A stretch of 64,000 nucleotides of DNA, taken from assembly GCF_000018285.1 (NCBI RefSeq), contig NC_009901.1, positions 4,463,001 to 4,527,000 on the forward strand. The letters run 5' to 3'. Each line of letters starts with the position of its first letter. Positions within the stretch are counted from its first letter, which is position 1. The notes beneath the pieces are model-generated. The model saw only the letters and a program-made list of their open reading frames with translations. It did no database searches and had not been told where the DNA came from. The position numbers were made by a program, and so were the translations under genes. Below, piece by piece: positions 1-64,000 of the stretch. This DNA comes from Shewanella pealeana ATCC 700345. Lineage in GTDB: Bacteria; Pseudomonadota; Gammaproteobacteria; Enterobacterales; Shewanellaceae.

Positions 1-2922
1 CATCTTAATGGTGCTGGTGACATGCTCATTAATCTTAAACCTGTCTTCAGTGGTCAAGGTGCCGCGAGAGATAGTGAGGTTATAGAGTTCACCTAAGTTA
101 TATTGATGCTGCGGGATCGCCATCTTAATACCAAATTTAGGGTCAAACTCCACCTGATTGATGCGCTTGATAATATGCTCAGATTTATCTCTTAGTAGCG
201 GTTCGGTAACAGGATAGCTGAGCTCGCTAGCTTGCTCACTGAGGTTGAGTTCCTCTACCGGCGAGAGACCAAGCCTATCGTCGAAGTGACGCTGCCAAGT
301 GATATCGGCAAGCTGGGCTAGGCGTGCTTTGGCCTCTTGCCCCATAAACTCACCACCGACATTGGCCTTGGCAATAAACTCAAAGTCTGCCGTTAATTGC
401 TTGCGCTTTTCAGTCAGTTCAGCAAGATAAAATTCATTGGATTCGCTCCCTGAGGCACTTCGCTTCAGGTAATCAATTTCGGCATCACGCCAAAGCACCT
501 CAAAACGCATCCGCACCTCATGAATACGGTTATAAACCGCCTCAAGCTTAGTGCCCTTATCGACAATATATTCTGGGGTGGTGATCTTGCCGCAATCGTG
601 TAACCAGGCGGCAATTCTAAATTCTCTGTGCTCATCGGCCGAATGAAACTTGAAGTCTTTAAAGGGGGCTAGCTGCGACTTTTCAGCGGCATCAGCCAAC
701 ATTAAGCCAAGCTCGGGCACGCGATTACAGTGGCCTGCGGTATAGGGAGATTTATCATCGATCGCTTGGGCGATAAGCTTGATAAAAGACTCCATCAACT
801 CCTTTTGATTCTCCTCATAAGCTTGGATCGCGCTCGACATTTCCATCATAGATTCAGCCAGTTCATCCAGCTCGGTAATGTTGGACTCGACCCGTTTAAC
901 TTCGTCGTACTGGCGATTTTTTATCTTATCATTCTCGATGGCAAGTAGTTTTACTGGGCGAATAATAGGTGATGAGAACAGCCAAGATACAGGCAAGATA
1001 ATTAACAAACAGATACTGGTGAGCAAGATAGATTGCTGCACCTTTTCAACACTCGTCGCCAATAACTGCTTGGCCGGAACCACGATAGCAAAGAACTCCT
1101 GACTTCCGGCTGAAGGCTTTTTACTTGCAGCTGAAGACTTTTTACTTGTAGCTGAAGGCTCCTTACTCCCAGCCGAGGGCTCGGCACTTGTGGCTAAGGG
1201 CTCTTTACTACTGGCTAAGGGCTCCCCAAGAGGGGTGACATAGAGGAACTCCTCAACACCGTTAATCTCACGACGAATCAGTCGTTTCTGGTTTTCAGGC
1301 TCGCTTGCAAGATCTATAAGCGCCTCAAAGGGAACGGTTCCTTGGGTCGATAGAGTCTGCTTCTCTCCTTCACCAAACCATTTAGCTCTTAATGCTTGCC
1401 GTTGCTCCGGAGTTATATTGGCAAGCGCCAGATTGATTATCTCGATAATGGCCGAGTCCTGATTAGGCATCACAATATGTAAACCGGTATTCAACTCTAC
1501 TGGCGAGAAATCGAGTTGCTCATGGAATTGAATCTGTTCAACAAAAAACTGGTTCGCCGTGTAGTGCAAGATAATGCTACTGTCGAGCGCCGCAAAAACG
1601 GCTCCCTCTTCAACCGCATGCAATATGGCGTAGGTAGAAGCCATTTCAACGATTTCAATTAACGGATAGTTCTGCCGAATGACTTCGACAATAGACCAAC
1701 CCGTAGGGATAGCAACTTGCTTACCGTTGAGCTGCTCAATATGGGTAATTTGTGGCACTCCCTGCTGGGTAACGAGTGCGTAAGGCAGCTCAAGAAACGG
1801 TTCACTAAACTCACCCAGTAAGAGGGTTTCATCGGTTTTGATTACCGAGTGCAGCATATCTAGCTCGTTGGCTTTATAATTCTCGGTTAACTCTTTCCAG
1901 CTAAAACCATTGATATAGCGCAGTTCTAATCCCGTCATATCCGCCACTAAATTCAACAGTTCGACACTATAACCTTGGGGCATGCCCGAAATAGCAAAAT
2001 CAATCGGCGCCCAGTCTGTTTCATTAGAAACTAATATGGGCTCAGTATTTTCAACCATAGCCTGCTGCTTAGCCGTTAACCTTAGCGGTTTAGATTCCGG
2101 GATTTCAATGCCGGTTTTTCTATCTTGGTTCGATGCTATCAGCTCGCCACTCTGCTTATAGAGAAAGATTTTTTTATCTTCGAACTTCTTTGCGCCTCCC
2201 CCCTGCAACAGCAGATAATCAGACAGACTTGAAAGTGCAATATCTAAGGCGAGAACCGCACCCGAGTCAGCGAGTTTTATCGAATAAGTTTGCCCTGGTG
2301 ATTGTAAGTGCTGGAACAAGTACGGCTCAGTCTTAGAAACGGCTTGGCTATTGGCATCGACAAACCAGGGTCTCACTCTGGCATCGTACTCACTAGGCTC
2401 GGAATGGGTAACACGCAGATTGAATTGCTCATCGAGATAGGACTGCTCTCTAAAGCGTAGACCTCCCTGGCCGCTTATTGTGATGATGACCCAGCGATCC
2501 AGATGGGATGCATTAAGCTGTTTTCTAATATTTGGATTGGCATCTAAGTTAATCAATTCATAAAAATCGCCATTGGGCATGCCTATGTAGATGGCATAAA
2601 ACAGCGGGTTGATCTGCATGACTTCGGCGAAGGCCTGTCTCACCTCTGGATTAAAGGCGTCATCGATAACAATATCATCAAAATTTGACAGTAAACGTGT
2701 GGTATTAATCGCTCGATTATCGACTTGAGTGAGGTAACCACTGGTGTTGTTAGCTGTATGACTATAGAGCTTAACCGCAGCATCTGTAGCCATGGCTTTA
2801 CTGAAGTAATATTGCAAACCTATGGCAATCGATGCGGTCAAAATTGTGGCTAAGATAAAAATCCCCACCACAGTCACCCGAATGGTAAATCGCTTATTAC
2901 TGATGTTATCCAAACCGCCCAT
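1..2922 (-). CDS. HD-GYP domain receptor with Cache and SBP_bac_3 sensor domains (partial, 3' end outside window)
   Basis: Probable membrane-bound c-di-GMP phosphodiesterase with a large periplasmic sensor. The 974 codons inside the window read without a stop from ATG at 2922 to base 1. One membrane segment lies near residues 14-36. A Cache-like domain follows, then an SBP_bac_3 amino-acid-binding-type domain (about residues 280-510). A Cache-like tail (LIRREINGVEEFLYVTPLG, then FFAIVVPAKQLLA) is interrupted by a 7-residue repeat tract. Next come a second membrane segment and the HD-GYP domain, with HDCGK at about residues 774-778. The window ends just before the expected HHE and GYP motifs, so catalytic completeness cannot be judged. 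The SBP domain appears nested inside the Cache fold. No partner gene is visible on this side. The family call is solid; the ligand is unknown. Confidence 0.88.
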   Translation of the reverse strand, partial: MGGLDNISNKRFTIRVTVVGIFILATILTASIAIGLQYYFSKAMATDAAVKLYSHTANNTSGYLTQVDNRAINTTRLLSNFDDIVIDDAFNPEVRQAFAEVMQINPLFYAIYIGMPNGDFYELINLDANPNIRKQLNASHLDRWVIITISGQGGLRFREQSYLDEQFNLRVTHSEPSEYDARVRPWFVDANSQAVSKTEPYLFQHLQSPGQTYSIKLADSGAVLALDIALSSLSDYLLLQGGGAKKFEDKKIFLYKQSGELIASNQDRKTGIEIPESKPLRLTAKQQAMVENTEPILVSNETDWAPIDFAISGMPQGYSVELLNLVADMTGLELRYINGFSWKELTENYKANELDMLHSVIKTDETLLLGEFSEPFLELPYALVTQQGVPQITHIEQLNGKQVAIPTGWSIVEVIRQNYPLIEIVEMASTYAILHAVEEGAVFAALDSSIILHYTANQFFVEQIQFHEQLDFSPVELNTGLHIVMPNQDSAIIEIINLALANITPEQRQALRAKWFGEGEKQTLSTQGTVPFEALIDLASEPENQKRLIRREINGVEEFLYVTPLGEPLASSKEPLATSAEPSAGSKEPSATSKKSSAASKKPSAGSQEFFAIVVPAKQLLATSVEKVQQSILLTSICLLIILPVSWLFSSPIIRPVKLLAIENDKIKNRQYDEVKRVESNITELDELAESMMEMSSAIQAYEENQKELMESFIKLIAQAIDDKSPYTAGHCNRVPELGLMLADAAEKSQLAPFKDFKFHSADEHREFRIAAWLHDCGKITTPEYIVDKGTKLEAVYNRIHEVRMRFEVLWRDAEIDYLKRSASGSESNEFYLAELTEKRKQLTADFEFIAKANVGGEFMGQEAKARLAQLADITWQRHFDDRLGLSPVEELNLSEQASELSYPVTEPLLRDKSEHIIKRINQVEFDPKFGIKMAIPQHQYNLGELYNLTISRGTLTTEDRFKINEHVTSTIKM
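1100..1225 (-). repeat. Six tandem 21-bp repeats inside the HD-GYP receptor gene
   Basis: Six imperfect 21-bp units run head to tail without indels (1100-1120, 1121-1141, 1142-1162, 1163-1183, 1184-1204, 1205-1225). Read on the minus strand they encode seven-residue units of the form (S/A)-(T/S/A)-S-K-(E/K)-P-(S/L). They form a Ser/Pro/Lys-rich spacer in the periplasmic part, close to the second membrane segment. The unit is a multiple of three, so copy-number change would keep the frame. Confidence 0.9.
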
Positions 2923-3205
2923 AGCATCCCAACTCTGTTATTCAATCCTTGAAAGGGGCATTCTATAACATGACTGCAACAAGTCAACGCGCACAAGTAG
3001 CATTAGGCTTTGAAATAATAGACAAAACACCCTCTACTTATGCGCTAAGACTGTATATGTTCCATTAAAACTCACCCACTAATAATCGCAGCTAATTTCA
3101 GCTTTTGGTAATAATGCAATTGGTATATTATCCCGCCGTTGAGCCGTTGAGCCCAAGACTCAGGCTGTTTAGCCGTGTTCAACATTCTTATCACGAGGAA
3201 TAATA
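2923..3205. promoter_or_regulatory. Divergent intergenic region upstream of ppnP and the HD-GYP receptor
   Basis: This spacer must carry the promoters of both divergent genes. Just upstream of ppnP, at about 3120-3135, the stretch TTGGTATATTAT could hold a -10 element for the rightward gene, followed by a GAGG ribosome-binding site at 3194-3198. No operator or riboswitch was recognised. Confidence 0.35.
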
Positions 3206-3487
3206 ATGCTAGCTGTAAATGAATATTTTGAAGGTCAGGTTAAGTCGATTTCTTTTGCTGGTGCTGACAAACCTGCATCTGTAGGCGTAATGGAAGCGGG
3301 CGAGTATGAATTTGGTACTGCGGCACCAGAAGTGATGCAAGTGATCTCAGGCGCGCTTACTGTGTTATTACCAGGCCAAGCTGAATGGCAAACCTTTAGC
3401 GCTGGTGAACAGTTTGACGTAATCGGCGATGCTAAGTTTCAAGTAAAGGTTGCCACTCAAACTGCATACCTTTGCATTTACGGTTAA
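3206..3487 (+). CDS. ppnP: Pyrimidine/purine nucleoside phosphorylase (PpnP, DUF1255 family)
   Basis: A small cytosolic cupin-fold enzyme that phosphorolyses several nucleosides to the free base and ribose-1-phosphate; the function is known from the E. coli homologue (formerly YaiE). The 93-residue length is normal for the family. The pattern seen is N-terminal [11 protein letters not shown], then [12 protein letters not shown], the cupin strands [13 protein letters not shown] and GEQFDV, and the C-terminal TAYLCIYG. The ATG is preceded by GAGG at a suitable distance. It is transcribed alone: a hairpin terminator follows within 35-80 bases and the neighbours point the other way. Family assignment is firm. 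Confidence 0.93.
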
Positions 3488-3520
3488 TCTTGCACTTAGC
3501 AAGTAAACAGTAATACAAGT

Positions 3521-3570
3521 AAACCATCCACTGATTTCCACATACCATGGGCCAAAGTGGATGGTTTTTT
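3521..3570 (+). terminator. Rho-independent terminator of ppnP
   Basis: AAACCATCCACT (3521-3532) pairs with AGTGGATGGTTT (3556-3567), followed by a T-run. The long loop contains CCATGG. It may also serve the convergent gene ending at 3598. Confidence 0.75.
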
Positions 3571-3597
3571 ATTAGCTTTTACAGTTAATTATCTCGA

Positions 3598-4002
3598 CTA
3601 ATCAACCCACATCACTAACTCACCCGCAGTTTTCAGACCATATTGCCTTTTAGTGAGTTTGCCTGATGCATCAAATAACAGCAGCTCGGCAGAGTCCGCA
3701 CGGTGCTCAGCAATGAGCTTATCACCAGCTGGCGTGCCCGTTGTCGCAATAAGAAAATACACAGTGTCACCCAAATAATCACGGGCTTCGTTCATCTGTT
3801 CAGTCTGGCTATTGCTCATAGCTAAACCATTATCATAAACAAAAACAATTGCCGGTTTACCTGTACCTATCTCGTCATGGGTTGCCTTGAATCCTTTAGG
3901 CATCACCATAACTAGCACTGCGAATAAAGCCACTATGGAAGCAACAACTCCCAGCGCAATCCAAGGCTTACGACTGGTCGATTTTGAATTACCTGTATCC
4001 AA
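3598..4002 (-). CDS. Membrane-anchored hypothetical protein, thioredoxin-like fold suspected
   Basis: A 134-residue protein with a short basic N-terminus, one hydrophobic segment at about residues 13-35 (VVASIVALFAVLVMVM) and a soluble C-terminal domain. Segments such as KPAIVFVYDNGLAMS, DTVYFLIATT and ELLLFDASGKLT resemble thioredoxin-fold strands, but there is no CXXC pair, so thiol redox activity is not expected. The domain probably faces the periplasm. The gene is monocistronic and convergent with ppnP. The fold suggestion is inference; function is unknown. Confidence 0.6.
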   Translation of the reverse strand: MDTGNSKSTSRKPWIALGVVASIVALFAVLVMVMPKGFKATHDEIGTGKPAIVFVYDNGLAMSNSQTEQMNEARDYLGDTVYFLIATTGTPAGDKLIAEHRADSAELLLFDASGKLTKRQYGLKTAGELVMWVD

Positions 4003-4089
4003 GATGATAAATCCTTCTTTTAATCAAAAAATAGACAACAAATCGCACCATAGTAACCAGCAAAACTGAGGCGGAACTTAAAATTGTGA

Positions 4090-4386
4090 TTAATTTGCCT
4101 GAGGTGAAATCTCACATTGTTTGAACTCACTCCCGATACAGCGCTGACTAATAGTCTGTGCTTGCTGTAACTCTGCTTCGCTAAGTTTGGCGGCAATCAG
4201 CTTTAGCCGCTGCTTAGCCACTTCATTACCTTGTAAACTCGCCGCATCTAGCCATACATAAATTTTGATAAAGTCAGGCTCGCCATTGAATCCATTATAT
4301 TCAATTGTCGCTAAATCGACTTGTGCTTCAGCCAAACCGAGAGCTGCCGCTTGCCTCAGCCACAGCATACCTTTAGCGACATCCAC
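4090..4386 (-). CDS. Sel1-repeat protein, probably a 5'-truncated remnant
   Basis: 98 residues starting at a GTG. AKGMLWLRQAAALGLAEAQVDLA and VWLDAASLQGNEVAKQRL match the Sel1/TPR-like repeat pattern (AxWxxxAAxxGxxxAQ). Sel1 proteins are usually secreted and have several repeats after a signal peptide. Here there is no signal peptide, an in-frame TGA lies 15 bases upstream of the GTG, and no ribosome-binding site is evident. It therefore looks like the 3' end of a decayed gene rather than a complete protein. The C-terminus has two Cys (QRCIG, KQCEIS). Family fairly sure; whether it is expressed is doubtful. Confidence 0.55.
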   Translation of the reverse strand: MDVAKGMLWLRQAAALGLAEAQVDLATIEYNGFNGEPDFIKIYVWLDAASLQGNEVAKQRLKLIAAKLSEAELQQAQTISQRCIGSEFKQCEISPQAN

Positions 4387-4836
4387 TTCTGCAAATGTTC
4401 ACTCTATATATTAAAACAAATACAGTCAGTGTGATTAACAAAAATACTCGCATCTAAAAATCCACAAACAAAGCACAAAAAATCTTTAGTTACGGCAATA
4501 AGCAAGAGTACTCACTACCAGTATCGTTCGGCTGGCCAACATAACCAATATAACCCGGTGATGATAGCCAGACTCACCAAATAGTCACCCTCTAGAGCAG
4601 CGAGTTAAATAAATGGCTAAAAGCCAATGACGCCGCAAGTGAGTTCGACTGTATCTATGAAGATGAACAAGGTATTGCCATAATCGATAAGCTCAGAGAC
4701 TTTGACCTAATGGCTTACGCCAAAGAAGTCAGGCTTTTGGCTGCTTAACCTCGTAGATAAATGTAGATAGCCAAGCCGAGCTCGGTATACAGCTCGGCAA
4801 CCCCTTAATGCTGCCGAGCTACTCAAACTGCTACGG
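4387..4836. other. Gene-poor stretch with a short ORF remnant
   Basis: About 450 bases without a complete gene. An open frame on the plus strand from 4598 to 4748, after a TAG, reads ELNKWLKAND, then EFDCIYEDEQGIAIIDKL, then AKEVRLLAA and stop. It has no start codon or ribosome-binding site. It looks protein-like and is probably the 3' end of a lost gene of unknown family. Nothing else was recognised. Confidence 0.35.
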
Positions 4837-5493
4837 TTAGTCAGCCCCAACAATGACTCCAAGAGGCGCTAATAGCTGCTCCTGCTGCCACATACATATT
4901 TTGACATTACTGAGATCCACCTTTCTTGGGTCTAACCCTGATAGCTCAGCATAAGAAAGATCGCAGCCTCGCACATTAAACTGCCCCCAGGCATCACTGG
5001 AAAAATCCCCCCGGCTCAAATCTGATCCCTTAAACGATGCCCCATATAAATTTGCTCCAGTCCATTTGTTTTCAAATAGATCGCACTTCTCTATGCATTG
5101 ACGCTCAAAATTAGCGTAAGACAAGTTACAGCCAGTGATATACACAGAACAAAAATAGGCTTGTCGACTGATCTGGTTGGCAAAGCTCGCCTTAAGAAAG
5201 TTAGCCCCCTTTAAGTCGCAGTTTCTAAACTCCACGCCGAAGCAATTAGCCCCAGTAAAGCTCACCATAGATAACTGACAACCTTTGAAGCTCGAATCTT
5301 GCAAGTTCGCATACTCAAAGTTGCAACCGCTTAGTGAACCGGACTCGATAAATGAGCAGTCGACAAAACGGCTGTCTCTGAGATCGGTATGATTAAAATT
5401 ACAGTTATAAAACTTACATCGTTCAAAATGTGAATCACTCAAGTCTTGATGACTAAAATCATTCCCTTCAAATTGCTCATCTATTCTATTCAT
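4837..5493 (-). CDS. Qnr-like pentapeptide repeat protein (QnrA-type)
   Basis: A right-handed beta-helix protein predicted to bind and protect DNA gyrase and topoisomerase IV from quinolones, as established for the Qnr family. The 218-residue length equals that of the plasmid-borne QnrA proteins. Pentapeptide A(D/N)LXX-type coils run through the whole chain (DFSHQDLSDSHFERC, FNHTDLRDSRF, CDLKGANF). They are broken by the short loop A near IESGSLSG and the longer loop B near ANQISRQAYFCS, both Qnr hallmarks. The C-terminus WQQEQLLAPLGVIV is the typical dimerisation tail. An AGAGG ribosome-binding site precedes the ATG. No LexA box was recognised upstream. A second homologue lies at 29257. Whether it confers measurable resistance is unknown. 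Confidence 0.9.
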   Translation of the reverse strand: MNRIDEQFEGNDFSHQDLSDSHFERCKFYNCNFNHTDLRDSRFVDCSFIESGSLSGCNFEYANLQDSSFKGCQLSMVSFTGANCFGVEFRNCDLKGANFLKASFANQISRQAYFCSVYITGCNLSYANFERQCIEKCDLFENKWTGANLYGASFKGSDLSRGDFSSDAWGQFNVRGCDLSYAELSGLDPRKVDLSNVKICMWQQEQLLAPLGVIVGAD

Positions 5494-6013
5494 TTACGCC
5501 TCTTGCAACACAAAACCAAATCTGGAAATCGGAGACTAGCATTCACAACCTGAGAAACCAACAAAAATAAAACGAATAAAATCAACAGCTTATACATAAC
5601 GCTATAAGCGATTTTAAGGCGTCAAAATGGCCCTTAGACCTAGGGAAAATTTCTAATGAAGACGCGAAGGATAAGAAAAAACTTTAGCTCAACCTAGGCG
5701 CTTACAGATAGCTAAGCAGATAGATTTGAGCGTAAGAGACAATACCGTTTCAGAAACAGCAGCACTAAAGCAGGCTTGGGCATAGGTGATAAAGCCATGA
5801 TTTTTTAGGTTAGTTGCAGCAATTGGCGCATTAAGGAGGGAGAGAGCAACCGCCTACTTCTGCATAAGCAAAACAGATCACAATAAAGGATTCTATTTCC
5901 GATTAAGTTTTCAACCATATTGTCGCCTTAGGTAGAACGTCATTCTATTGATTAGATTTCGCTGAACTCAATTAATTATGACATCATAATTCTTATATTT
6001 AGGGCTTAGCGCT
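5494..6013. other. Divergent intergenic region between qnr-like gene and chemoreceptor
   Basis: 520 bases without a supportable gene. It must contain promoters for the leftward Qnr-like gene and the rightward chemoreceptor. An AT-rich stretch at 5970-6000 is the most likely promoter area for the latter. No clear operator, hairpin or ORF remnant was recognised. Confidence 0.4.
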
Positions 6014-7873
6014 ATGTTAAAAAAGATCACCACCTATTTTATTTTGACACTATCATTATTAATGGTATTAAGTTTTTATGTTAGTTATAACTTTTTTGAA
6101 TCTTGGAAAAACGCGAATATACAGAAAGAAAACGACACTGTTGTCAATATCCTTAATGGCACTATGTCCAATGCTTTGGCAAACGCTGAAAATAGCGTTA
6201 ATAGTTTAGCTAAAACATTTTCAGGTTTTGAGTTTGACGATGAAACCTTGAATATCATGCGCTCAATAGTGACAGAGTCAAAAGGCAAATACATGGGGGT
6301 TTACTTCAGTAAACCCGGCGGTGAAACATTCACCTACTCGAGTGAAGTCAGTGGACTAATGGAAGGGTTTAACGCTAAACATTTGAATAGAGAATGGTTT
6401 ATTGTTGCAATGCAAGGGCGTAACATTGTTTCCCTTCCCTATGTAAGTTCAACTGGTGAAACAATTATTACGGTTTCGTCGCCGATTAGAAATAGTGTTA
6501 ATGCCATTGTGGGCGTGTTAGGTATCGATATCGATATCACTGAAGAGCTTGAAAAAACAAATATTCAATATGTGATAACAAGTAAAGATGGCCATGTTTT
6601 ATTTGCGGATTTTAGTGGCGAATCATGGAAAGGTAAGAACATCTATGAATTAAGACCGCTATACCGAAATGTGAGTCAGGTTCCATTTTCATATCAAAAT
6701 GATAATGGCGATCACTACAGTGTATCAAGGCAAGATTTTAATAATCAATATGATGTATTTGCATTTACCCGTCAAAATTCAATAGTAGACAGCAGAAATG
6801 AGCTGTTAACGACAGTGGTAATACAATTACTCCTTGTTGGCGTGATTTTGGCATTAGTCGTATTCTTTATAGTAAGAAAAGAGATTGATATTAATCTAGG
6901 AGAAGAGCCTAGAGAGCTGGCTTCGAAAATCCGTATTTTTGCTGAAGGGAATTTGATGGGTGTTGATTTCTCTCGCACGGGCTTGGTATCTATGTCGCTA
7001 CGGGATATGCAAGAAAATATCAGGAATATTACCCAGACAACAGGAGCGGTAACTGAGTCATTGTTAGAAAACCAAGCCTTAATAGAGTCGATTATTCAAG
7101 AGAATAAGAGCAATGCACAAAATGAATCATTAGAAGTAGACCAAGTCGCATCGGCAATCCTAGAGCTTTCGGCAACAGCTGCTGATGTCGCCCAAAATGC
7201 GGTGCTAGCAGATACTCAAACATCTGAAGCGTTAAATGTTGTCACATTAGGCTCTGAAACACTCAGTCGTTCGGAAGTGATTTCAGAGCAAGTGAACAGC
7301 TCTATTAAAGAGTCTGTCATCATAGTCAATGAGCTAAGAGCTTATGCAGAGAAAATTAGTAGCGTTGTACATGTTATTACTTCAATTTCTGAGCAAACAA
7401 ACCTACTGGCTTTAAACGCCGCTATTGAGGCTGCAAGAGCTGGTGAACAAGGCCGTGGCTTTGCCGTCGTTGCCGATGAAGTGCGCTCATTAGCAGCAAA
7501 GACCCAACAATCGACCATAGATATTCAAAACATTATTAGTCAGCTGCAAGAGCAATCAAAAAAGGCCGACGAATCCATGATTAATAATTCTCACATGGTA
7601 GAAGAGTCAAACGTGATTGCTAAAGAGATCGCCACCGCCTTCAATGAAATTTTAATAAAAGTTGAATCGATTTCAGATATCAATAGATTAGTTGCTACGG
7701 CATCTGAACAGCAGTCAGCTGTTACATTAGATGTTTCTCACCGCGTAGAAAACATCAATGATACTGTGCAGGTTAGTTTGAATAATGCCCATACCATCAG
7801 CGATGTGAATCAAGATATTTCTAGCTTAATTCATAAAGTTAAACAAGAGATGGCATTCTTTAAAGTCAGTTAG
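6014..7873 (+). CDS. Methyl-accepting chemotaxis protein with dCACHE sensor
   Basis: A transmembrane chemoreceptor that would signal through CheA/CheW to the flagellar motor. The 619 residues comprise a first membrane helix (about 7-29), a periplasmic Cache domain (about 35-265, with [10 protein letters not shown] and [19 protein letters not shown]), a second helix (about 267-288), and a cytoplasmic signalling domain. The conserved hairpin tip [20 protein letters not shown] is followed by [16 protein letters not shown] canonical HAMP domain is not obvious between the second helix and the signalling domain; the linker instead contains [19 protein letters not shown]. It has no chemotaxis neighbours, as is usual for scattered receptors. 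The ligand is unknown. Confidence 0.92.
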
Positions 7874-7911
7874 TCCTACACATTGGCAAAAGCCTTATCA
7901 CTGAACACTGC

Positions 7912-7946
7912 TGCGGTATCAATAACATTGTTGATACCGCACTTTA
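7912..7946 (+). terminator. Hairpin downstream of the chemoreceptor
   Basis: TGCGGTATCAA (7912-7922) pairs perfectly with TTGATACCGCA (7931-7941) around an eight-base loop. The T-run after it is poor (CTTTATCT), so termination may be partial. The rest of the roughly 315-base gap to the next gene shows nothing recognisable. Confidence 0.55.
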
Positions 7947-8188
7947 TCTCCACACTCATAAAGCTACGCATCAATATATAGCTCCCCATACCAAGCTCAC
8001 GTTTAACCTACCCACATACCCACATACCCAAGCTTTATATCTAATCCGTTCAAATTGACAGCCGATGACAGGGAACTATTATCCTAATATAGGCTCAAAT
8101 TAAATACTCAAATCAAGCACTCAGCTTAACTGTACATATTAATTTTGCATGGGTGCAGATAGTTAACAACATAATGGGGCAAGATTTA

Positions 8189-8545
8189 ATGAATATATTG
8201 AGCAAACTATTGATAGGTTCAACCATCAGCATCGCAGCATTAAGTGGCGTAGCGCAAGCTGGCGATCTGATATGTAAAGTGCAAGGTGGCGACGACGTTA
8301 TCATGAAAAATATCGAAATTTTGCGTTCTAATGAGTCGCTAGTCAGTATCGACGGTAGTTATAAATCCCCGGTAATGGGAAACATATACCGAATAGATGG
8401 TGTTGATGGCCAAGATATCAGTGAAACCCCCACCTATATTGCCTACACCCAATACCCACTGGCAGATCACCAATTGCTCGCTACTGTGCAAGTTGCTGAT
8501 CAACCCGCCTTTACAGGCATGTGCACCGTCACCGAAGAGATGTGA
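8189..8545 (+). CDS. Secreted hypothetical protein
   Basis: 118 residues from the ATG at 8189, which gives a clean signal peptide (MNILSKLLIGSTISIAALS, cleavage after AQA). Two upstream in-frame starts (GTG 8153, ATG 8174) would only add a polar extension in front of the signal sequence, so they were not chosen. The mature part has one Cys near each end (LICKV and GMCTV) that could form a disulfide. No family was recognised. It stands alone. Confidence 0.6.
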   Translation: MNILSKLLIGSTISIAALSGVAQAGDLICKVQGGDDVIMKNIEILRSNESLVSIDGSYKSPVMGNIYRIDGVDGQDISETPTYIAYTQYPLADHQLLATVQVADQPAFTGMCTVTEEM

Positions 8546-8891
8546 ACCTGCCTGCTTACATCAGCAGTATTTTTATAAAAACATCATCCTACTACAGCAC
8601 ATACACTGCACATATATATAGCGCAATAGCTTGCATCTAAAGCCACTGATTCACCTAAGATGGCTGCAAGTGTTGCTAACCCAAGCATCTTCTTCCCCCC
8701 CCCCCACATAAAAATATCCTCTTTGATGAATCATGCAGCCAAGCATACTCAGCAGCAACACTCAGTCTAAACACTCAGTCTAAACTCTCGGTTAAAAACC
8801 TCGGGGCTAGCCGCAATAAAAAAGCCCCGATACTTATTCAGTAACGAGGCTTTAAAAAGCAATTTTATGCTGTGGACATTAGCTTTCTTGC
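8546..8891. other. Intergenic region with an 11-base C-tract
   Basis: No gene is seen. A homopolymer of 11 C occupies 8695-8705. A short repeat of AACACTCAGTCTA occurs at about 8758-8783. The right part holds the terminator of the leftward BCCT gene. Confidence 0.5.
8819..8858 (-). terminator. Terminator of the BCCT transporter gene
   Basis: On the minus strand AAAGCCTCGTTACT pairs imperfectly with AGTATCGGGGCTTT, followed by a T-run. It lies about 35 bases past the BCCT stop codon. Confidence 0.7.
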
Positions 8892-10541
8892 CTACGAGCG
8901 CTCTGCTTGTTGATTAAGCGAGGCTTTGCCAAATTGCTGCTCCGCCATCGCTTTCGCCATTTTAGGCGCTTGCCACAAAGTAGGTAGTAGCACAAAAGAG
9001 ACCGGAACGGCGGTGATCACAATAAAGGATTGTAAGGCGGAAATGCCGCCCGAGCCCATCGCAATTAGCGCGATAGCAACCAGCCCCATCAATATGCCCC
9101 AAAACGCACGCATTGCCCCACTAGGCTCGGTAGAACCGGTGACAACCACACTAATGGTGTAAGTCATCGAGTCACCCGTAGTAACAATGAAGGTAGTCGT
9201 AAGGATCAAAAACAGTATCGCTATCAGCGTCGGCATTGGCAGCTGTGAAGTAATCGCCAGCAACACGCCTGGTAAGTTAAAGCCTTCAAATGCATTAGCA
9301 ATAACACCAGGGTTAGCGAGCTCAAATGCTAGACCTGAACCACCAACAACACTAAACCAGAAACAGGTGATTAGCGGTGCAATAATAGAAATCGACAGGA
9401 TCAATTGGCGAATCGTGCGGCCACGAGAAATACGCGCAATGAAAATAGCCATCATAGGGCCATAACCAATAAACCAGCCCCAGAAAAATACCGTCCACCA
9501 ACTTAGCCAGTTGGCATCACCACGATAGAGCGACATAGGCACAAAATCATTCACCATTCTCGCCACGCCTTGCATGTAACCATCAACAATAAAGCTGGTT
9601 GGGCCAAATAATAGAATAAAGATGATGAGTGCGACTGAAAGTAAAATATTGTAGCGGCTAACTAGCTGAATGCCGCGGCTAAGGCCGCTCAATGCCGACA
9701 AGGTATACATGGCGATAGCAAACACTACCACCAAACTTTGGGTGATTAAGGTATCTTGCACACCAAAAAGTTCATTGAGTGCGTAGCTGATTTGCAGGCC
9801 AAGGAAGCCGATAGGGCCAATGGTGCCCGCAGCCACTGCAATAATACAGAAAGTGTCGGTTAAGGTACCAACCCAGCTATTAAGCGCTCTGTCGCCAAAA
9901 ATGGGATACAACAAGGTGCGAGGTTGCAACGGTAAGCCTTTGTCGTAGTGCAGATGCATTAACACGATTGCCGCCAAGCTACCGAGTATCGCCCACGCTA
10001 AGAAGCCCCAATGCAGGAATGATTGCGATAACGCATTGATTGCCAGCCTGCGACCTTCAGCTTCACCATAAAATGGCGGCGAAGAAACAAAGTGAGCGAT
10101 AGGCTCTGCCGCCGCCCAAAATACACCACCACCCGCTAATAGGGTACACAGGATAATAGCCAACCATTTGAAGGTATCCATTTCCGGCGCTTTAAGGTTA
10201 CCCAAGGTAACATCGCCAGTTCTAGCAAAGGCTAAGTAGAGACCAATCACAAAGTTAGCCAACAGCAGAACTTGCCAAAAAGGGCCAAACCATAGGGTCA
10301 CTTTTGAGAATCCAACTTGAATGACGCTGGACAGAGCGGAGGTATCGAAAACAGCAAGCAGTACGAAGAGAACGAGAAAGCCGCCACTTAACCAGAGTAC
10401 AGGACTGGCAAAGGCGTTAGTGGTTGATGCATCACTTCGCTCAGGCGGATGCGCCGCAAGGTAATTTTCATCAGTTGATTTACGCTCAACAGATTGTGTC
10501 AAATTCGACATTAAGTATTCGCTTTTATCGTCGTCAGCCAT
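8892..10541 (-). CDS. BCCT family betaine/choline/carnitine-type transporter
   Basis: An inner-membrane secondary transporter for quaternary ammonium compounds or similar osmolytes, energised by Na+ or H+. The 549 residues have about 12 membrane helices after a polar N-terminus. Family signatures are GGGVFWAAAEPIAHF in the early helices and the WLSWWTVFFWGWFIGYGPMM / ARISRGRTIRQLI block near residues 345-380, followed by TTTFIVTTGDSMTYT. Two starts are possible: the first ATG (10541) and an in-frame ATG ten codons later; neither has a strong ribosome-binding site. No choline-oxidation genes are adjacent, so the substrate cannot be assigned. Confidence 0.9.
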   Translation of the reverse strand: MADDDKSEYLMSNLTQSVERKSTDENYLAAHPPERSDASTTNAFASPVLWLSGGFLVLFVLLAVFDTSALSSVIQVGFSKVTLWFGPFWQVLLLANFVIGLYLAFARTGDVTLGNLKAPEMDTFKWLAIILCTLLAGGGVFWAAAEPIAHFVSSPPFYGEAEGRRLAINALSQSFLHWGFLAWAILGSLAAIVLMHLHYDKGLPLQPRTLLYPIFGDRALNSWVGTLTDTFCIIAVAAGTIGPIGFLGLQISYALNELFGVQDTLITQSLVVVFAIAMYTLSALSGLSRGIQLVSRYNILLSVALIIFILLFGPTSFIVDGYMQGVARMVNDFVPMSLYRGDANWLSWWTVFFWGWFIGYGPMMAIFIARISRGRTIRQLILSISIIAPLITCFWFSVVGGSGLAFELANPGVIANAFEGFNLPGVLLAITSQLPMPTLIAILFLILTTTFIVTTGDSMTYTISVVVTGSTEPSGAMRAFWGILMGLVAIALIAMGSGGISALQSFIVITAVPVSFVLLPTLWQAPKMAKAMAEQQFGKASLNQQAERS

Positions 10542-10930
10542 TAAATGAGCGCCGTTTAGCGCTACTATTTTTAAGCTGATTCGGTGAATTTTCCTCGGCT
10601 ATCGCAAAGACTTATAGCGACTTTGTAAAGGTTGAGGCTGTAAAAGGGGCGATATTTTAACACATACGAAAGTCGAATAAAAATCACCCTTGGCAGCGCT
10701 AAAGTTGCAGCATACATTAGAGAGTAGTGAATTATTTCAGTTTCAATGCTATTTCAAGCGTTTAATCTGCCCCTGTACCCACGCCTTGCAAGGCAAATTG
10801 GGGCTTCGTAAACAAGGGGGGGCGATGGCTTTTATTGCGGGGGAGTCGCGTTATACTTACTCTAGATAAGTCATCTCAGAGCTGTGCATCCATATAAGCT
10901 CGAATGCACAGGCCCGATAACAGTAGTCAG
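10542..10930. other. Intergenic region upstream of the BCCT gene
   Basis: 389 bases without a gene, between two leftward genes. It should hold the BCCT promoter. A G7 run lies at about 10818-10824. No riboswitch, hairpin operator or ORF remnant was recognised. Confidence 0.35.
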
Positions 10931-11434
10931 TTAGATCTGGCTCACTCTCACATCATCACCTAAGCCTTCGAGTGACTCAATCACTCTCTTGCTGGTTACA
11001 GACTCCGGAATAGCAAGGGTTAAGGTTGAGGAAAATACCGGAGACCCCATGCCGATAACGGCTAGACGGTGACATTCCAACGACTCAACGTCGACCTCGA
11101 GAACAGCCAAAATACTGTCAATGTCTCGTGTTAAACCGGGGCGGTCATTACAATCAAATACAAATTTGGCGGTTTGATATGCGCTAGGGGAGCGCTCAGC
11201 GACTAGAGCGTAGGAAAAGTATAGCGCAGGGAAATGAGCCACAAAGTCAGACTCAAGTTGCGGCTGAGATTCAGCCTCGATAGCCACCTCAAACAGCGCA
11301 GTAAACTGTCCGCCGAGTTTAATGACTTTACTCATTTGCCATTCACCACCATGTTTACGGGTGATCTCGGCCAACGATTTAATTATGTCTGGTTCAGTCA
11401 CACCGCTGACAGTGGTAACAAAAGTCTTCTTCAT
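10931..11434 (-). CDS. ACT-domain protein related to glycine cleavage regulator GcvR
   Basis: A 167-residue cytosolic protein with two ACT-type domains. The first begins MKKTFVTTVSGVTEPDIIKSL. The second begins about residue 88 with AKFVFDCNDRPGLTRDIDSIL, the classic ligand-binding loop of ACT domains (D-R-P-G-L). Size and order match the GcvR family, in which E. coli GcvR antagonises GcvA in glycine-dependent control. Shewanella-type genomes carry more than one GcvR-like protein, so the exact role here is open. An AGAGG ribosome-binding site precedes the ATG. It is transcribed alone. Confidence 0.8.
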   Translation of the reverse strand: MKKTFVTTVSGVTEPDIIKSLAEITRKHGGEWQMSKVIKLGGQFTALFEVAIEAESQPQLESDFVAHFPALYFSYALVAERSPSAYQTAKFVFDCNDRPGLTRDIDSILAVLEVDVESLECHRLAVIGMGSPVFSSTLTLAIPESVTSKRVIESLEGLGDDVRVSQI

Positions 11435-11852
11435 ACCAAGTACCTCTCAATACAAAATATACAGTGAAAACGAATCGCTCACATACAAACTTATCGATAG
11501 AATCAATCTACCACAGCCACAGTGCTATACCAATCTCATTAACTGAACTTAACCTTTTTATCAGTGTGATTATCCACCCCGCCACACTTTAACAGGCTAT
11601 ACCGCCAAGACGCCCTCTTTGGAGGCGCTTCTTAGAGCTCAGCCACCCATTATTAATCAATAACATAATTGCCTCCCTTGTTTAATTAAGCCTACAGCAA
11701 TTCTTCTTATCGAACTCGCTATCTAACACAAGGGTTAAATTAAGAGATTTATTTAGGGCGAGTGAGTTTAGCCTTGTAAGATTACCCTCCCCAAAAGAGC
11801 AGCAGCAATACCTGATTAAATTATTGAGAACATGGAGTTAACGTTGGGCTAA
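11435..11852. other. Intergenic region without recognised gene
   Basis: About 420 bases between the GcvR-like gene and the broken immunity gene. It should contain the GcvR-like gene's promoter on its left side. No convincing ORF, hairpin or repeat was seen. Confidence 0.35.
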
Positions 11853-12109
11853 TACTTTTTTGCCAGAGAAAACGTGGGCATTACCGACAAGATGAAGACG
11901 GCGACGAGATGATTCGTGGTATTCGCCACTTACGCATCGACCCTAAAGCTCAAGCAGAAACCGAGTTAGCGCGGCAATTAGCCTTTTTCGATCCCGCTTG
12001 GTACAAATACGTTTTCTTTCATAAGTCAGTGGTCGAGCAACTCAGTAAAATCAAGCTAACCGGCGTAGAGTTTATAGCAGCCGAAGGCTACTTAGACTCT
12101 GGCGGCTAA
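11853..12109 (+). pseudogene. Broken Imm11-type (DUF1629) immunity gene
   Basis: The left end encodes YFFAREN directly after a TAA, the same start as the intact protein at 17637 (MSDYFFAREN). Within about 20 codons that frame stops. In another frame the DNA continues as an Imm11-like C-terminal half from 11909: RIDPKAQAETELARQLAFF, then YKYVFFHKSVVEQL, then KLTGVEFIAAEGY. The central part of about 100 codons is missing. This is therefore an internally deleted and frameshifted copy. The ATG at 11909 could in principle give a 66-residue fragment, but no function is expected. Confidence 0.7.
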
Positions 12110-12975
12110 GGTGGCCCCGGCAAACGCCACAAATACCATTCATCATGGGGCACGATTATCTGGGCCAAGGAGCGGAGCCTAGGCTCTGAACTTGAGATTT
12201 CAGCCCCACCATGTTGCAATTATTTTAATTCGCCATAAAACTTGTTAATAAACCGATTTAATTTGAATAATTACAAATTAAATTTCCAAAGTGATTTAGC
12301 AAAAAAACCATCTCAACTTTTTTGTTTTAAGTCAGATTCGATTTATTTTGATCATTAGTAAGTAAAAAAAACAGCAAACAGCATCATAAATTTTTTACTT
12401 TAAACTTTACGACACAGAGATATAAATACCCCCCCTCCAACCTCATGACACACACCAATAATGTATATGGGTAGGTGTTTGTTTTTAAGGTGTTTAAATA
12501 AAAGCTTACTATCTACGTTTTATCTGGCGAACAAAATTATGATCAAGGGTTTATCTCTACGCCACAGTATCAAATTGAAAAACCTGTAAAGCCATTTACA
12601 AAAAACACCGTAAAAGCTTTAATGAAATGTAAGCAAACAGTGTTTGCCCGTAAATTAAATCACCAATTAAGGCAGTTACTAGTACAAACGTTGTCTCTTG
12701 TTGTTTTTTATCGAGCTATATAATACCCATTCATATAATTTTATTACTAGATTTGATTGAACAGTTAATTAAACCTTTATTTTAGTTTGTTAAAACCCGC
12801 GGTTAGACACATATTGCTCACTTTACTTCCTCATTAATTTTAATTAATTTACCTTGAATTTAGGATGTCCGACCTGTTTAGTTCGCGTATCCAACATCAC
12901 TTAACCTTCCCAATTTAATAATTAAGTGTTGCTATCAATTTTAATAAAAAATAATAAATGGTTTTTGGAGTAAAT
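12110..12975. other. Long AT-rich leader region upstream of the nucleotidase gene
   Basis: About 865 bases with no supportable gene. An open frame from about 12500 to 12722 (after a TAA; contains EQNYDQGFISTPQYQIEKP) has no start codon at its head and no ribosome-binding site. The region contains a C7 run near 12429 and several long A/T tracts. The promoter for the nucleotidase gene should lie in the right half. Confidence 0.4.
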
Positions 12976-15126
12976 ATGAAATTAAGTACTAAGAAGCTTC
13001 TGCTTGTTTCAAGCATCGCTGCTGCTTTAGTGGGTTGTAACAGCTCATCAGACGATGATAATAATGTTAGTGACAACACCATCACTGTACGTTTGATGGA
13101 AACAACAGACATCCACACCAACGTAATGCCGTACAACTACTTTGTCAGCGAAGAAGTCAACGAAACTACGTTACCTGAATGGGGCTTAGCGCGTACTTCT
13201 TTGGTTATCGAAGCTGCACGTAATGAAGTTGAAAATAGCATGCTATTTGATAACGGTGACTTAATCCAAGGTAGCCCAATGGGCGACTATATGGCGTCAC
13301 TGGGTACTGATCACGTTAAAGAAAATACCCACCCTGTTTATAAAGCAATGAACGAATTGCAATACGACGCAGCTAACTTGGGTAACCATGAGTTTAACTA
13401 CGGTTTAGATTTCCTAGACGAGTCTCTTAAAGGTTCAGACTTCCCTTATGTGAGCGCCAACGTATGGAAAGTTGATAACTCGCTAGAAAAAGTAAGTAAT
13501 GCCGCAGAAGAGTGTGAAGTTCGTATTACTGAAGAGTTTTATGAGGAAGCTGAACATAAGTATCAGCCATACGTGATCTTAGATCGTGAATTTAAGAGCA
13601 GCAACGGTGAGTCTTACTTAGTTAAAGTCGGTGTTATCGGCTTTACCCCACCTAATATTATGGGTTGGGATGCATCATTACTAAAATGTAATGTCATGGT
13701 GTCTGACATCAAGAAAACTGCTGAACATTATGTTCCAAAGATGAAAGCTGAAGGCGCAGACATTATTGTTGCTATCCCTCACTCAGGTCTAAATGACAAT
13801 GACAATGAGTTTGCTGAAAACGCAACACTGCACCTTGCCTATGTTGACGACATTGATGCCATCATGTTTGGCCACGATCACCGTGAATTCCCTAATACAA
13901 CCGGAGAATACGGCGAAATCGAAGGCGTTGATGCCGAGCTTGGATTAATTAATGGTGTTCCAGCTGTTATGCCAGGTTTCTGGGGCGCTAAGCTAGGTGT
14001 TATTGACTTAACGCTAACAACTAAAGATAACGGCGAAAGCTGGAGCGTTGACCATACTAAGTCAACATCAAAACTACGCTCACTTATTCCTAATAGTTCA
14101 AATCGTATTATCGAAGATTTAGTCGCTGATGAGCACCAAGGCACGATTGATTACATGTCTACATCTATTGCTTCAATCGATGTGAACATGAACAGCTTCT
14201 TCCCACAAGTGGTACCTGATTTATCTATTCAAGTGGTTAACGAAGCGCAACTGCACCAGTTAATGAAGTGGAAAGAAGCTGGTGAATTTGCCAATGCTGC
14301 TGACGACGCTATCTTCTTGTCAGTTTCTGCACCATTCAAGTCTGGCCGTAACGGTCCACAAGACTTTACCAACATCCAAGAAGGCGAGCTAACTAACGCA
14401 TCTGTTGCTGATATCTATGTATTTGATAACAATACGCCAGCAGTGTTAAAGATGACTGGTTCAGATATGAAGAACTGGATTGAGTGGGTTAACTCAAACG
14501 CATACAACAGCCTACCTTTAGCGGCTGGTGAGCGCTTCCTAAATGAATCATTCCCTGGCTATAACTTTGACGTATTCTTCGGTGGCTTCAGCCAAGCTGG
14601 TGAAGGCTTACTTAAGTACACAGTTAACGTTGAGAATGAGTCAAAGTACATCGACATTAACGGTTTTGAGTACACAGAGACTGAAAATAAGCAGATCGAC
14701 AGCCTAACTTATAACGGCGTTGAAATTGCTGATGACGCAGAAATCTATGTTATTACTAACAACTACCGTGCGTCTAACGTAAAAATGCCTGGTGTTGATA
14801 AAGCCGTTCTTGTTAAAGAAGAAGCGGCATTTAACAACCGTGAGTTAGTGCAATACTACCTAGAAGACTCGCTAGCTGATAATCAAGGTGACGCGTCATT
14901 AGCATTCCCGAATGCCGAAGTGTTCCAACTTATAGCACCAAACACCGATAGCGTTTGGTTTGCATCAGCAACACTTGATGAAGCATTCCGCTGTGTTGAC
15001 AGTGGTATCACAGGTCTTTCTACTACAAAAGAAGAAGAAACTAAAGCGGGTACTGAAGGCTTTACTAAGTTCCACTTTAACTTTGACTACAACGGTGAGT
15101 TTAACTGTGCGGCTAAAGCTAAGTAA
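12976..15126 (+). CDS. CpdB-like 2',3'-cyclic-nucleotide phosphodiesterase/5'-nucleotidase lipoprotein
   Basis: An envelope enzyme that dephosphorylates nucleotides or 2',3'-cyclic nucleotides for nucleoside and phosphate scavenging. From ATG 12976 (GGAG lies between it and the upstream ATG at 12958) it has 716 residues. The lipoprotein signal is LVGC followed by a Ser/Asp-rich tether. The metallophosphatase motifs are TTDIHTNVMP, FDNGDLIQGSPMGDY, NLGNHEFNYGL, IPHSG and MFGHDH. The C-terminal 5'-nucleotidase substrate domain includes DIYVFDNNTPAVLKMTG and TNNYRASNVKMPG. GNHEFN rather than GNHEFD points to the CpdB side of the family. Exact substrate preference is inferred. It is monocistronic. 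Confidence 0.88.
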   Translation: MKLSTKKLLLVSSIAAALVGCNSSSDDDNNVSDNTITVRLMETTDIHTNVMPYNYFVSEEVNETTLPEWGLARTSLVIEAARNEVENSMLFDNGDLIQGSPMGDYMASLGTDHVKENTHPVYKAMNELQYDAANLGNHEFNYGLDFLDESLKGSDFPYVSANVWKVDNSLEKVSNAAEECEVRITEEFYEEAEHKYQPYVILDREFKSSNGESYLVKVGVIGFTPPNIMGWDASLLKCNVMVSDIKKTAEHYVPKMKAEGADIIVAIPHSGLNDNDNEFAENATLHLAYVDDIDAIMFGHDHREFPNTTGEYGEIEGVDAELGLINGVPAVMPGFWGAKLGVIDLTLTTKDNGESWSVDHTKSTSKLRSLIPNSSNRIIEDLVADEHQGTIDYMSTSIASIDVNMNSFFPQVVPDLSIQVVNEAQLHQLMKWKEAGEFANAADDAIFLSVSAPFKSGRNGPQDFTNIQEGELTNASVADIYVFDNNTPAVLKMTGSDMKNWIEWVNSNAYNSLPLAAGERFLNESFPGYNFDVFFGGFSQAGEGLLKYTVNVENESKYIDINGFEYTETENKQIDSLTYNGVEIADDAEIYVITNNYRASNVKMPGVDKAVLVKEEAAFNNRELVQYYLEDSLADNQGDASLAFPNAEVFQLIAPNTDSVWFASATLDEAFRCVDSGITGLSTTKEEETKAGTEGFTKFHFNFDYNGEFNCAAKAK

Positions 15127-15190
15127 CTAACACTAAGTTACTAACGCTAAGTAACTGGCACCAAGCGACTAACGCTAAGCAACTTAAGCC
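15121..15190. repeat. Five tandem 14-bp repeats starting at the nucleotidase stop codon
   Basis: Five imperfect 14-bp units, each beginning AAG and most containing CTAACRCT, occupy 15121-15190. The first unit starts with the last codon (AAG) and stop (TAA) of the nucleotidase gene. Confidence 0.75.
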
Positions 15191-15216
15191 GCTTTAAACC
15201 GAGTTAGATTAAAATC

Positions 15217-15252
15217 AAAAATCCCTACTTAGCAATAAGTAGGGATTTTTTT
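15217..15252 (+). terminator. Strong terminator between nucleotidase and transglutaminase-like genes
   Basis: AAAAATCCCTACTTA pairs with TAAGTAGGGATTTTT around a short loop, with A- and T-runs on both sides. It can serve both convergent genes. Confidence 0.85.
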
Positions 15253-15256
15253 ATAG

Positions 15257-16435
15257 CTACTGGTAGCGCACCTCAGCGAAAGTCATGGGTCCAATAACGC
15301 CTTCGTTAGAGACACTTCTTACTTCAAACCGGTTGATACCGTTTTGCAATTCCCATGTGTATTCAGCAGCTTTATGCTCAATCCAATCATTTTGATTGGT
15401 TTTAAGCTGATAGTGAGAAAACTGCTGCATATTATTATACAGAGTCATAGCCACTTTGCCCTGCGCGGCAAAGCGCCACATATTATCAAGGTAATCTTGT
15501 TCTGATTCGATTTTGTTCTGTTGCATGACCGACTGAAAGCTCACGTCAGCATTAGGTAATGCAGACATAGAGAAAAATGTTTGATTCATTTTCGGGTAAG
15601 CAATTTCAACAGCTTTGGTAAACAACTTAGTCCTGTTAGACCCCATCCCCTGAAAAGTAAGAAATGGCTCTTTTGCCTCCATCATCAGCACTGTGCTCTG
15701 TTTTTTATCGCCAATCTGCTGCGACGCAACATGATAACCAAAGTAGTTCGTTAAAAATTGACTATAGCCCGCTTGGTTATCTTGCTGCTTGATATCATTC
15801 ACTTTGGCAAAATTGCTGGTGACAATAAATGATATTTGTTCAAATTTACCCTGCCGCTTTAAGCGGTACATGTCATGAATGTTGAGGTACTGCCCCTCAT
15901 ATTGAGCATAGGTACTAAATTGTGGGTCGAAGAATACCCATTTGTTTAAGTCATTAGACCAAACCTCGGTAGCAACATGGCCTTTCCCCCAACCACCATA
16001 GGCGACATCGCTTGACTGCAAACCAATCTGCCGAGAATGATGCCCCATCGCAGACAAAATATCGGCCATCACCTTACCGTATTCAACACAGCGATACCTT
16101 GTACCTTGCTGATGCACCGACTTTAGAATGTCTAACGAACTCATCTCGCTCGGTGCTTCATTAAGCCCATCGTGTTGCCATTGGCTTGCAACCCAATCCA
16201 TCACCTCAATAAACAGTTGTGGCTCTTGATACTGCTTGAATTTGGCCCGTTCAAACACATAAGCAACAAGTTCAGGATCTTGCTTAAAGCTCCCCTCTTT
16301 CGCCGCCACGACCATGTTAGTTTGATAATTATTGCTTGCTATCACTTCCACTTTAACCAGCTCATTTGCCAGCAATGTGCTGGGGAGCAGAGCCGCAATA
16401 CATAGCACTTTCAACTTAAATAATGAGGGCAACAA
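15257..16435 (-). CDS. Secreted transglutaminase-like superfamily protein
   Basis: A 392-residue periplasmic or secreted protein with a signal peptide ending near LLANE. A papain-like transglutaminase core lies about residues 80-190. The catalytic Cys is in YRCVEYGKVMADILSAMG, the His in GKGHVATEVW and the Asp in FFDPQF, giving the complete triad. Such domains act as cysteine proteases, peptide cyclases or cross-linkers; the reaction here is unknown. The start is a TTG eight bases after AAGGA (a double TTG); no ATG is near. The C-terminal 200 residues match nothing recognised. Confidence 0.75.
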   Translation of the reverse strand: MLPSLFKLKVLCIAALLPSTLLANELVKVEVIASNNYQTNMVVAAKEGSFKQDPELVAYVFERAKFKQYQEPQLFIEVMDWVASQWQHDGLNEAPSEMSSLDILKSVHQQGTRYRCVEYGKVMADILSAMGHHSRQIGLQSSDVAYGGWGKGHVATEVWSNDLNKWVFFDPQFSTYAQYEGQYLNIHDMYRLKRQGKFEQISFIVTSNFAKVNDIKQQDNQAGYSQFLTNYFGYHVASQQIGDKKQSTVLMMEAKEPFLTFQGMGSNRTKLFTKAVEIAYPKMNQTFFSMSALPNADVSFQSVMQQNKIESEQDYLDNMWRFAAQGKVAMTLYNNMQQFSHYQLKTNQNDWIEHKAAEYTWELQNGINRFEVRSVSNEGVIGPMTFAEVRYQ

Positions 16436-16728
16436 AATTCAATTCCTTGTAAATGATGGATGAGTACCGACTGCGATAACAAGCTAGCCAACAAGCAGTC
16501 TGTCTTTATTTAAAATCAATAACATACTATCTAACTCTAGGCTTATCAACACTCTAGATTTACCTATCGATAGCTCTCAATAACACGCGAGCCGTGATTC
16601 GTTTACTTACTTAAATTTAAGTAAAAATTAATCAATTAGTTTGATCATAAATAAGGCAGACAAATCAAGTGTCGGGTAGTATCTTTCCATGAAATTTAAA
16701 TTGGTGTAAATAAAGGAAGTTACATAAG

Positions 16729-17295
16729 ATGCTCATGGAAAGAGGCGTGCTTGTTCGCTGGAATGAAGAAAGAGGCTTCGGCTTTATTAAGCCAGAAACC
16801 ACTAATGCTAAAGATGTGTTTATTCATATATCGGCGCTAAAGCATATGGCTCGCAAACCCGTTGTGGGCGACCAAATTCTGTTTCATAGCGAGCGTCAAG
16901 CCGATGGCAAACTCAAAGCTAGTAAAGCCAATATTGAAGGCGTAGCCGTTGTTGCCAATAGAGCTACCAACAAATATCCCCACAAGCGCCAACACCAAGC
17001 AAAATCTTCGTCTTTCAGCACCATACTTATCCCTCTTCTAATTCTATTAGGCATAGGCACGTTGGGTTTAAAAAAGTATGAAGAAATGACTGCAACACCA
17101 GTACTGACTAATAAAGATGTTGAACAAATGAAGTTTAACCCTGTGCAGAGCTTTCGTTGTGAAGCAGGTAAAACCCATTGCAGTCATATGAGTTCATGCG
17201 ATGAAGCCAAGTTTTACATCAAATACTGCCCCAGCACTCAAATGGATGGCGACAACGATGGTATCCCTTGTGAAAGACAACTTTGCAGTTGGTGA
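16729..17295 (+). CDS. Cold-shock domain / membrane helix / Excalibur domain protein
   Basis: A 188-residue fusion. The N-terminal cold-shock nucleic-acid-binding domain (about 1-70) has RNP-like motifs RGFGFIKPE and DVFIHISAL. A basic linker follows, then a membrane helix (about 98-115, STILIPLLILLGIGTLGL). The C-terminal Excalibur domain (about 145-187) has FRCEAGKTHCSHMSSC and the Ca2+-loop DGDNDGIPCE with paired Cys. The topology implies a cytoplasmic RNA/DNA-binding part tethered to an extracytoplasmic calcium-binding part. ATG 16729 follows AAGGAAG; the ATG six bases on is an equally good start. Function is unknown. The gene marks the left edge of the accessory region. Confidence 0.85.
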   Translation: MLMERGVLVRWNEERGFGFIKPETTNAKDVFIHISALKHMARKPVVGDQILFHSERQADGKLKASKANIEGVAVVANRATNKYPHKRQHQAKSSSFSTILIPLLILLGIGTLGLKKYEEMTATPVLTNKDVEQMKFNPVQSFRCEAGKTHCSHMSSCDEAKFYIKYCPSTQMDGDNDGIPCERQLCSW

Positions 17296-17348
17296 TACTT
17301 ATGTTTAGCCCTTAGTTTAGCCGTGCAACCAAACATTGTGCAAAATCA

Positions 17349-17444
17349 ATGCATTACACACCAACATATGGCAAGATTGCTCTCTTAATAGGTAATGACA
17401 TCAATTGTAACCAGTGCACTAAAAAACGCGCCGATGAAACAAGC
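17349..17444 (+). pseudogene. Remnant of a NERD/zinc-ribbon gene (3' part)
   Basis: This stretch matches the part of the intact NERD gene at about 22672-22758 that encodes YTPMYGKFGYYINCNQCTK, with base changes, a small insertion and frame disruption. Homology ends at AAACAAGC, where the 108-bp repeat begins. No function is expected. Confidence 0.75.
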
Positions 17445-17446
17445 TT

Positions 17447-17554
17447 CTCGTTCGAAAGTTCGATAACTAGGTTATCTCTCATCTTGTTTTCAACGGTCTC
17501 AGCCGTATCTACACGGATTGAGACAAGCAGTAAATTAAGACTGATGAGTTGAAA
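17447..17554. repeat. 108-bp dispersed repeat, copy 1
   Basis: Aligned by eye without gaps to 21517-21624; about 88 of 108 positions agree. Both begin CTCGTTCGAAAG. An internal stem ATAAC/GTTAT is kept while its three-base loop differs (TAG here, TTC in copy 2). This copy abuts the NERD gene remnant on its left. Confidence 0.8.
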
Positions 17555-17636
17555 CAATTTACTCTATTTCCATACCCCTAATATTTAACCCGTTCAGGTT
17601 GTAAGGTAATGGATCCCACATGCTAAAGGTTACAAC

Positions 17637-18197
17637 ATGAGTGATTATTTTTTTGCAAGAGAGAACCAGCTGACGCCAATATATGCAGTAGCTGAAGAGT
17701 TTGAAGAGGCGGCATTCAGTACTCGGTTTACTTTTCCAAGTGCACCTATACCTGTTTTTGCCACGCATAAACCAGCACAAGACTACGAGATCGCCGATAT
17801 TATATTGGAGCCAGCACTCGCTATCGCTAAGCGCCTTTTTGATTCGCTACAACTAGAGCAGCTATATGGCGCAAACTGGATCCCGCTCAAACTAATTGAT
17901 CAAGGCGAACACGATTTTATGATGCTGCAATTGGCACATGAGGTCGATGTTATTTGCCATGAACAGAGCACATTTAAGCGATTCAAACGCGGCTATATCA
18001 CAGGTATGAAAACACTGGTTATTGACTCTAATAAACTTGCGCAGCTCCCGCTATACAAACGGCTGGTGTTTCGCGATAAATCTTGGGGGTTTCACACCTT
18101 TTATCATAAAGATATCGTCAACCAAATAATGCGTCACTCACCGAAGGGAATCGAATTCGTGCCAATTGAAACTTTTAACGAGTCGTGGGCAGGCTGA
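17637..18197 (+). CDS. Imm11-type (DUF1629) immunity protein
   Basis: A 186-residue soluble protein matching the Imm11/DUF1629 pattern: DIILEPALAIAKRLFDSL, then GANWIPLKLID, a central segment, KTLVIDSNKL, RLVFRDKSWGFHTFYHKDIVNQI, and the closing KGIEFVPIET. This family is known from polymorphic-toxin loci, where it protects against a cognate toxin. The start follows AAAGG. The next gene begins one base after its stop, so the pair is co-transcribed. No toxin gene with RHS, VgrG, LXG or similar features is nearby, so it is an orphan. A broken paralogue lies at 11853. Confidence 0.72.
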   Translation: MSDYFFARENQLTPIYAVAEEFEEAAFSTRFTFPSAPIPVFATHKPAQDYEIADIILEPALAIAKRLFDSLQLEQLYGANWIPLKLIDQGEHDFMMLQLAHEVDVICHEQSTFKRFKRGYITGMKTLVIDSNKLAQLPLYKRLVFRDKSWGFHTFYHKDIVNQIMRHSPKGIEFVPIETFNESWAG

Positions 18198-18198
18198 T

Positions 18199-18636
18199 AT
18201 GTATATTCAATTTAACCAAGAAAACATCAGCGCCTCGCTGCCCGAAAAAAGGCCTGACACAGTATTTGCCAACCCAGATTTGTTTATCGTTTTTGATAAA
18301 GCCGTGCGATTTGTACTATGGCAAGAGATTATCGAAAAGCTAAGCCCGCACTGGTTAGCAGGCAAAGACCTATGGGATAGCGATTTCGATTTTGGCAGCG
18401 AACCTGACGATGAAGACGGTGAAGACACTGAGGACGAGAGTGAGTTTGATGATTATCAAACCCTAGAGCTATTGCAGTTCCCAACCTTAGATACGCTAGA
18501 TGTTGAAGAGGAATATGCGTTTGTGTACGACAGCAATAACACCCTCTACATCAGCGAAGATTTCATCAAAGAGCTGAAGTCTGCTGGGTGTAACAATGTT
18601 TGGTATAACACTACGGCGCCCTTTGGAAGATATTAA
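18199..18636 (+). CDS. Small acidic hypothetical protein, partner of the Imm11-type gene
   Basis: 145 residues from ATG 18199, one base after the upstream stop; an in-frame upstream ATG (18166) would overlap the preceding gene and was rejected. The centre (about residues 70-92) is very acidic (EPDDEDGEDTEDESEFDD), flanked by an N-terminal segment with FANPDLFIVFDKAVRFVLW and a C-terminal FVYDSNNTLYISEDFIKEL. No known family was recognised. Tight coupling to the immunity gene suggests a second immunity protein or chaperone (inference). A terminator follows immediately. Confidence 0.6.
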   Translation: MYIQFNQENISASLPEKRPDTVFANPDLFIVFDKAVRFVLWQEIIEKLSPHWLAGKDLWDSDFDFGSEPDDEDGEDTEDESEFDDYQTLELLQFPTLDTLDVEEEYAFVYDSNNTLYISEDFIKELKSAGCNNVWYNTTAPFGRY

Positions 18637-18641
18637 ATGTG

Positions 18642-18664
18642 AAGCACCAAAATGGTGCTTTTTC
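18642..18664 (+). terminator. Terminator of the immunity gene pair
   Basis: AAGCACCA / AAA / TGGTGCTT followed by TTTC directly after the stop codon. Confidence 0.8.
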
Positions 18665-18990
18665 ATTAAGTCGATACTGATAATGCGCTCATAGCTTTGC
18701 CCCCTAATTAGGGGGACAACGTGATTACCGATAAACAGTCCATACCTAAAAATATTGGCATCCCCCAATTCTAAGCCACTCATTCCAAATCAATAACATA
18801 TTAGCCTTTCTTGATAATGGTCTCATACAGGAGTTATTCAGCTCCTCTCTAAAGCTCCTGAGAGCACGAATAAAGATAAAATTTTAAGCAGAATGATTTA
18901 AGCGGCTAAATGATAAGATTTAGAAAAAGGGAGCCTGCATAGAGTGTCAAACCTATGGTCAATATTGAATGTGAAATTTAAACTGCTGAA
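18665..18990. other. Intergenic region with a 16-bp palindrome
   Basis: No gene is seen. CCCCCTAATTAGGGGG (18700-18715) is a perfect palindrome without a T-run. A looser inverted repeat with CAGGAG and CTCCTG arms lies at about 18827-18863. These could be binding sites or remnants of the transposase element's far end. Confidence 0.4.
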
Positions 18991-19962
18991 TTAGCCAAGA
19001 TACTGGCAACTACTGGTAAAGTGCCTTCGTCGTTTTTCTAGATGTTCGCAGTAATTGGTTAACTCTTGCAGCGACCCAACAGGCCCGTGAAACAACTTGC
19101 CAAAATCTCTAGCCAACTTGAGCCAATTTTCACTAGGAATATTAAGCCTTTCCAATACCCTTTCAGCACTTTGGGAAATAGCACCTCGCTTATCATCACG
19201 AATGATTCGCCCAGTCTCGTCGACAAGAGTGAGGTAGTCCTGCAGCGAGAAATTAATGCCTTTTGATTGGAGCTTTGTCTCATTACCAATAAACGGTAAT
19301 AACTTAGCAGGTTGTTTACCTTTTAAGGCTGCGTTCACTCGTAGTTGTAAGCTAGTAAAATCAGATTGTTCTGGGGTCTTAGCTATCTTGGCACGAATAG
19401 GATTGAGCTCAACATAAGCCATACAAGCCAACACAGCAGCTTCATCAAGTAATGCTTGGCTTTTAAATCGGCCTTCCCAGAAATGCCCCGTGCAATTGTC
19501 TTCATAGTTAGCTTGTCTTGCGATAGGCTCATTCAAGCAACGCATAAACCAGCTGATATCACTAAGGCGGGATCGGTATGTCGCTATCAAATGCTTTAGC
19601 GTGGCTACCATGCACTCTTCAATTACGTCTCCTTTAGCAAACTTCTGAGTTAAATCAGTGCCATTAAACAACATATGCCACTGTACTACTACTTCCCTAT
19701 CAGACCAGTTGTTCACTGTTTCAAGGTCGATATAAAGCACCACATGCAGATGATTACTCATCACAGCATACGCAGCCACATCTATCGCAAACACCTCTGT
19801 TAATTTCAGTATCTGAGCCTCAACCCAACCACGGCGATGGTCATAGTTCTTCCCCGTGTATTTATCATCACCACACAAGTAAGCGCGACGAACAACACGA
19901 CTACAACAGTGATAGTAAGGCGTATCTTCCAAGCTTATTAGCGTACTTCTAGCGCGGGGCAT
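18991..19962 (-). CDS. REP-associated tyrosine transposase (RAYT / Y1-type), full copy
   Basis: A single-strand DNA transposase of the HUH (Y1) superfamily, associated with mobilising palindromic repeats. The 323-residue length is normal for the larger RAYT group. The N-terminus is PRARSTLISLEDTPYYHCCSR; the metal-binding HUH motif is NHLHVVLY (H71, H73). Family blocks NEPIARQANYEDNCTGHFWE and AYVELNPIRAKIA follow, then a C-terminal helical part absent from the other copies. The start is ATG 19962, preceded by GGAGG. A leader shared by all three copies precedes it. It is probably intact. Confidence 0.88.
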   Translation of the reverse strand: MPRARSTLISLEDTPYYHCCSRVVRRAYLCGDDKYTGKNYDHRRGWVEAQILKLTEVFAIDVAAYAVMSNHLHVVLYIDLETVNNWSDREVVVQWHMLFNGTDLTQKFAKGDVIEECMVATLKHLIATYRSRLSDISWFMRCLNEPIARQANYEDNCTGHFWEGRFKSQALLDEAAVLACMAYVELNPIRAKIAKTPEQSDFTSLQLRVNAALKGKQPAKLLPFIGNETKLQSKGINFSLQDYLTLVDETGRIIRDDKRGAISQSAERVLERLNIPSENWLKLARDFGKLFHGPVGSLQELTNYCEHLEKRRRHFTSSCQYLG

Positions 19963-20052
19963 AACAACCTCCTACTTCAGCAATAACTAAACCAACAGTT
20001 AAAGCTTAGTAAGAGGCAGCAAAACATGCCATTGAGGATGGGTGTCTATAAT
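19963..20052. repeat. RAYT leader repeat, copy 1, ending in GGGTGTCTAT
   Basis: About 90 bases upstream of the full transposase ORF, nearly identical to 20679-20771 and 21402-21493. It runs from the GGAGG ribosome-binding site to the motif GGGTGTCTAT (20039-20048), where similarity stops. At this point the second, truncated transposase copy is cut. Confidence 0.8.
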
Positions 20053-20678
20053 GGGTTTTAAATCAGATTCTTCTGGGGTCTTAGCTATCTTGGCACGAAT
20101 AGGATTGAGTTCAACATAAGCCATACAAGCCAGCACTGCAGCTTCATCAAGTAATGCTTGGCTTTTGAAGCGCCCCTCCCAGAAATGCCCTGTGCAGTTG
20201 TCTTCATAGTTAGCTTGTCTTGCGATAGGTTCATTCAAGCAGCGCATAAACCAGCTGATATCACTCAGGCGTGAGCGGTATTTCGCTATAAGATGTTTTA
20301 GTGACGCAACCATACACTCTTCAATTAAGTCACCTTTAACAAATTTCCTTGTTAAATCAGTACCATTAAACAGCCGATGCCATTGCTCGACAACTTCCCT
20401 ATCAGACCAGCTGTTCACCATTTCAAGGTCGATATAAAGCACCACATGCAGATGATTACTCATCACAGCATACGCAGCCACATCTATCGCAAACGCCTCT
20501 GTTAATTTCAGTATCTGAGCCTCAACCCAACCACGCCGATGGTCATAATTCTTGCCTGTATATTTATCATCACCGCACAAGAAAGCACGCCGCACGACTC
20601 GGCTACAGCAGTGATAGTAAGGACTTCTTGTTAAATAGAGGGCTCTAAGCTTATTAGCGTACTTCTAGCGCGGGGCAT
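20039..20678 (-). pseudogene. REP-associated tyrosine transposase, broken copy 2
   Basis: Very similar to the full copy from RRAFLCGDDKYTG to PIRAKIAKTPEESDL. It has two lesions. Near the start, about 12 bases after AAGCTT are replaced by about 26, which shifts the frame and creates a TAA soon after the original ATG (20678). At the other end the sequence departs from the full copy at about 20066 and runs into the neighbouring leader, giving a short unrelated tail (IIDTHPQWHVLL). The HUH motif NHLHVVLY remains, but the C-terminal third is lost. A 198-residue product could only start internally. Confidence 0.85.
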
Positions 20679-20771
20679 AACAACCTCCTACTTCAGCAAT
20701 AACTAAACCAACAGTTAAAGCTTAGTAAGAGGCAGCAAAACATGCCATTAAAGCTGGGTGTCTATGATTGT
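20679..20771. repeat. RAYT leader repeat, copy 2, ending in GGGTGTCTAT
   Basis: Same leader as before the full copy, ending with GGGTGTCTAT (20757-20766). A second related motif GGGTGTCTTGG occurs about 20 bases further, near 20783. Confidence 0.8.
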
Positions 20772-20846
20772 TCCATTATGGGTGTCTTGGTTATTGTAGG
20801 TTGAAGATGTTCTAATACTCATTCGTTTATAATTAGAGAGAGAGAA

Positions 20847-21209
20847 ATGCGGCTATACCACACATCAACTGCACCAATTCTATTTTGCAAAGAAGGTAAC
20901 TTGTTATTCATGAGTAAATATCCACCTAGTTACCAAGGGCTCCACGCATGGCATGATAAAGCTATTGCTAAAGGCAGAACTACATATGGCGACAATGATT
21001 TCCTGTACGAGTTCGATTATCCAATCGAATCTATTGACGGACTAGTTAGCGTTAATCACGTTGATATATTTTTTAAAGAGAGTGAACCCATTAATGAAAT
21101 TGCGGTAAAACTAAAAGAAGATACGGGCTCTGGTGTCAACCAATACCACGTTGTGGTTCTTGATTATTCGCTAATAAGTAACTGGCGAAAGCTAGATGCA
21201 ATACTCTGA
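20847..21209 (+). CDS. Hypothetical protein between transposase copies
   Basis: A 120-residue ORF with a GAGAGA ribosome-binding site in front of ATG 20847; an internal ATG at 20910 is an alternative start. It begins MRLYHTSTAPILFCKEGNLL and continues with a mixed polar sequence (YEFDYPIESIDGLVSVNHVDIFF, YHVVVLDYSLISNW). No signal peptide or membrane helix is seen, and no family was recognised. It lies between the leaders of transposase copies 2 and 3, so it may be a passenger or host DNA split by the elements. Confidence 0.5.
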   Translation: MRLYHTSTAPILFCKEGNLLFMSKYPPSYQGLHAWHDKAIAKGRTTYGDNDFLYEFDYPIESIDGLVSVNHVDIFFKESEPINEIAVKLKEDTGSGVNQYHVVVLDYSLISNWRKLDAIL

Positions 21210-21298
21210 TAAGCGTTTAAATGAAGCCAACTATAAGCCTTCAGACAGTGTGCTTTTACAAGAAGAAAAAACAAAGGCACCCAATGTTAATCTTAACG

Positions 21299-21401
21299 AT
21301 GGGTGTCTATGATTGGCTTTGGCACGACGAACTACACGACTACAGCAGTGATAGTAAGGCGTATCTTCCAAGCTTATTAGCGTACTTCTTGCGCGGGGCA
21401 T
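21299..21401 (-). pseudogene. REP-associated tyrosine transposase, 5' fragment (copy 3)
   Basis: Reading leftward from ATG 21401, the DNA encodes the first 25 or so residues of the transposase (start, then EDTPYYHCCSRVVR). It breaks at about 21322, where it joins the motif GGGTGTCTATGATTGG (21299-21314). Only this stub remains. Confidence 0.8.
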
Positions 21402-21493
21402 AACAACCTCCTACTTCAGCAATAACTAAACCAACAGTTAAAGCTTAGTAAGAGGCAGCAAAACATGCCATTAAGGCTGGGTGTCTATGATTA
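21402..21493. repeat. RAYT leader repeat, copy 3, ending in GGGTGTCTAT
   Basis: Third copy of the approximately 90-base transposase leader, ending with GGGTGTCTATGATTA (21479-21493). With the motif at 21299 it bounds a unit of about 195 bp carrying only the leader and the transposase stub, which resembles a small non-autonomous element. Confidence 0.75.
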
Positions 21494-21516
21494 GCTATTG
21501 TTCGGCTTCCATGCCT

Positions 21517-21624
21517 CTCGTTCGAAAGCTCAATAACTTCGTTATCTCTCACCTTGTTTTCGACGGCCTCAGCCGCATCTACACTAGGTTAGACAAGCGG
21601 TAAACTGAGGCTTATCAGTTAAAA
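21517..21624. repeat. 108-bp dispersed repeat, copy 2
   Basis: Partner of 17447-17554, the same length with about 20 substitutions. Here it lies about 170 bases upstream of the intact NERD gene; copy 1 abuts the NERD remnant. Confidence 0.8.
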
Positions 21625-21794
21625 GTTTAATATTAAAAAGCACTAAGACAATCTCCTCATTGATAGTCATCAAGCTTAAAAGCTATTAATCTCAGTAGCT
21701 TTTTCAGTCAAATAGCAGATAAAATAAGCTTCATAATTATCAAGCTGCTAGTTAATCATTTATAGCTAGACAGTAGAACGGATGCTATTGATAA

Positions 21795-22856
21795 ATGATT
21801 CTAAAAACTAAATCCCCGCAAAATGCGCGATCCGCTCAAGCGATTGCAGGCCAGCAACAAGAACAAAATGTGGCGTTCTTTCTGCGCCGTGCCTATAAAG
21901 ATCACCCACAGGTGTTAGTGATCAACGATTTCAAGTTTCGCTTTAACGACGAAGTCGCCCAAATAGACCATCTCATCGTGTATACCTACGGTTTTGTCTT
22001 AATTGAGTCGAAGAGCATCAGAGGTCAGGTAAAGGTCAATCAAAAACAGGAATGGACGCGCAGCCTAAGCACTTATCAAGGCAAGACTGACAAGTGGCAA
22101 GGTATGCCCTCGCCCATCAAGCAAGTCGAGCTGCAGCAAGCCCTGTTACTCGAATTATTAATGCATCATCGCAGTGAGATATTAGGCAAATTACTCGGCC
22201 TAAAACAGCAAGGCTTCAAGGGGCGATGCTGGGATCATCTGTGCGCTGTTTCTAGTGATGCTATTATCGATAGAAAATCCATGCCCAAAGCGGTATCAGA
22301 CAAGCTTATAAAATCTGAATTTCTGGTAGAGAAACTCGACAAGGTGATGAACCTAAAGACTAAGTTTGCCAGATTTATGCATGCTAGCGATACACGCCCA
22401 GACTTCAACCAAGAAGAACTCGAATCTGTTGCCTCATTTCTTATCAAGCAACATATCGCACCTCATACGACCGCAACAGAAGCAGCAACTGCAACAGTAG
22501 CAAGCCAAACAGCCACCGAGCAAAGCACCGCATCACTAAAAACCACACCAGTAACAGTAGCTGCCAGCACAGCGCCTGCTCAACAAACGCTAGCAAAGAC
22601 CACGCAACAAGAACCAGTAGAGAAAAGCCAAGCGATACAACTAGTTTTGCGCTGCAAACATTGCGGAGAATCAACGAATTACACCCCAATGTATGGCAAA
22701 TTCGGCTATTACATCAATTGTAATCAATGCACTAAAAACACGCCGATGAAACAAGCCTGCCCACAGTGCAGCAGCAAGAATACAAGAGTTAAGAAAAGCA
22801 AAGAGACTTACACCCTAAGCTGCCAAGAGTGTGGTTGTGGACAACGGGTAATTTAG
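21795..22856 (+). CDS. NERD-domain protein with C-terminal zinc ribbons
   Basis: 353 residues. The N-terminal nuclease-related domain (about 15-130) has the core DEVAQIDHLIVY (D58) and FVLIESKSIRG (E71, K73), the restriction-endonuclease-like D...ExK pattern. A helical middle and an Ala/Thr/Gln-rich linker (about 220-275) follow. The C-terminus has topoisomerase-like zinc ribbons: CKHCG, CNQC, CPQC, CQECGCG. DNA binding and possibly cleavage are expected from the family; such proteins occur in defence-rich regions. No clear ribosome-binding site precedes ATG 21795. A remnant of a second copy is at 17349. Its target is unknown. Confidence 0.85.
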   Translation: MILKTKSPQNARSAQAIAGQQQEQNVAFFLRRAYKDHPQVLVINDFKFRFNDEVAQIDHLIVYTYGFVLIESKSIRGQVKVNQKQEWTRSLSTYQGKTDKWQGMPSPIKQVELQQALLLELLMHHRSEILGKLLGLKQQGFKGRCWDHLCAVSSDAIIDRKSMPKAVSDKLIKSEFLVEKLDKVMNLKTKFARFMHASDTRPDFNQEELESVASFLIKQHIAPHTTATEAATATVASQTATEQSTASLKTTPVTVAASTAPAQQTLAKTTQQEPVEKSQAIQLVLRCKHCGESTNYTPMYGKFGYYINCNQCTKNTPMKQACPQCSSKNTRVKKSKETYTLSCQECGCGQRVI

Positions 22857-22982
22857 GGGTTAGATAAGGTTTACTCTAGTCTTACCTATTCATGTAAGAA
22901 TCAAAAAATTATACAATACTATCAACATCTTGTTGTTAATATTTGCACCGTCATACAATATAATATTTTTTAGGGACAAAAG

Positions 22983-24062
22983 TTGAAGAAAAAAATACAG
23001 TTTTTTCATAAAACAAGAGCAAGAGTTATACAACGAAAAGCCCTAAAAAAGGCTCAACGAAAAACTAGAAGTAAGCAGACTTCTAGTACTGGTCGCCCAA
23101 AAAAACTCGGCGCAGCTGAAATAATTTATGCACCTCTCGAGTTTTCTATATATGAGCTAGCTGAAGGTGACACTCAAAAATACAGCGAAGCCATTGATTT
23201 TATTGAAAAAATAAAATCAATTGACCATTCTAAATCCTATATTATTGATTTTTCCAATACTGAACGTGTTACAGCGGCAGCTTTGCTACTTCTTTATGCT
23301 ACGATAGATCAAAAGAAAGTTACTGGGCCAGTAAACTCCTCAATCGTATGGCCACATAGCGATTCAGCAAGAAGGGTTATAGTAAAATCAGGGTTAAATA
23401 AGTTATTGCAAAACACTCTAAATACAGAGGAACCTGACTTTTCAAATACTATTATTAGTGGTGTTGGTAATGATAAAGTTGAAAGTCTCATCGATCATAT
23501 AGAGCAATCTGTATACAAAAATCAAATGGATGACGAGGTTGAATACCTATATGGTGATGCAATATCTGAAACAATTAATAATGTAGGAAGACATGCTTAT
23601 CCCGAATCAAATGCATCTGATAAAAAATGGTGGATTCTTTGTGATGTAATAGGTGATAAACTATTTGTACTTATTTATGACTGTGGAATTGGTATCCCTA
23701 AAACGGTTGTCAAAAGAAACTGGTTTATTAGTTCTGTAGAAAAATTTTATCCTGAGCAATATGCCGAAGCCAAACAGGCTCCTGCGAGTCAAAGCAAATT
23801 GTATTTTTTTGGCTCTTTAAAGGACGAAAATCTTATTGATCTTGCGATGAAGCAAGATGTAACAGGAACTCTCAAAAGTAAACACGGTCAAGGAAGTAAG
23901 AGCATTAAAGCTCTAGTCAGCGAAACTCATAGAGGAAAGTTGTGGATTTACAGCAATAAAGGGCTTTTAACTTTTAAGAATGTTGACACCCCGGTAGACT
24001 TGCACACCCTCAACAAAGGATTTCCTGGAACTTTAGTACAGTGGAACATTAAAATATCATGA
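22983..24062 (+). CDS. GHKL-type ATPase with N-terminal STAS-like domain
   Basis: 359 residues starting at TTG, six bases after AGGGA; no Met codon occurs until about residue 182, so the rare start is well supported. The order is a very basic N-terminus (1-40), a STAS-like region (about 47-145, with SYIIDFSNTERVTAAALLLLY), and a GHKL ATPase domain. The N box is DAISETINNVGRHAYP (E196, N200), then YDCGIGIP (233-239) and KHGQGSKSI (300-308). There is no dimerisation/phospho-His domain, so this is not a classical sensor kinase; it resembles anti-sigma-type or GHKL switch ATPases. It overlaps the next gene by four bases (ATGA). DNA is more AT-rich than the flanking core genes. Confidence 0.8.
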   Translation: MKKKIQFFHKTRARVIQRKALKKAQRKTRSKQTSSTGRPKKLGAAEIIYAPLEFSIYELAEGDTQKYSEAIDFIEKIKSIDHSKSYIIDFSNTERVTAAALLLLYATIDQKKVTGPVNSSIVWPHSDSARRVIVKSGLNKLLQNTLNTEEPDFSNTIISGVGNDKVESLIDHIEQSVYKNQMDDEVEYLYGDAISETINNVGRHAYPESNASDKKWWILCDVIGDKLFVLIYDCGIGIPKTVVKRNWFISSVEKFYPEQYAEAKQAPASQSKLYFFGSLKDENLIDLAMKQDVTGTLKSKHGQGSKSIKALVSETHRGKLWIYSNKGLLTFKNVDTPVDLHTLNKGFPGTLVQWNIKIS

Positions 24063-24409
24063 AAACTAAGAAGCTAAAGAATATTGTAGTTACAGATTTC
24101 CATCCAAAGCCTTACGGTAGGTATACAACTGATGGCCCTGGTTGTGAATTATCAAGTGGTGAGGTCTTTAGAGATAAAGTTTTAGCTCCAGCCCTAAGAG
24201 ATTATGATTTAGTTCATGTAGACTTAACTGGATATAACAGGTACGGCCGGTCTTTTCTTGATGAAGCCTTCGGAGGGTTAATAAGGGAATCTGGCTTCAA
24301 CTATCAAGAACTTAAAGAAAAACTAACATACGACCATGAATCTGTGAAAAGTATTTTACAAGTTATAGATGAACGAATTGAAGCTGCAGAAAGGGATAGG
24401 AATAGCTAA
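24059..24409 (+). CDS. STAS-like domain protein (DUF4325 family)
   Basis: 116 residues beginning at the ATGA overlap with the ATPase gene, so translation is probably coupled. It matches DUF4325 STAS-like proteins: GRYTTDGPGCELSSGEVFRD near residues 17-40, the strand LVHVDLTGYNRYG, and SFLDEAFGGLIRESGF. These are often found beside GHKL ATPases. By analogy to SpoIIAA/SpoIIAB it could bind the ATPase, but the usual phosphoacceptor Ser context is not certain here. The next gene starts one base after its stop. Confidence 0.8.
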   Translation: MKTKKLKNIVVTDFHPKPYGRYTTDGPGCELSSGEVFRDKVLAPALRDYDLVHVDLTGYNRYGRSFLDEAFGGLIRESGFNYQELKEKLTYDHESVKSILQVIDERIEAAERDRNS

Positions 24410-24410
24410 G

Positions 24411-24944
24411 ATGTCAACATGGCAATTCAGCGTTCAAATCCTAAGTTGGCTATTCATTTTTTACTTACATATCAGAAACTTAAGGAAATCTGAAATATCT
24501 AAACTAAAAGAAAACATTTTAACTACTCTCGATAAACTACCCGAAACTTACTGCAAAAAACTCGATTATGACGAAATAAGTGTTCTAGATGCAGAGGAAA
24601 CACTCTCAATGCTAGTTAATCGGATTGAGTTTCAGGTAATCAGCTTGAATAAATACGCAAACAAGATCATTTTTGAACCTTCTCGCTTATCAGTATTAAG
24701 AAGTATCGAGCTAACAGAGCATAACTTGAAGAAAGAAAGCATTGATAGGCATAAGCTAGAGAAGAGTATTCTAGAAAAAATAAGTGACTTAACCGAAGAA
24801 ATTGAGAGTTCATACATTACTGAGACTTATAGCAAAAATCCATTAAGATCATTTATCGAAACAAGAAGGTATGAAATAAAAGGAGCAACTTTTGGAGCCC
24901 TCCTAATCTACGTATATAGTGTTTTTTTTCAAATAATATACTGA
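24411..24944 (+). CDS. Membrane protein, third gene of the STAS/GHKL operon
   Basis: 177 residues from ATG 24411, one base after the DUF4325 stop; an in-frame ATG at 24369 would overlap that gene. Hydrophobic segments lie at each end (about 4-20, VQILSWLFIFYL; about 160-177, FGALLIYVYSVFF). Between them is a charged, helical, coiled-coil-like middle (KLKENILTTLDKL, HKLEKSILEKISDLTEEIE). No family was recognised. Two membrane anchors with a cytoplasmic or periplasmic helical part would suit an effector or a sensor. The role is inference only. Confidence 0.65.
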   Translation: MSTWQFSVQILSWLFIFYLHIRNLRKSEISKLKENILTTLDKLPETYCKKLDYDEISVLDAEETLSMLVNRIEFQVISLNKYANKIIFEPSRLSVLRSIELTEHNLKKESIDRHKLEKSILEKISDLTEEIESSYITETYSKNPLRSFIETRRYEIKGATFGALLIYVYSVFFQIIY

Positions 24945-25120
24945 GATTTAAGTTAGCCTCACGTCAAAACATAACCGAGATTACAGTGTAACTAATTACG
25001 CATTAAATCCGATACCGTTAGGTATCGGGGCTTCATCTATTCACCAAGAGCTCTTTTACAAGAAATGGCTTTAAGCTTAAAGGCTATAGACCAGCAACCC
25101 TTTTACTAATTTTGCCCATT

Positions 25121-25160
25121 AAAAAAACCGACACTGTTGCCAGTCTCGGGTTTTATTTTT
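25121..25160 (+). terminator. Terminator probably serving the STAS/GHKL operon
   Basis: AAAACCGACACTG pairs imperfectly with CAGTCTCGGGTTTT around TTGC, then ATTTTT. It lies about 180 bases past the last operon gene. Confidence 0.65.
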
Positions 25161-25324
25161 AGGTATTGCTCTTAGCTTTCAAACTAAAAACAGAGGCCTA
25201 TGGGGTAGACGTTTTTACGTAGGATAAATCGTGTTAGAACAAGGCTTCTTGCCACGACGTTTAGTTTTCAGCTCTCAACCATTAAGAGTGGCAAAGCAAC
25301 GCAAACACTCGCTCGCCAGAAAAC

Positions 25325-25361
25325 AAAAAGCCCCGATACCGTTAGGTATCGGGGCTTTTTT
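25325..25361 (-). terminator. Strong bidirectional terminator downstream of groEL
   Basis: AAAAAGCCCCGATACC, loop GTTA, GGTATCGGGGCTTTTT: a perfect stem with T-runs in both directions, about 160 bases past the groEL stop. Confidence 0.8.
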
Positions 25362-25412
25362 GGCTTTAAGCTTTTGAGCTATAGACCAGCAGAGTATTTT
25401 TGCTAATTTTGC

Positions 25413-25503
25413 GCCGGATAAATCGTGTTAGTACAAGGCGCTGTGAGCGACGCGTAGTTTTCTTACGCGAGCGAGCAGCAACGCCGTAATCACCGATTTA
25501 GAC
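25413..25503. repeat. Imperfect palindromic element between groEL and its terminator
   Basis: Left arm TAAATCGTGTTAGTACAAGG and right arm ending in GCCGTAATCACCGATTTA are partially complementary around a GCGTAGTTTTCTTACGC core. Long palindromes of this type occur as dispersed repeats in Shewanella genomes (general knowledge). It lies in the 3' untranslated part of groESL mRNA. Confidence 0.55.
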
Positions 25504-25520
25504 CAGCAAAAAAGCAAAAA

Positions 25521-27197
<1,677 letters not shown>

Positions 27198-27253
27198 TTA
27201 CACAGTTGCGCCAACAACGGCATTAATGATTTGTATGTTGCAAGAGTATGGGA

Positions 27254-27544
27254 TTAACCCACTACAGCCATTAGATCTGATTCAGATAGGATCAGAACTT
27301 CTTCACCATCAATCTTCTCTTTTTTCACGCCGTAACCTTCGTTGAAGATAACGATATCGCCAACTTTAACGTCTAAAGGCATTAGGTTACCGTTTTCAAG
27401 AATGCGTCCATTGCCTACAGCAAGAACTTCACCACGGCTAGATTGTTCAGCAGCACTACCTGTTAGTACGATGCCACCAGCTGACTTTGATTCAACTTCT
27501 GAACGCTTAACAATGACACGATCATGTAATGGACGAATGTTCAT
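27254..27544 (-). CDS. groES: Co-chaperonin GroES (Hsp10)
   Basis: The 96-residue lid of the GroEL chamber, a heptamer. [18 protein letters not shown], the mobile loop [20 protein letters not shown], and [20 protein letters not shown] are diagnostic. It is the first gene of groESL. GGAG lies a few bases upstream of the ATG (GGAGCATCCATCG spacer). Confidence 0.99.
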
Positions 27545-27654
27545 CGATGGATGCTCCTATTATTTTTGTTTACCTGAACAGTGTGTCAGGCGAGTAAAGT
27601 TAGTAACGACTCGACTCGATTTCACTTAAGTAAAATCAAAACTGCCGCTTGATG

Positions 27655-27692
27655 TTCGATACATGGGGGTTAATGTCGCTAGATCCAAGTCC
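27655..27692 (-). promoter_or_regulatory. Sigma-32-like heat-shock promoter of groESL
   Basis: On the minus strand CTTGGA (complement of 27684-27689) is followed 14 bases later by CCCCCATGTAT (27659-27669). This is close to the sigma-32 consensus CTTGAA / CCCCATNTA. The expected start point would leave a 5' leader of about 105-110 bases before groES. Confidence 0.75.
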
Positions 27693-27793
27693 TATTTACA
27701 AAATAAATCCGTTTTTTTTGACCCGGCCGGATAAAATTTGTGGCAATCCTGATAGAATTCGCCCTCCGAGTAAAGACTAGGCAAGACTTCCCT

Positions 27794-29155
27794 ATGAGAG
27801 ACAGACACGGGCTGCTAACTCAGCCAATTGGTCGTGTACTGCTAAATATGAGCCTTCCAAACCTGATTGGTATCTTAACCATTCTCGGGTTCAGCCTCGT
27901 TGACACTTTTTTTATCAGCCAATTAGGTACCGAATCCCTCGCGGCCATCAGCTTTACCTTCCCGGTAACGCTTATTATCTCTAGCATTGCCATTGGCATT
28001 GGCGCAGGAGTGTCGACCAATCTAGGGCGCTTAATTGGCGGCGGCCACGCGGATAAGGCCAAGGTATTCTTGCACGACGCCTTGATGCTGACCTTTTTGC
28101 TAATTGCCTTTATCGCTCTGCTTGGCAGCCTGTGCATCGACCCACTATTTAGCCTGCTTGGGGCCAACGATTCGAGCTTACCGCTGATCCATGACTATAT
28201 GTTTATCTGGTATCTGGGGGCACCGCTGCTAGTGCTGTTGATGGTAGGTAACCAAGGCCTGCGCGCCACCGGAGATACCCGTTCTCCGGCCAAGATAATG
28301 ATGCTAGCGGCGCTAATTAACCTTATTCTCGACCCGCTACTGATCTTCGGTATCGGGCCTTTTCCGCGCTTAGAGATTGAGGGCGCGGCCATTGCAACTG
28401 TGATCTCTTGGGTAGTGGCATTGTCACTGTCGACCCATCTGCTGATCTTTAAGCGTCATCTTGTGGATTTCGTTGAGCCCAATATAAAGCGCCTCAAATG
28501 CAACTGGAAGCAGCTGGCACATATTGCTCAGCCAGCGGCGATGATGAATCTGCTAAACCCGCTGGCTAATGCCATTATTATGGCCATGCTGGCCCGCATC
28601 GATCACAGCGCGGTGGCGGCCTTTGGTGCCGGTACCCGTTTAGAGTCGGTGATGCTGATTGCGGTAATGGCACTGTCATCTAGCCTAGTGCCGTTTGTGG
28701 CGCAAAACTTGGGCGCGGGGCAAACTCAGCGTGCCCGCGGCGCACTGATGCTGTCACTTAAGTTTGTATTGGTGTTTCAAACCTTGCTGTATCTGCCGCT
28801 ACTGTTTTTAGCCAAGCCGCTAGCCGAGCTATTTAGTAGCGACCCGCAAGTGATTGAGTGGCTCACCTTCTATATTCTGGTGCTACCCGCCGCCTATGGC
28901 CCACTGGGGATTGTGATTTTAGTGGCGACCTCGCTTAACGCTTACCACAGGCCAATGAGCTCGCTGGTGTTAAACGTGTGCCGATTATTCCTAATAATGC
29001 TGCCGCTGGCGGCTTTAGGCTCATACTTGGGTGGCGTTAAAGGCCTACTCTTGGCATTGCCTATCACTAACGCCATCATGGGTATCGCCTGTTATGTGTT
29101 GGCGACACGGATCTCTGAGCCAGAGAAAACCGATATTAAGGTGAGCCAAGCCTAG
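27794..29155 (+). CDS. MATE family multidrug/Na+ antiporter
   Basis: An inner-membrane exporter of cationic drugs and other compounds driven by Na+ or H+ gradients. From ATG 27794 it has 453 residues and 12 predicted helices. Family motifs seen: SLPNLIGILTILGFSLVDTFF at the start, FTFPVTLIISSIAIGIGAG, GNQGLRATGDTRSPAK, and in the second half AAFGAGTRLESVMLIAVMALSSSLVPFVAQNLGAG-type elements. A GTG 54 bases upstream (27740) would add a basic extension in front of the usual start and has no ribosome-binding site. The next gene is a Qnr-like protein in the same direction about 100 bases on. Substrates are unknown. Confidence 0.9.
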   Translation: MRDRHGLLTQPIGRVLLNMSLPNLIGILTILGFSLVDTFFISQLGTESLAAISFTFPVTLIISSIAIGIGAGVSTNLGRLIGGGHADKAKVFLHDALMLTFLLIAFIALLGSLCIDPLFSLLGANDSSLPLIHDYMFIWYLGAPLLVLLMVGNQGLRATGDTRSPAKIMMLAALINLILDPLLIFGIGPFPRLEIEGAAIATVISWVVALSLSTHLLIFKRHLVDFVEPNIKRLKCNWKQLAHIAQPAAMMNLLNPLANAIIMAMLARIDHSAVAAFGAGTRLESVMLIAVMALSSSLVPFVAQNLGAGQTQRARGALMLSLKFVLVFQTLLYLPLLFLAKPLAELFSSDPQVIEWLTFYILVLPAAYGPLGIVILVATSLNAYHRPMSSLVLNVCRLFLIMLPLAALGSYLGGVKGLLLALPITNAIMGIACYVLATRISEPEKTDIKVSQA

Positions 29156-29160
29156 TTATG

Positions 29161-29212
29161 ATAAGTAGCCAGAATAAATAGTCTTAATAAGTAGCCGCAA
29201 TAAATAGTCGTA
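29161..29212. repeat. Two tandem 26-bp repeats between MATE and qnr-like genes
   Basis: Units 29161-29186 and 29187-29212 share ATAAGTAGCC..AATAAATAGTC with three differences. A partial third start (ATAAATC) follows. They lie in the 101-base spacer just upstream of the Qnr-like gene's ribosome-binding site. Confidence 0.75.
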
Positions 29213-29256
29213 ATAAATCAGCTTAAGGCTATCGCCAACCACTAAGGAGCAGCACT

Positions 29257-29913
29257 ATGCACGCCGTCGATCAAATCTTTAATGATGAAGACTTTAGCGA
29301 TCAAGACTTGCAAGATGCTCGCTTCGAGCGCTGCAGCTTCTACCACTGCCGCTTTAACCATGCCGATCTTACCGACGCAGAGTTTATTCAGTGTAAATTT
29401 ATCGTACCCGGTGAAGATGAGGGCTGTGACTTTAGCTACGCCACCTTAACCAGTGCTAGCTTTAAGCACTGTAACTTGAGTATGGCGCTGTTTAAAGGCG
29501 CACGCTGTTATGGCCTTGAGATGCGTGAATGTAACTTGCAAGGCAGTGATTTTAGCCGCGCAAGCTTTGCCAATTACATTACCCCTAAGAGTTATTTCTG
29601 CTCGGCATACATCACCGCCTGTAACTTGGCTTATGCCGACTTGAGCGAGCTGTTATTAGAGGAGTGCGAGCTGTTCGATAATCGCTGGCGCGGCGCTAAC
29701 CTGACTGGTGCGTCGATGAAAGGCAGCGATCTAAGCGGCGGTGAATTCTCTCCCGAGCAGTGGGGTAGCTTTGAGCTTAAGGGCGCTAACCTGACTCGTA
29801 TCGAGCTCGATGGTTTAGATCCACGCGTGGTGGAGCTCGATGGTGTGATGATCAATCAGTGGCAGCAAGAGCAGTTGCTGGCGCCGCTAGGGCTGATAGT
29901 GACACCTGATTAA
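29257..29913 (+). CDS. Qnr-like pentapeptide repeat protein (second copy)
   Basis: 218 residues, the same length and architecture as the product at 4837 but clearly diverged from it. Coils such as DFSDQDLQDARFERC, FNHADLTDAEF and CNLQGSDF are present, with loop A near VPGEDEG, loop B near NYITPKSYFCS and the tail WQQEQLLAPLGLIV. It is predicted to bind type II topoisomerases and lower quinolone action. AAGGAG lies eight bases before ATG 29257. It may be co-transcribed with the MATE exporter upstream, since no terminator is seen between them. No LexA box was recognised. Confidence 0.88.
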   Translation: MHAVDQIFNDEDFSDQDLQDARFERCSFYHCRFNHADLTDAEFIQCKFIVPGEDEGCDFSYATLTSASFKHCNLSMALFKGARCYGLEMRECNLQGSDFSRASFANYITPKSYFCSAYITACNLAYADLSELLLEECELFDNRWRGANLTGASMKGSDLSGGEFSPEQWGSFELKGANLTRIELDGLDPRVVELDGVMINQWQQEQLLAPLGLIVTPD

Positions 29914-30082
29914 GCAAGCCTCTTTTCGCTCAAAGTTTGTCCAGCATCAAGCTTTCGGCTATCCCTAGCCAAAGAAACCGCTCACAAGCTCAAGCCTCAA
30001 ACCATAAGCAGCAAGCGCGACTATACTTAAGAAAACGATAACCTAGGCTCGTATACACGACGCCTTACCTAAGGAGGTCCCC

Positions 30083-30481
30083 ATGACCGCCCTCAAAGTC
30101 GTATTGTTAACCGCGATAATATTTTTGGTGTTCTTCCTCGGCCTAAAACCCAATATTAGCTTTAAACACCAAGTGCAGCCCATATTCCAAGCCTCCTGTA
30201 TCGAGTGCCATTCAGGTAGCGGCGAAGGCTCGGCGCGCTCAGGTTTAGTGCTCGATAGTTATGCCAGCCTGATGCGAGGCACTAAGAATGGTCCGGTGAT
30301 TGTCGCTGGCAGCCCAGCTTCCAGTACCTTATACCTGGCTATCGACCACCAGCTCGACACTTCGATTCAGATGCCGCCCCATCATGATGATCATTTAAGC
30401 CAAGGTGAAAGCAAACCATTAACTCAAGAAGAGATTAGCTTGATCAAAGAGTGGATTGAGGAAGGTGCCCAAGACAATTAG
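30083..30481 (+). CDS. Small membrane-anchored c-type cytochrome domain protein
   Basis: 132 residues with an N-terminal membrane anchor or signal (about 5-22, VVLLTAIIFLVFFLGL), then a periplasmic haem c domain. FKHQVQPIFQASCIECHSGSG carries the CXXCH site, and the planctomycete-type cytochrome pattern RSGLVLDSYASLMRGTKNGP and the MPPHHD distal ligand region follow. One haem is expected. No oxidase or dehydrogenase partner is adjacent, so the electron-transfer partner is unknown. AGGAGG precedes the ATG. Confidence 0.85.
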   Translation: MTALKVVLLTAIIFLVFFLGLKPNISFKHQVQPIFQASCIECHSGSGEGSARSGLVLDSYASLMRGTKNGPVIVAGSPASSTLYLAIDHQLDTSIQMPPHHDDHLSQGESKPLTQEEISLIKEWIEEGAQDN

Positions 30482-30489
30482 GCAAAAAA

Positions 30490-30526
30490 GCCAATGTCAC
30501 TGAGAAGTGGCATTGGCGCTATTTTT
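30490..30526 (+). terminator. Terminator of the cytochrome gene
   Basis: GCCAATGTCACT, loop GAGA, AGTGGCATTGGC, then GCTATTTTT; AAAAAA in front allows use from the other side too. Confidence 0.8.
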
Positions 30527-30593
30527 GTCATTGATATTTTTGGACTTGATGGCTAACAATTCAAAGTTAGATTATTCATGTTAATCCTCGGTT

Positions 30594-31544
30594 TTAAATC
30601 ATCGACTTGATCGCCCCGCGGATCTTCACTTCTCTGTCACATCGACCACTGCCACTACCCATGCACTCTTCCATCGCAGTCATCATATAGTCAATAAATC
30701 GTTGACTCGCCAAGCTAATAAAGCGTCTCGATGGATACACTAAGAAGCACTTGCCCTCGTAGGGCTCGACATCTTCAAACAGCATCTCTAGCTCTCCACT
30801 AGCGATATGCTCTTTAGCGAAAGGCAATGGCATCATGGAGATCCCCCGTCCCATCAGGGTCGCCTCTAAACAAGTCGCAAGGCTATTTACACACAAGTTG
30901 CCCTTTACCGACAGGGTGCGGTCTTTACCAAAGGGCACCTCATTAAAAATCCGCCCATTTGGGTAACGGAACAGAATGGAGTTGTGCTGCGGTAACTCAT
31001 CGGGACTTGTGGGACGCCCCGCTTTTGCTAAGTATTCTGGACTGGCAAAGAAGTGCACCATTTCGCTAATGACGTGCCGCGCCACCATCTCGTTTTCATT
31101 GAAGGCATCTTCGAGCATAAAGGCCAAGTCGATGTTGTTGCGGATCATATCTTGCGGCTCAGTACTGACGATGATCTCTACCGTTAGCTCGGGGTGCAGA
31201 TCCATAAACTCAAAAATAGCATGGGTAATATGGATAAGCTCTGGCACCGGAAAGATTAAGATGCGCAGGTGTCCCGTCACCTCCGATTCTTCACCGCTGA
31301 GCTCAGATAGCGTCTGCTCCAGCGTTGCCAACATAGCGGTACTTTTATCGTAGAAATGGCTACCCGATGCGGTTAAGGTCATGGCGCGACTCTGGCGATG
31401 AAACAGTTTCACATTGAGTTCGTCTTCGAGTGCCTGCAAGCGTCGGCTCAGGGTCGATTTTGGCAGGTTTAGTATGTCTGCCGCCTCGACTAAACTACCG
31501 GTTTCGACAATTCGATGGAATAGGGCAATATCTTCTGTTTTCAT
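30594..31544 (-). CDS. LysR family transcriptional regulator
   Basis: 316 residues with an N-terminal winged helix-turn-helix (about 1-60: LFHRIVETGSLVEAADILNLPKSTLSRRLQALEDEL) and a periplasmic-binding-protein-like effector domain (about 90-300). It is divergent from the RND efflux genes starting at 31740 with a 195-base shared region, the usual arrangement for a LysR regulator and its target. The effector is unknown. The C-terminus contains CMGSGSGRCDREVKI, an atypical Cys pair. Confidence 0.9.
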   Translation of the reverse strand: MKTEDIALFHRIVETGSLVEAADILNLPKSTLSRRLQALEDELNVKLFHRQSRAMTLTASGSHFYDKSTAMLATLEQTLSELSGEESEVTGHLRILIFPVPELIHITHAIFEFMDLHPELTVEIIVSTEPQDMIRNNIDLAFMLEDAFNENEMVARHVISEMVHFFASPEYLAKAGRPTSPDELPQHNSILFRYPNGRIFNEVPFGKDRTLSVKGNLCVNSLATCLEATLMGRGISMMPLPFAKEHIASGELEMLFEDVEPYEGKCFLVYPSRRFISLASQRFIDYMMTAMEECMGSGSGRCDREVKIRGAIKSMI

Positions 31545-31619
31545 CTAAAAAATCTCTAGCATTTAACGTACTGACTACGGACAACTATCACTTTGCTCAC
31601 AGTTGTGACGGCAAAGCAA

Positions 31620-31735
31620 GCAAAAGAAGTTCCATTTTTCGGAACTCATGATTCCACATAATTCCATTTTACTCAACTCAAAGTCCTGCTATCTTTGCTC
31701 CCCCTAAATATTGGCCTTTCGTTATATGGAATTTG
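31620..31735. promoter_or_regulatory. Candidate LysR operator cluster in the divergent region
   Basis: Repeated half-sites TTCCA/TGGAA occur at about 31629, 31650, 31660 and 31726. TTCCATTTTTCGGAA (about 31631-31645) forms an interrupted palindrome in the style of LysR T-N11-A sites. The region drives both the LysR gene and the efflux operon. This is a by-eye prediction. Confidence 0.45.
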
Positions 31736-31739
31736 CGTT

Positions 31740-32822
31740 ATGAAAAACCTGACAACTACACTTTCACTCCTTATCTTGACTGCAGTCATTTCAGGTTGTA
31801 ACGCAGAGTCTAGCGAGGCTGTAAAGCCTAGCGTGCGCCCAGTTAAACTGCTTGAAATCACCGATATCAATGCGGGTTCGCTGCGAAGCTTCCCTGCAAA
31901 AGTTGCTGCCACTAAGCAAGCAGAACTCGCCTTTCGGCTGTCGGGACACTTAGTAGAGTTTAATCTTGTTGAAGGTCAACAGGTAAATAAAGGCGCCGTA
32001 TTAGCCCGCCTGGATAGACGTGATTCGCAAAACACCCTGCTTAACCGTGAGGCCGATTATGAATTAGCTAAGGCCGACTTTAAGCGTAAGGGCGAGCTGC
32101 TTCGCCGTGAGCTTATCTCACAGGCCGAATATGACTTAGCCTCGGCGCAGTTAAAGTCGTCGAAAGCCAACCTTGCCAGCGCCCAAGATCAGCTCAGCTA
32201 TACCGAGTTAACCGCTCCCTATGACGGCACAGTCGCTAAGATCTCCATCGATAACTACCAGATGGTCCAAGCTAACCAGCCAGTGCTAGTGCTACAAAAA
32301 GACAGCGACATAGATGTGGTGATCCAAGTGCCTGAATCCCTTGCGAGCAAGGTGACTCAATTTAATCCCAACGCCATTACTCAACCTGTAGTGCGATTCG
32401 CCAACGACCCAAGCAGCAGCTATGCCGCGCTATTAAAAGAGCATGCAACCCAAGTGACCCCTGGCACCCAGAGCTATGAAGTGGTGTTTACCCTGCCCCG
32501 CCCTGCCAATATGACAGTGCTACCGGGTATGAGCGCCGAGCTGACTATGGACATTACACAGCACAATTCTCAAACCCTGGCTGCGATTCTGCCTGCCAGT
32601 GCCATTAGTAAACGCGACCAAGATGGCCAAACGGTTGTCTGGGCCTTTGACAGTAAACTAGGCAAGGTAACACAACAGATGGTGACCTTAGGTAAGGTGA
32701 CAACCGATGGCATTGAGATTGTCGATGGCATCAAGGTGGGTGACCAAGTGGTTGTGGCTGGCGTGCAATATCTGTCTGAAGGGCTTGAGGTTAAGCCACT
32801 GCGTTGGCAACGAGGCGTGTAG
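31740..32822 (+). CDS. RND efflux periplasmic adaptor (membrane fusion protein), lipoprotein
   Basis: 360 residues from ATG 31740. It has a lipoprotein signal (LILTAVISGC at residues 11-20), a barrel-sandwich/lipoyl segment (AFRLSGHLVEFNLVEGQQVNKG), a coiled-coil hairpin (about 95-140), a second half-motif ELTAPYDGTVAKISI, and a beta-barrel and membrane-proximal domain ending KVGDQVVVAGVQYLSEG. It links the RND pump downstream to an outer-membrane channel. The upstream in-frame start at 31695 would bury the signal sequence. No TolC-like gene is in the cluster. Confidence 0.92.
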   Translation: MKNLTTTLSLLILTAVISGCNAESSEAVKPSVRPVKLLEITDINAGSLRSFPAKVAATKQAELAFRLSGHLVEFNLVEGQQVNKGAVLARLDRRDSQNTLLNREADYELAKADFKRKGELLRRELISQAEYDLASAQLKSSKANLASAQDQLSYTELTAPYDGTVAKISIDNYQMVQANQPVLVLQKDSDIDVVIQVPESLASKVTQFNPNAITQPVVRFANDPSSSYAALLKEHATQVTPGTQSYEVVFTLPRPANMTVLPGMSAELTMDITQHNSQTLAAILPASAISKRDQDGQTVVWAFDSKLGKVTQQMVTLGKVTTDGIEIVDGIKVGDQVVVAGVQYLSEGLEVKPLRWQRGV

Positions 32823-32884
32823 CGCACCGCCTCAGTTCACCGTCCCCCAACCTTTTTGCCCCTGCTTTACAAGAGAGTTAATTG

Positions 32885-35800
32885 ATGAATTTTGCTGAAT
32901 ATTCCATCACCCACAAAGTCATTAGCTGGATGTTTGCTCTACTGCTGCTCGTTGGCGGCAGCATCTCATTCTTTAGCTTAGGCCAGCTGGAGTTTCCCGA
33001 ATTTACCATTAAGCAGGCCCTAGTGGTGACAGCTTATCCCGGCGCTTCTCCTGAACAGGTGGAAGAGGAAGTGACCTTGCCACTTGAGGATGCGCTGCAA
33101 CAACTCGATGGCATCAAGCATATCACTTCAGTAAACAGTGCCGGTCTATCGCAGATAGAGATTGAGATCAAAGAGAATTATGACGCCAGCGAACTGCCAC
33201 AAGTGTGGGATGAGGTGCGCCGTAAGATCAACGACAAGGCCGTCGAGTTACCGCCAGGGGTACATGCTCCGTCTGTTATCGACGACTTTGGCGATGTTTA
33301 TGGCATCTTGCTCAATGTCAGTGGTGACGGCTACAGCGACCGAGAGTTACAAAACTACGCCGACTTCTTACGTCGTGAACTCGTGCTGGTCGATGGTATC
33401 AAGAAGGTCACCATAGCAGGCATAGTCAACGAACAAGTAGTGGTGGAGATCTCTCAGCAAAAACTCAACGCCTTAGGCTTAGATCAAAACTATATCTATG
33501 GCCTTATCAACAGCCAAAATGTGGTCTCTAACGCCGGTAGCATGTTGGTGGGTGATAACCGTATTCGTATTCACCCAACCGGTGAGTTTGATAATGTACG
33601 CCAGATGGAGCGCCTGATCATCAGCCCTCCTGGCAGTGCAAAGCTTATCTATCTTGGTGATATAGCCAAGATCTACAAAGACACCGAAGAAACGCCATCG
33701 AACATCTATCACGCCAGTGGTAATAAGGCGCTATCTATCGGCATCGCCTTCTCTAGCGGCGTTAACGTGGTTAAGGTCGGTGAAGCGGTCAATGAACGCA
33801 TGAGTGAGCTTAACAGCGAATTGCCTATCGGTATGGCACTGGATACCGTTTACGATCAAAGCAAGATGGTGGACCAGACGGTCAATGGCTTTCTGGTTAA
33901 TCTGGCCGAGTCGATTGCGATCGTTATTGGAGTACTACTTGTCTTTATGGGTGTTCGTTCTGGCCTATTGATGGGCTTAGTGCTGCTATTAACGATTTTG
34001 GGTACCTTCATAATGATGAATGTGCTCAACATCGAGCTGCAGATCATCTCACTTGGCGCCCTGATCATCGCCTTAGGTATGCTGGTCGACAACGCTATCG
34101 TGGTGACCGAAGGGATCTTAATCGGTATCAAGCGCGGCCAGACTCGCTTAGAAACCGCCAAACAGGTGATCTCACAAACTCAGTGGCCACTGCTGGGCGC
34201 CACCATTATTGCCATCATCGCCTTTGCCCCGATTGGTTTGTCGGATAACGCCACCGGGGAGTTTTGTGCCTCCTTGTTCCAGGTATTGTTGATCTCGCTG
34301 TTTATCAGCTGGATCACCGCCATGACCTTAACCCCGTTTTTCTGCAACCTGATGTTCAAAGATGGCATCGTTAGCGACGATGAAAATGACGATCCCTATA
34401 AGGGCTGGCTATTTGGTCTTTATCGCCACAGTCTCAATTATGCCATGCGCTTTAGAGGCCTGACACTGACCTTAGTCGTTGCCGCGCTGATCACATCGGT
34501 TATCGGATTTGGCTATGTTAAGAATGTCTTCTTCCCTGCATCGAACACACCTATGTTTTTTGTCGATGTGTGGATGCCAGAAGGATCGGATATCAAGGCA
34601 ACCGAAAGACTACTAAGCCGAATCGAAACCGACCTACTCGAGCAGCAAAAGACGACAGATACAGGTCTTGTAAACCTAACTACTGTCATTGGCCAAGGCG
34701 CACAGCGTTTCGTCCTCTCCTATGTACCGGAAAAAGGTTATAAGGCTTACGGTCAGATCTTGTTAGAGATGACAGATCTGCAGGCGCTTAATAAATATAT
34801 GCGGTTGCTTGAGCGAGAGCTCAGCCTTAAATTTCCCGAGGCGGAGTACCGTTTCAAGTATATGGAAAACGGCCCAAGCCCAGCCGCTAAGATTGAGGCG
34901 CGCTTCTTTGGTGAAGATCCACAGGTGTTACGTCAGCTAGCAGCGCAGGCTGAAACCATCTTAAAAGCTGAGCCGACAGCCGTGGGAGTAAGACACAACT
35001 GGCGTAATCAGGTGACCTTAGTGCGTCCGCAGCTAGCGCAGGCACAAGCTCGTGAAACCGGGATCAGCAAGCAAGATCTCGACACCGCCCTGCTAACTAA
35101 CTTTAGTGGCCAGCAGATCGGCACCTATCGTGAGAACAGCCATCTGCTGCCGATCATTGCCCGAGCCCCTGCCGAAGAGCGACTCGATGCCCAGAGCATC
35201 TGGAAACTGCAGGTGTGGAGTCGCGATAACAATACCTTTGTACCAGTTACTCAGGTGGTTTCTGACTTTAGTACCGAATGGGAGGATCCCTTGATTATGC
35301 GCCGTGATCGTAAGCGAGTGATCTCAGTGCTCGCCGATCCGATTAACGGCGCAGATGAAACCGCCGACTCAGTTTTTAGAAAGATCAAGGCCGATATCGA
35401 AGCGATCCCACTGCCTGCAGGTTACGAGCTTGAATGGGGCGGTGAATATGAAACCTCAATGGAGGCACAGGAGTCGGTATTTAGTTCTATTCCGCTAGGT
35501 TACTTGGCGATGTTCCTTATCACTGTGTTGCTATTTAACTCAGTTAGGCAGCCGCTAGTGATCTGGTTTACCGTTCCGTTAGCACTGATCGGTGTGGTAT
35601 CTGGTCTATTGCTATTCGATGCCCCCTTTAGCTTTATGGCGCTACTAGGACTGCTGAGCTTAACGGGTATGATTATCAAGAACGGTATCGTACTCGTGGA
35701 TCAAATTAACCTCGAGCTATCCCAAGGCAAAGAAGCCTATCAGGCGGTTGTCGACTCAGCCGTGAGTCGCGTGCGACCTGTATTGATGGCCGCCATTACG

Positions 35801-35962
35801 ACTATGCTAGGTATGCTACCACTCTTGTCTGATGCCTTTTTTGGATCGATGGCGATCACCATCATCTTCGGCCTTGGATTTGCGTCAGTACTAACATTAA
35901 TCGTTTTGCCGGTGACCTACACCTTAGCCTTCAGAATTCCTTACTCAGGTAAGCACAGCTAA
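32885..35962 (+). CDS. RND family multidrug efflux permease (HAE1/AcrB-like)
   Basis: A proton-driven inner-membrane exporter, 1025 residues from ATG 32885 (AAGAGAG eight bases before). Helix 1 is followed by the usual FPEFTIKQALVVTAYPGASPEQVEEEV porter entry. Two repeats of six helices and large periplasmic loops are visible. The helix-4 proton-relay region GALIIALGMLVDNAIVVTEG shows the paired-acid environment, and LLSLTGMIIKNGIVLVDQIN is in the second half. It follows the adaptor gene by 62 bases and is co-transcribed. Substrates are unknown. It is divergent from the LysR regulator. Confidence 0.95.
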   Translation: MNFAEYSITHKVISWMFALLLLVGGSISFFSLGQLEFPEFTIKQALVVTAYPGASPEQVEEEVTLPLEDALQQLDGIKHITSVNSAGLSQIEIEIKENYDASELPQVWDEVRRKINDKAVELPPGVHAPSVIDDFGDVYGILLNVSGDGYSDRELQNYADFLRRELVLVDGIKKVTIAGIVNEQVVVEISQQKLNALGLDQNYIYGLINSQNVVSNAGSMLVGDNRIRIHPTGEFDNVRQMERLIISPPGSAKLIYLGDIAKIYKDTEETPSNIYHASGNKALSIGIAFSSGVNVVKVGEAVNERMSELNSELPIGMALDTVYDQSKMVDQTVNGFLVNLAESIAIVIGVLLVFMGVRSGLLMGLVLLLTILGTFIMMNVLNIELQIISLGALIIALGMLVDNAIVVTEGILIGIKRGQTRLETAKQVISQTQWPLLGATIIAIIAFAPIGLSDNATGEFCASLFQVLLISLFISWITAMTLTPFFCNLMFKDGIVSDDENDDPYKGWLFGLYRHSLNYAMRFRGLTLTLVVAALITSVIGFGYVKNVFFPASNTPMFFVDVWMPEGSDIKATERLLSRIETDLLEQQKTTDTGLVNLTTVIGQGAQRFVLSYVPEKGYKAYGQILLEMTDLQALNKYMRLLERELSLKFPEAEYRFKYMENGPSPAAKIEARFFGEDPQVLRQLAAQAETILKAEPTAVGVRHNWRNQVTLVRPQLAQAQARETGISKQDLDTALLTNFSGQQIGTYRENSHLLPIIARAPAEERLDAQSIWKLQVWSRDNNTFVPVTQVVSDFSTEWEDPLIMRRDRKRVISVLADPINGADETADSVFRKIKADIEAIPLPAGYELEWGGEYETSMEAQESVFSSIPLGYLAMFLITVLLFNSVRQPLVIWFTVPLALIGVVSGLLLFDAPFSFMALLGLLSLTGMIIKNGIVLVDQINLELSQGKEAYQAVVDSAVSRVRPVLMAAITTMLGMLPLLSDAFFGSMAITIIFGLGFASVLTLIVLPVTYTLAFRIPYSGKHS

Positions 35963-36040
35963 ATAAGGAGGTCGATTCTTAAGTCGCCTATGTAAAAACT
36001 GTCACGGCAGTGACATCAACCCCAAATTGCTTCCCGGCGC

Positions 36041-36080
36041 CCTCCTGGCTCAGTGAATCACCACTGTGTCAGGAGGTTTT
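36041..36080 (+). terminator. Terminator of the RND operon
   Basis: CCTCCTGGCTCAGTG pairs with CACTGTGTCAGGAGG around AATCAC, followed by TTTTCTCTTTCTT. Confidence 0.75.
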
Positions 36081-36164
36081 CTCTTTCTTGCTTAAACAAA
36101 AATTTATGAGTATTCCCAGCTATTGCCTGTTACTGTAATAACAAGTTTTAAAAGGGCTCAGAAA

Positions 36165-36536
36165 ATGAATCATTCCTGTCGTAATCAAATTGCCAGCAGC
36201 CTATTTATATTCACTGCGCTGTTTGCTATTCCAGCCATGGCAACTGAGCCAACAAAATCTGACGAATATGCTATTGGAGTCATGGTCAAATCCCTCGATA
36301 ATGCCATTGCTCACCCGTCGAATGAATCACTTAGCATCATCACCAATTACGGCACGGATTCGCGCTATTATGTGATGATTAGAGGCTGGTTAGTACAAGA
36401 ACTGCTGGGGGCTGAGAGTCAGCTTGACGCTTATCACTCTGATGATCTGGATAACAGCCAAGCTGAGCAAAAATCTAAGCTGCAGCAGAAAGTCGATTTT
36501 CTTAAGCAAGCGATCCGCCGTATCGATCTAGAGTAA
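36165..36536 (+). CDS. Secreted hypothetical protein
   Basis: 123 residues from ATG 36165, chosen because it starts a signal peptide (SSLFIFTALFAIPAMA) that the upstream in-frame start would displace. The mature part is predominantly helical and acidic (IGVMVKSLDNAI, YVMIRGWLVQELLGAESQL, KLQQKVDFLKQAIRRIDLE). No family was recognised. It is followed 50 bases later by a small membrane protein gene in the same direction, with which it may be co-transcribed. Confidence 0.65.
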   Translation: MNHSCRNQIASSLFIFTALFAIPAMATEPTKSDEYAIGVMVKSLDNAIAHPSNESLSIITNYGTDSRYYVMIRGWLVQELLGAESQLDAYHSDDLDNSQAEQKSKLQQKVDFLKQAIRRIDLE

Positions 36537-36587
36537 GCTATCTTCCGCCTTTTATAGGGCCTCGATTGAATCAATGACGAATAACAT

Positions 36588-36941
36588 ATGAAAACTTCAG
36601 TAAAGGCAGCACTGCTGTCAGCCTTTATCTGCCCCGGCAGTGGCCATTTTTATCTAAAAAAGCGCGCCATGGGTAACATCTTATTAGTTAGCAGCCTTGC
36701 CGCTCTCTCTTTTCTACTGTGGCATGCTTATCAGCGCGCACAGCAGATCTCGCAGCAAATATTAAATGGTGAAATACCACTGCAACTCGATGCCATCTAT
36801 AGCGCAGTGACTCAGGCACCTGTGGGTAACGAGGCGCTCTATATCAATATCGCCACTATCGGCTTTATTCTGGCTTGGGGTATTGGCATCATTGACTCTT
36901 ATCGGCTAGGTAAAAAACAAGATGATGCAGGGCTTCATTGA
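36588..36941 (+). CDS. Small integral membrane protein
   Basis: 117 residues with about three membrane segments (about 6-20, 28-46, 83-103). The N-terminal pattern AALLSAFICPGSGHFYLKKRAMG resembles the TM2-like motif (PGxGHxYL) of small bacterial membrane proteins of unknown role. A basic tail (RLGKKQDDAG) follows. It is probably in one operon with the preceding secreted protein. Function is unknown. Confidence 0.7.
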   Translation: MKTSVKAALLSAFICPGSGHFYLKKRAMGNILLVSSLAALSFLLWHAYQRAQQISQQILNGEIPLQLDAIYSAVTQAPVGNEALYINIATIGFILAWGIGIIDSYRLGKKQDDAGLH

Positions 36942-36971
36942 TAACCCTCTTTCAGGACAATACACAGACAT

Positions 36972-37000
36972 AAAAAAGGGCTACTCGTCAGTAGCCCTCT
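36972..37000. terminator. Bidirectional terminator between convergent small genes
   Basis: AGGGCTACT, loop CGTC, AGTAGCCCT (36977-36998) with an A-run on the left; read leftward it ends in a T-run for the DFSK-repeat gene. Confidence 0.8.
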
Positions 37001-37017
37001 TCACTCACATCTAACCG

Positions 37018-37335
37018 TTACATACTTGCATCGAGCAGTGCTTCTGTTTTAGAGAAATCGTGCTGGCTAGAGGGATGTGTGTGTTTCACTGGCTCAACAT
37101 GTGGATTCTTAGCAAAGTCATAACCACTGGTTGCGGCTAACGTCTTTGAAAAATCGTGTCGAGTTGAGGTGCGTTCAACTTTGTTAAACTGCAGGGATGC
37201 AGCGGATACATTTTTAGAAAAATCATAATCAGCACGTGCAGCTGATGTCTTCGAAAAATCTGGTCGTTCTGCCATTGCTGAGGTAGAGATACAGCCAATC
37301 GCTAGTGTTAAGGCTACGCTGGTTAACTTATTCAT
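37018..37335 (-). CDS. Secreted small protein built of DFSK repeats
   Basis: 105 residues from ATG 37335 (GGAG six bases upstream; the longer reading from 37428 adds 31 residues in front of the signal peptide and was rejected). The signal peptide is MNKLTSVALTLAIGCISTS, then AMA. The mature chain contains four near copies of (Y/H/P)DF(S/A)K about every 20 residues (PDFSKT, YDFSKN, HDFSKT, YDFAKN) and a final HDFSKT, with a degenerate LQFNKV between. It lacks Cys. No known family was recognised; the spacing suggests a short repeat structure or ligand-binding array. Confidence 0.7.
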   Translation of the reverse strand: MNKLTSVALTLAIGCISTSAMAERPDFSKTSAARADYDFSKNVSAASLQFNKVERTSTRHDFSKTLAATSGYDFAKNPHVEPVKHTHPSSQHDFSKTEALLDASM

Positions 37336-37472
37336 ATACAACTCCAATCTTATTTGCCTACATTCGCTTAACAAACAGCCTACATGATCTATCTGTTTTA
37401 GAGAATGAAAAAGACACAAATATTGCATTTTGATACAATTTGAACAGGAAAATATCGGTTTAAGATGACTCG

Positions 37473-37910
37473 TTATGCAATTGGAGGGGGGGTAACAATA
37501 TGAAGTTTAACGGTTTTAACCGACCAGCTCGGCCCGTCGATTCCACCTCGACTAATGTTCTGTTTTAGCGACAAAACACACATTGGACCTAGCCCTGGAG
37601 CGCAGCTACTGTGACTTGTGCAATGTCCAGAGGCCAACATCTGACAACTTGCCTCGCAAAGTGATGCACTCACTTGCTCACCAATTTCCGCAACTAAGCT
37701 AAATAGGCTCGAGGCCTTATTGGTGGCACTCACATCATTTTGCGCAAGCTCGTTCTTAACAAAGTTTGCCTCAATATCGGACAGAACAATGGATTGTGGC
37801 AGGTGACCTTCAAGCTGATGTAACTGATCGGGCAACGCCATAGCTGGGGTCAGTAGAAACTGCCCCAACAAGGAGATAAGTAATACCCAATGAGTTAAAC
37901 GTCTGGCCAT
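37473..37910 (-). CDS. Secreted Cys-rich hypothetical protein
   Basis: 145 residues with a signal peptide (about 1-25, LLISLLGQFLLTPAMA). Cys residues cluster at ASLCEASCQML, GHCTSHSSCAPG and PMCVLS, mixed with His, which could bind a metal or form disulfides. The arrangement recalls small envelope proteins near metal-handling genes, but no such genes are adjacent. Function is unknown. Confidence 0.6.
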   Translation of the reverse strand: MARRLTHWVLLISLLGQFLLTPAMALPDQLHQLEGHLPQSIVLSDIEANFVKNELAQNDVSATNKASSLFSLVAEIGEQVSASLCEASCQMLASGHCTSHSSCAPGLGPMCVLSLKQNISRGGIDGPSWSVKTVKLHIVTPPPIA

Positions 37911-38000
37911 TAATGAATAGAAGGAAAATGAAATCTATCCAGTAGACCAAAGGATGCAAAGATAGTTTCAATGACGAAGCAATTAATTGATTTTTTATAA

Positions 38001-38026
38001 AAAAAGCGCGACCACTCGCGCTTTTT
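38001..38026. terminator. Terminator downstream of the metalloprotease gene
   Basis: AAAAGCGCGA...TCGCGCTTTT with A- and T-runs on both flanks; it follows the metalloprotease stop by about 35 bases. Confidence 0.8.
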
Positions 38027-38059
38027 GCTATCTCTTTATATCGCTATTAATTACCGCAG

Positions 38060-40465
38060 TTAAATCGGTGATCCTGGCGGCAGTGCCAACGGCTGAGTAA
38101 TCAGCTTGTACTTAGCATCCTTAAGCCCCTTTTCAATGCCTTGTTGTAACCAGGCATAATGGGCCGCTTCATAGGCACTCACTCGCTTCACCTTACGCTT
38201 AAGCTGCTTCACCGTATAGGCTAAACGCTCAGCCAATTGCGCCTTAACCTCAGGTCTTGTCTTAGGAGCATGGTAAGCCGCTAACAAGCTATCTATGGTC
38301 ACAGTGTTAACTCGCATCCACACACCTAGCTCTGGTCCTGTCGGGATATCGCTAAACACTGTGCTTGCGAGCACCTTATCTGTCAGCTTAGAAACAGATA
38401 GCTGTTCTTTATCACTCAGGTAGGCCTGATTGACACGGTTCATACGCTCTGGGGCATAGATTTGCGTCAGGGTTAAACGGCTCAACACCTCCGCCATACC
38501 TAAGGGATCAGTAATCACTCCTAGGCCTGAATCGAAGCTCTCGCGAGTCTTATAGTAGTTACCCGCCTTAGGCACTAACACTTGCTCGAGACTCTCTTCC
38601 ACGGCGAGTTCATCTGGCGATAGTGTCGCTAATAAGGCCTCTAGTGCCTGCAACTGCATGGCAGGGGCAACATAGTGCCAGCTTTTACTATCGACTCCAT
38701 CACCATAGTCATAGGTGGTGCCGCCAATCATCTTAGCCGCAGCCGCAATCTGAAAGCGGGTTAGCAGATAGATAGGCACAAACGCATCTTGTAGTTCGCC
38801 TTGTGGCTGCTCAGCCAGTAGCGCATCGGCAGAGAAGTCTGCTATTGCCTTGGCGCGTACTTCACCTAGTCGCGTCAGTTCGGCTACAGGATCGTTACCG
38901 TTATCCCAAAGGCTGGCATAGGCATTACTCGCCCCCGCTGAGCGAGAATCTGCCTCGCCGATATATCTCAGACCTTGTTTAGCCACATCGCCTCTAAGCT
39001 TTGCAAGCCCTAGTGCTTCCTCTTCTGCAGCGCCGTACTCACCATAGCCATAGGCCACGGTGTATTTATCCCATGCACCTATGCCTTCATCGTAAGGCTT
39101 ACTGATATCAATTTTATCGCCGTTGATGGTCACCATAGGGTGTGGATAGTCCATCACCGAGGCGTTGTTATTACTCGATGCAGAGAAGTTATGATCCAGC
39201 CCCAATGTGTGTCCAACCTCATGGGCTGACAACTGGCGAATACGTGCAAGCGCGAGTGCCATCGAAGCTTCGTCTGCAGCGGCTCGGTCTTCCCAGCCTG
39301 CGGTTAGTCCGCGGGCGATAAGGTGATCTTGGCGAACGCGTTGGCTACCAAGAGTCACATGACCCTTAATGATTTCACCTGTGCGCGGATCGGTAACCGC
39401 TGAGCCGTAAGACCAGCCACGAGTAGCGCGGTGCACCCACTGGATCATGTTGTAGCGTACATCTTGTGGATCGGCATCTTCTGGCAAGAGTTCGACTTTG
39501 AAACCATTAATAAAACCGGCATGAGTGAAGGCATCTTCCCACCAGCTTGCCCCCTCTAACAGCGCCGTTCTAATCGGCTCTGGGACACCGGGATCGAGAT
39601 AATAGGTAATAGGCTTAACCACTTGACTTGGCGCCGAGCCTGGAGTCACCTTTTCGAGTCGGTGACGCAGCAAGAATCGCTGACGAATATCTTCATCGAC
39701 ACGGGTGCCGTAATCGAGATATTCATCCGATAAGTAACCGCTTAGCGGATGATAAGCGCGGGCCTGATAGCCCTCATCGGGTAGCGCGACAAAGGAGTAA
39801 CGTAAGCGAACCGATAAGTGCTTGCCATCGGGTGTTACCTGCGCCACATAGTTACCCGCCTTGGCGGCATTGAAGGTTAACAGAACGTCGATATCGCTAT
39901 TGCGCTCGAAGGATTTGACTCCTTCAGGCAAGATCAACGACTTTGATGGATCTAACTGATAGCTGCCCTGCTTAGTCTGCTCTAACACATCACTAATACC
40001 GTGCAGATCGTTAACCACTAAGTCGTTAATCGCCACCAGATTACGCTTACCAGTTACCAGTTTACCTCGCCATAACACAGACTCGGCAAAGGCTTCCTTT
40101 ACCGCTCGCTGCTCGGCAGCATTTTCGGTATTGGCGCGATAGTGGGTATTGAGCTGCTTTAAAATCAGGTACGGGCCATGACGCTCAAATTGCACCATAC
40201 GAGTGCGGCCAAGCTGACCTCTGTCTAGCCCTATATCATTGGATCCGACACCATGGGGCAAGCTAGTAAGCATTAAGAAGGGTTTATCTAGCTTATTGGC
40301 TTCTAGGTAAAGTTCCCCCGAGGCTTTGTCATAAAACAGATTGATGAAACCTGTCGCTGCCTGACTGTTTTTAATCAGTGTGGCGGTATTTGTGGTGGCA
40401 GCCACAGCGCTAGTCATAGGTACAACGGCGAGTGCGATAGCCAGCGCGAGCTTATAGGGTCTCAT
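38060..40465 (-). CDS. Secreted zinc-dependent metalloprotease (DUF5117-type)
   Basis: 801 residues with a signal peptide (LALAIALAVVPMTSAVA). The middle carries the metzincin-like zinc site HEVGHTLGLDHNF (about residues 416-428) with the downstream SVMDYPHP Met-turn, so the catalytic apparatus is complete. The preceding region (FINLFYDKASGELYLEANKL, LGRTRMVQFERHGPYLIL) and the length fit the large periplasmic DUF5117/DUF4953 metalloproteases. The cell target is unknown. It is monocistronic with its own terminator. Confidence 0.88.
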   Translation of the reverse strand: MRPYKLALAIALAVVPMTSAVAATTNTATLIKNSQAATGFINLFYDKASGELYLEANKLDKPFLMLTSLPHGVGSNDIGLDRGQLGRTRMVQFERHGPYLILKQLNTHYRANTENAAEQRAVKEAFAESVLWRGKLVTGKRNLVAINDLVVNDLHGISDVLEQTKQGSYQLDPSKSLILPEGVKSFERNSDIDVLLTFNAAKAGNYVAQVTPDGKHLSVRLRYSFVALPDEGYQARAYHPLSGYLSDEYLDYGTRVDEDIRQRFLLRHRLEKVTPGSAPSQVVKPITYYLDPGVPEPIRTALLEGASWWEDAFTHAGFINGFKVELLPEDADPQDVRYNMIQWVHRATRGWSYGSAVTDPRTGEIIKGHVTLGSQRVRQDHLIARGLTAGWEDRAAADEASMALALARIRQLSAHEVGHTLGLDHNFSASSNNNASVMDYPHPMVTINGDKIDISKPYDEGIGAWDKYTVAYGYGEYGAAEEEALGLAKLRGDVAKQGLRYIGEADSRSAGASNAYASLWDNGNDPVAELTRLGEVRAKAIADFSADALLAEQPQGELQDAFVPIYLLTRFQIAAAAKMIGGTTYDYGDGVDSKSWHYVAPAMQLQALEALLATLSPDELAVEESLEQVLVPKAGNYYKTRESFDSGLGVITDPLGMAEVLSRLTLTQIYAPERMNRVNQAYLSDKEQLSVSKLTDKVLASTVFSDIPTGPELGVWMRVNTVTIDSLLAAYHAPKTRPEVKAQLAERLAYTVKQLKRKVKRVSAYEAAHYAWLQQGIEKGLKDAKYKLITQPLALPPGSPI

Positions 40466-40571
40466 TCGATCTCCTTGATCTTTGTTGTCGCTATCGTATT
40501 CGCTTACTTACAATAGACTTTATTATTAATGAGTAGCTTGGAAGCTAATTTGACGTTTAGCTTAATAAATA

Positions 40572-40591
40572 GGCTTGCCCTTTAGCAAGCC
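40572..40591 (-). terminator. Hairpin downstream of the hybrid histidine kinase gene
   Basis: GGCTTGC and GCAAGCC arms around a short loop, with TATTTATT beyond on the minus strand. Confidence 0.55.
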
Positions 40592-40656
40592 CATCTTGGT
40601 CTATTTGAACAAGTATCACTTAGGTTAGGCTCAAGCCGCAGTTAAGCGGCTCCGAT

Positions 40657-43600
40657 TTAAGACTTCCTGCCACACTCACCAATCCAGTGGCTCAAGGTGT
40701 CAAACAACTCGGTGAGCACGATTGGTTTAGTAATATGAGCGTTCATTCCTGCAGCCAAACTCTTCTCTCTGTCACCCGACATGGCATGAGCCGTCATCGC
40801 GATCACAGGTAACTCGTCGACAGGGTAGCGTTTTCTAAGCTCCTTGGTCGCAGTAAGACCGTCCATCACTGGCATCTGAATATCCATCAACACCGCGTCA
40901 TACTTGGCCTTATCAAGCATATCCAGGGCAATTTGGCCGTTTTCGGCAACATCGACCGTGTAACCTGCACTCTTAAGCAGCTCGGTAGCTACCTGTTGGT
41001 TGATAAAGTTATCTTCCACCAGCAGCACATAGCCAGCGTCTTGGTCGGCTTCCTCTTCATTAGCCTCCGGTAACGGATTTAAACTCGGCTCATCGGCGAA
41101 GGCCGAGATAATCTCATCGAATAGCGAAGAGGCCTTAAACGGTTTCTGCAGCAGGGCGAAGACGTTGGCCGCCTCCACATCTTTTTGCATCGGCTCTGCG
41201 GTGTAAGCAGTCATCATGATGATAATGGGCCGCTTCTCTAAACGGCCATCGGCTACCATCTGATCGATCTGCTTGATCACCTCGACGCCGTCCATCTCTG
41301 GCATCATCCAGTCGAGCAATAGCAGATCTACAGGGTTCTTACTTAGTTTATATAAGCCCTCGGGGCCGCTGGCGGCGGTATCGACATTAAAGTGGAAGTC
41401 TCGCATCACACTCGAATAGATCTGCAGCGCCGTCGGGTTATCATCGATAACTAAGGTCTTTAGGTTACCTAAGGTCTCAGGCACCACTAGAGGTAGCACC
41501 TCGCCTTCTTCGGCAATCTCAAAGCTAATGGTGAAGCTAAAGGTACTGCCCACACTCATCTCGCTCTCGACCTGCATGGTGCCGCCCATCAGTGACACTA
41601 AGTGCTTACTGATAGATAAGCCAAGCCCAGTACCACCATATTTACGGGTGGTAGAACCATCGGCCTGAGCAAAGGCATCGAACAGCGTCGCTTGTTGCTC
41701 TTTACTGATCCCGATCCCGGTATCGCGGATCCAGAACTTGAGCGTAATACGATGATCTCTCTCGCCCACATCTTCACAGCCAAGTTCAATCTCACCGGAC
41801 TGAGTAAACTTCACCGCATTCGACAGTAAGTTAATCAGTACCTGCCCGAGACGCAGCGGATCGCCTTCTAAGATCAAGCCTGCGGTCACTGGTGCATAAA
41901 GCAGTAGCTCGACTCCCTTCTCTTGCGCCTTTAGCGCGTTAAGATCCAGCGCATGATCCAACACCTTGTCCAGCGGAAAGGCTACGCGCTCAAGCTCTAA
42001 CTTACCCGCCTCGATCTTAGAGAAATCCAAGATGTCGTTGATGATCCGCAGCAATGAGTGCGCCGAGAAGCCAGCCTTCTCTAGGTAATCTTTCTGCTGC
42101 GGCGTGAGCGAGGTGCGCTGTGCGAGCTGCAACATACCTATAATGGCGTTCATTGGCGTACGAATTTCATGACTCATGTTAGCCAAGAATTCACTCTTAT
42201 ACAGGTTCGCCATCTCAGCGTCCTGCTTGGCCTCGAGCATGGCGACTTCGTTGCGTTTATGGCGGGTAATATCCTTGTGAGTTCCCAACATACGCTTAGG
42301 TTGGTTGTTAGGGGTGTATTCCACCACTCGGCCACGAGAAAGTAACCAGTGATAACCGCCGCTCTTACCTAACATTCTAAATTCTATATCGAAAGCACCG
42401 ACTGGATTAGCAAGATATTGCTCGCGATACTCCTCCACTCTTATACGATCGTCCGGATGAATAAGCTCATCGATAGTCGACACCAAGGCAGGGAATTCAT
42501 TGACCTTGTAACCCAGCATCGAATAGTAAGCCGGATTACAGATGATCTGCTCCGAGTCTAAATACCAGTCCCACAGAACATCTTCTACCGCGTCCATGGC
42601 AAGATGATAACGCTCTTCCGATAGACGTAGCTGCTCTGCCGACTCGTACTCACGAGTCACATCACGCCAGACGGCAATCAAACCCAGTAGTTCGCCACGA
42701 CGGTTGTAGAATGGGATCTTCAAGGTGTCGAGCAGTACAGGCTTACCCGCAAGCTCTACCTTCTCTTGGTAACGAAGCGGTGTTCTCTCGGTCAGTACCC
42801 GTTCATCTTCGGCGCGAATTCGTGCCGACTGCTCATCGGCCGTCAAGGCATCGGAGAACTGGCCGATCATCTCACTCTCGCTAAAGCCCAGCATGCGCTC
42901 CGCCGACTTGTTGCAGCCTAGGTAGCGACCCTCTTTATCTTTAAAGACAATCGCCTCTGGGATCGAGTCCAATAGCGATCGTAGCAAGACATATTCCTGC
43001 TCACGCCGCTCGGTGGTGTCTTTTAGCCTTTCGGTACGCTGGGCCACTAGCTTATCGAGTCGCCTGTTTTGCTCCGCCAAGTGGCGCGTATACTGTTTAT
43101 TCTCTTCAAAAATCCGGCTCACCAGCTGGAACCAGGGAGCCCAACCTACGGTGATCTTCTCTGGCGGCTTAATAGGCTCGGCCGAGCACTCCTCTAAATG
43201 GGTCAATAATCTAGAGGCAGGGTTAACGAATGAGCGACGCGTCAGCCAGTGAACAATCGTCACCAACACCGATAACGCCATTACCACCAGCACGAAAGTG
43301 AGCTCCAGTTTTTCCCATGAATCTTTAAATAATTCATCGACATCTTGTAGATAGAGCAAGCGCCACGGTGCGTTATGTAGCGCCACCGAGTGGATATAAT
43401 AGCCGTTACGAATAATGCCTTCGTGGGCATCGAATAACTCAGACTCTGGGATCGAATGCAGCTCAGATGGGATCTTCTGACTAATGTGATAGACGCGGTT
43501 TACATCTGAGGTATCGATATCACTATGGGTCAGAATATTGTTGTTTTGATCCAGCAAGATCACCGTGCCGGGCATTTTAAAATAGAGGCGAATTTGCTTA

Positions 43601-44361
43601 CGCAATGAAGCAAGGGTCATATCTAAGTTAATCGAGCCGATAAACTCGTCTTCTAGATAGATGGGGATCCCTAGGGTGGTCAGCAATCCTTTCCCCGTAG
43701 CTTCAACGTAGGCAGGGCTCCAGGCGACACTGCGCTGAGGATTATTTGATGGTGTGACTAGCTGAAACTGCTTCTTATTAAGTAGTTCATCTCGAAAACG
43801 TTGTTCATCTGACGGCCACGGGAAATAAGACATGATGCGTCGTTTAGAGATGTAGTAAATCGATGAGGCTTTTGGCGCGGCTTCGTTAGCCACAGGGAAC
43901 GACAGAGAAAGCTCAAACAGCATCTCAAGCTCTTGATAGAACTTGTCGCTACGACCATTTAGCGAGCCTGAACCGGTAATGCGGCCCATGTTGGTAAACG
44001 GCTCACCACTCTTGGCGTAGGCAGGCTCCAAGGTAAAGAACTGACCACTTTCATTAAACTTTTCATATTGCGGCAGTCGGTCTTTACGCACCAACTCGCC
44101 TAAACGTAAATGGTCGACAGCAACGTTACGCAAACTGGTAACGGCTTTCATACTCGACTCAAGCAGCAAGTCCACTTGTAGTACATGGCGCTCAACCATC
44201 TCTTCGGTCTGCTCGACCAACTGGGCCTTTTGGCGGTCAAATGACACCCAAGCTGTCGCCAAAGCCATGATGATTACGCCGATATAGGTGTAAAAAACCG
44301 CTCTGTTATAGTTCTTTTGAATCGTTGACTTTAGCTGAAGAGTCGGCTCAATCGGTTTCAT
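40657..44361 (-). CDS. Hybrid sensor histidine kinase (dCACHE-PAS-PAS-HisKA-HATPase-REC-REC)
   Basis: A 1234-residue membrane sensor. Helix 1 is at about 22-42, a periplasmic Cache domain at about 45-345 and helix 2 at about 350-370. A linker helix leads into two PAS domains (about 455-690; the second contains YSMLGYKVNEF and a PAC-like RMLGTHKDITRHK). The phospho-acceptor box is SHEIRTPMNAIIGML (His about 731). HATPase motifs are LINLLSNAVKFT, DTGIGIS and GTGLGLSISK. Two receivers follow, with Asp in LLLDWMMPEMDG (about 1018) and VLMDIQMPVMDG (about 1160). No Hpt domain is fused, so an external phosphotransfer partner is expected. It stands alone; the signal is unknown. Confidence 0.95.
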   Translation of the reverse strand: MKPIEPTLQLKSTIQKNYNRAVFYTYIGVIIMALATAWVSFDRQKAQLVEQTEEMVERHVLQVDLLLESSMKAVTSLRNVAVDHLRLGELVRKDRLPQYEKFNESGQFFTLEPAYAKSGEPFTNMGRITGSGSLNGRSDKFYQELEMLFELSLSFPVANEAAPKASSIYYISKRRIMSYFPWPSDEQRFRDELLNKKQFQLVTPSNNPQRSVAWSPAYVEATGKGLLTTLGIPIYLEDEFIGSINLDMTLASLRKQIRLYFKMPGTVILLDQNNNILTHSDIDTSDVNRVYHISQKIPSELHSIPESELFDAHEGIIRNGYYIHSVALHNAPWRLLYLQDVDELFKDSWEKLELTFVLVVMALSVLVTIVHWLTRRSFVNPASRLLTHLEECSAEPIKPPEKITVGWAPWFQLVSRIFEENKQYTRHLAEQNRRLDKLVAQRTERLKDTTERREQEYVLLRSLLDSIPEAIVFKDKEGRYLGCNKSAERMLGFSESEMIGQFSDALTADEQSARIRAEDERVLTERTPLRYQEKVELAGKPVLLDTLKIPFYNRRGELLGLIAVWRDVTREYESAEQLRLSEERYHLAMDAVEDVLWDWYLDSEQIICNPAYYSMLGYKVNEFPALVSTIDELIHPDDRIRVEEYREQYLANPVGAFDIEFRMLGKSGGYHWLLSRGRVVEYTPNNQPKRMLGTHKDITRHKRNEVAMLEAKQDAEMANLYKSEFLANMSHEIRTPMNAIIGMLQLAQRTSLTPQQKDYLEKAGFSAHSLLRIINDILDFSKIEAGKLELERVAFPLDKVLDHALDLNALKAQEKGVELLLYAPVTAGLILEGDPLRLGQVLINLLSNAVKFTQSGEIELGCEDVGERDHRITLKFWIRDTGIGISKEQQATLFDAFAQADGSTTRKYGGTGLGLSISKHLVSLMGGTMQVESEMSVGSTFSFTISFEIAEEGEVLPLVVPETLGNLKTLVIDDNPTALQIYSSVMRDFHFNVDTAASGPEGLYKLSKNPVDLLLLDWMMPEMDGVEVIKQIDQMVADGRLEKRPIIIMMTAYTAEPMQKDVEAANVFALLQKPFKASSLFDEIISAFADEPSLNPLPEANEEEADQDAGYVLLVEDNFINQQVATELLKSAGYTVDVAENGQIALDMLDKAKYDAVLMDIQMPVMDGLTATKELRKRYPVDELPVIAMTAHAMSGDREKSLAAGMNAHITKPIVLTELFDTLSHWIGECGRKS

Positions 44362-44483
44362 TTACAACCCTTGGTATGCTCTGTTGAGCTTTATCTCAAT
44401 ATGCCATGCTAATACAGGACTTCTGAGTTAATAATATCAGTAAGATAGCTTTCAATAATAGCTTAAAAATGTAACTTAAAAGT

Positions 44484-44512
44484 TAAAAAAGACCTCAACG
44501 AGTGTGAGGCCC
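44484..44512 (-). terminator. Terminator of phoH2
   Basis: On the minus strand CCTCA and TGAGG arms around CACTCGT, followed by TCTTTTTT. Confidence 0.7.
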
Positions 44513-44541
44513 TAATCATTAGTCATATAAAATAATATTAG

Positions 44542-45936
44542 CTAGAGGTTTTCTTCTGCAAACTCGGCTAAACGAGAACGTACCACCCCATTTAGATAGA
44601 TGTTTGCGCTGCCATCGAAGTCTTTAAAACGCTCGACGATATAGGTGAGTCCCGAAGTAACCGCGGTTAAATAATTTGAGTCGATCTGCGCCAGGTTACC
44701 ACTACAAATTAGCTTAGTGCCTTCACCCATTCGAGTGATCATCGTTTTGATCTGTGACGCTGTTAAGTTTTGACACTCATCGAGGATAACCACAGAGTTT
44801 TGAATCGAGCGCCCCCGCATAAAGTTAATCGACTTAAACTGAATATTAGCCTTATCCATGATGTAGTTCATGCTGCCACTCGGGTTGACATCATTTTTAT
44901 GCAGCACCTCTAAAGTGTCGGTGATAGCTGCCAACCAAGGGGTCATTTTCTCCTCTTCGGTGCCGGGTAAGAAACCGATAGACTCGGCAATCTCTGGCGT
45001 ATTACGGGTGACGATGACCTTTTCGTACTTACCGCGCTCAACCACCAGCTCCAGTGCGGCCGCCATGGCCAGTAGCGTTTTACCACAACCTGCGGGGCCA
45101 GTTAAGATCACCAGATCTATCTCAGGATCCAATAAGGCTTGCATCGCCATGCCTTGATAGACGTTCTTAGGTCTTATACCCCAGGCTTCAAGGTTAAGCA
45201 GTCTTTCCTGACCGAGATCTAAAAACTTAAGCTCGGTAGGCGTCTTCTCGACGATGCGCCCACAAAACTCACCGCTGTCATCTAATAGGTACTGATTGGT
45301 GTAGAACATATCGTCACCGAGCTTATCGAGCGGCACACTATGCACCGTATGGCGACCGTCACTTTCGGTGGTGACATCATCGGTACGCTCCCAGAAATCG
45401 CCTTCGAAACGGTGAAAGCCTTTAGTGAGGAAGCGAATATCATCGATCAGTTGGTCGGTACGATAATCTTCTACCTGTTGAATACCCGCACCTTTGGCCT
45501 TTAGACGCATATTGATGTCTTTGGTGACCAGAACGACTTTACGGGGTTGGTGTAGCTGTTGTAGATGCAGCGCGGTATTGATGATGCGGTTGTCGTTATT
45601 ATCACCGGGCATGCTGCCGATGGTGAACTCTATCTGATGGTCGGGGAAAATGGAAAGGGTGCCGGAAACGTCACCATGGTCTTCTCGTCTTGGTAACGGA
45701 ACTCCCCGCACAATCTGCTCGGGTGTCGTCTGTCCTCCCAAAATATCTTCTAATGCTCTAATCGCCACTCTTGCGTCGCGACTGACGTCTCGTTTTCTAT
45801 CCTTAATCAAGTCCAGCTCTTCCAGAACTGTCATCGGCACGATTACATCATGTTCCTTAAACGAATATATAGCTAAAGGTTCATGCAGTAATACGTTGGT
45901 ATCCAGTACAAACAACTTTCTGTCGTCTTGTTCCAT
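44542..45936 (-). CDS. PhoH2-type protein: PIN domain fused to PhoH ATPase
   Basis: 464 residues. The N-terminal PIN-type RNase domain (about 5-150) starts FVLDTNVLLHEP and has VTKDINMRLKA near its end. The C-terminal PhoH ATPase domain (about 245-460) has Walker A GPAGCGKTLLA (about 279-287) and Walker B VVILDECQNL. PhoH2 proteins from other bacteria are RNA helicase/RNases; by analogy this acts on RNA. It is divergent from rapA across a 329-base region. Confidence 0.9.
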   Translation of the reverse strand: MEQDDRKLFVLDTNVLLHEPLAIYSFKEHDVIVPMTVLEELDLIKDRKRDVSRDARVAIRALEDILGGQTTPEQIVRGVPLPRREDHGDVSGTLSIFPDHQIEFTIGSMPGDNNDNRIINTALHLQQLHQPRKVVLVTKDINMRLKAKGAGIQQVEDYRTDQLIDDIRFLTKGFHRFEGDFWERTDDVTTESDGRHTVHSVPLDKLGDDMFYTNQYLLDDSGEFCGRIVEKTPTELKFLDLGQERLLNLEAWGIRPKNVYQGMAMQALLDPEIDLVILTGPAGCGKTLLAMAAALELVVERGKYEKVIVTRNTPEIAESIGFLPGTEEEKMTPWLAAITDTLEVLHKNDVNPSGSMNYIMDKANIQFKSINFMRGRSIQNSVVILDECQNLTASQIKTMITRMGEGTKLICSGNLAQIDSNYLTAVTSGLTYIVERFKDFDGSANIYLNGVVRSRLAEFAEENL

Positions 45937-46265
45937 GGCGCCTCCAATTGTGCATTCATTTTTTGATTACGAGATCGGTTTAATTCCTTTTGTTGTAAAT
46001 AAAATGTTAACCACAATCTCATATTGCCACCAATGTTGCTCGGCTTCAATGCTGCCGCCTTCTTTTTGACCAACAAAGCTTGATTCATTAATATCGATAG
46101 AATGTGACAGCACTGTGAAACAAAAAAATACTCCACTGCAACTGATTATTTTGTACACTATTATCTCAGATTGGGGTGAATATTAGTGGGTTCAATTTTC
46201 AATATGCTCGCGATTGGTATAACATACGCGCCCCTTGTGATTCACCCAGTATATGAGAGTTTTAA
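45937..46265. promoter_or_regulatory. Divergent promoter region of phoH2 and rapA
   Basis: The right part contains a candidate rapA promoter with TATAAC at about 46217 and a weak TTCAAT about 20 bases before it. No hairpin or ORF of its own is supported; short open frames here overlap each other and lack coding character. Confidence 0.35.
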
Positions 46266-49172
46266 ATGCCGTTTTCCTTAGGTCAACGTTGGATCAGTGA
46301 CACCGAATCAGAATTAGGTTTAGGTACCGTAGTTGGAGTTGAAGGTCGCATGGTGACCGTTCTTTTCCCTGCAACTGGCGAGAATAGATTGTTCTCCCGT
46401 ACAGAAGCCCCACTCACACGTGTTATTTATAACCCAGGTGATACCGTAGAGAGCCACGAAGAGTGGAAGTTGACGGTAACCGAAGTTGAAGAAAAAGATT
46501 CACTGATTATTTACCACGGCACCCATAGCGAAACTGGCGAACAAGTTAGCCTGCGCGAAACCTTGTTGAATCACAATATCCGCTTCAATAAGCCACAGGA
46601 TCGTCTGTTTGCCGGCCAAATAGACCGCTTAGATAGATTCAATGTGCGCTACCAGTGCCAACTGCTACGCAATAAGTTAGCGACATCCGATCTGCTGGGA
46701 CTGCAAGGGCCACGTGTTGGATTGATCCCGCATCAACAATGGATTGCACACGAAGTCGGTCAACGTTTTGCGCCTCGCGTATTGCTTGCCGATGAAGTAG
46801 GTCTAGGTAAGACCATCGAAGCAGGTTTGATTATCCACCAGCAGCTACTGACTGGCCGCGCCGAGCGTATCTTAGTTATCGTGCCTGACACACTGCGTCA
46901 CCAGTGGTTAGTTGAGATGCTACGCCGCTTTAACTTGCGCTTCTCTGTGTTCGACGAAGATCGCTGTGTCGAGGCTTACGCCGATCACGACAATCCTTTT
47001 TATACCGAGCAGCTAGTGATCTGTTCACTGGATCTATTGCGTAAGAAGCGTCGTTTAGATCAAGCCCTAGATGCCGACTGGGATCTAATGGTTGTCGATG
47101 AAGCCCATCACTTAGAGTGGTCGGAAGAAGCGCCTAGCCGTGCTTACCAGATCGTTGAAGCATTGAGTGAAGAGATCCCAGGCGTACTGTTGCTAACCGC
47201 AACCCCAGATCAATTAGGCCACCAGAGCCACTTTGCGCGTCTGCGTCTACTGGATCCGGATCGTTTCTACGACTATGAAGCCTTCTTAAAAGAAGAAGAC
47301 AGCTACAAAGACGTCGCGACTGCTGCCGATGCCCTAGCCTCTGGCGAGATACTGTCGGATGAGTCGATAGCCGGTTTAACCCAGCTTCTGGCTGAGAAAG
47401 ATATCAGCGCGTCAATTACGCTAATTCAAGACGATGCGGCCGATGCTGACAGTCGCTTCCAAGCTCGTGATGAGCTACTGCAAGATCTGCTAGACCGTCA
47501 TGGTACAGGCCGCGTGCTTTACCGTAACAGCCGTGCGTCGGTAAAAGGCTTCCCTGTGCGTAACTTGCATGTGCATCCACAAAAGATGCCAGAGCAGTAT
47601 GTTACCGCTTACCGCGTTAGCTCTATGATGAACAAGCATTTAGACACTAATGCTAAAGTTCGCCAAGTATTAAGCCCTGAGAAGATCTACCAAGACTTTG
47701 ACAGTGGCAGTGCGGCATGGTGGAAGTTCGATCCACGTGTGGATTGGTTGATCGACTTCTTAAAGAACAACCGTAGCAAGAAAGTACTGATTATCGCTAG
47801 CCAAGCCGAAACGGCATTGAGCCTAGAAGAAGCCCTGCGTACTCGTGAAGGTATTCAAGCAACTGTCTTCCATGAAGGCATGTCGATCATCGAACGCGAT
47901 AAGGCTGGAGCCTACTTTGCGCAAGAGTCAGGTGGTGCACAGGCGCTTATCTGCTCTGAGATCGGTTCAGAAGGTCGTAACTTCCAGTTCGCCAGCAACC
48001 TAGTATTGTTCGATCTGCCGTTAAACCCAGATCTACTAGAGCAGCGTATCGGTCGTCTAGATCGTATCGGTCAGAAGAACGATGTTGAGATCCACCTACC
48101 TTTCTTAGCCAATACCGCGCAAGAAAGATTGATGCAGTGGTATCACCAGGGGCTAAATGCCTTTGAGTGCACCTGCCCAAGTGGTCACATTCTATTTAAC
48201 GAGTTCTCAGGTGAGCTATTAGAGAGCCTGCTTAATAATGATGAAGCGGTTCTTGAAAGCCTACTCGATGGCACTAAGGCGCGTTATCAAGAGCTGAAAG
48301 TGGCGATGGAACAAGGTCGCGATAAACTGCTTGAGATCAACTCTCACGGCGGTGAGCGAGCCAACCAGCTAGTGAAAACTCTAGCGGATAAAGATGAAGA
48401 TACCCAGCTTATTGGCTCTGTGATCCGTCTTTGGGACATTATCGGTGTCGAGCAAGAAGATAGCGGCGAGAACGCCATCGTATTGCACCCAAGCGAGCAC
48501 ATGATGTTCCCGACATACCCTGGTCTACCTGAAGATGGTATTACCGTGACTTTCGATCGTGAGATGGCACTGTCTCGTGATGATATCGCGCTAATTACTC
48601 AGGAGCATCCGTTAGTACAGACGGGGCTTGATCTGATCACTTCATCAGAAACCGGTACCACCAGCGTTGCAGTACTGAAGAACAAGGCGCTGCCAGCGGG
48701 CACTATATTCCTTGAGCTTATCTACCTAGCCGATGCATCAGCACCTAAGTCGAGCCAGCTTTACCGTTATTTGCCACCAACACCTATCCGCGTGTTGCTC
48801 GATAAAAACGGCAACAACCTGTCTGACAATGTGACGTATGAGAGCTTTAACAAGCAACTCAGTGCGGTTAATCGTCATATCGCCAGTAAGTTGGTCAATG
48901 CATCACAAGCTATCTTGCACCCACTTTTTGCTAAGGCAGAGAGCTTTGCGACGACTCAGCTTGAAACCCTTACTGAGTGTGCTCGTGAGAAAATGACTAG
49001 CCAACTATCTGGTGAGCTTGAACGCTTGAAGGCGCTAAAAGCGGTTAATCCAAATATTCGTGATGAAGAACTAAGTCACCTAAGCGAACAGATGGCTGAG
49101 TTAAACCGTTACTTAGATAGTAGCCAGCTACAACTCGATGCCATTAGACTGGTGTTAGTTAGCCACGCTTAA
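46266..49172 (+). CDS. rapA: RNA polymerase-associated protein RapA (HepA)
   Basis: A Swi2/Snf2-family ATPase that binds core RNA polymerase and recycles it after transcription. The 968-residue length is normal. N-terminal Tudor-like domains ([20 protein letters not shown]) come first. Helicase lobe 1 has [14 protein letters not shown] (about 176-189) and [10 protein letters not shown] (about 277). Lobe 2 has [18 protein letters not shown] and [12 protein letters not shown]-terminal spacer follows. A terminator follows directly. Confidence 0.97.
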
Positions 49173-49198
49173 ACTGCACGCTGACATCTGTCCAATCA

Positions 49199-49230
49199 AA
49201 AAAAGCCCTGATGATTCAGGGCTTTTTTAT
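49199..49230 (+). terminator. Terminator of rapA
   Basis: AAAAAGCCCTGA, short loop, TCAGGGCTTTTTT. Confidence 0.85.
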
Positions 49231-49298
49231 AGCCAAACTTTTTAACCACACTCTACAGCGAAACAGTTATACTGCTTGGCCTTCCTATCTCAGTGGAT

Positions 49299-50237
49299 AT
49301 GATCACCAGTATGAAGTTCTCAGCCATTTTAGTTCACCCCCTTACTCTTATTAGCCTTATTTGTGGCGCTTTAACTTACATTGGCTCATTTATAGCTTGG
49401 GCATCTAACGCCGATTACAGCTACCTTCCCGCTAGTGAGGTCAAGCAGCTACAGGTCGAGAACCAAAGCGTTCCCGCTCTATTACGACCCTGGATAGGCA
49501 ACAAACAGCTAGGTTTAGCCATTATCGTGCCGGCCTTAGGCGAACACGCCGATGCCCCTGGATTACCCGGCTACCTAAGACGAGAACTAAATGAGGCAGG
49601 CTGGGCAACTCTGGCGCTAACGCCCCCTTCACTGCTGGCTAGCAAACCTCCAATTGGGCTAACTGACTCTGAACCTGAGCCTGAGCCTGCTCAACAAAAT
49701 GTGTCTGCCAACAGTAAACAACTGAATCGTTCGGCTCAATCAACGGCTGCTGCATCGACTACGAGCATCGCACTTAGCGCTCAACAAACTCTGGTGCAGC
49801 AGCAACAAGATTTTATGCTCGCCTCCATGGCTCAGCTCGATGCGCTAGGTAAGCATTTTGCAGGCAAACGAATGCTCATTGTTATGGGCGATAGTGCCAA
49901 CCTAATCATAGAGCTATTAGCCAGCAAACGTTTGCCTATGCCCGATTTGATGGTGATTGTTAATCCCTATAGCGAGCTGGAGTCGGCCAACAAAGCCCTG
50001 CCAGAAAAGCTGGCAGCGCTAGCTATTCCGGTATTAGATATTCAATCTAAAGATGGCACTGCGGCATCAATTGCCACTCAAGTGCAGAGAAGAAGCTCAG
50101 CGCCTGCTAATGCGCCGACTCGATATAGCCAGCAAGTCTTAGCGCTGGACTTAACCCTTGAGGTGGCTTGGGACAACAGCCTTGAATTAATCGAAGGCTT
50201 TGTCAGCAGGATCAATAAAGCCTATCCAAACGGATAG
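49299..50237 (+). CDS. DUF3530 family protein
   Basis: 312 residues from ATG 49299; a GTG six bases upstream and an ATG at 49311 are alternatives. A membrane segment or signal lies near residues 10-30 (LTLISLICGALTYIGSFIA). The body has an alpha/beta-hydrolase-like layout: LGLAIIVPALGEHADAPG, LNEAGWATLALTPPS, then RMLIVMGDSANLIIELL and LMVIVNPYSEL. The usual nucleophile elbow GXSXG is not obvious. A low-complexity Glu-Pro/Gln/Ser insert lies at about 130-170. The family is of unknown function. The last codons and stop sit inside the right-hand terminator stem. Confidence 0.75.
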   Translation: MITSMKFSAILVHPLTLISLICGALTYIGSFIAWASNADYSYLPASEVKQLQVENQSVPALLRPWIGNKQLGLAIIVPALGEHADAPGLPGYLRRELNEAGWATLALTPPSLLASKPPIGLTDSEPEPEPAQQNVSANSKQLNRSAQSTAAASTTSIALSAQQTLVQQQQDFMLASMAQLDALGKHFAGKRMLIVMGDSANLIIELLASKRLPMPDLMVIVNPYSELESANKALPEKLAALAIPVLDIQSKDGTAASIATQVQRRSSAPANAPTRYSQQVLALDLTLEVAWDNSLELIEGFVSRINKAYPNG

Positions 50238-50247
50238 GCTTTATTTA
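50214..50247 (+). terminator. Terminator overlapping the DUF3530 stop codon
   Basis: AATAAAGCCTATCC, loop AAAC, GGATAGGCTTTATT. The right arm contains the TAG stop (50235-50237). The IS3 element begins seven bases after the structure. Confidence 0.75.
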
Positions 50248-50294
50248 TAAAAGTGTCTTGTCCTGAAATGTGTTTACACATTTAGGACTTTATA

Positions 50295-50693
50295 ATGACT
50301 ACACCAATACCAGCCCGCGTTAAGCGAACACAGCGAGATTATTCGTTAGGCTTTAAATTACAAGTTGTAGCTGCCGTAGAAAAAGGCGATATGACTTATA
50401 AACAAGCTCAAACAACCTATGGCATCCAAGGTCGCTCCACGGTACTTACTTGGCTTAGAAAGCACGGTAAGATGGACTGGACTCAACCAGTGAGAATGAC
50501 TATGCCAAAAACAACTAAAGCTAAAGAAACCCCAGCTCAAAAGATTAAGCGCCTTGAAAAAGAGCTGGAAGATGAGCACTTACGTAATCTATTACTCAAT
50601 GAAGCCGTTGATATTATTGATGCAGAATATGGAGCTGGCCTTAGAAAAAAGTACTTAGCCAGGGAGCGAGAAGTCTTCAAAAACAGAAAGTAA
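50295..50693 (+). CDS. IS3-family transposase OrfA
   Basis: 132 residues. The N-terminal helix-turn-helix (about 12-60) has FKLQVVAAVEKGDMTYKQAQ and GRSTVLTWLRKHG; a leucine-zipper-like coiled coil follows (QKIKRLEKELEDEHLRNLLL). It binds the element ends. The stop at 50691-50693 lies in a run CAAAAACAGAAAGTAA, where a -1 frameshift would enter the OrfB frame. Complete. Confidence 0.92.
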   Translation: MTTPIPARVKRTQRDYSLGFKLQVVAAVEKGDMTYKQAQTTYGIQGRSTVLTWLRKHGKMDWTQPVRMTMPKTTKAKETPAQKIKRLEKELEDEHLRNLLLNEAVDIIDAEYGAGLRKKYLAREREVFKNRK

Positions 50694-50776
50694 CGAGCTT
50701 AAATCGCGCTTGTAAGCTTCTGGGTATAACAAGACAAGCTATCTATCAAAGAGAACGAAGAGCGAATTGTAGAGCA

Positions 50777-51529
50777 ATGGAGTTAGCCCCTGTAAGAGCG
50801 ATGATACTAGATATCCGTCGGTTTATGCCTCGGATTGGTGGCAAGAAACTCTACTTTTTACTTAAACCTAAGTTCATCGAGAAAGGGATTAAACTTGGGC
50901 GCGATAACTTCTTTAGTTACTTGAAAAGTGAAGGCTTGTTAGTCAAACCTAAGCGTAATTATACCAAGACGACTAACAGTAAACATTGGATGAAGAAACA
51001 TCCAAATTTACTGAAAGAGTTAGTGCCAACAGCACCTGAAGAGGTGTTTGTTAGTGATATAACATATGTGCAATCAGAGCAAGGCATACATTATCTATCA
51101 TTGGTAACTGACGCGTTCAGTCGTAAAATAATGGGATATGAATTAAGTAATGAAATGAAAGCTACAGACGTAGTCAAAGCGTTAGAAATGACGATAAGTA
51201 ATCGGCAGTATCAACATCGAGCAGTGCATCACTCAGACAGAGGGTTACAGTATTGCTCTGCCGTTTATCAGTTAGCGTTGCAAAGAAGTGACATCCGCGC
51301 ATCAATGACCGATGGATATGACTGCTACCAAAACGCACTAGCAGAACGTATAAATGGGATATTAAAGCAAGAGTTTCTATTATCTCCTTGCTGCAACCTT
51401 AATGAGTTAAAGCAACTCGTTGAGGAGTCAATTTTTATATACAATGAGCTGAGACCGCACTTAAGCTTGGGTATGAAAACACCTAATCAAGTGCATAAAA
51501 AAGACCAGCAGCAGAAGCTACTGGTCTAG
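50777..51529 (+). CDS. IS3-family transposase OrfB (integrase catalytic core)
   Basis: 250 residues from the first ATG. The frame is open upstream back to the end of orfA (including LNRACKLLGITRQAIYQ), consistent with production as an OrfAB fusion by -1 frameshifting. Catalytic DDE residues are visible in FVSDITYV, HHSDRGLQYC and NALAERINGILKQE. It ends 32 bases before the right inverted repeat end. Confidence 0.92.
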   Translation: MELAPVRAMILDIRRFMPRIGGKKLYFLLKPKFIEKGIKLGRDNFFSYLKSEGLLVKPKRNYTKTTNSKHWMKKHPNLLKELVPTAPEEVFVSDITYVQSEQGIHYLSLVTDAFSRKIMGYELSNEMKATDVVKALEMTISNRQYQHRAVHHSDRGLQYCSAVYQLALQRSDIRASMTDGYDCYQNALAERINGILKQEFLLSPCCNLNELKQLVEESIFIYNELRPHLSLGMKTPNQVHKKDQQQKLLV

Positions 51530-51576
51530 TAAAAACCGTCAACCTATTTCAGGACGGGACAAAGCGAAGTATGAAG

Positions 51577-52068
51577 TTAGTCTTTGCTAAGCTTCAAAGC
51601 TCCTGCGATCAATACTACGGTAATGCCCATATAGAGTAGCTCAAGCATAGAAGTTGGTTTCATTTCGGTAAAGAAAGAGAATACCTTAATGATCAGCATC
51701 ATTAAGATCACCTTACCTAGCTTACTCTTTAATGAATCTATACTGCTAATGATCAGAATTTTACCGCCTGCTTCACTTGTACCGGCACTTTTCAGGTTAC
51801 TAATAAATAGCTCGTATAAACCAAAAGCAAAGATAAGCAAAACTGCGCCTAATAAGAATGTATCTAAGATCTCCACCACCACCATCACTAGATCATTACG
51901 CACTGCATGGCTACCGCTAAATATATAACCCATAATCAGCTCAATCATGTGCACTACATCTCTCAGCCCCATGGCAAAAACGACAAACGCCGCCACAATA
52001 CATGACAAGACACCAAACATGACCGATAAACGGCTGCTCCAGAGAAAACGTTCAAAAAGTTCACGCAT
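51577..52068 (-). CDS. YqhA family (UPF0114) membrane protein
   Basis: 163 residues from ATG 52068 (MRELFERFLWSSRLSVMFG), which matches the usual start; the longer frame upstream to 52218 has no family-like content. About four membrane helices are predicted (about 14-34, 55-80, 108-126, 138-155), with FLLGAVLLIFAFGLYELFIS as the best signature. Function of the family is unknown. The IS3 element lies just beyond its 3' end, so any original terminator may have been separated. Confidence 0.82.
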   Translation of the reverse strand: MRELFERFLWSSRLSVMFGVLSCIVAAFVVFAMGLRDVVHMIELIMGYIFSGSHAVRNDLVMVVVEILDTFLLGAVLLIFAFGLYELFISNLKSAGTSEAGGKILIISSIDSLKSKLGKVILMMLIIKVFSFFTEMKPTSMLELLYMGITVVLIAGALKLSKD

Positions 52069-52240
52069 GAGTAATTGAGTTCCAATACTAAAATAAGGAA
52101 GCCTTGATAAATGAATGCAAAGTAATAGCTCACTCATCAAAACCTTAGAATAGGCGGGAGTGTAGAATAAGCCCTTGCCTACTACAGAAAATTCACAACA
52201 ATTCGTGAACCTGGTCACACTTCATCATCTTAGCTAAAAA

Positions 52241-53047
52241 TTACCAGCCTGATTGCCTGTTTCTATAAGTTTTATCTGGTTTCTTAGTCTGTCTTAATGC
52301 TGCAATCACTCGATTTTTTCCCAATAATAAGCGCACCTGATACCAAGACTCACGCCCTAACAGCAGTCGAACGGGAGCCGACCAACTCTTATTTATACTG
52401 CGCTTAATTGCCGCATTGGCATCGGGAGAGGTTTGCGATAACTTACTCGCCAATTTGCTAGCTGCGGCCATAGGATTATCTTCCACAGCCGTAATCAAAT
52501 TCATGGATAAGGCCTTTTCAGCAGAGATAACATCTGCCGACATTGTTAACATAAGCGCCTGATCTTTTGGCATTAACTCTCGCAAGCCCGCTAAGCCAGC
52601 CATATCAGGCACGAGCCCCCATTTAGCTTCCATTATCGACATCTTGCAATCTGGTGCAGCGATTCTAAAATCGGCACCTAAGACTATTTGCATGCCGCCG
52701 CCATAACAAATCCCCTCTAGCACCGCGATAACGGGAACGGGTAATCGTCGCCATCCTATAGAAACGCGCTGGGCGAGATTGGCGTTACCAGGAAGAAACT
52801 TAAACAGTAATTTAACCGCGTCTAACGGCGAGCTCATCACACTTTTTACATCCAAGCCTGAGCTGAAATTACCACCTTCACCAAAAAGCACTACGGCAGT
52901 AAGCGTTTTGTCTCGCGCTAGTGTTTTTATGCAGCGATCAATCTGCTTAAAAAGCTCGTAATTCAATGCATTATACTTATCTGGCCGATTAAGACTCACA
53001 AAAGCAATGCCATTCTCCTTGGTAATACGTACTAAATCATCAGTCAT
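52241..53047 (-). CDS. Crotonase/enoyl-CoA hydratase family protein
   Basis: 268 residues from ATG 53047, seven bases after AAGGAAGG; the ORF can be read seven codons further but lacks such a site there. Crotonase fold markers: SLNRPDKYNALNYELF, the first oxyanion-hole segment GEGGNFSSGLDVKSV, and the second segment EGICYGGGMQIVLGADFRIAAPD. Then MSIMEAKWGLVPDMAGLAGL follows. The two catalytic Glu of true enoyl-CoA hydratases are not both evident, so the reaction (hydratase, isomerase or hydrolase) is not assigned. It is monocistronic. Confidence 0.85.
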   Translation of the reverse strand: MTDDLVRITKENGIAFVSLNRPDKYNALNYELFKQIDRCIKTLARDKTLTAVVLFGEGGNFSSGLDVKSVMSSPLDAVKLLFKFLPGNANLAQRVSIGWRRLPVPVIAVLEGICYGGGMQIVLGADFRIAAPDCKMSIMEAKWGLVPDMAGLAGLRELMPKDQALMLTMSADVISAEKALSMNLITAVEDNPMAAASKLASKLSQTSPDANAAIKRSINKSWSAPVRLLLGRESWYQVRLLLGKNRVIAALRQTKKPDKTYRNRQSGW

Positions 53048-53322
53048 ATTCGCGTCCTTCCTTGCCAAGTGGTCTGTCCAGAAAGCAAAGTTAACACATT
53101 TGGAATATTTCGTTAATAGCTATAACATACGTAGGAATTATGACATTGGTCATTTTTTTGTCGTCAAATAAGACTTTCTATTGGAAAGTTGATATTTAAA
53201 GCCGTAGCGCATCCCTTTCTCATAATGGATAATGTGACAAGGATTTCAAACCGCGGCAATAAGCGAGCGTTTAAGCTAGCCGTGAGTAACTAACAATGGA
53301 TAAATAGGAAACAATATTAACA

Positions 53323-54318
53323 ATGTCGCTGCCGATATTAATTTGTGATGATTCTGCGTTAGCCAGAAAACAGATGGCACGCACGCTTCCTAAAGATTGG
53401 GATGTCGATATCACCTATGCAACCAATGGCTTAGAGGGAATGGAGGCGATTCGTGAAGGCAAAGGGGAAGTGGTCTTTCTCGATCTGAACATGCCGGTAA
53501 TGGATGGTTACCAAGTCTTAGAAGCTATTCAGAAAGAAGATCTGCCTGCGCTGGTTATTGTGGTTTCTGGTGATATTCAGATTAAGGCTCACGAGCGAGT
53601 CAGAAGTCTAGGCGCCCTCGACTTTATTCAAAAGCCTGTTAGTGCCGATGCGATTAGCCATATTCTGCAAGAATACGGCATCTTGGAATTAGCTCAGGGT
53701 GTTGAGCACAACCAAGCCCCCATGATCCAAGTCGATCTGCGTGACGCCTGCCAAGAGGTCGCTAACATCGCCATGGGCCGCGCCGCTGATCTACTCTCCA
53801 AGCTATTAAACGTCTTTGTAAAACTGCCTATTCCAAACGTTAATGTACTTGAAGTGAGCGAGCTCACCATGACGCTGAAGGCGACCGAAGAACAGAGTAC
53901 GGTATCGGCGCTGTGCCAAGGCTTTATTGGTGCCGGTGTGGCCGGAGAAGCGCTATTACTCTTCCATGACTCTTCATTTCAAGATATGGCTAAGCTAATG
54001 AAGCTTGAAAACCCAGAAGATGAAGAGACTGAAGTCGAAGTCATGATAGACACGGCCAATGTGCTGATTGGCGCCTTTCTGAATGGGATATCAGAACAGC
54101 TACATATGAAGTTCAGCCAGAGCCACCCCGTTGTGCTTGGCAGGCATTGCAGCGTCAATAACCTGATCAGCGACAACTCCGATAAATGGAGCCGCACATT
54201 GGCGATGGAGATCAATTACCGCATCGAAGATCATGATATTCAGTGTGATTTATTACTACTGTTTACCGAAGACTCGCTGCCCACACTCAATTATAAGCTC
54301 GGCTACTTGCTGGATTAA
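53323..54318 (+). CDS. Response regulator with CheC-like phosphatase domain
   Basis: 331 residues. The receiver domain (1-120) has acidic pocket DD at 9-10, phospho-acceptor D54 in VFLDLNMPVMDG, and QKPV near 106. A CheC/CheX-type domain (about 135-330) follows, with DACQEVANIAMGRAADLLSK and DTANVLIGAFLNGISEQL, the paired E-x2-N signatures of CheY-P phosphatases. It would sense phosphorylation and remove phosphate from CheY-like proteins. The GGDEF gene starts one base after its stop, giving a two-gene operon. Confidence 0.88.
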   Translation: MSLPILICDDSALARKQMARTLPKDWDVDITYATNGLEGMEAIREGKGEVVFLDLNMPVMDGYQVLEAIQKEDLPALVIVVSGDIQIKAHERVRSLGALDFIQKPVSADAISHILQEYGILELAQGVEHNQAPMIQVDLRDACQEVANIAMGRAADLLSKLLNVFVKLPIPNVNVLEVSELTMTLKATEEQSTVSALCQGFIGAGVAGEALLLFHDSSFQDMAKLMKLENPEDEETEVEVMIDTANVLIGAFLNGISEQLHMKFSQSHPVVLGRHCSVNNLISDNSDKWSRTLAMEINYRIEDHDIQCDLLLLFTEDSLPTLNYKLGYLLD

Positions 54319-54319
54319 G

Positions 54320-55282
54320 ATGGATACAAATACAGATCTAACTGCAATGAACGAACTCCACTGGCTAATCGATATGGTGCAAACCATAGAGGTAGGCTTA
54401 GTCGTGCTCGATCGTGATTACAACATCCAGCTGTGGAATGGTTTTATGGAAAACCACAGTGGCGTAGCCCCTAATTCAATTAAAGGCAAAAACCTGTTTG
54501 AGCAGTTTGATTACCTGCCAGCTACGTGGCTGAAGCAGAAAATGGAGTCGGTTTACCTATTAAAGAACCGAGCCTTTATCAGCTGGGAACAGAGACCCTT
54601 TGTGTTCCAGTTCAAGAACTATCGGCCGATTACTGGCAGAGCGGACTTCATGTATCAAAACGTCACTCTGCTGCCGCTGTCATCACTCACTGGTGAAGTG
54701 ACCCATATCAGTATGATCGTCTATGACGTCACCGACGTTGCGATCAATAAACTACAGCTAAAGTCGGCCAATGAACGCTTTGAGCATTTAAGCCAGATAG
54801 ATGGACTGACTCAGCTATTTAATCGCCGTCATTGGGAACAGTGCTTACAGAAGGAGTTCGATCGCCATGCTCGCTATGGCAGTGACACCAGCTTAGTGAT
54901 GCTCGATATCGATCACTTCAAGTCGATCAATGACACCTACGGTCATCAAGCAGGCGATAAAGTCCTTCAAAACGTGTCACACCTAATTAAAAAATCACTG
55001 CGTGAAACCGATTGCGCAGGGCGTTATGGCGGCGAAGAGTTTGGTGTAGTGCTAGCCAATACCCCTGCGGCTAATGCACGATTCTTTGCCGAACGTTTGC
55101 GAAAGAAACTCGAACAATTAGAGATCTGCTATGAAGAACACATCATTAAGATCACTGTGAGCTTAGGCATATGCGAAATCAAGCCTGAAATCATGGATAG
55201 TGATACTTGGCTGTCATTAGCCGACCAAGCCCTTTATCAGGCGAAAGAAGCTGGCCGCAACTGCACTATCGCTCACGAGTAA
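54320..55282 (+). CDS. PAS-GGDEF diguanylate cyclase
   Basis: 320 residues from ATG 54320, one base after the upstream stop, so translation is probably coupled. The PAS domain is at about 12-140 (EVGLVVLDRDYNIQLWNGF). The GGDEF domain is at about 155-320 with LTQLFNRRHWEQ, the intact active site RYGGEEF (GGEEF 237-241) and the inhibitory site RETD (228-231). It is predicted to make c-di-GMP, controlled by the partner receiver-CheC protein (inference). Confidence 0.93.
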   Translation: MDTNTDLTAMNELHWLIDMVQTIEVGLVVLDRDYNIQLWNGFMENHSGVAPNSIKGKNLFEQFDYLPATWLKQKMESVYLLKNRAFISWEQRPFVFQFKNYRPITGRADFMYQNVTLLPLSSLTGEVTHISMIVYDVTDVAINKLQLKSANERFEHLSQIDGLTQLFNRRHWEQCLQKEFDRHARYGSDTSLVMLDIDHFKSINDTYGHQAGDKVLQNVSHLIKKSLRETDCAGRYGGEEFGVVLANTPAANARFFAERLRKKLEQLEICYEEHIIKITVSLGICEIKPEIMDSDTWLSLADQALYQAKEAGRNCTIAHE

Positions 55283-55328
55283 TACCAATCAATATAAATT
55301 ACTCATGGGCTATAGAAGACGCTAGAAA

Positions 55329-55361
55329 CAAAAATGCCCATCATCTAGATGGGCATTTTTG
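55329..55361. terminator. Bidirectional terminator between the GGDEF gene and rraB
   Basis: AAAAATGCCCATC and GATGGGCATTTTT arms around a short loop, with A- and T-runs on both sides. Confidence 0.85.
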
Positions 55362-55383
55362 TTGGTAAGCTTATGAGCGAAAA

Positions 55384-55797
55384 CTAGTGCAGTTCTTCAT
55401 CTTCATAATCGTCTTCATCTTCGTCTCTGACTTCTTCGCCATTTTCGTCGATGAAATAAGTGCCCCAACCGTCATAATCAATCTTCTGCTTAGCCGCTAA
55501 AGTGATCATTTTCTCGCAAGCTTCATCTAGAAGATCAGTCTCTAGTTCATGACTTGCAACTGCATCGAAGCAGTAGATCACAGAGCCATCTTCTAGCTCC
55601 ATCTCTTCGGCGTCATTAACTTCATAGCCTAGCTTGAATGCATCGACAGCCGCTTTTTCTAAACGATCGAAGTTGGTCGATGAAAAGTGATGCTCGATTG
55701 TGTACTCGGCATCCGGTAATGAACCATCGGCAAGAATCGCTTCAACGATCTCACGGTTTTCTTGTTTCTGTTCGTTTAACTGACGTTCAATAGACAT
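55384..55797 (-). CDS. rraB: Ribonuclease E inhibitor RraB
   Basis: A cytosolic protein that binds RNase E and modulates degradosome activity (known from E. coli). 137 residues; DFRLEKAA-like [34 protein letters not shown] and YDGWGTYF are typical. The C-terminus is a strongly acidic tail ([11 protein letters not shown]). It stands alone, followed by a strong terminator. Confidence 0.93.
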
Positions 55798-55826
55798 CGA
55801 AGACTCCTCAAAAATTTCGCGATCGA

Positions 55827-56555
55827 TTATACCGCTTTAGTCATTAATGCAGAAGCTTCTTGGTTCAACTGTGACAACTTTTCCGACATCAAAGTATGAA
55901 TCCGCTTAGAAAGTTCTTTCACTTGCGTCTTGTCGATACCCGTCGTTTCAATCGGATCCATCATTTCGATGATCACCACACCATTGTTCCAACGGTTTAG
56001 CTTGATATGGCTCTGATTAGAAGCCAGCACAGGCACCATAGGCACACCAGCCGCTATCGCGGTATAGAAAGCGCCGGCTTTAAATGGCAATAACCCTTTA
56101 CCACGAGAGCGCGTGCCTTCAGGGAAAATCCACACTGACAAACACTTATCTTTAATCTTATTCGCCGTCGCCGCCATAGTGTCAAACGCCTTACTGCGGT
56201 TTTTACGATCGATCAAGATATTGCCTGACAACCAGTAGATCTGCCCAAATAATGGCATCCAGGCTAGGCTCTTCTTGCCTAAGCTTACCGTGCCTTTTGG
56301 CACAACAGCAGTATGGGTGAACATATCGAAATTATTCTGATGGTTCGCAAGGAAAATGCACGGCTTATCGCCCTGCTGTTGAGAGTTACGTACAATGACT
56401 TTGATACCCAATACAGGTGCGGCCCAAGAAAATACTTTGGCGAACATGTGTACGTTGTCTCGATGACGAGGACGTAAAATACAAGCTAAGCCACCGATAA
56501 TAAAGGCTAATAGCAGCATGATAGACAAGATCAAACATCTAAGGATTAACAGCAC
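55827..56555 (-). CDS. plsC: 1-acyl-sn-glycerol-3-phosphate acyltransferase
   Basis: Converts lysophosphatidate to phosphatidate at the inner membrane. 242 residues with an N-terminal membrane segment (about 4-25). The acyltransferase motif is NHQNNFD (a variant of NHXXXXD with the catalytic His and Asp kept); then [11 protein letters not shown], and a later VPMVPV. It lies 29 bases upstream of rraB in the same direction and may be co-transcribed with it. Confidence 0.92.
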
Positions 56556-56807
56556 TATAATCTCCCGCGATTTAATTGGCGCCAGTATATCACCAACTAA
56601 GTGCGACTCAATATAAATACGACTTCATTCAAATGAACATAAGTTTACACGTGTAGCCTGAAGGTAGACTAACGGTGATTCAAACTGCGCGACTCTAGCT
56701 GACATAGCTTAAGTGAACTTTAATTTCGCGCAGATTTAGCCGCAGATTTTAGCTTAGTTCCTTTATCCATAAGGTCTGACCTGACCATAATACCAATCAG
56801 TATACTG

Positions 56808-57599
56808 CTAGTTCCTCAATTCATTTTCCAAAGCCGAGTATCTGGCTTTCAGATGCAGCATCAATCTAAATAGTATTGCCGTCACCGCTAAGGTTGCCAC
56901 TATGGCTGCGCCGCTTGGAAGATCTAGACTCGCAGACAAGACTAACCCCGCGACATACCCCACTAAGCCGACTAAATAGGCCCAGCCCAGCTTAAAACGT
57001 CCACTGAAGTGATTCACCGCGAGCGCAGGCAAGATCAAGCTACTAAACACCAGATATACACCGACTAATTCGACAGACAGAGTGATCACCACTGCGAAGA
57101 GCAGGTAAAAAGCTCGGCCCTCGAGTAAGGAGGGGCGATAAATCAGCGCTAGTAATATCGCCGAGTAGATACAGGCTGGCAGAATTAACTGACCCCAGCT
57201 TACCCATAAGATCTGGCCAGACATCAGCTGCTTGAGCATCTCTGCGCCATGGGGGTCGTTAGACAGCAGCAACATGGCAGCCACGGCTGCAAGCACATAG
57301 AAACAACCGATTATCGCTTCCAATTCATCAGCCATCCGCTTAGACAGCCAAGCGATGAAAGCAGCTCCCGCGATAGCAAATAGCGCAGGCATCCACACAT
57401 TGGAAAATGGCAGGGCTTCTATGTCGTGATTTAAGTGGCCGACGATCGCACCTAGTGCGGCGACCTGAGCAATCGCCAGATCGATAAAGATAATGCCTCG
57501 CTTTAAAACCTGTTGCCCTAAGACAACATGAGTGGATAACACCAAGATCCCCGCTACGAAAGCAGGCAGCAAGATAGAGAGTAGATCGAGATCAAACAT
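56808..57599 (-). CDS. znuB: Zinc/manganese ABC transporter permease (ZnuB-type)
   Basis: 263 residues with about eight membrane helices; family motifs RGIIFIDLAIAQVAALGAIVG at the start and LVGVYLVFSSLILPALAVNHF in the second half. It belongs to the ABC-3 metal permease family. It is the last gene of the leftward zinc cluster, 110 bases after znuA, a gap holding two stem-loops. No ATPase gene (znuC) is found in the cluster or elsewhere in the window. Confidence 0.88.
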   Translation of the reverse strand: MFDLDLLSILLPAFVAGILVLSTHVVLGQQVLKRGIIFIDLAIAQVAALGAIVGHLNHDIEALPFSNVWMPALFAIAGAAFIAWLSKRMADELEAIIGCFYVLAAVAAMLLLSNDPHGAEMLKQLMSGQILWVSWGQLILPACIYSAILLALIYRPSLLEGRAFYLLFAVVITLSVELVGVYLVFSSLILPALAVNHFSGRFKLGWAYLVGLVGYVAGLVLSASLDLPSGAAIVATLAVTAILFRLMLHLKARYSALENELRN

Positions 57600-57629
57600 A
57601 GGTAATGACTCTTATCATAATTGATAAAT

Positions 57630-57692
57630 CTAAAGCGGAACCCTTAATTGGGATCCGCCCTATTGATGCCTAATCTTGACCGATTAGGCTGC
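57630..57692 (-). promoter_or_regulatory. Two stem-loops between znuA and znuB
   Basis: GCCTAATC / GATTAGGC (57668-57689) is a perfect stem. GCGGAACCC / GGGATCCGC (57635-57658) pairs at eight of nine positions, with TTTAGATTT after it in the direction of transcription. Both lie in the spacer and could attenuate or stabilise the transcript between the two genes. Confidence 0.55.
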
Positions 57693-57709
57693 ATTGCAAT
57701 TAACGATTA

Positions 57710-58633
57710 CTATTGCGCACTCAGCAATAGATCGATAGCGCTGTCGTAAAGTGTAAACAGATCGACGCTCTGCTCGTTACCTCCAACCGACATTGGCAAT
57801 ACTAGCACTGGAAGATCCGATCGCTCTGCTAACCACTCGGCGCCGCGCTCGCTCTGATATGAGGCGATGACGATCGCCAATATATCGCCCTGTTTAGCTC
57901 GGTTTAACAAGCTTGCTAGATGGGAACTGCTCGGCGGGATCCCAGGCTTTGGCTCAAGATCCGCAACCTGCTCTAGCCCTAGCCAATTAAATAAGTATTT
58001 AAAGCTAGAGTGATAGGCGATCACTTTACTGCCTTGTAAAGCTTGTGCCTTAGCCTCCCATTTAGGGATCGCTGCCTGCCAACGCTCGCTAAAGTTTATC
58101 AGTGCCGCTTGGTAATCTAGCTTCGATTCTGGATCGAGCTGAATAAGCTTGTTGGTTAAACTTTCAGCCACCAGCAGCAAACGATTGGGATCGAAATGCA
58201 GATGCGGATTGCCTTTTGCGTGTACATCACCCATAGAGCGATCCACAGAGGCAAGCTGATCCAGTGTGTCGATCTGTTCAGCCGCAAAGAACAAGCCTTG
58301 ATCCGTCGATCGCACCTTAGCGTTTGCCGACTTCATCTGCAGCATAGGTAGCCAACCGATCTCTAGATCTGCTCCAGCGCAGATAGCCAGATCTGCCTGA
58401 CGCATCTTAGCGATCAAACTTGGGCGAGCCTGAACCTGATGCGGATCTTGCATCGCCGTAGTGGCCGAATAGATCTTAGCGTCCGGTGCCAGCTCTTTCG
58501 CTAATGCAGCGTATTCAGGCTCACAAGCAAAAATATTTAAACCTGCAACCGCGTTGTTGGTCACACCGAGTGCGAATGCAAGTGTGAGGGCTTTTGCCCC
58601 TCTCGATAAAAACCGCTTAGAATTGATGCGCAC
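57710..58633 (-). CDS. znuA: Zinc ABC transporter substrate-binding protein (ZnuA-type)
   Basis: A periplasmic metal-binding protein, 307 residues, starting at GTG 58633 within the end of the upstream gene (17-bp overlap). Signal peptide: LTLAFALGVTNNAVA. Metal-site elements are MQDPHQVQ, KGNPHLHFDP and IAYHSSFKYLF. The long His-rich loop of many ZnuA proteins is absent, and the usual C-terminal Asp/Glu ligand position reads ASYQSERG, so specificity could differ. It acts with the permease downstream. Confidence 0.87.
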   Translation of the reverse strand: MRINSKRFLSRGAKALTLAFALGVTNNAVAGLNIFACEPEYAALAKELAPDAKIYSATTAMQDPHQVQARPSLIAKMRQADLAICAGADLEIGWLPMLQMKSANAKVRSTDQGLFFAAEQIDTLDQLASVDRSMGDVHAKGNPHLHFDPNRLLLVAESLTNKLIQLDPESKLDYQAALINFSERWQAAIPKWEAKAQALQGSKVIAYHSSFKYLFNWLGLEQVADLEPKPGIPPSSSHLASLLNRAKQGDILAIVIASYQSERGAEWLAERSDLPVLVLPMSVGGNEQSVDLFTLYDSAIDLLLSAQ

Positions 58634-59804
58634 CGTGAGCCCCCAGAGTCATGACATATTGTAGAGTGATGATGTTGTCATCTTCGAAGCCATCAAAGTT
58701 CGTGCCTTGTTGGTTGGTATACTGCAAACGCACGGTAGAGAAGTGACTGTGATGCCAAGCTAGGCTCACCTCAGTCTCTTTTAGCTTCTGCGGATCGAAG
58801 TGATCGCCATGCATCATTTGGGTATCGGCTTGGCCGTAACGTAGACCCGCCGACCAATGAGGCGACAACTGATAAACGCTGCTTAAATACCAGCCTTCTT
58901 GATAGTCTTTGCCTTCATCGCCATGCTCCTCGTGAGCATCATGTTCCTCTAGCGGCTTAAAGTCGGTAACACGGAAGTATTCTCCACTTAGAGTTAAATG
59001 CTGATATTTATAGTTACCATTAGGCGCCCACTTATAAACAAAGTCAGCGACATAGGTATTTTCACCCGTGTACTGCGCGCTGTGACTATGGTCATGATCG
59101 TGGTCATCTTGCACTTCAACATGCTCGTGCTCATCGGCCGTCATACGACCATTCTCGTTACGCAAGTAACTTAGACCCGCTTGCCAAGAGCCGTTAGCAC
59201 CGACATCGCCACCAATTTTAGTAAAGGCGGTATACACACCCAAATTTTCATACTCACGCTCGCCGTGCTCGTCGGCGGCGCGCATGTTGTCACCCTTAAA
59301 AGCCTCAACACCCATGGTCCAATACAGATCCGTTGGTGCTACATAGCTCAAACGCACACCATCATCGAAATAGTGGCTGCCTAAAAATGCGCGGTAAGCC
59401 GCAGGTCTATCTGAGAACGAATCTGTATGTACGTGCTGATTGTTCAAGTAACCAATATCCGACAAGAAGCGGCCGGCGCGAATTGAGAAGCCACCTGGCA
59501 TGGCTAAGGTCTGAATGAAGGCTTCTTCTAAACCAAGCTCAGTTTCACCGTCATGCATCTCGACCACGGCCGTCAATTTACCGTAGAACATATCGTCGAT
59601 ATTGGCACTCATGGCCAATTCGGTATGGCCCAGACCAAAGCCTTCGACTCGCTCTGACATGGGGCGTTCGCCACTTTGGTAATAGCCATCGAGCACAGCA
59701 CTAATTGCTGGGTTGGTCAGGCTAGGATCGCTTGCTAGTGCTTGAGTTGAAACCAGCGCGCACGCTGCCGCTACGCCTGTAAGACGCATAGTTGAAATAG
59801 TCAT
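58617..59804 (-). CDS. His-rich outer-membrane beta-barrel protein of the zinc cluster
   Basis: 395 residues with a signal peptide (about 1-24). The rest is strand-rich and porin-like (alternating segments such as NGSWQAGLSYLRN, YLSSVYQLSPHWSAGLRYG and the closing DNIITLQYVMTLG). Loops carry His/Asp/Glu clusters (DEHEHVEVQDDHDHDHSHS and EEHDAHEEHGDEG) suited to capture Zn2+. It has no TonB box or plug domain, so it is not a TonB receptor such as ZnuD. Operon position directly before znuA supports a role in zinc entry or sensing. The 17-bp overlap with znuA suggests coupled translation. Confidence 0.75.
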   Translation of the reverse strand: MTISTMRLTGVAAACALVSTQALASDPSLTNPAISAVLDGYYQSGERPMSERVEGFGLGHTELAMSANIDDMFYGKLTAVVEMHDGETELGLEEAFIQTLAMPGGFSIRAGRFLSDIGYLNNQHVHTDSFSDRPAAYRAFLGSHYFDDGVRLSYVAPTDLYWTMGVEAFKGDNMRAADEHGEREYENLGVYTAFTKIGGDVGANGSWQAGLSYLRNENGRMTADEHEHVEVQDDHDHDHSHSAQYTGENTYVADFVYKWAPNGNYKYQHLTLSGEYFRVTDFKPLEEHDAHEEHGDEGKDYQEGWYLSSVYQLSPHWSAGLRYGQADTQMMHGDHFDPQKLKETEVSLAWHHSHFSTVRLQYTNQQGTNFDGFEDDNIITLQYVMTLGAHGAHQF

Positions 59805-59880
59805 TTTTTCTCCGAAATACAGCTAAGTCTTCCCCGTGGGAATACTATGAAAATTCTTAATCAGTGTTGTTAGTGAAGAA

Positions 59881-60171
59881 CTAGGCTGAAGCGGGAGGGG
59901 CGCGGCTGTTAAAGAAACTCACATGACGTGAGTTAGACTGTGGAAGGATGTACTCTTGGCTTTCAACTCCCTGAAGCTCAACATCAATATGAAGCTCACA
60001 GCTAGGCAGCAGGTTATTGACCTGGTGTTGGTGATAACACAGAGTACAATGGTTTTTAGCGCCATCGTCCAAATGACTCAGACTATGAGCGGACGCTGCA
60101 AATGACAGACACAGGAATACGGCAATAAGCCCCATTACCAGTTTCAGCTTTACGCTACTCATTCGAATCAC
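59881..60171 (-). CDS. Small secreted zinc-chaperone-like protein
   Basis: 96 residues with a signal peptide (LVMGLIAVFLCLSFAASA) and then a metal-binding segment: HSLSHLDDGAKNHCTLCYHQHQ, containing His-x3-His, CXXC and His-x-His. Proteins of this type next to znuA/znuB are annotated as zinc chaperones of the ABC uptake system. It is the first gene of the leftward zinc cluster. An inverted pair GTGTT/AACAC (about 60188-60199) lies upstream and could be part of a Zur operator, though the match to a Zur box is weak. Confidence 0.65.
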   Translation of the reverse strand: MIRMSSVKLKLVMGLIAVFLCLSFAASAHSLSHLDDGAKNHCTLCYHQHQVNNLLPSCELHIDVELQGVESQEYILPQSNSRHVSFFNSRAPPASA

Positions 60172-60392
60172 AGTGTTAACCTTTTGTGTTAAAACACGAC
60201 AAGTTTATGTGGATGAAAATTGAAGTCAAGCCTTGATGTGAACGAAGGTTACAAACTGTTTGTGAAGCAGATCACCTAAACTTGAATAGCATTTAATACT
60301 GTCTTAAGCTCTAACATCTAATATTGCTAGCGTGAAATGATATCCATAGTGATATTAAACAAGAGTTTATATTTTATTAAGGCGCAAATATC

Positions 60393-60518
60393 ATGCTTGA
60401 AGTAATTCGTAAGAACTTAAAGTTTATCATCATGACAACGCTATTTTTTGTTGCGATACTCGGCGGTATTTACTACGTGGAAGCTGCACTAGAAGCACAA
60501 GTTCAAGTTATTGACTAA
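60393..60518 (+). CDS. 41-residue single-pass membrane protein
   Basis: A short ORF with AAGG ten bases before ATG 60393. A basic N-terminus (EVIRKNLK) is followed by one membrane helix (FIIMTTLFFVAILGGIYYV) and a short acidic C-terminus (EAALEAQVQVID), topology N-in. It is isolated between divergent zinc genes and a small membrane protein gene. Function is unknown; it may be a regulator or subunit of a membrane complex. Confidence 0.55.
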   Translation: MLEVIRKNLKFIIMTTLFFVAILGGIYYVEAALEAQVQVID

Positions 60519-60598
60519 ATACCTGCTCTCAGCAAAGTAACCACACAGCGTCTCTCTGATGGCCTAACACCATCAGAGTGTATGTCTGGTAACCACGG

Positions 60599-60979
60599 TT
60601 AACGATACTTTTTTAGATGCTCGCTGTTATCAACAATCTCAACTTCTGGCGCTTGCCTTACTTTCAGGTTGTCCATGATATGACTCACCAACATCAGTAA
60701 AATTGCAAAAATAGCTACAGGTATACCAATATTTCTTACCTCAGTATCGAAATAGCTCCACGCAAATAGCACTGCGCCGGTATAAAAGCTAATAATTTTA
60801 ATCCAAGATAAAATCACACTTTTTCCTAACCATGCCTGACAAAATGGGCATTGGATCTCGGTGCTTAGCCCTTTCCCTCTTTGGTTATCAATTTTATCTA
60901 TCGCAAATGATTTAGAACAATGGGCGCATATCACTAGAGCAGCCTCTCTTAAGCTATGGATCGGATCGTTTGAACCCAA
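60599..60979 (-). CDS. Zinc-ribbon membrane protein of unknown function
   Basis: 126 residues. An N-terminal zinc ribbon with CAHC (about 18-21) and CPFC (about 44-47), then two membrane helices (about 58-76 and 84-105), and a short charged tail. Both CXXC pairs are intact. It is divergent from the MscS gene. No family was recognised beyond the zinc-ribbon pattern. Confidence 0.65.
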   Translation of the reverse strand: MGSNDPIHSLREAALVICAHCSKSFAIDKIDNQRGKGLSTEIQCPFCQAWLGKSVILSWIKIISFYTGAVLFAWSYFDTEVRNIGIPVAIFAILLMLVSHIMDNLKVRQAPEVEIVDNSEHLKKYR

Positions 60980-61111
60980 TATTGGGCGAAAAAGTTTAGC
61001 AGATTTCGTCCAGTATTCGTTATTTTGTTTATCACTATTTCAATAACGAATCGACAGTTTTCCAATGCCGTAATATTATTACTTAATCTTGGGAACTATC
61101 GGACACAGCAA

Positions 61112-62728
61112 ATGCATAAAATGCTCCCCCAAATTTTAATGCTTATTCTAAGCTTATGCTCATTTACAGCAGCGGCTGAGAATACAGAATTAACTAATAA
61201 TTTAAATAAAATCCAAAGCCTTATTGATAATGATGTCAAAGCACTACCAAGCACTAAAGGCGAAATTAAGAGTTTTCTGGAATATCGCATAGGTCGCAAT
61301 GCAGCTTTACTTCAGGACACCTTGAAGGAGCAAGTAGAAAAAACCGATCCAGATTTCGCTTTCCTAAAGCCTTATATTGTTAAGCAGTTAGCCTTTACTA
61401 ATGAAGTAGAAGCTTACTTTGAAAAGCAGAAAGCCAGCCTGATGAGTCAAGTCGGTAGCGGTAGCGACAATAAAGTCATGGTTGGCCTAATGCAGATCCA
61501 GCGTGAGCAGGATAAGCTATTCACTGCAGAAAAAAGCCTATTAAACTGGGCCCAAAAGGCAGGAATCGATACCGACGCACAAACTAAAACCTTTATCGCG
61601 ACCCTGATTACTCGTGCCGATGATCTCAATAGCTTCGTCTACTACAACCAAGAGCGCCTCACTCAAGCTGTAGCCGATGTTCAAGTTGCGGGTACCGATG
61701 TTAGCGCCGAGCAGAAGTCTCTTGTGGTAGACCTAAAAGAGCGCTTAGAACAGAGCTCTACTAGTCTTTCCACTACCATAGAGCTGCTCGATAGCTTGGA
61801 CCAAGATACAGCTCTCTATAAGCAAACTCTGTTTAGCATTTCTGGTGATATCACCCAAGATGTTTTGAACTTAGATGTTGCCAGCAGCTTATTGTCTGAG
61901 TGGATGACTATCGCTAAGAATCAAGCGATGGAAAATGGTGCCAGCATTCTATTTAAGCTAATTATCTTCTGCCTTATCCTGTTCCTATCTAGCCTAGTCG
62001 GCAAGGTCGTTAAAAGTGTGGTGCAGAAGACGGTCAGCAACTCTAAGCTTAAATTTAGCATGCTGCTGCAAGACTTCTTTATCTCACTCTCGGGTAAAGC
62101 GGTTTTCGCACTCGGTCTATTGATTGCCCTATCTCAACTTGGCTTTGAACTGGCGCCACTGCTTGCCGGTTTCGGTATTGCCGGTGTAATTATTGGTTTT
62201 GCTTTGCAAGATACACTGTCTAATTTCGCTTCAGGCATGATGATCTTGATCTACCGTCCGTTCGACGTCGGTGATCTTATCAACGCAGGCGGCGTCACCG
62301 GTCGTGTCAGTCATATGAGCTTAGTATCGACCACGATTAAGACACTAGATAACCAGAGACTTATCGTGCCAAACAATAAGATCTGGGGCGACACCATCAA
62401 TAACATTACCGTTGAGCATCAGCGTCGTGTGGATATGACCTTTGGTATTGGCTATGGCGATAATATCGAGCACGCAGAAAAAGTGCTTCACGATATCGTA
62501 ATGGCGCACCCTCTAGTGCTTAAAGATCCAGAACCTATGATCAAGCTACATACCTTAGGTGAGTCTTCGGTGGACTTTATTGTTCGTCCTTGGGCTAAGC
62601 CTGAAGATTACTGGGATGTATACTGGGATATCACTCGCACGGTTAAAATGCGCTTCGACGCCGAAGGCATTAGCATTCCGTTCCCACAGCGCGATGTGCA
62701 TATCTATCAAACGGCTATAGAGAAGTAA
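61112..62728 (+). CDS. MscS family mechanosensitive ion channel
   Basis: 538 residues from ATG 61112, which starts a signal peptide (MLPQILMLILSLCSFTAAA); the frame continues upstream to 61025 without family features. A periplasmic helical domain (about 25-265), membrane helices (about 275-385) and the pore-lining TM3 LLAGFGIAGVIIGFALQDTLSNFASGMMIL follow as typical segments. Then the beta domain (PFDVGDLINAGGVTGRV) and a C-terminal cytoplasmic cage are seen. It belongs to the larger, non-minimal MscS group. It gates solute release under osmotic downshock. Confidence 0.92.
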   Translation: MHKMLPQILMLILSLCSFTAAAENTELTNNLNKIQSLIDNDVKALPSTKGEIKSFLEYRIGRNAALLQDTLKEQVEKTDPDFAFLKPYIVKQLAFTNEVEAYFEKQKASLMSQVGSGSDNKVMVGLMQIQREQDKLFTAEKSLLNWAQKAGIDTDAQTKTFIATLITRADDLNSFVYYNQERLTQAVADVQVAGTDVSAEQKSLVVDLKERLEQSSTSLSTTIELLDSLDQDTALYKQTLFSISGDITQDVLNLDVASSLLSEWMTIAKNQAMENGASILFKLIIFCLILFLSSLVGKVVKSVVQKTVSNSKLKFSMLLQDFFISLSGKAVFALGLLIALSQLGFELAPLLAGFGIAGVIIGFALQDTLSNFASGMMILIYRPFDVGDLINAGGVTGRVSHMSLVSTTIKTLDNQRLIVPNNKIWGDTINNITVEHQRRVDMTFGIGYGDNIEHAEKVLHDIVMAHPLVLKDPEPMIKLHTLGESSVDFIVRPWAKPEDYWDVYWDITRTVKMRFDAEGISIPFPQRDVHIYQTAIEK

Positions 62729-62745
62729 CTCTTAAAGATAAAATG

Positions 62746-62782
62746 AAAAAAGCCCCGACAACCTAAGGTTGTCGGGGCTTTT
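62746..62782. terminator. Bidirectional terminator between mscS-type gene and fhs
   Basis: AAAAAGCCCCGACAACC and GGTTGTCGGGGCTTTTT, a perfect long stem with T-runs both ways. Confidence 0.9.
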
Positions 62783-62806
62783 TATTAGATTCGATAGCTA
62801 ATACTT

Positions 62807-64000
62807 TTAGGCTAATCCAACAATCTCGCCATCATCGTTGATATCGACATTGAGATAGCCAGGCTTAATCCCCAGCCCTGGCATAGTCATCACTTTGCCC
62901 ACAAGCGCCGTGACAAAGCCTGCCCCAGCATTAAGCCTTAGCTCAGTAATAGGCAGTTCAAAACCTGTCGGGATCCCTTTAATATCTGGATCGTGGCTTA
63001 TCGACATCGGCGTCTTAGCGACACAGATAGGTAGCTCGCCATAGTTATGCTTAGCCAGCCAGTTTAATTGTGACTTAGCTTTATCAGATAGAGTGACGCT
63101 CGATGCGCCATAACCCACCTCTGCAAGCGTCATCAGCTTAGACTCAAGGCTAGTATTGCTCTCGTACAGCAAGTTAAAGTCAGATGGCGTCTGCGTCGCA
63201 CGGTAAACCATATCCGCAAGCTTAGTCGCTCCTTCTGCGCCTTTACCAAAGGCTTCGCTTATCTCACTGCCGAAGGCCTTAGTTTGCTCAATAGCCTGCT
63301 TCAGCCACTCAAGTTCCTCGTCGGTATCGGTCGGGAAACGGTTAATTGCGACCACAACTGGCACGCCATATTGGCTGACGTTGTTGATATGCCATTCAAG
63401 GTTAGCAAAGCCGACCTTTAGACGCTGCGTATCTGGCTGGTTAATATCTTGGTCAGATTCGATGCCACTATTGGCTTTCAGAGCCTTCAGTGTCACTACC
63501 ACTACAGATGCGCTCGGAGCGTAGCCCGATTCTCTCACCTTGATGTTACTGAACTTTTCAAAGCCCATATCTGAGCCAAATCCCGCTTCTGTCACGACAA
63601 CGTCGGCAAGCTTAGCCGCGATGGTATCGGCAATAATCGAAGAGTTACCATGCGCTATATTGGCAAAGGGGCCAGCATGAATAAAGCATGGATCACCAGA
63701 CAGAGTCTGCATCAAGGTTGGCTCAATCGCATCGGCCATAATCACCGTCATCGCACCTGCAACGCCTAGCGTTTCGGCTGTGATCGGCTCACCTTGATTA
63801 TTGAGCGCCAATACGAGGCGACCAATACGCTGTCTAAGATCTTTTAAGTCTTGGCTCAGCGCTAGAATCGCCATCAATTCAGACGCTGCAGTGATGTCGA
63901 AACCCGACTCATGTACAGGGCCATTAACCGCACCAAAGCCGACTTTAATCTGTCTTAGGCTGCGTTCGTTATGGTCAACCACTCGGCGCCAAAGGATATT
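62807..64000 (-). CDS. fhs: Formate--tetrahydrofolate ligase (partial, 5' end outside window)
   Basis: Makes 10-formyl-THF from formate, THF and ATP. The window holds the C-terminal 397 codons; the frame stays open to the right edge ([17 protein letters not shown]). Recognisable: [29 protein letters not shown] segments, [34 protein letters not shown], and the tail [25 protein letters not shown]. All are characteristic of Fhs. Confidence 0.95.

Follow-up and report, generated by a model that had tools for sequence, protein, structure and literature searches.

A three-gene operon near groEL in Shewanella pealeana ATCC 700345 is a real, conserved, and mobile unit, and most likely a defense switch. 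It encodes, in order, a kinase fused to a STAS-like domain, a DUF4325 STAS-like protein, and a membrane protein (hereafter, the trio). Our main reading, to which we assign a probability of about 0.55, is that the trio is a mobile phage-defense module of the kinase–STAS–effector type, in a variant whose effector would be a membrane protein. The conserved unit comprises the three genes, their domain make-up, the kinase motifs, an invariant serine in the second protein, and a single membrane-protein family; the defense role is argued from genomic location and from resemblance to the VapKSC system. Throughout, "the window" denotes the whole 64,000-nucleotide stretch analyzed (NC_009901.1, positions 4,463,001 to 4,527,000, forward strand), taken from a host genome of one 5.17-Mb contig.

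Results

Operon Layout and Sequence Signals

The trio occupies positions 22983–24944 of the window, with all three genes on the + strand and each overlapping or abutting the next. Profile matches, fold comparison, and a structure model confirm the first-pass annotation, which had recognized three linked genes here for a STAS/GHKL kinase, a DUF4325 protein, and a membrane protein. The features are as follows:

22936..22964, + strand: promoter-like pair TTAATA-17-TATAAT just 5′ of the operon (consensus scan, 10/12 matches)
22972..22976, + strand: AGGGA ribosome-binding-like site, 6 bases before the TTG (read from the sequence)
22983..24062, + strand: gene 1, STAS plus SpoIIAB/RsbW-type (GHKL) kinase, 359 aa, TTG start (profile and fold comparison)
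22983..23117, + strand: Lys/Arg-rich N-terminal extension of gene 1, residues 1–45, net charge +17
23073..23417, + strand: STAS-like domain of gene 1, residues 31–145
23442..24059, + strand: SpoIIAB/RsbW-like kinase domain of gene 1, residues 154–359
24059..24409, + strand: gene 2, 116-aa STAS-like protein of the DUF4325 family, proposed to be phosphorylated by the kinase and to inhibit the effector (PF14213, E 3.9e-13)
24251..24253, + strand: Ser65 codon of gene 2, candidate phospho-acceptor (Ser in 83/83 distinct trios)
24411..24944, + strand: gene 3, helical membrane protein of 177 aa and putative effector (structure model and family profile)

GC content is 34.8% in the trio vs. 45.0% for the window. 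The promoter-like pair is suggestive only, because the consensus scan of the region returned 5 matches vs. 8.1 in shuffles. No LexA-like box lies at the operon (the window has 13, with 16.2 expected), and no tRNA gene was found within the 64-kb window. A Pfam scan of genes 1–3 found no sigma-factor family, the operon holds no phosphatase or diguanylate cyclase gene, and none of the three proteins matches a PADLOC model (2023) at E values up to 1.

The Kinase and Its Candidate Substrate

The kinase domain of protein 1 folds like SpoIIAB/RsbW in structure comparison; its match to the RsbW profile is weak (E 3e-4). No STAS chain stood among the best 50 Foldseek matches listed for this protein, and a second fold comparison showed one. 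No HTH family was found on the kinase by Pfam scan. Residues E196, N200, D233, G235, G302, and G304 are kept in 113 or 114 of 115 aligned rows, two of which are VapK-like. Trp216 is present in all 113 non-VapK rows and replaced by Ile in both VapK-like rows, and position 217 is Trp in 108 rows. The N terminus is basic, with a net charge of +5 or more in 107 of the 113 non-VapK rows, a count that includes some near-identical rows and some ORF starts set at the first possible codon.

CapK is activated by single-stranded DNA and stacks an aromatic residue on it, as VapK does by prediction (PMC13373217). The column that we take for this aromatic (CapK W68/VapK F54), placed from the VapK-like rows rather than from the published CapK and VapK proteins, holds Arg95 in the window kinase, an aromatic residue in 9 of 113 relatives (absent in 104), and Trp in both VapK-like rows. 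The stacking aromatic is thus mostly missing from trio kinases, which carry an extra Trp216 and a basic tail; this combination suggests a different trigger or a different mode of nucleic-acid binding.

Protein 2 matches DUF4325 (PF14213) as its sole Pfam family, and no winged HTH was found on its 116 residues. Ser65, Phe66, Glu69, and Gly73 are present in every one of 83 distinct trios, and Ser65 aligns one residue off from the Ser of VapS-like rows, the phospho-acceptor of VapS being S48. VapS belongs to the same family: The VapS piece 9Z7O matches PF14213 at E 1.3e-17, more strongly than the window protein does. Direct searches of the PDB gave no meaningful phmmer match for the window protein and no VapS match for a profile of 21 gammaproteobacterial DUF4325 proteins alone; a mixed DUF4325 profile finds VapS at E 1.9e-8, a match that leans on its two VapS-like rows. 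As an observation apart, many gammaproteobacterial DUF4325 matches (L039–L068) belong to a different architecture, with open frames of ~350 aa.

One Membrane-Protein Family Occupies the Third Position

Protein 3 has no Pfam family. Its structure model (pLDDT 89) is a helical bundle with hydrophobic segments on the first and last helices, and a fold search returned generic helical bundles only, nothing informative. An N-terminal hydrophobic segment occurs in 65 of 70 distinct third proteins from viral contigs vs. 96 of 514 control ORFs of similar length from the same contigs; at a stricter threshold, the counts are 57/70 vs. 72/514.

An iterated profile, seeded with gammaproteobacterial third proteins, was searched over 7433 ORFs. 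All 120 of its matches lie directly 3′ of a DUF4325 gene on the same strand, within a set of ORFs drawn only from loci already picked by their kinase or DUF4325 gene. Of 109 expected third proteins, the profile retrieved 103, along with 17 others, and missed those of L178, L188, L191, L204, L205, and L211. A whole-genome search that ignored neighbors gave nine matches in 369 genomes, the window's own included: Seven strong ones adjoin DUF4325 matches, and two marginal ones (E 3e-4 and 5e-4) do not. Some third genes picked up by the iterated profile (e.g., L070 and L072) escaped this search, which therefore tests specificity better than spread. With 120/120 profile matches and 7/9 whole-genome matches tied to DUF4325, we rejected the possibility that the third gene is unrelated and variable; the membrane genes form one homologous family across loci, contrary to the outcome that would have refuted the first-pass annotation.

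Seen from the second gene, 119 of 139 DUF4325 ORFs have a third-family protein directly behind them, and 20 are without such a neighbor. Two of the ORFs without it are VapKSC-like, with a PIN match at L073 (E 1.1e-11) and an annotated PIN protein at L119. Elsewhere, L074 has a weak PIN match (E 0.096) and no kinase in the contig, L114 has a short one-segment protein missed by the family profile, L081 shows kinase and DUF4325 with no third gene seen, and L024 and L204 are contig ends. Three further kinase–DUF4325 pairs (L078:118-1983, L088:913-4466, and L113:3149-5065) are followed by a different third protein that is hydrophobic near its N terminus, with two hydrophobic segments in L113 and L078 and L088 judged by eye; these are possible further effector types, and L078 and L113 belong to the 20 DUF4325 ORFs without a third-family neighbor.

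The Trio Is Inherited as a Unit

Thirty loci on genome contigs were identified with the kinase profile. The DUF4325 gene lies directly 3′ in 28 of them, is a remnant in L028, and is cut off at L025, which runs off its contig. The third gene is intact in 26, frameshifted in L018, and lacking in L028; at L024 and L025, the contig ends first. In IMG/VR, 230 stretches code for a DUF4325 relative with the motif SF[LI][DE]E followed by [AS]FG, and 80 were kept. The kinase is upstream in 74 of these 80, and among the six loci lacking it, L174, L175, L200, and L216 are ~0.5 kb or less from a contig end. Every one of the 80 has an ORF behind DUF4325, which the family profile recognizes in 74. The co-occurrence in other genomes on which the first-pass annotation depended is therefore borne out from both the kinase and the DUF4325 side.

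The distance matrices of the three proteins correlate at 0.74–0.86 over 83 trios, with 0 of 999 permutations as high for each pair. Because genes of one operon share a history, this protein-sequence correlation shows joint inheritance and is not read as interaction.

Comparison with Known Systems

The closest known system to the trio is VapKSC (PMC13373217, EMBO J 2026). As described in that paper, VapKSC is ordered as a STAS–GHKL kinase, a STAS antitoxin, and an effector third; a phosphomimetic change of a conserved serine abolishes STAS restraint of the PIN toxin; the system gives about 2-log protection against one phage; and 103 of 289 loci lie within 10 kb of another immune gene. The trio shares the three-gene operon, a STAS plus GHKL kinase without HTH, a small STAS protein of the DUF4325 family as second gene, and a gene third in the effector position. 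It differs in that third gene, a membrane protein here and the PIN nuclease VapC in VapKSC, and in the kinase features described above; the kinase profile aligned a VapK-like protein over query residues 171–356 at a probability of only 56% (E 1.1e-4). The trio looks to work like VapKSC; since it has no PIN effector, we do not class it as one.

Other comparisons are more distant. CapK and CapS likewise pair a STAS plus GHKL kinase with its STAS substrate, but CapS has a winged HTH that binds operon promoters, whereas the trio STAS protein has none. With no HTH on either the kinase or the STAS protein, the pair is not a repressor pair by domains. SpoIIAA/SpoIIAB and RsbV/RsbW share the kinase domain type; the trio differs in having no sigma factor, a STAS domain fused to the kinase, and a membrane protein third. 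SiaB/SiaC, of the SiaABCD system of Pseudomonas, is a non-sigma kinase–STAS switch in a membrane-linked pathway. The fold comparison of protein 1 includes a match to 6kko from this system; unlike SiaABCD, the trio operon has no phosphatase or diguanylate cyclase gene. Fold, family, and VapKSC likeness together support the earlier proposal of partner-switching logic that lacks a sigma factor and includes a membrane protein. WonAB and the GHKL Shedu, as described in the accessible text of PMC12137116, were taken as unrelated to the trio.

The order shared with VapKSC also bears on what the third protein does. An alternative is that the membrane protein is a sensor or anchor for an envelope signal that controls the kinase–STAS pair, with another host or phage protein as the output. 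We consider this unlikely, since gene order and the DUF4325 family match VapKSC, whose third gene is the effector. The third protein is also the most divergent of the three (mean pairwise identity over 83 distinct trios 0.168, vs. 0.257 for the kinase and 0.429 for DUF4325), which fits an effector and would fit a sensor too.

Distribution Across Mobile DNA

Within the genus, a kinase relative is found in 3 of 35 other genomes; genome G012, listed in the genus, carries the same locus. The stretch downstream of groEL was located in 14 same-genus genomes and fetched for 13 (about 14 kb each; L110 only 2.4 kb), none of which has a kinase, DUF4325, or third-gene match. We therefore rejected a core housekeeping locus, which would have refuted the first-pass annotation.

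In E. coli, at least 10 of 5426 genomes hold a relative, a lower bound obtained with the L016 trio as DNA query. Seven loci were inspected. Four place the trio in a P4 satellite at ssrA, flanked by int and psu; in the remaining three, it adjoins a prophage integrase beside yjjG. With the family profile, the third proteins of L219 and L220 score E 7e-37 and 1e-36. The psu–int slot of P4 satellites has been proposed as a likely reservoir of antiviral systems, several of them validated (Rousset et al. 2022, PMC9122126). The trio is also carried by a conjugative Vibrio plasmid.

Neighboring genes were surveyed around 21 genome loci, covering every ORF that lies within 5 kb and reaches 220 aa or more (105 in total). 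Among the first 25 of 143 Pfam families listed are at least 9 integrases and at least 5 S24 repressors; among the first 25 of 75 PADLOC families listed are PD-Lambda-1, PDC-S28, RT_UG29, MzaA, mad3, and methyltransferases, with 1–3 proteins each. These counts are descriptive and not used as proof of defense.

Several phage loci place the trio behind a repressor. In lambda, rexAB lies behind cI and has a membrane protein as its last gene. Marinobacter phage AS1 and a phage-like plasmid of P. multocida both have the trio directly 3′ of a CI-type repressor. In the plasmid, the third protein is a short membrane protein that the family profile does not recognize. The resemblance to rexAB is in position alone. 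For Francisella phage KIRK, the gene table of PMC7924643 runs CI repressor, a 293-aa AS1-like protein, a DUF4325 protein, and a TM protein, and lists this trio as hypothetical proteins. In viral contigs more broadly, the nearest upstream ORFs include S24 repressors (8/61) and integrases (3/61), most being something other than repressors, and the downstream ORFs include 8 integrases and 6 portal proteins among 54 scanned of 63, small ORFs being left out; some viral loci are near-identical, so neither set of counts is independent.

The S24 repressors upstream, the integrases downstream, and the rexAB-like position in three phages or phage-like elements would fit a module for lysogeny control or superinfection exclusion in temperate phages that leaves the host unharmed and was later captured by chromosomes. 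We hold this to be slightly less probable than a sensor role for protein 3: The trio also occupies the int–psu slot of P4 satellites and a conjugative plasmid, and the window site is chromosomal, with no phage gene recognized among the neighbors scanned, a place where lysogeny control would be idle. Least probable is a general switch for envelope stress or DNA damage with no defense role; SpoIIAB/RsbW kinases do regulate stress and development and the trio kinase matches their fold, but the patchy spread within the genus and the frequent residence on mobile DNA speak against it.

The Site Downstream of groEL

The site that holds the trio in the window carries other genes elsewhere in the genus. 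The trio's slot in the window lies between the NERD gene and the groEL side; in L100 and L107, this slot holds an 866-aa ATPase that matches PDC-S06, a PADLOC candidate (E 0). L099 has a 781-aa PDC-S06 copy downstream of groEL (E 8e-281). PDC-S06 thus occurs in at least 3 of the 13 groEL-downstream stretches, a lower bound given that eight chosen proteins were scanned with PADLOC, as are all defense-gene counts there. Also downstream of groEL are a UvrD-like helicase and an ADP-ribosylglycohydrolase in L106 and a HipA gene in L100, with a look-alike in L101. On these matches, the site seems to take interchangeable defense-like cargo. Just 3′ of groEL, L111:10864-12812 encodes a reverse transcriptase of the retron type together with its NDT_II-A partner (E 1.5e-82), a pair present in at least 1 of 13 genomes.

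The first-pass annotation had also drawn on the NERD and transposase neighbors as signs of a defense module; as an argument these are weak, and the better evidence lies in other genomes. Within the window, the 3′ part of the NERD/zinc-ribbon gene recurs as direct but diverged copies at 17330–17425 and 22655–22738 (82–90% over short stretches). Because these copies flank transposase remnants, the 17.3–22.7 kb block looks rearranged by duplication. Positions 18991–20595 hold two related transposase-like genes in tandem, 90% alike over 300 bases and one shorter than the other, with weak Y1_Tnp matches below the cut-off and relatives 3′ of groEL in L103, L104, and L106. The gene at 17637–18197 weakly matches the Imm11 immunity-protein family (E 6.5e-4, short of the curated cut-off) and precedes a small acidic protein. 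Identical 25-base copies lie at 25009–25033 and 25333–25357, the second belonging to a terminator-like hairpin that adjoins groEL; in L108, similar stretches repeat downstream of groEL.

Discussion

We propose that the trio works as a phospho-switch with a membrane output. At rest, the DUF4325 protein would hold the membrane protein in check. The STAS-kinase, once turned on by an infection or stress signal, would phosphorylate Ser65 of the DUF4325 protein and so release the membrane protein. Once freed, the membrane protein would act at the inner membrane and halt the infection, probably at a cost to the cell, by abortive infection or exclusion. CapK is activated by single-stranded DNA; the trigger here may be another.

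From the VapKSC gene order, the match of VapS to DUF4325, and the PIN-bearing loci L073 and L119, we infer that the membrane protein is held back by the DUF4325 protein until Ser65 is phosphorylated. Action at the membrane and an anti-phage effect are the further proposed steps. The defense role draws on the genomic locations of the trio and its likeness to VapKSC. Among the search results examined, no paper describes the trio as a system, and the supplements PMC9122126 Table S1 and PMC13373217 Dataset EV3 may contain it.

More tentatively, and at somewhat less than even odds, the trio may represent a widespread and undescribed class of phage-defense modules in which a SpoIIAB-like kinase, responding to a trigger other than ssDNA stacking, frees a dedicated membrane-effector family from its DUF4325 inhibitor by phosphorylation. 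If so, the kinase–STAS pair would be a general plug-in switch, serving repressors in CapKS, RNases in VapKSC, and membrane effectors in the trio. The invariant serine, the tryptophan, and the basic N terminus offer targets for point mutants that address kinase sensing and switching. If the proposed reading is right, it would extend a phospho-switch reported in 2026 with a membrane output, make the function of the membrane family and of this form of DUF4325 directly testable, and put a name to a module of many viral contigs and satellites that is unlisted in PADLOC 2023.
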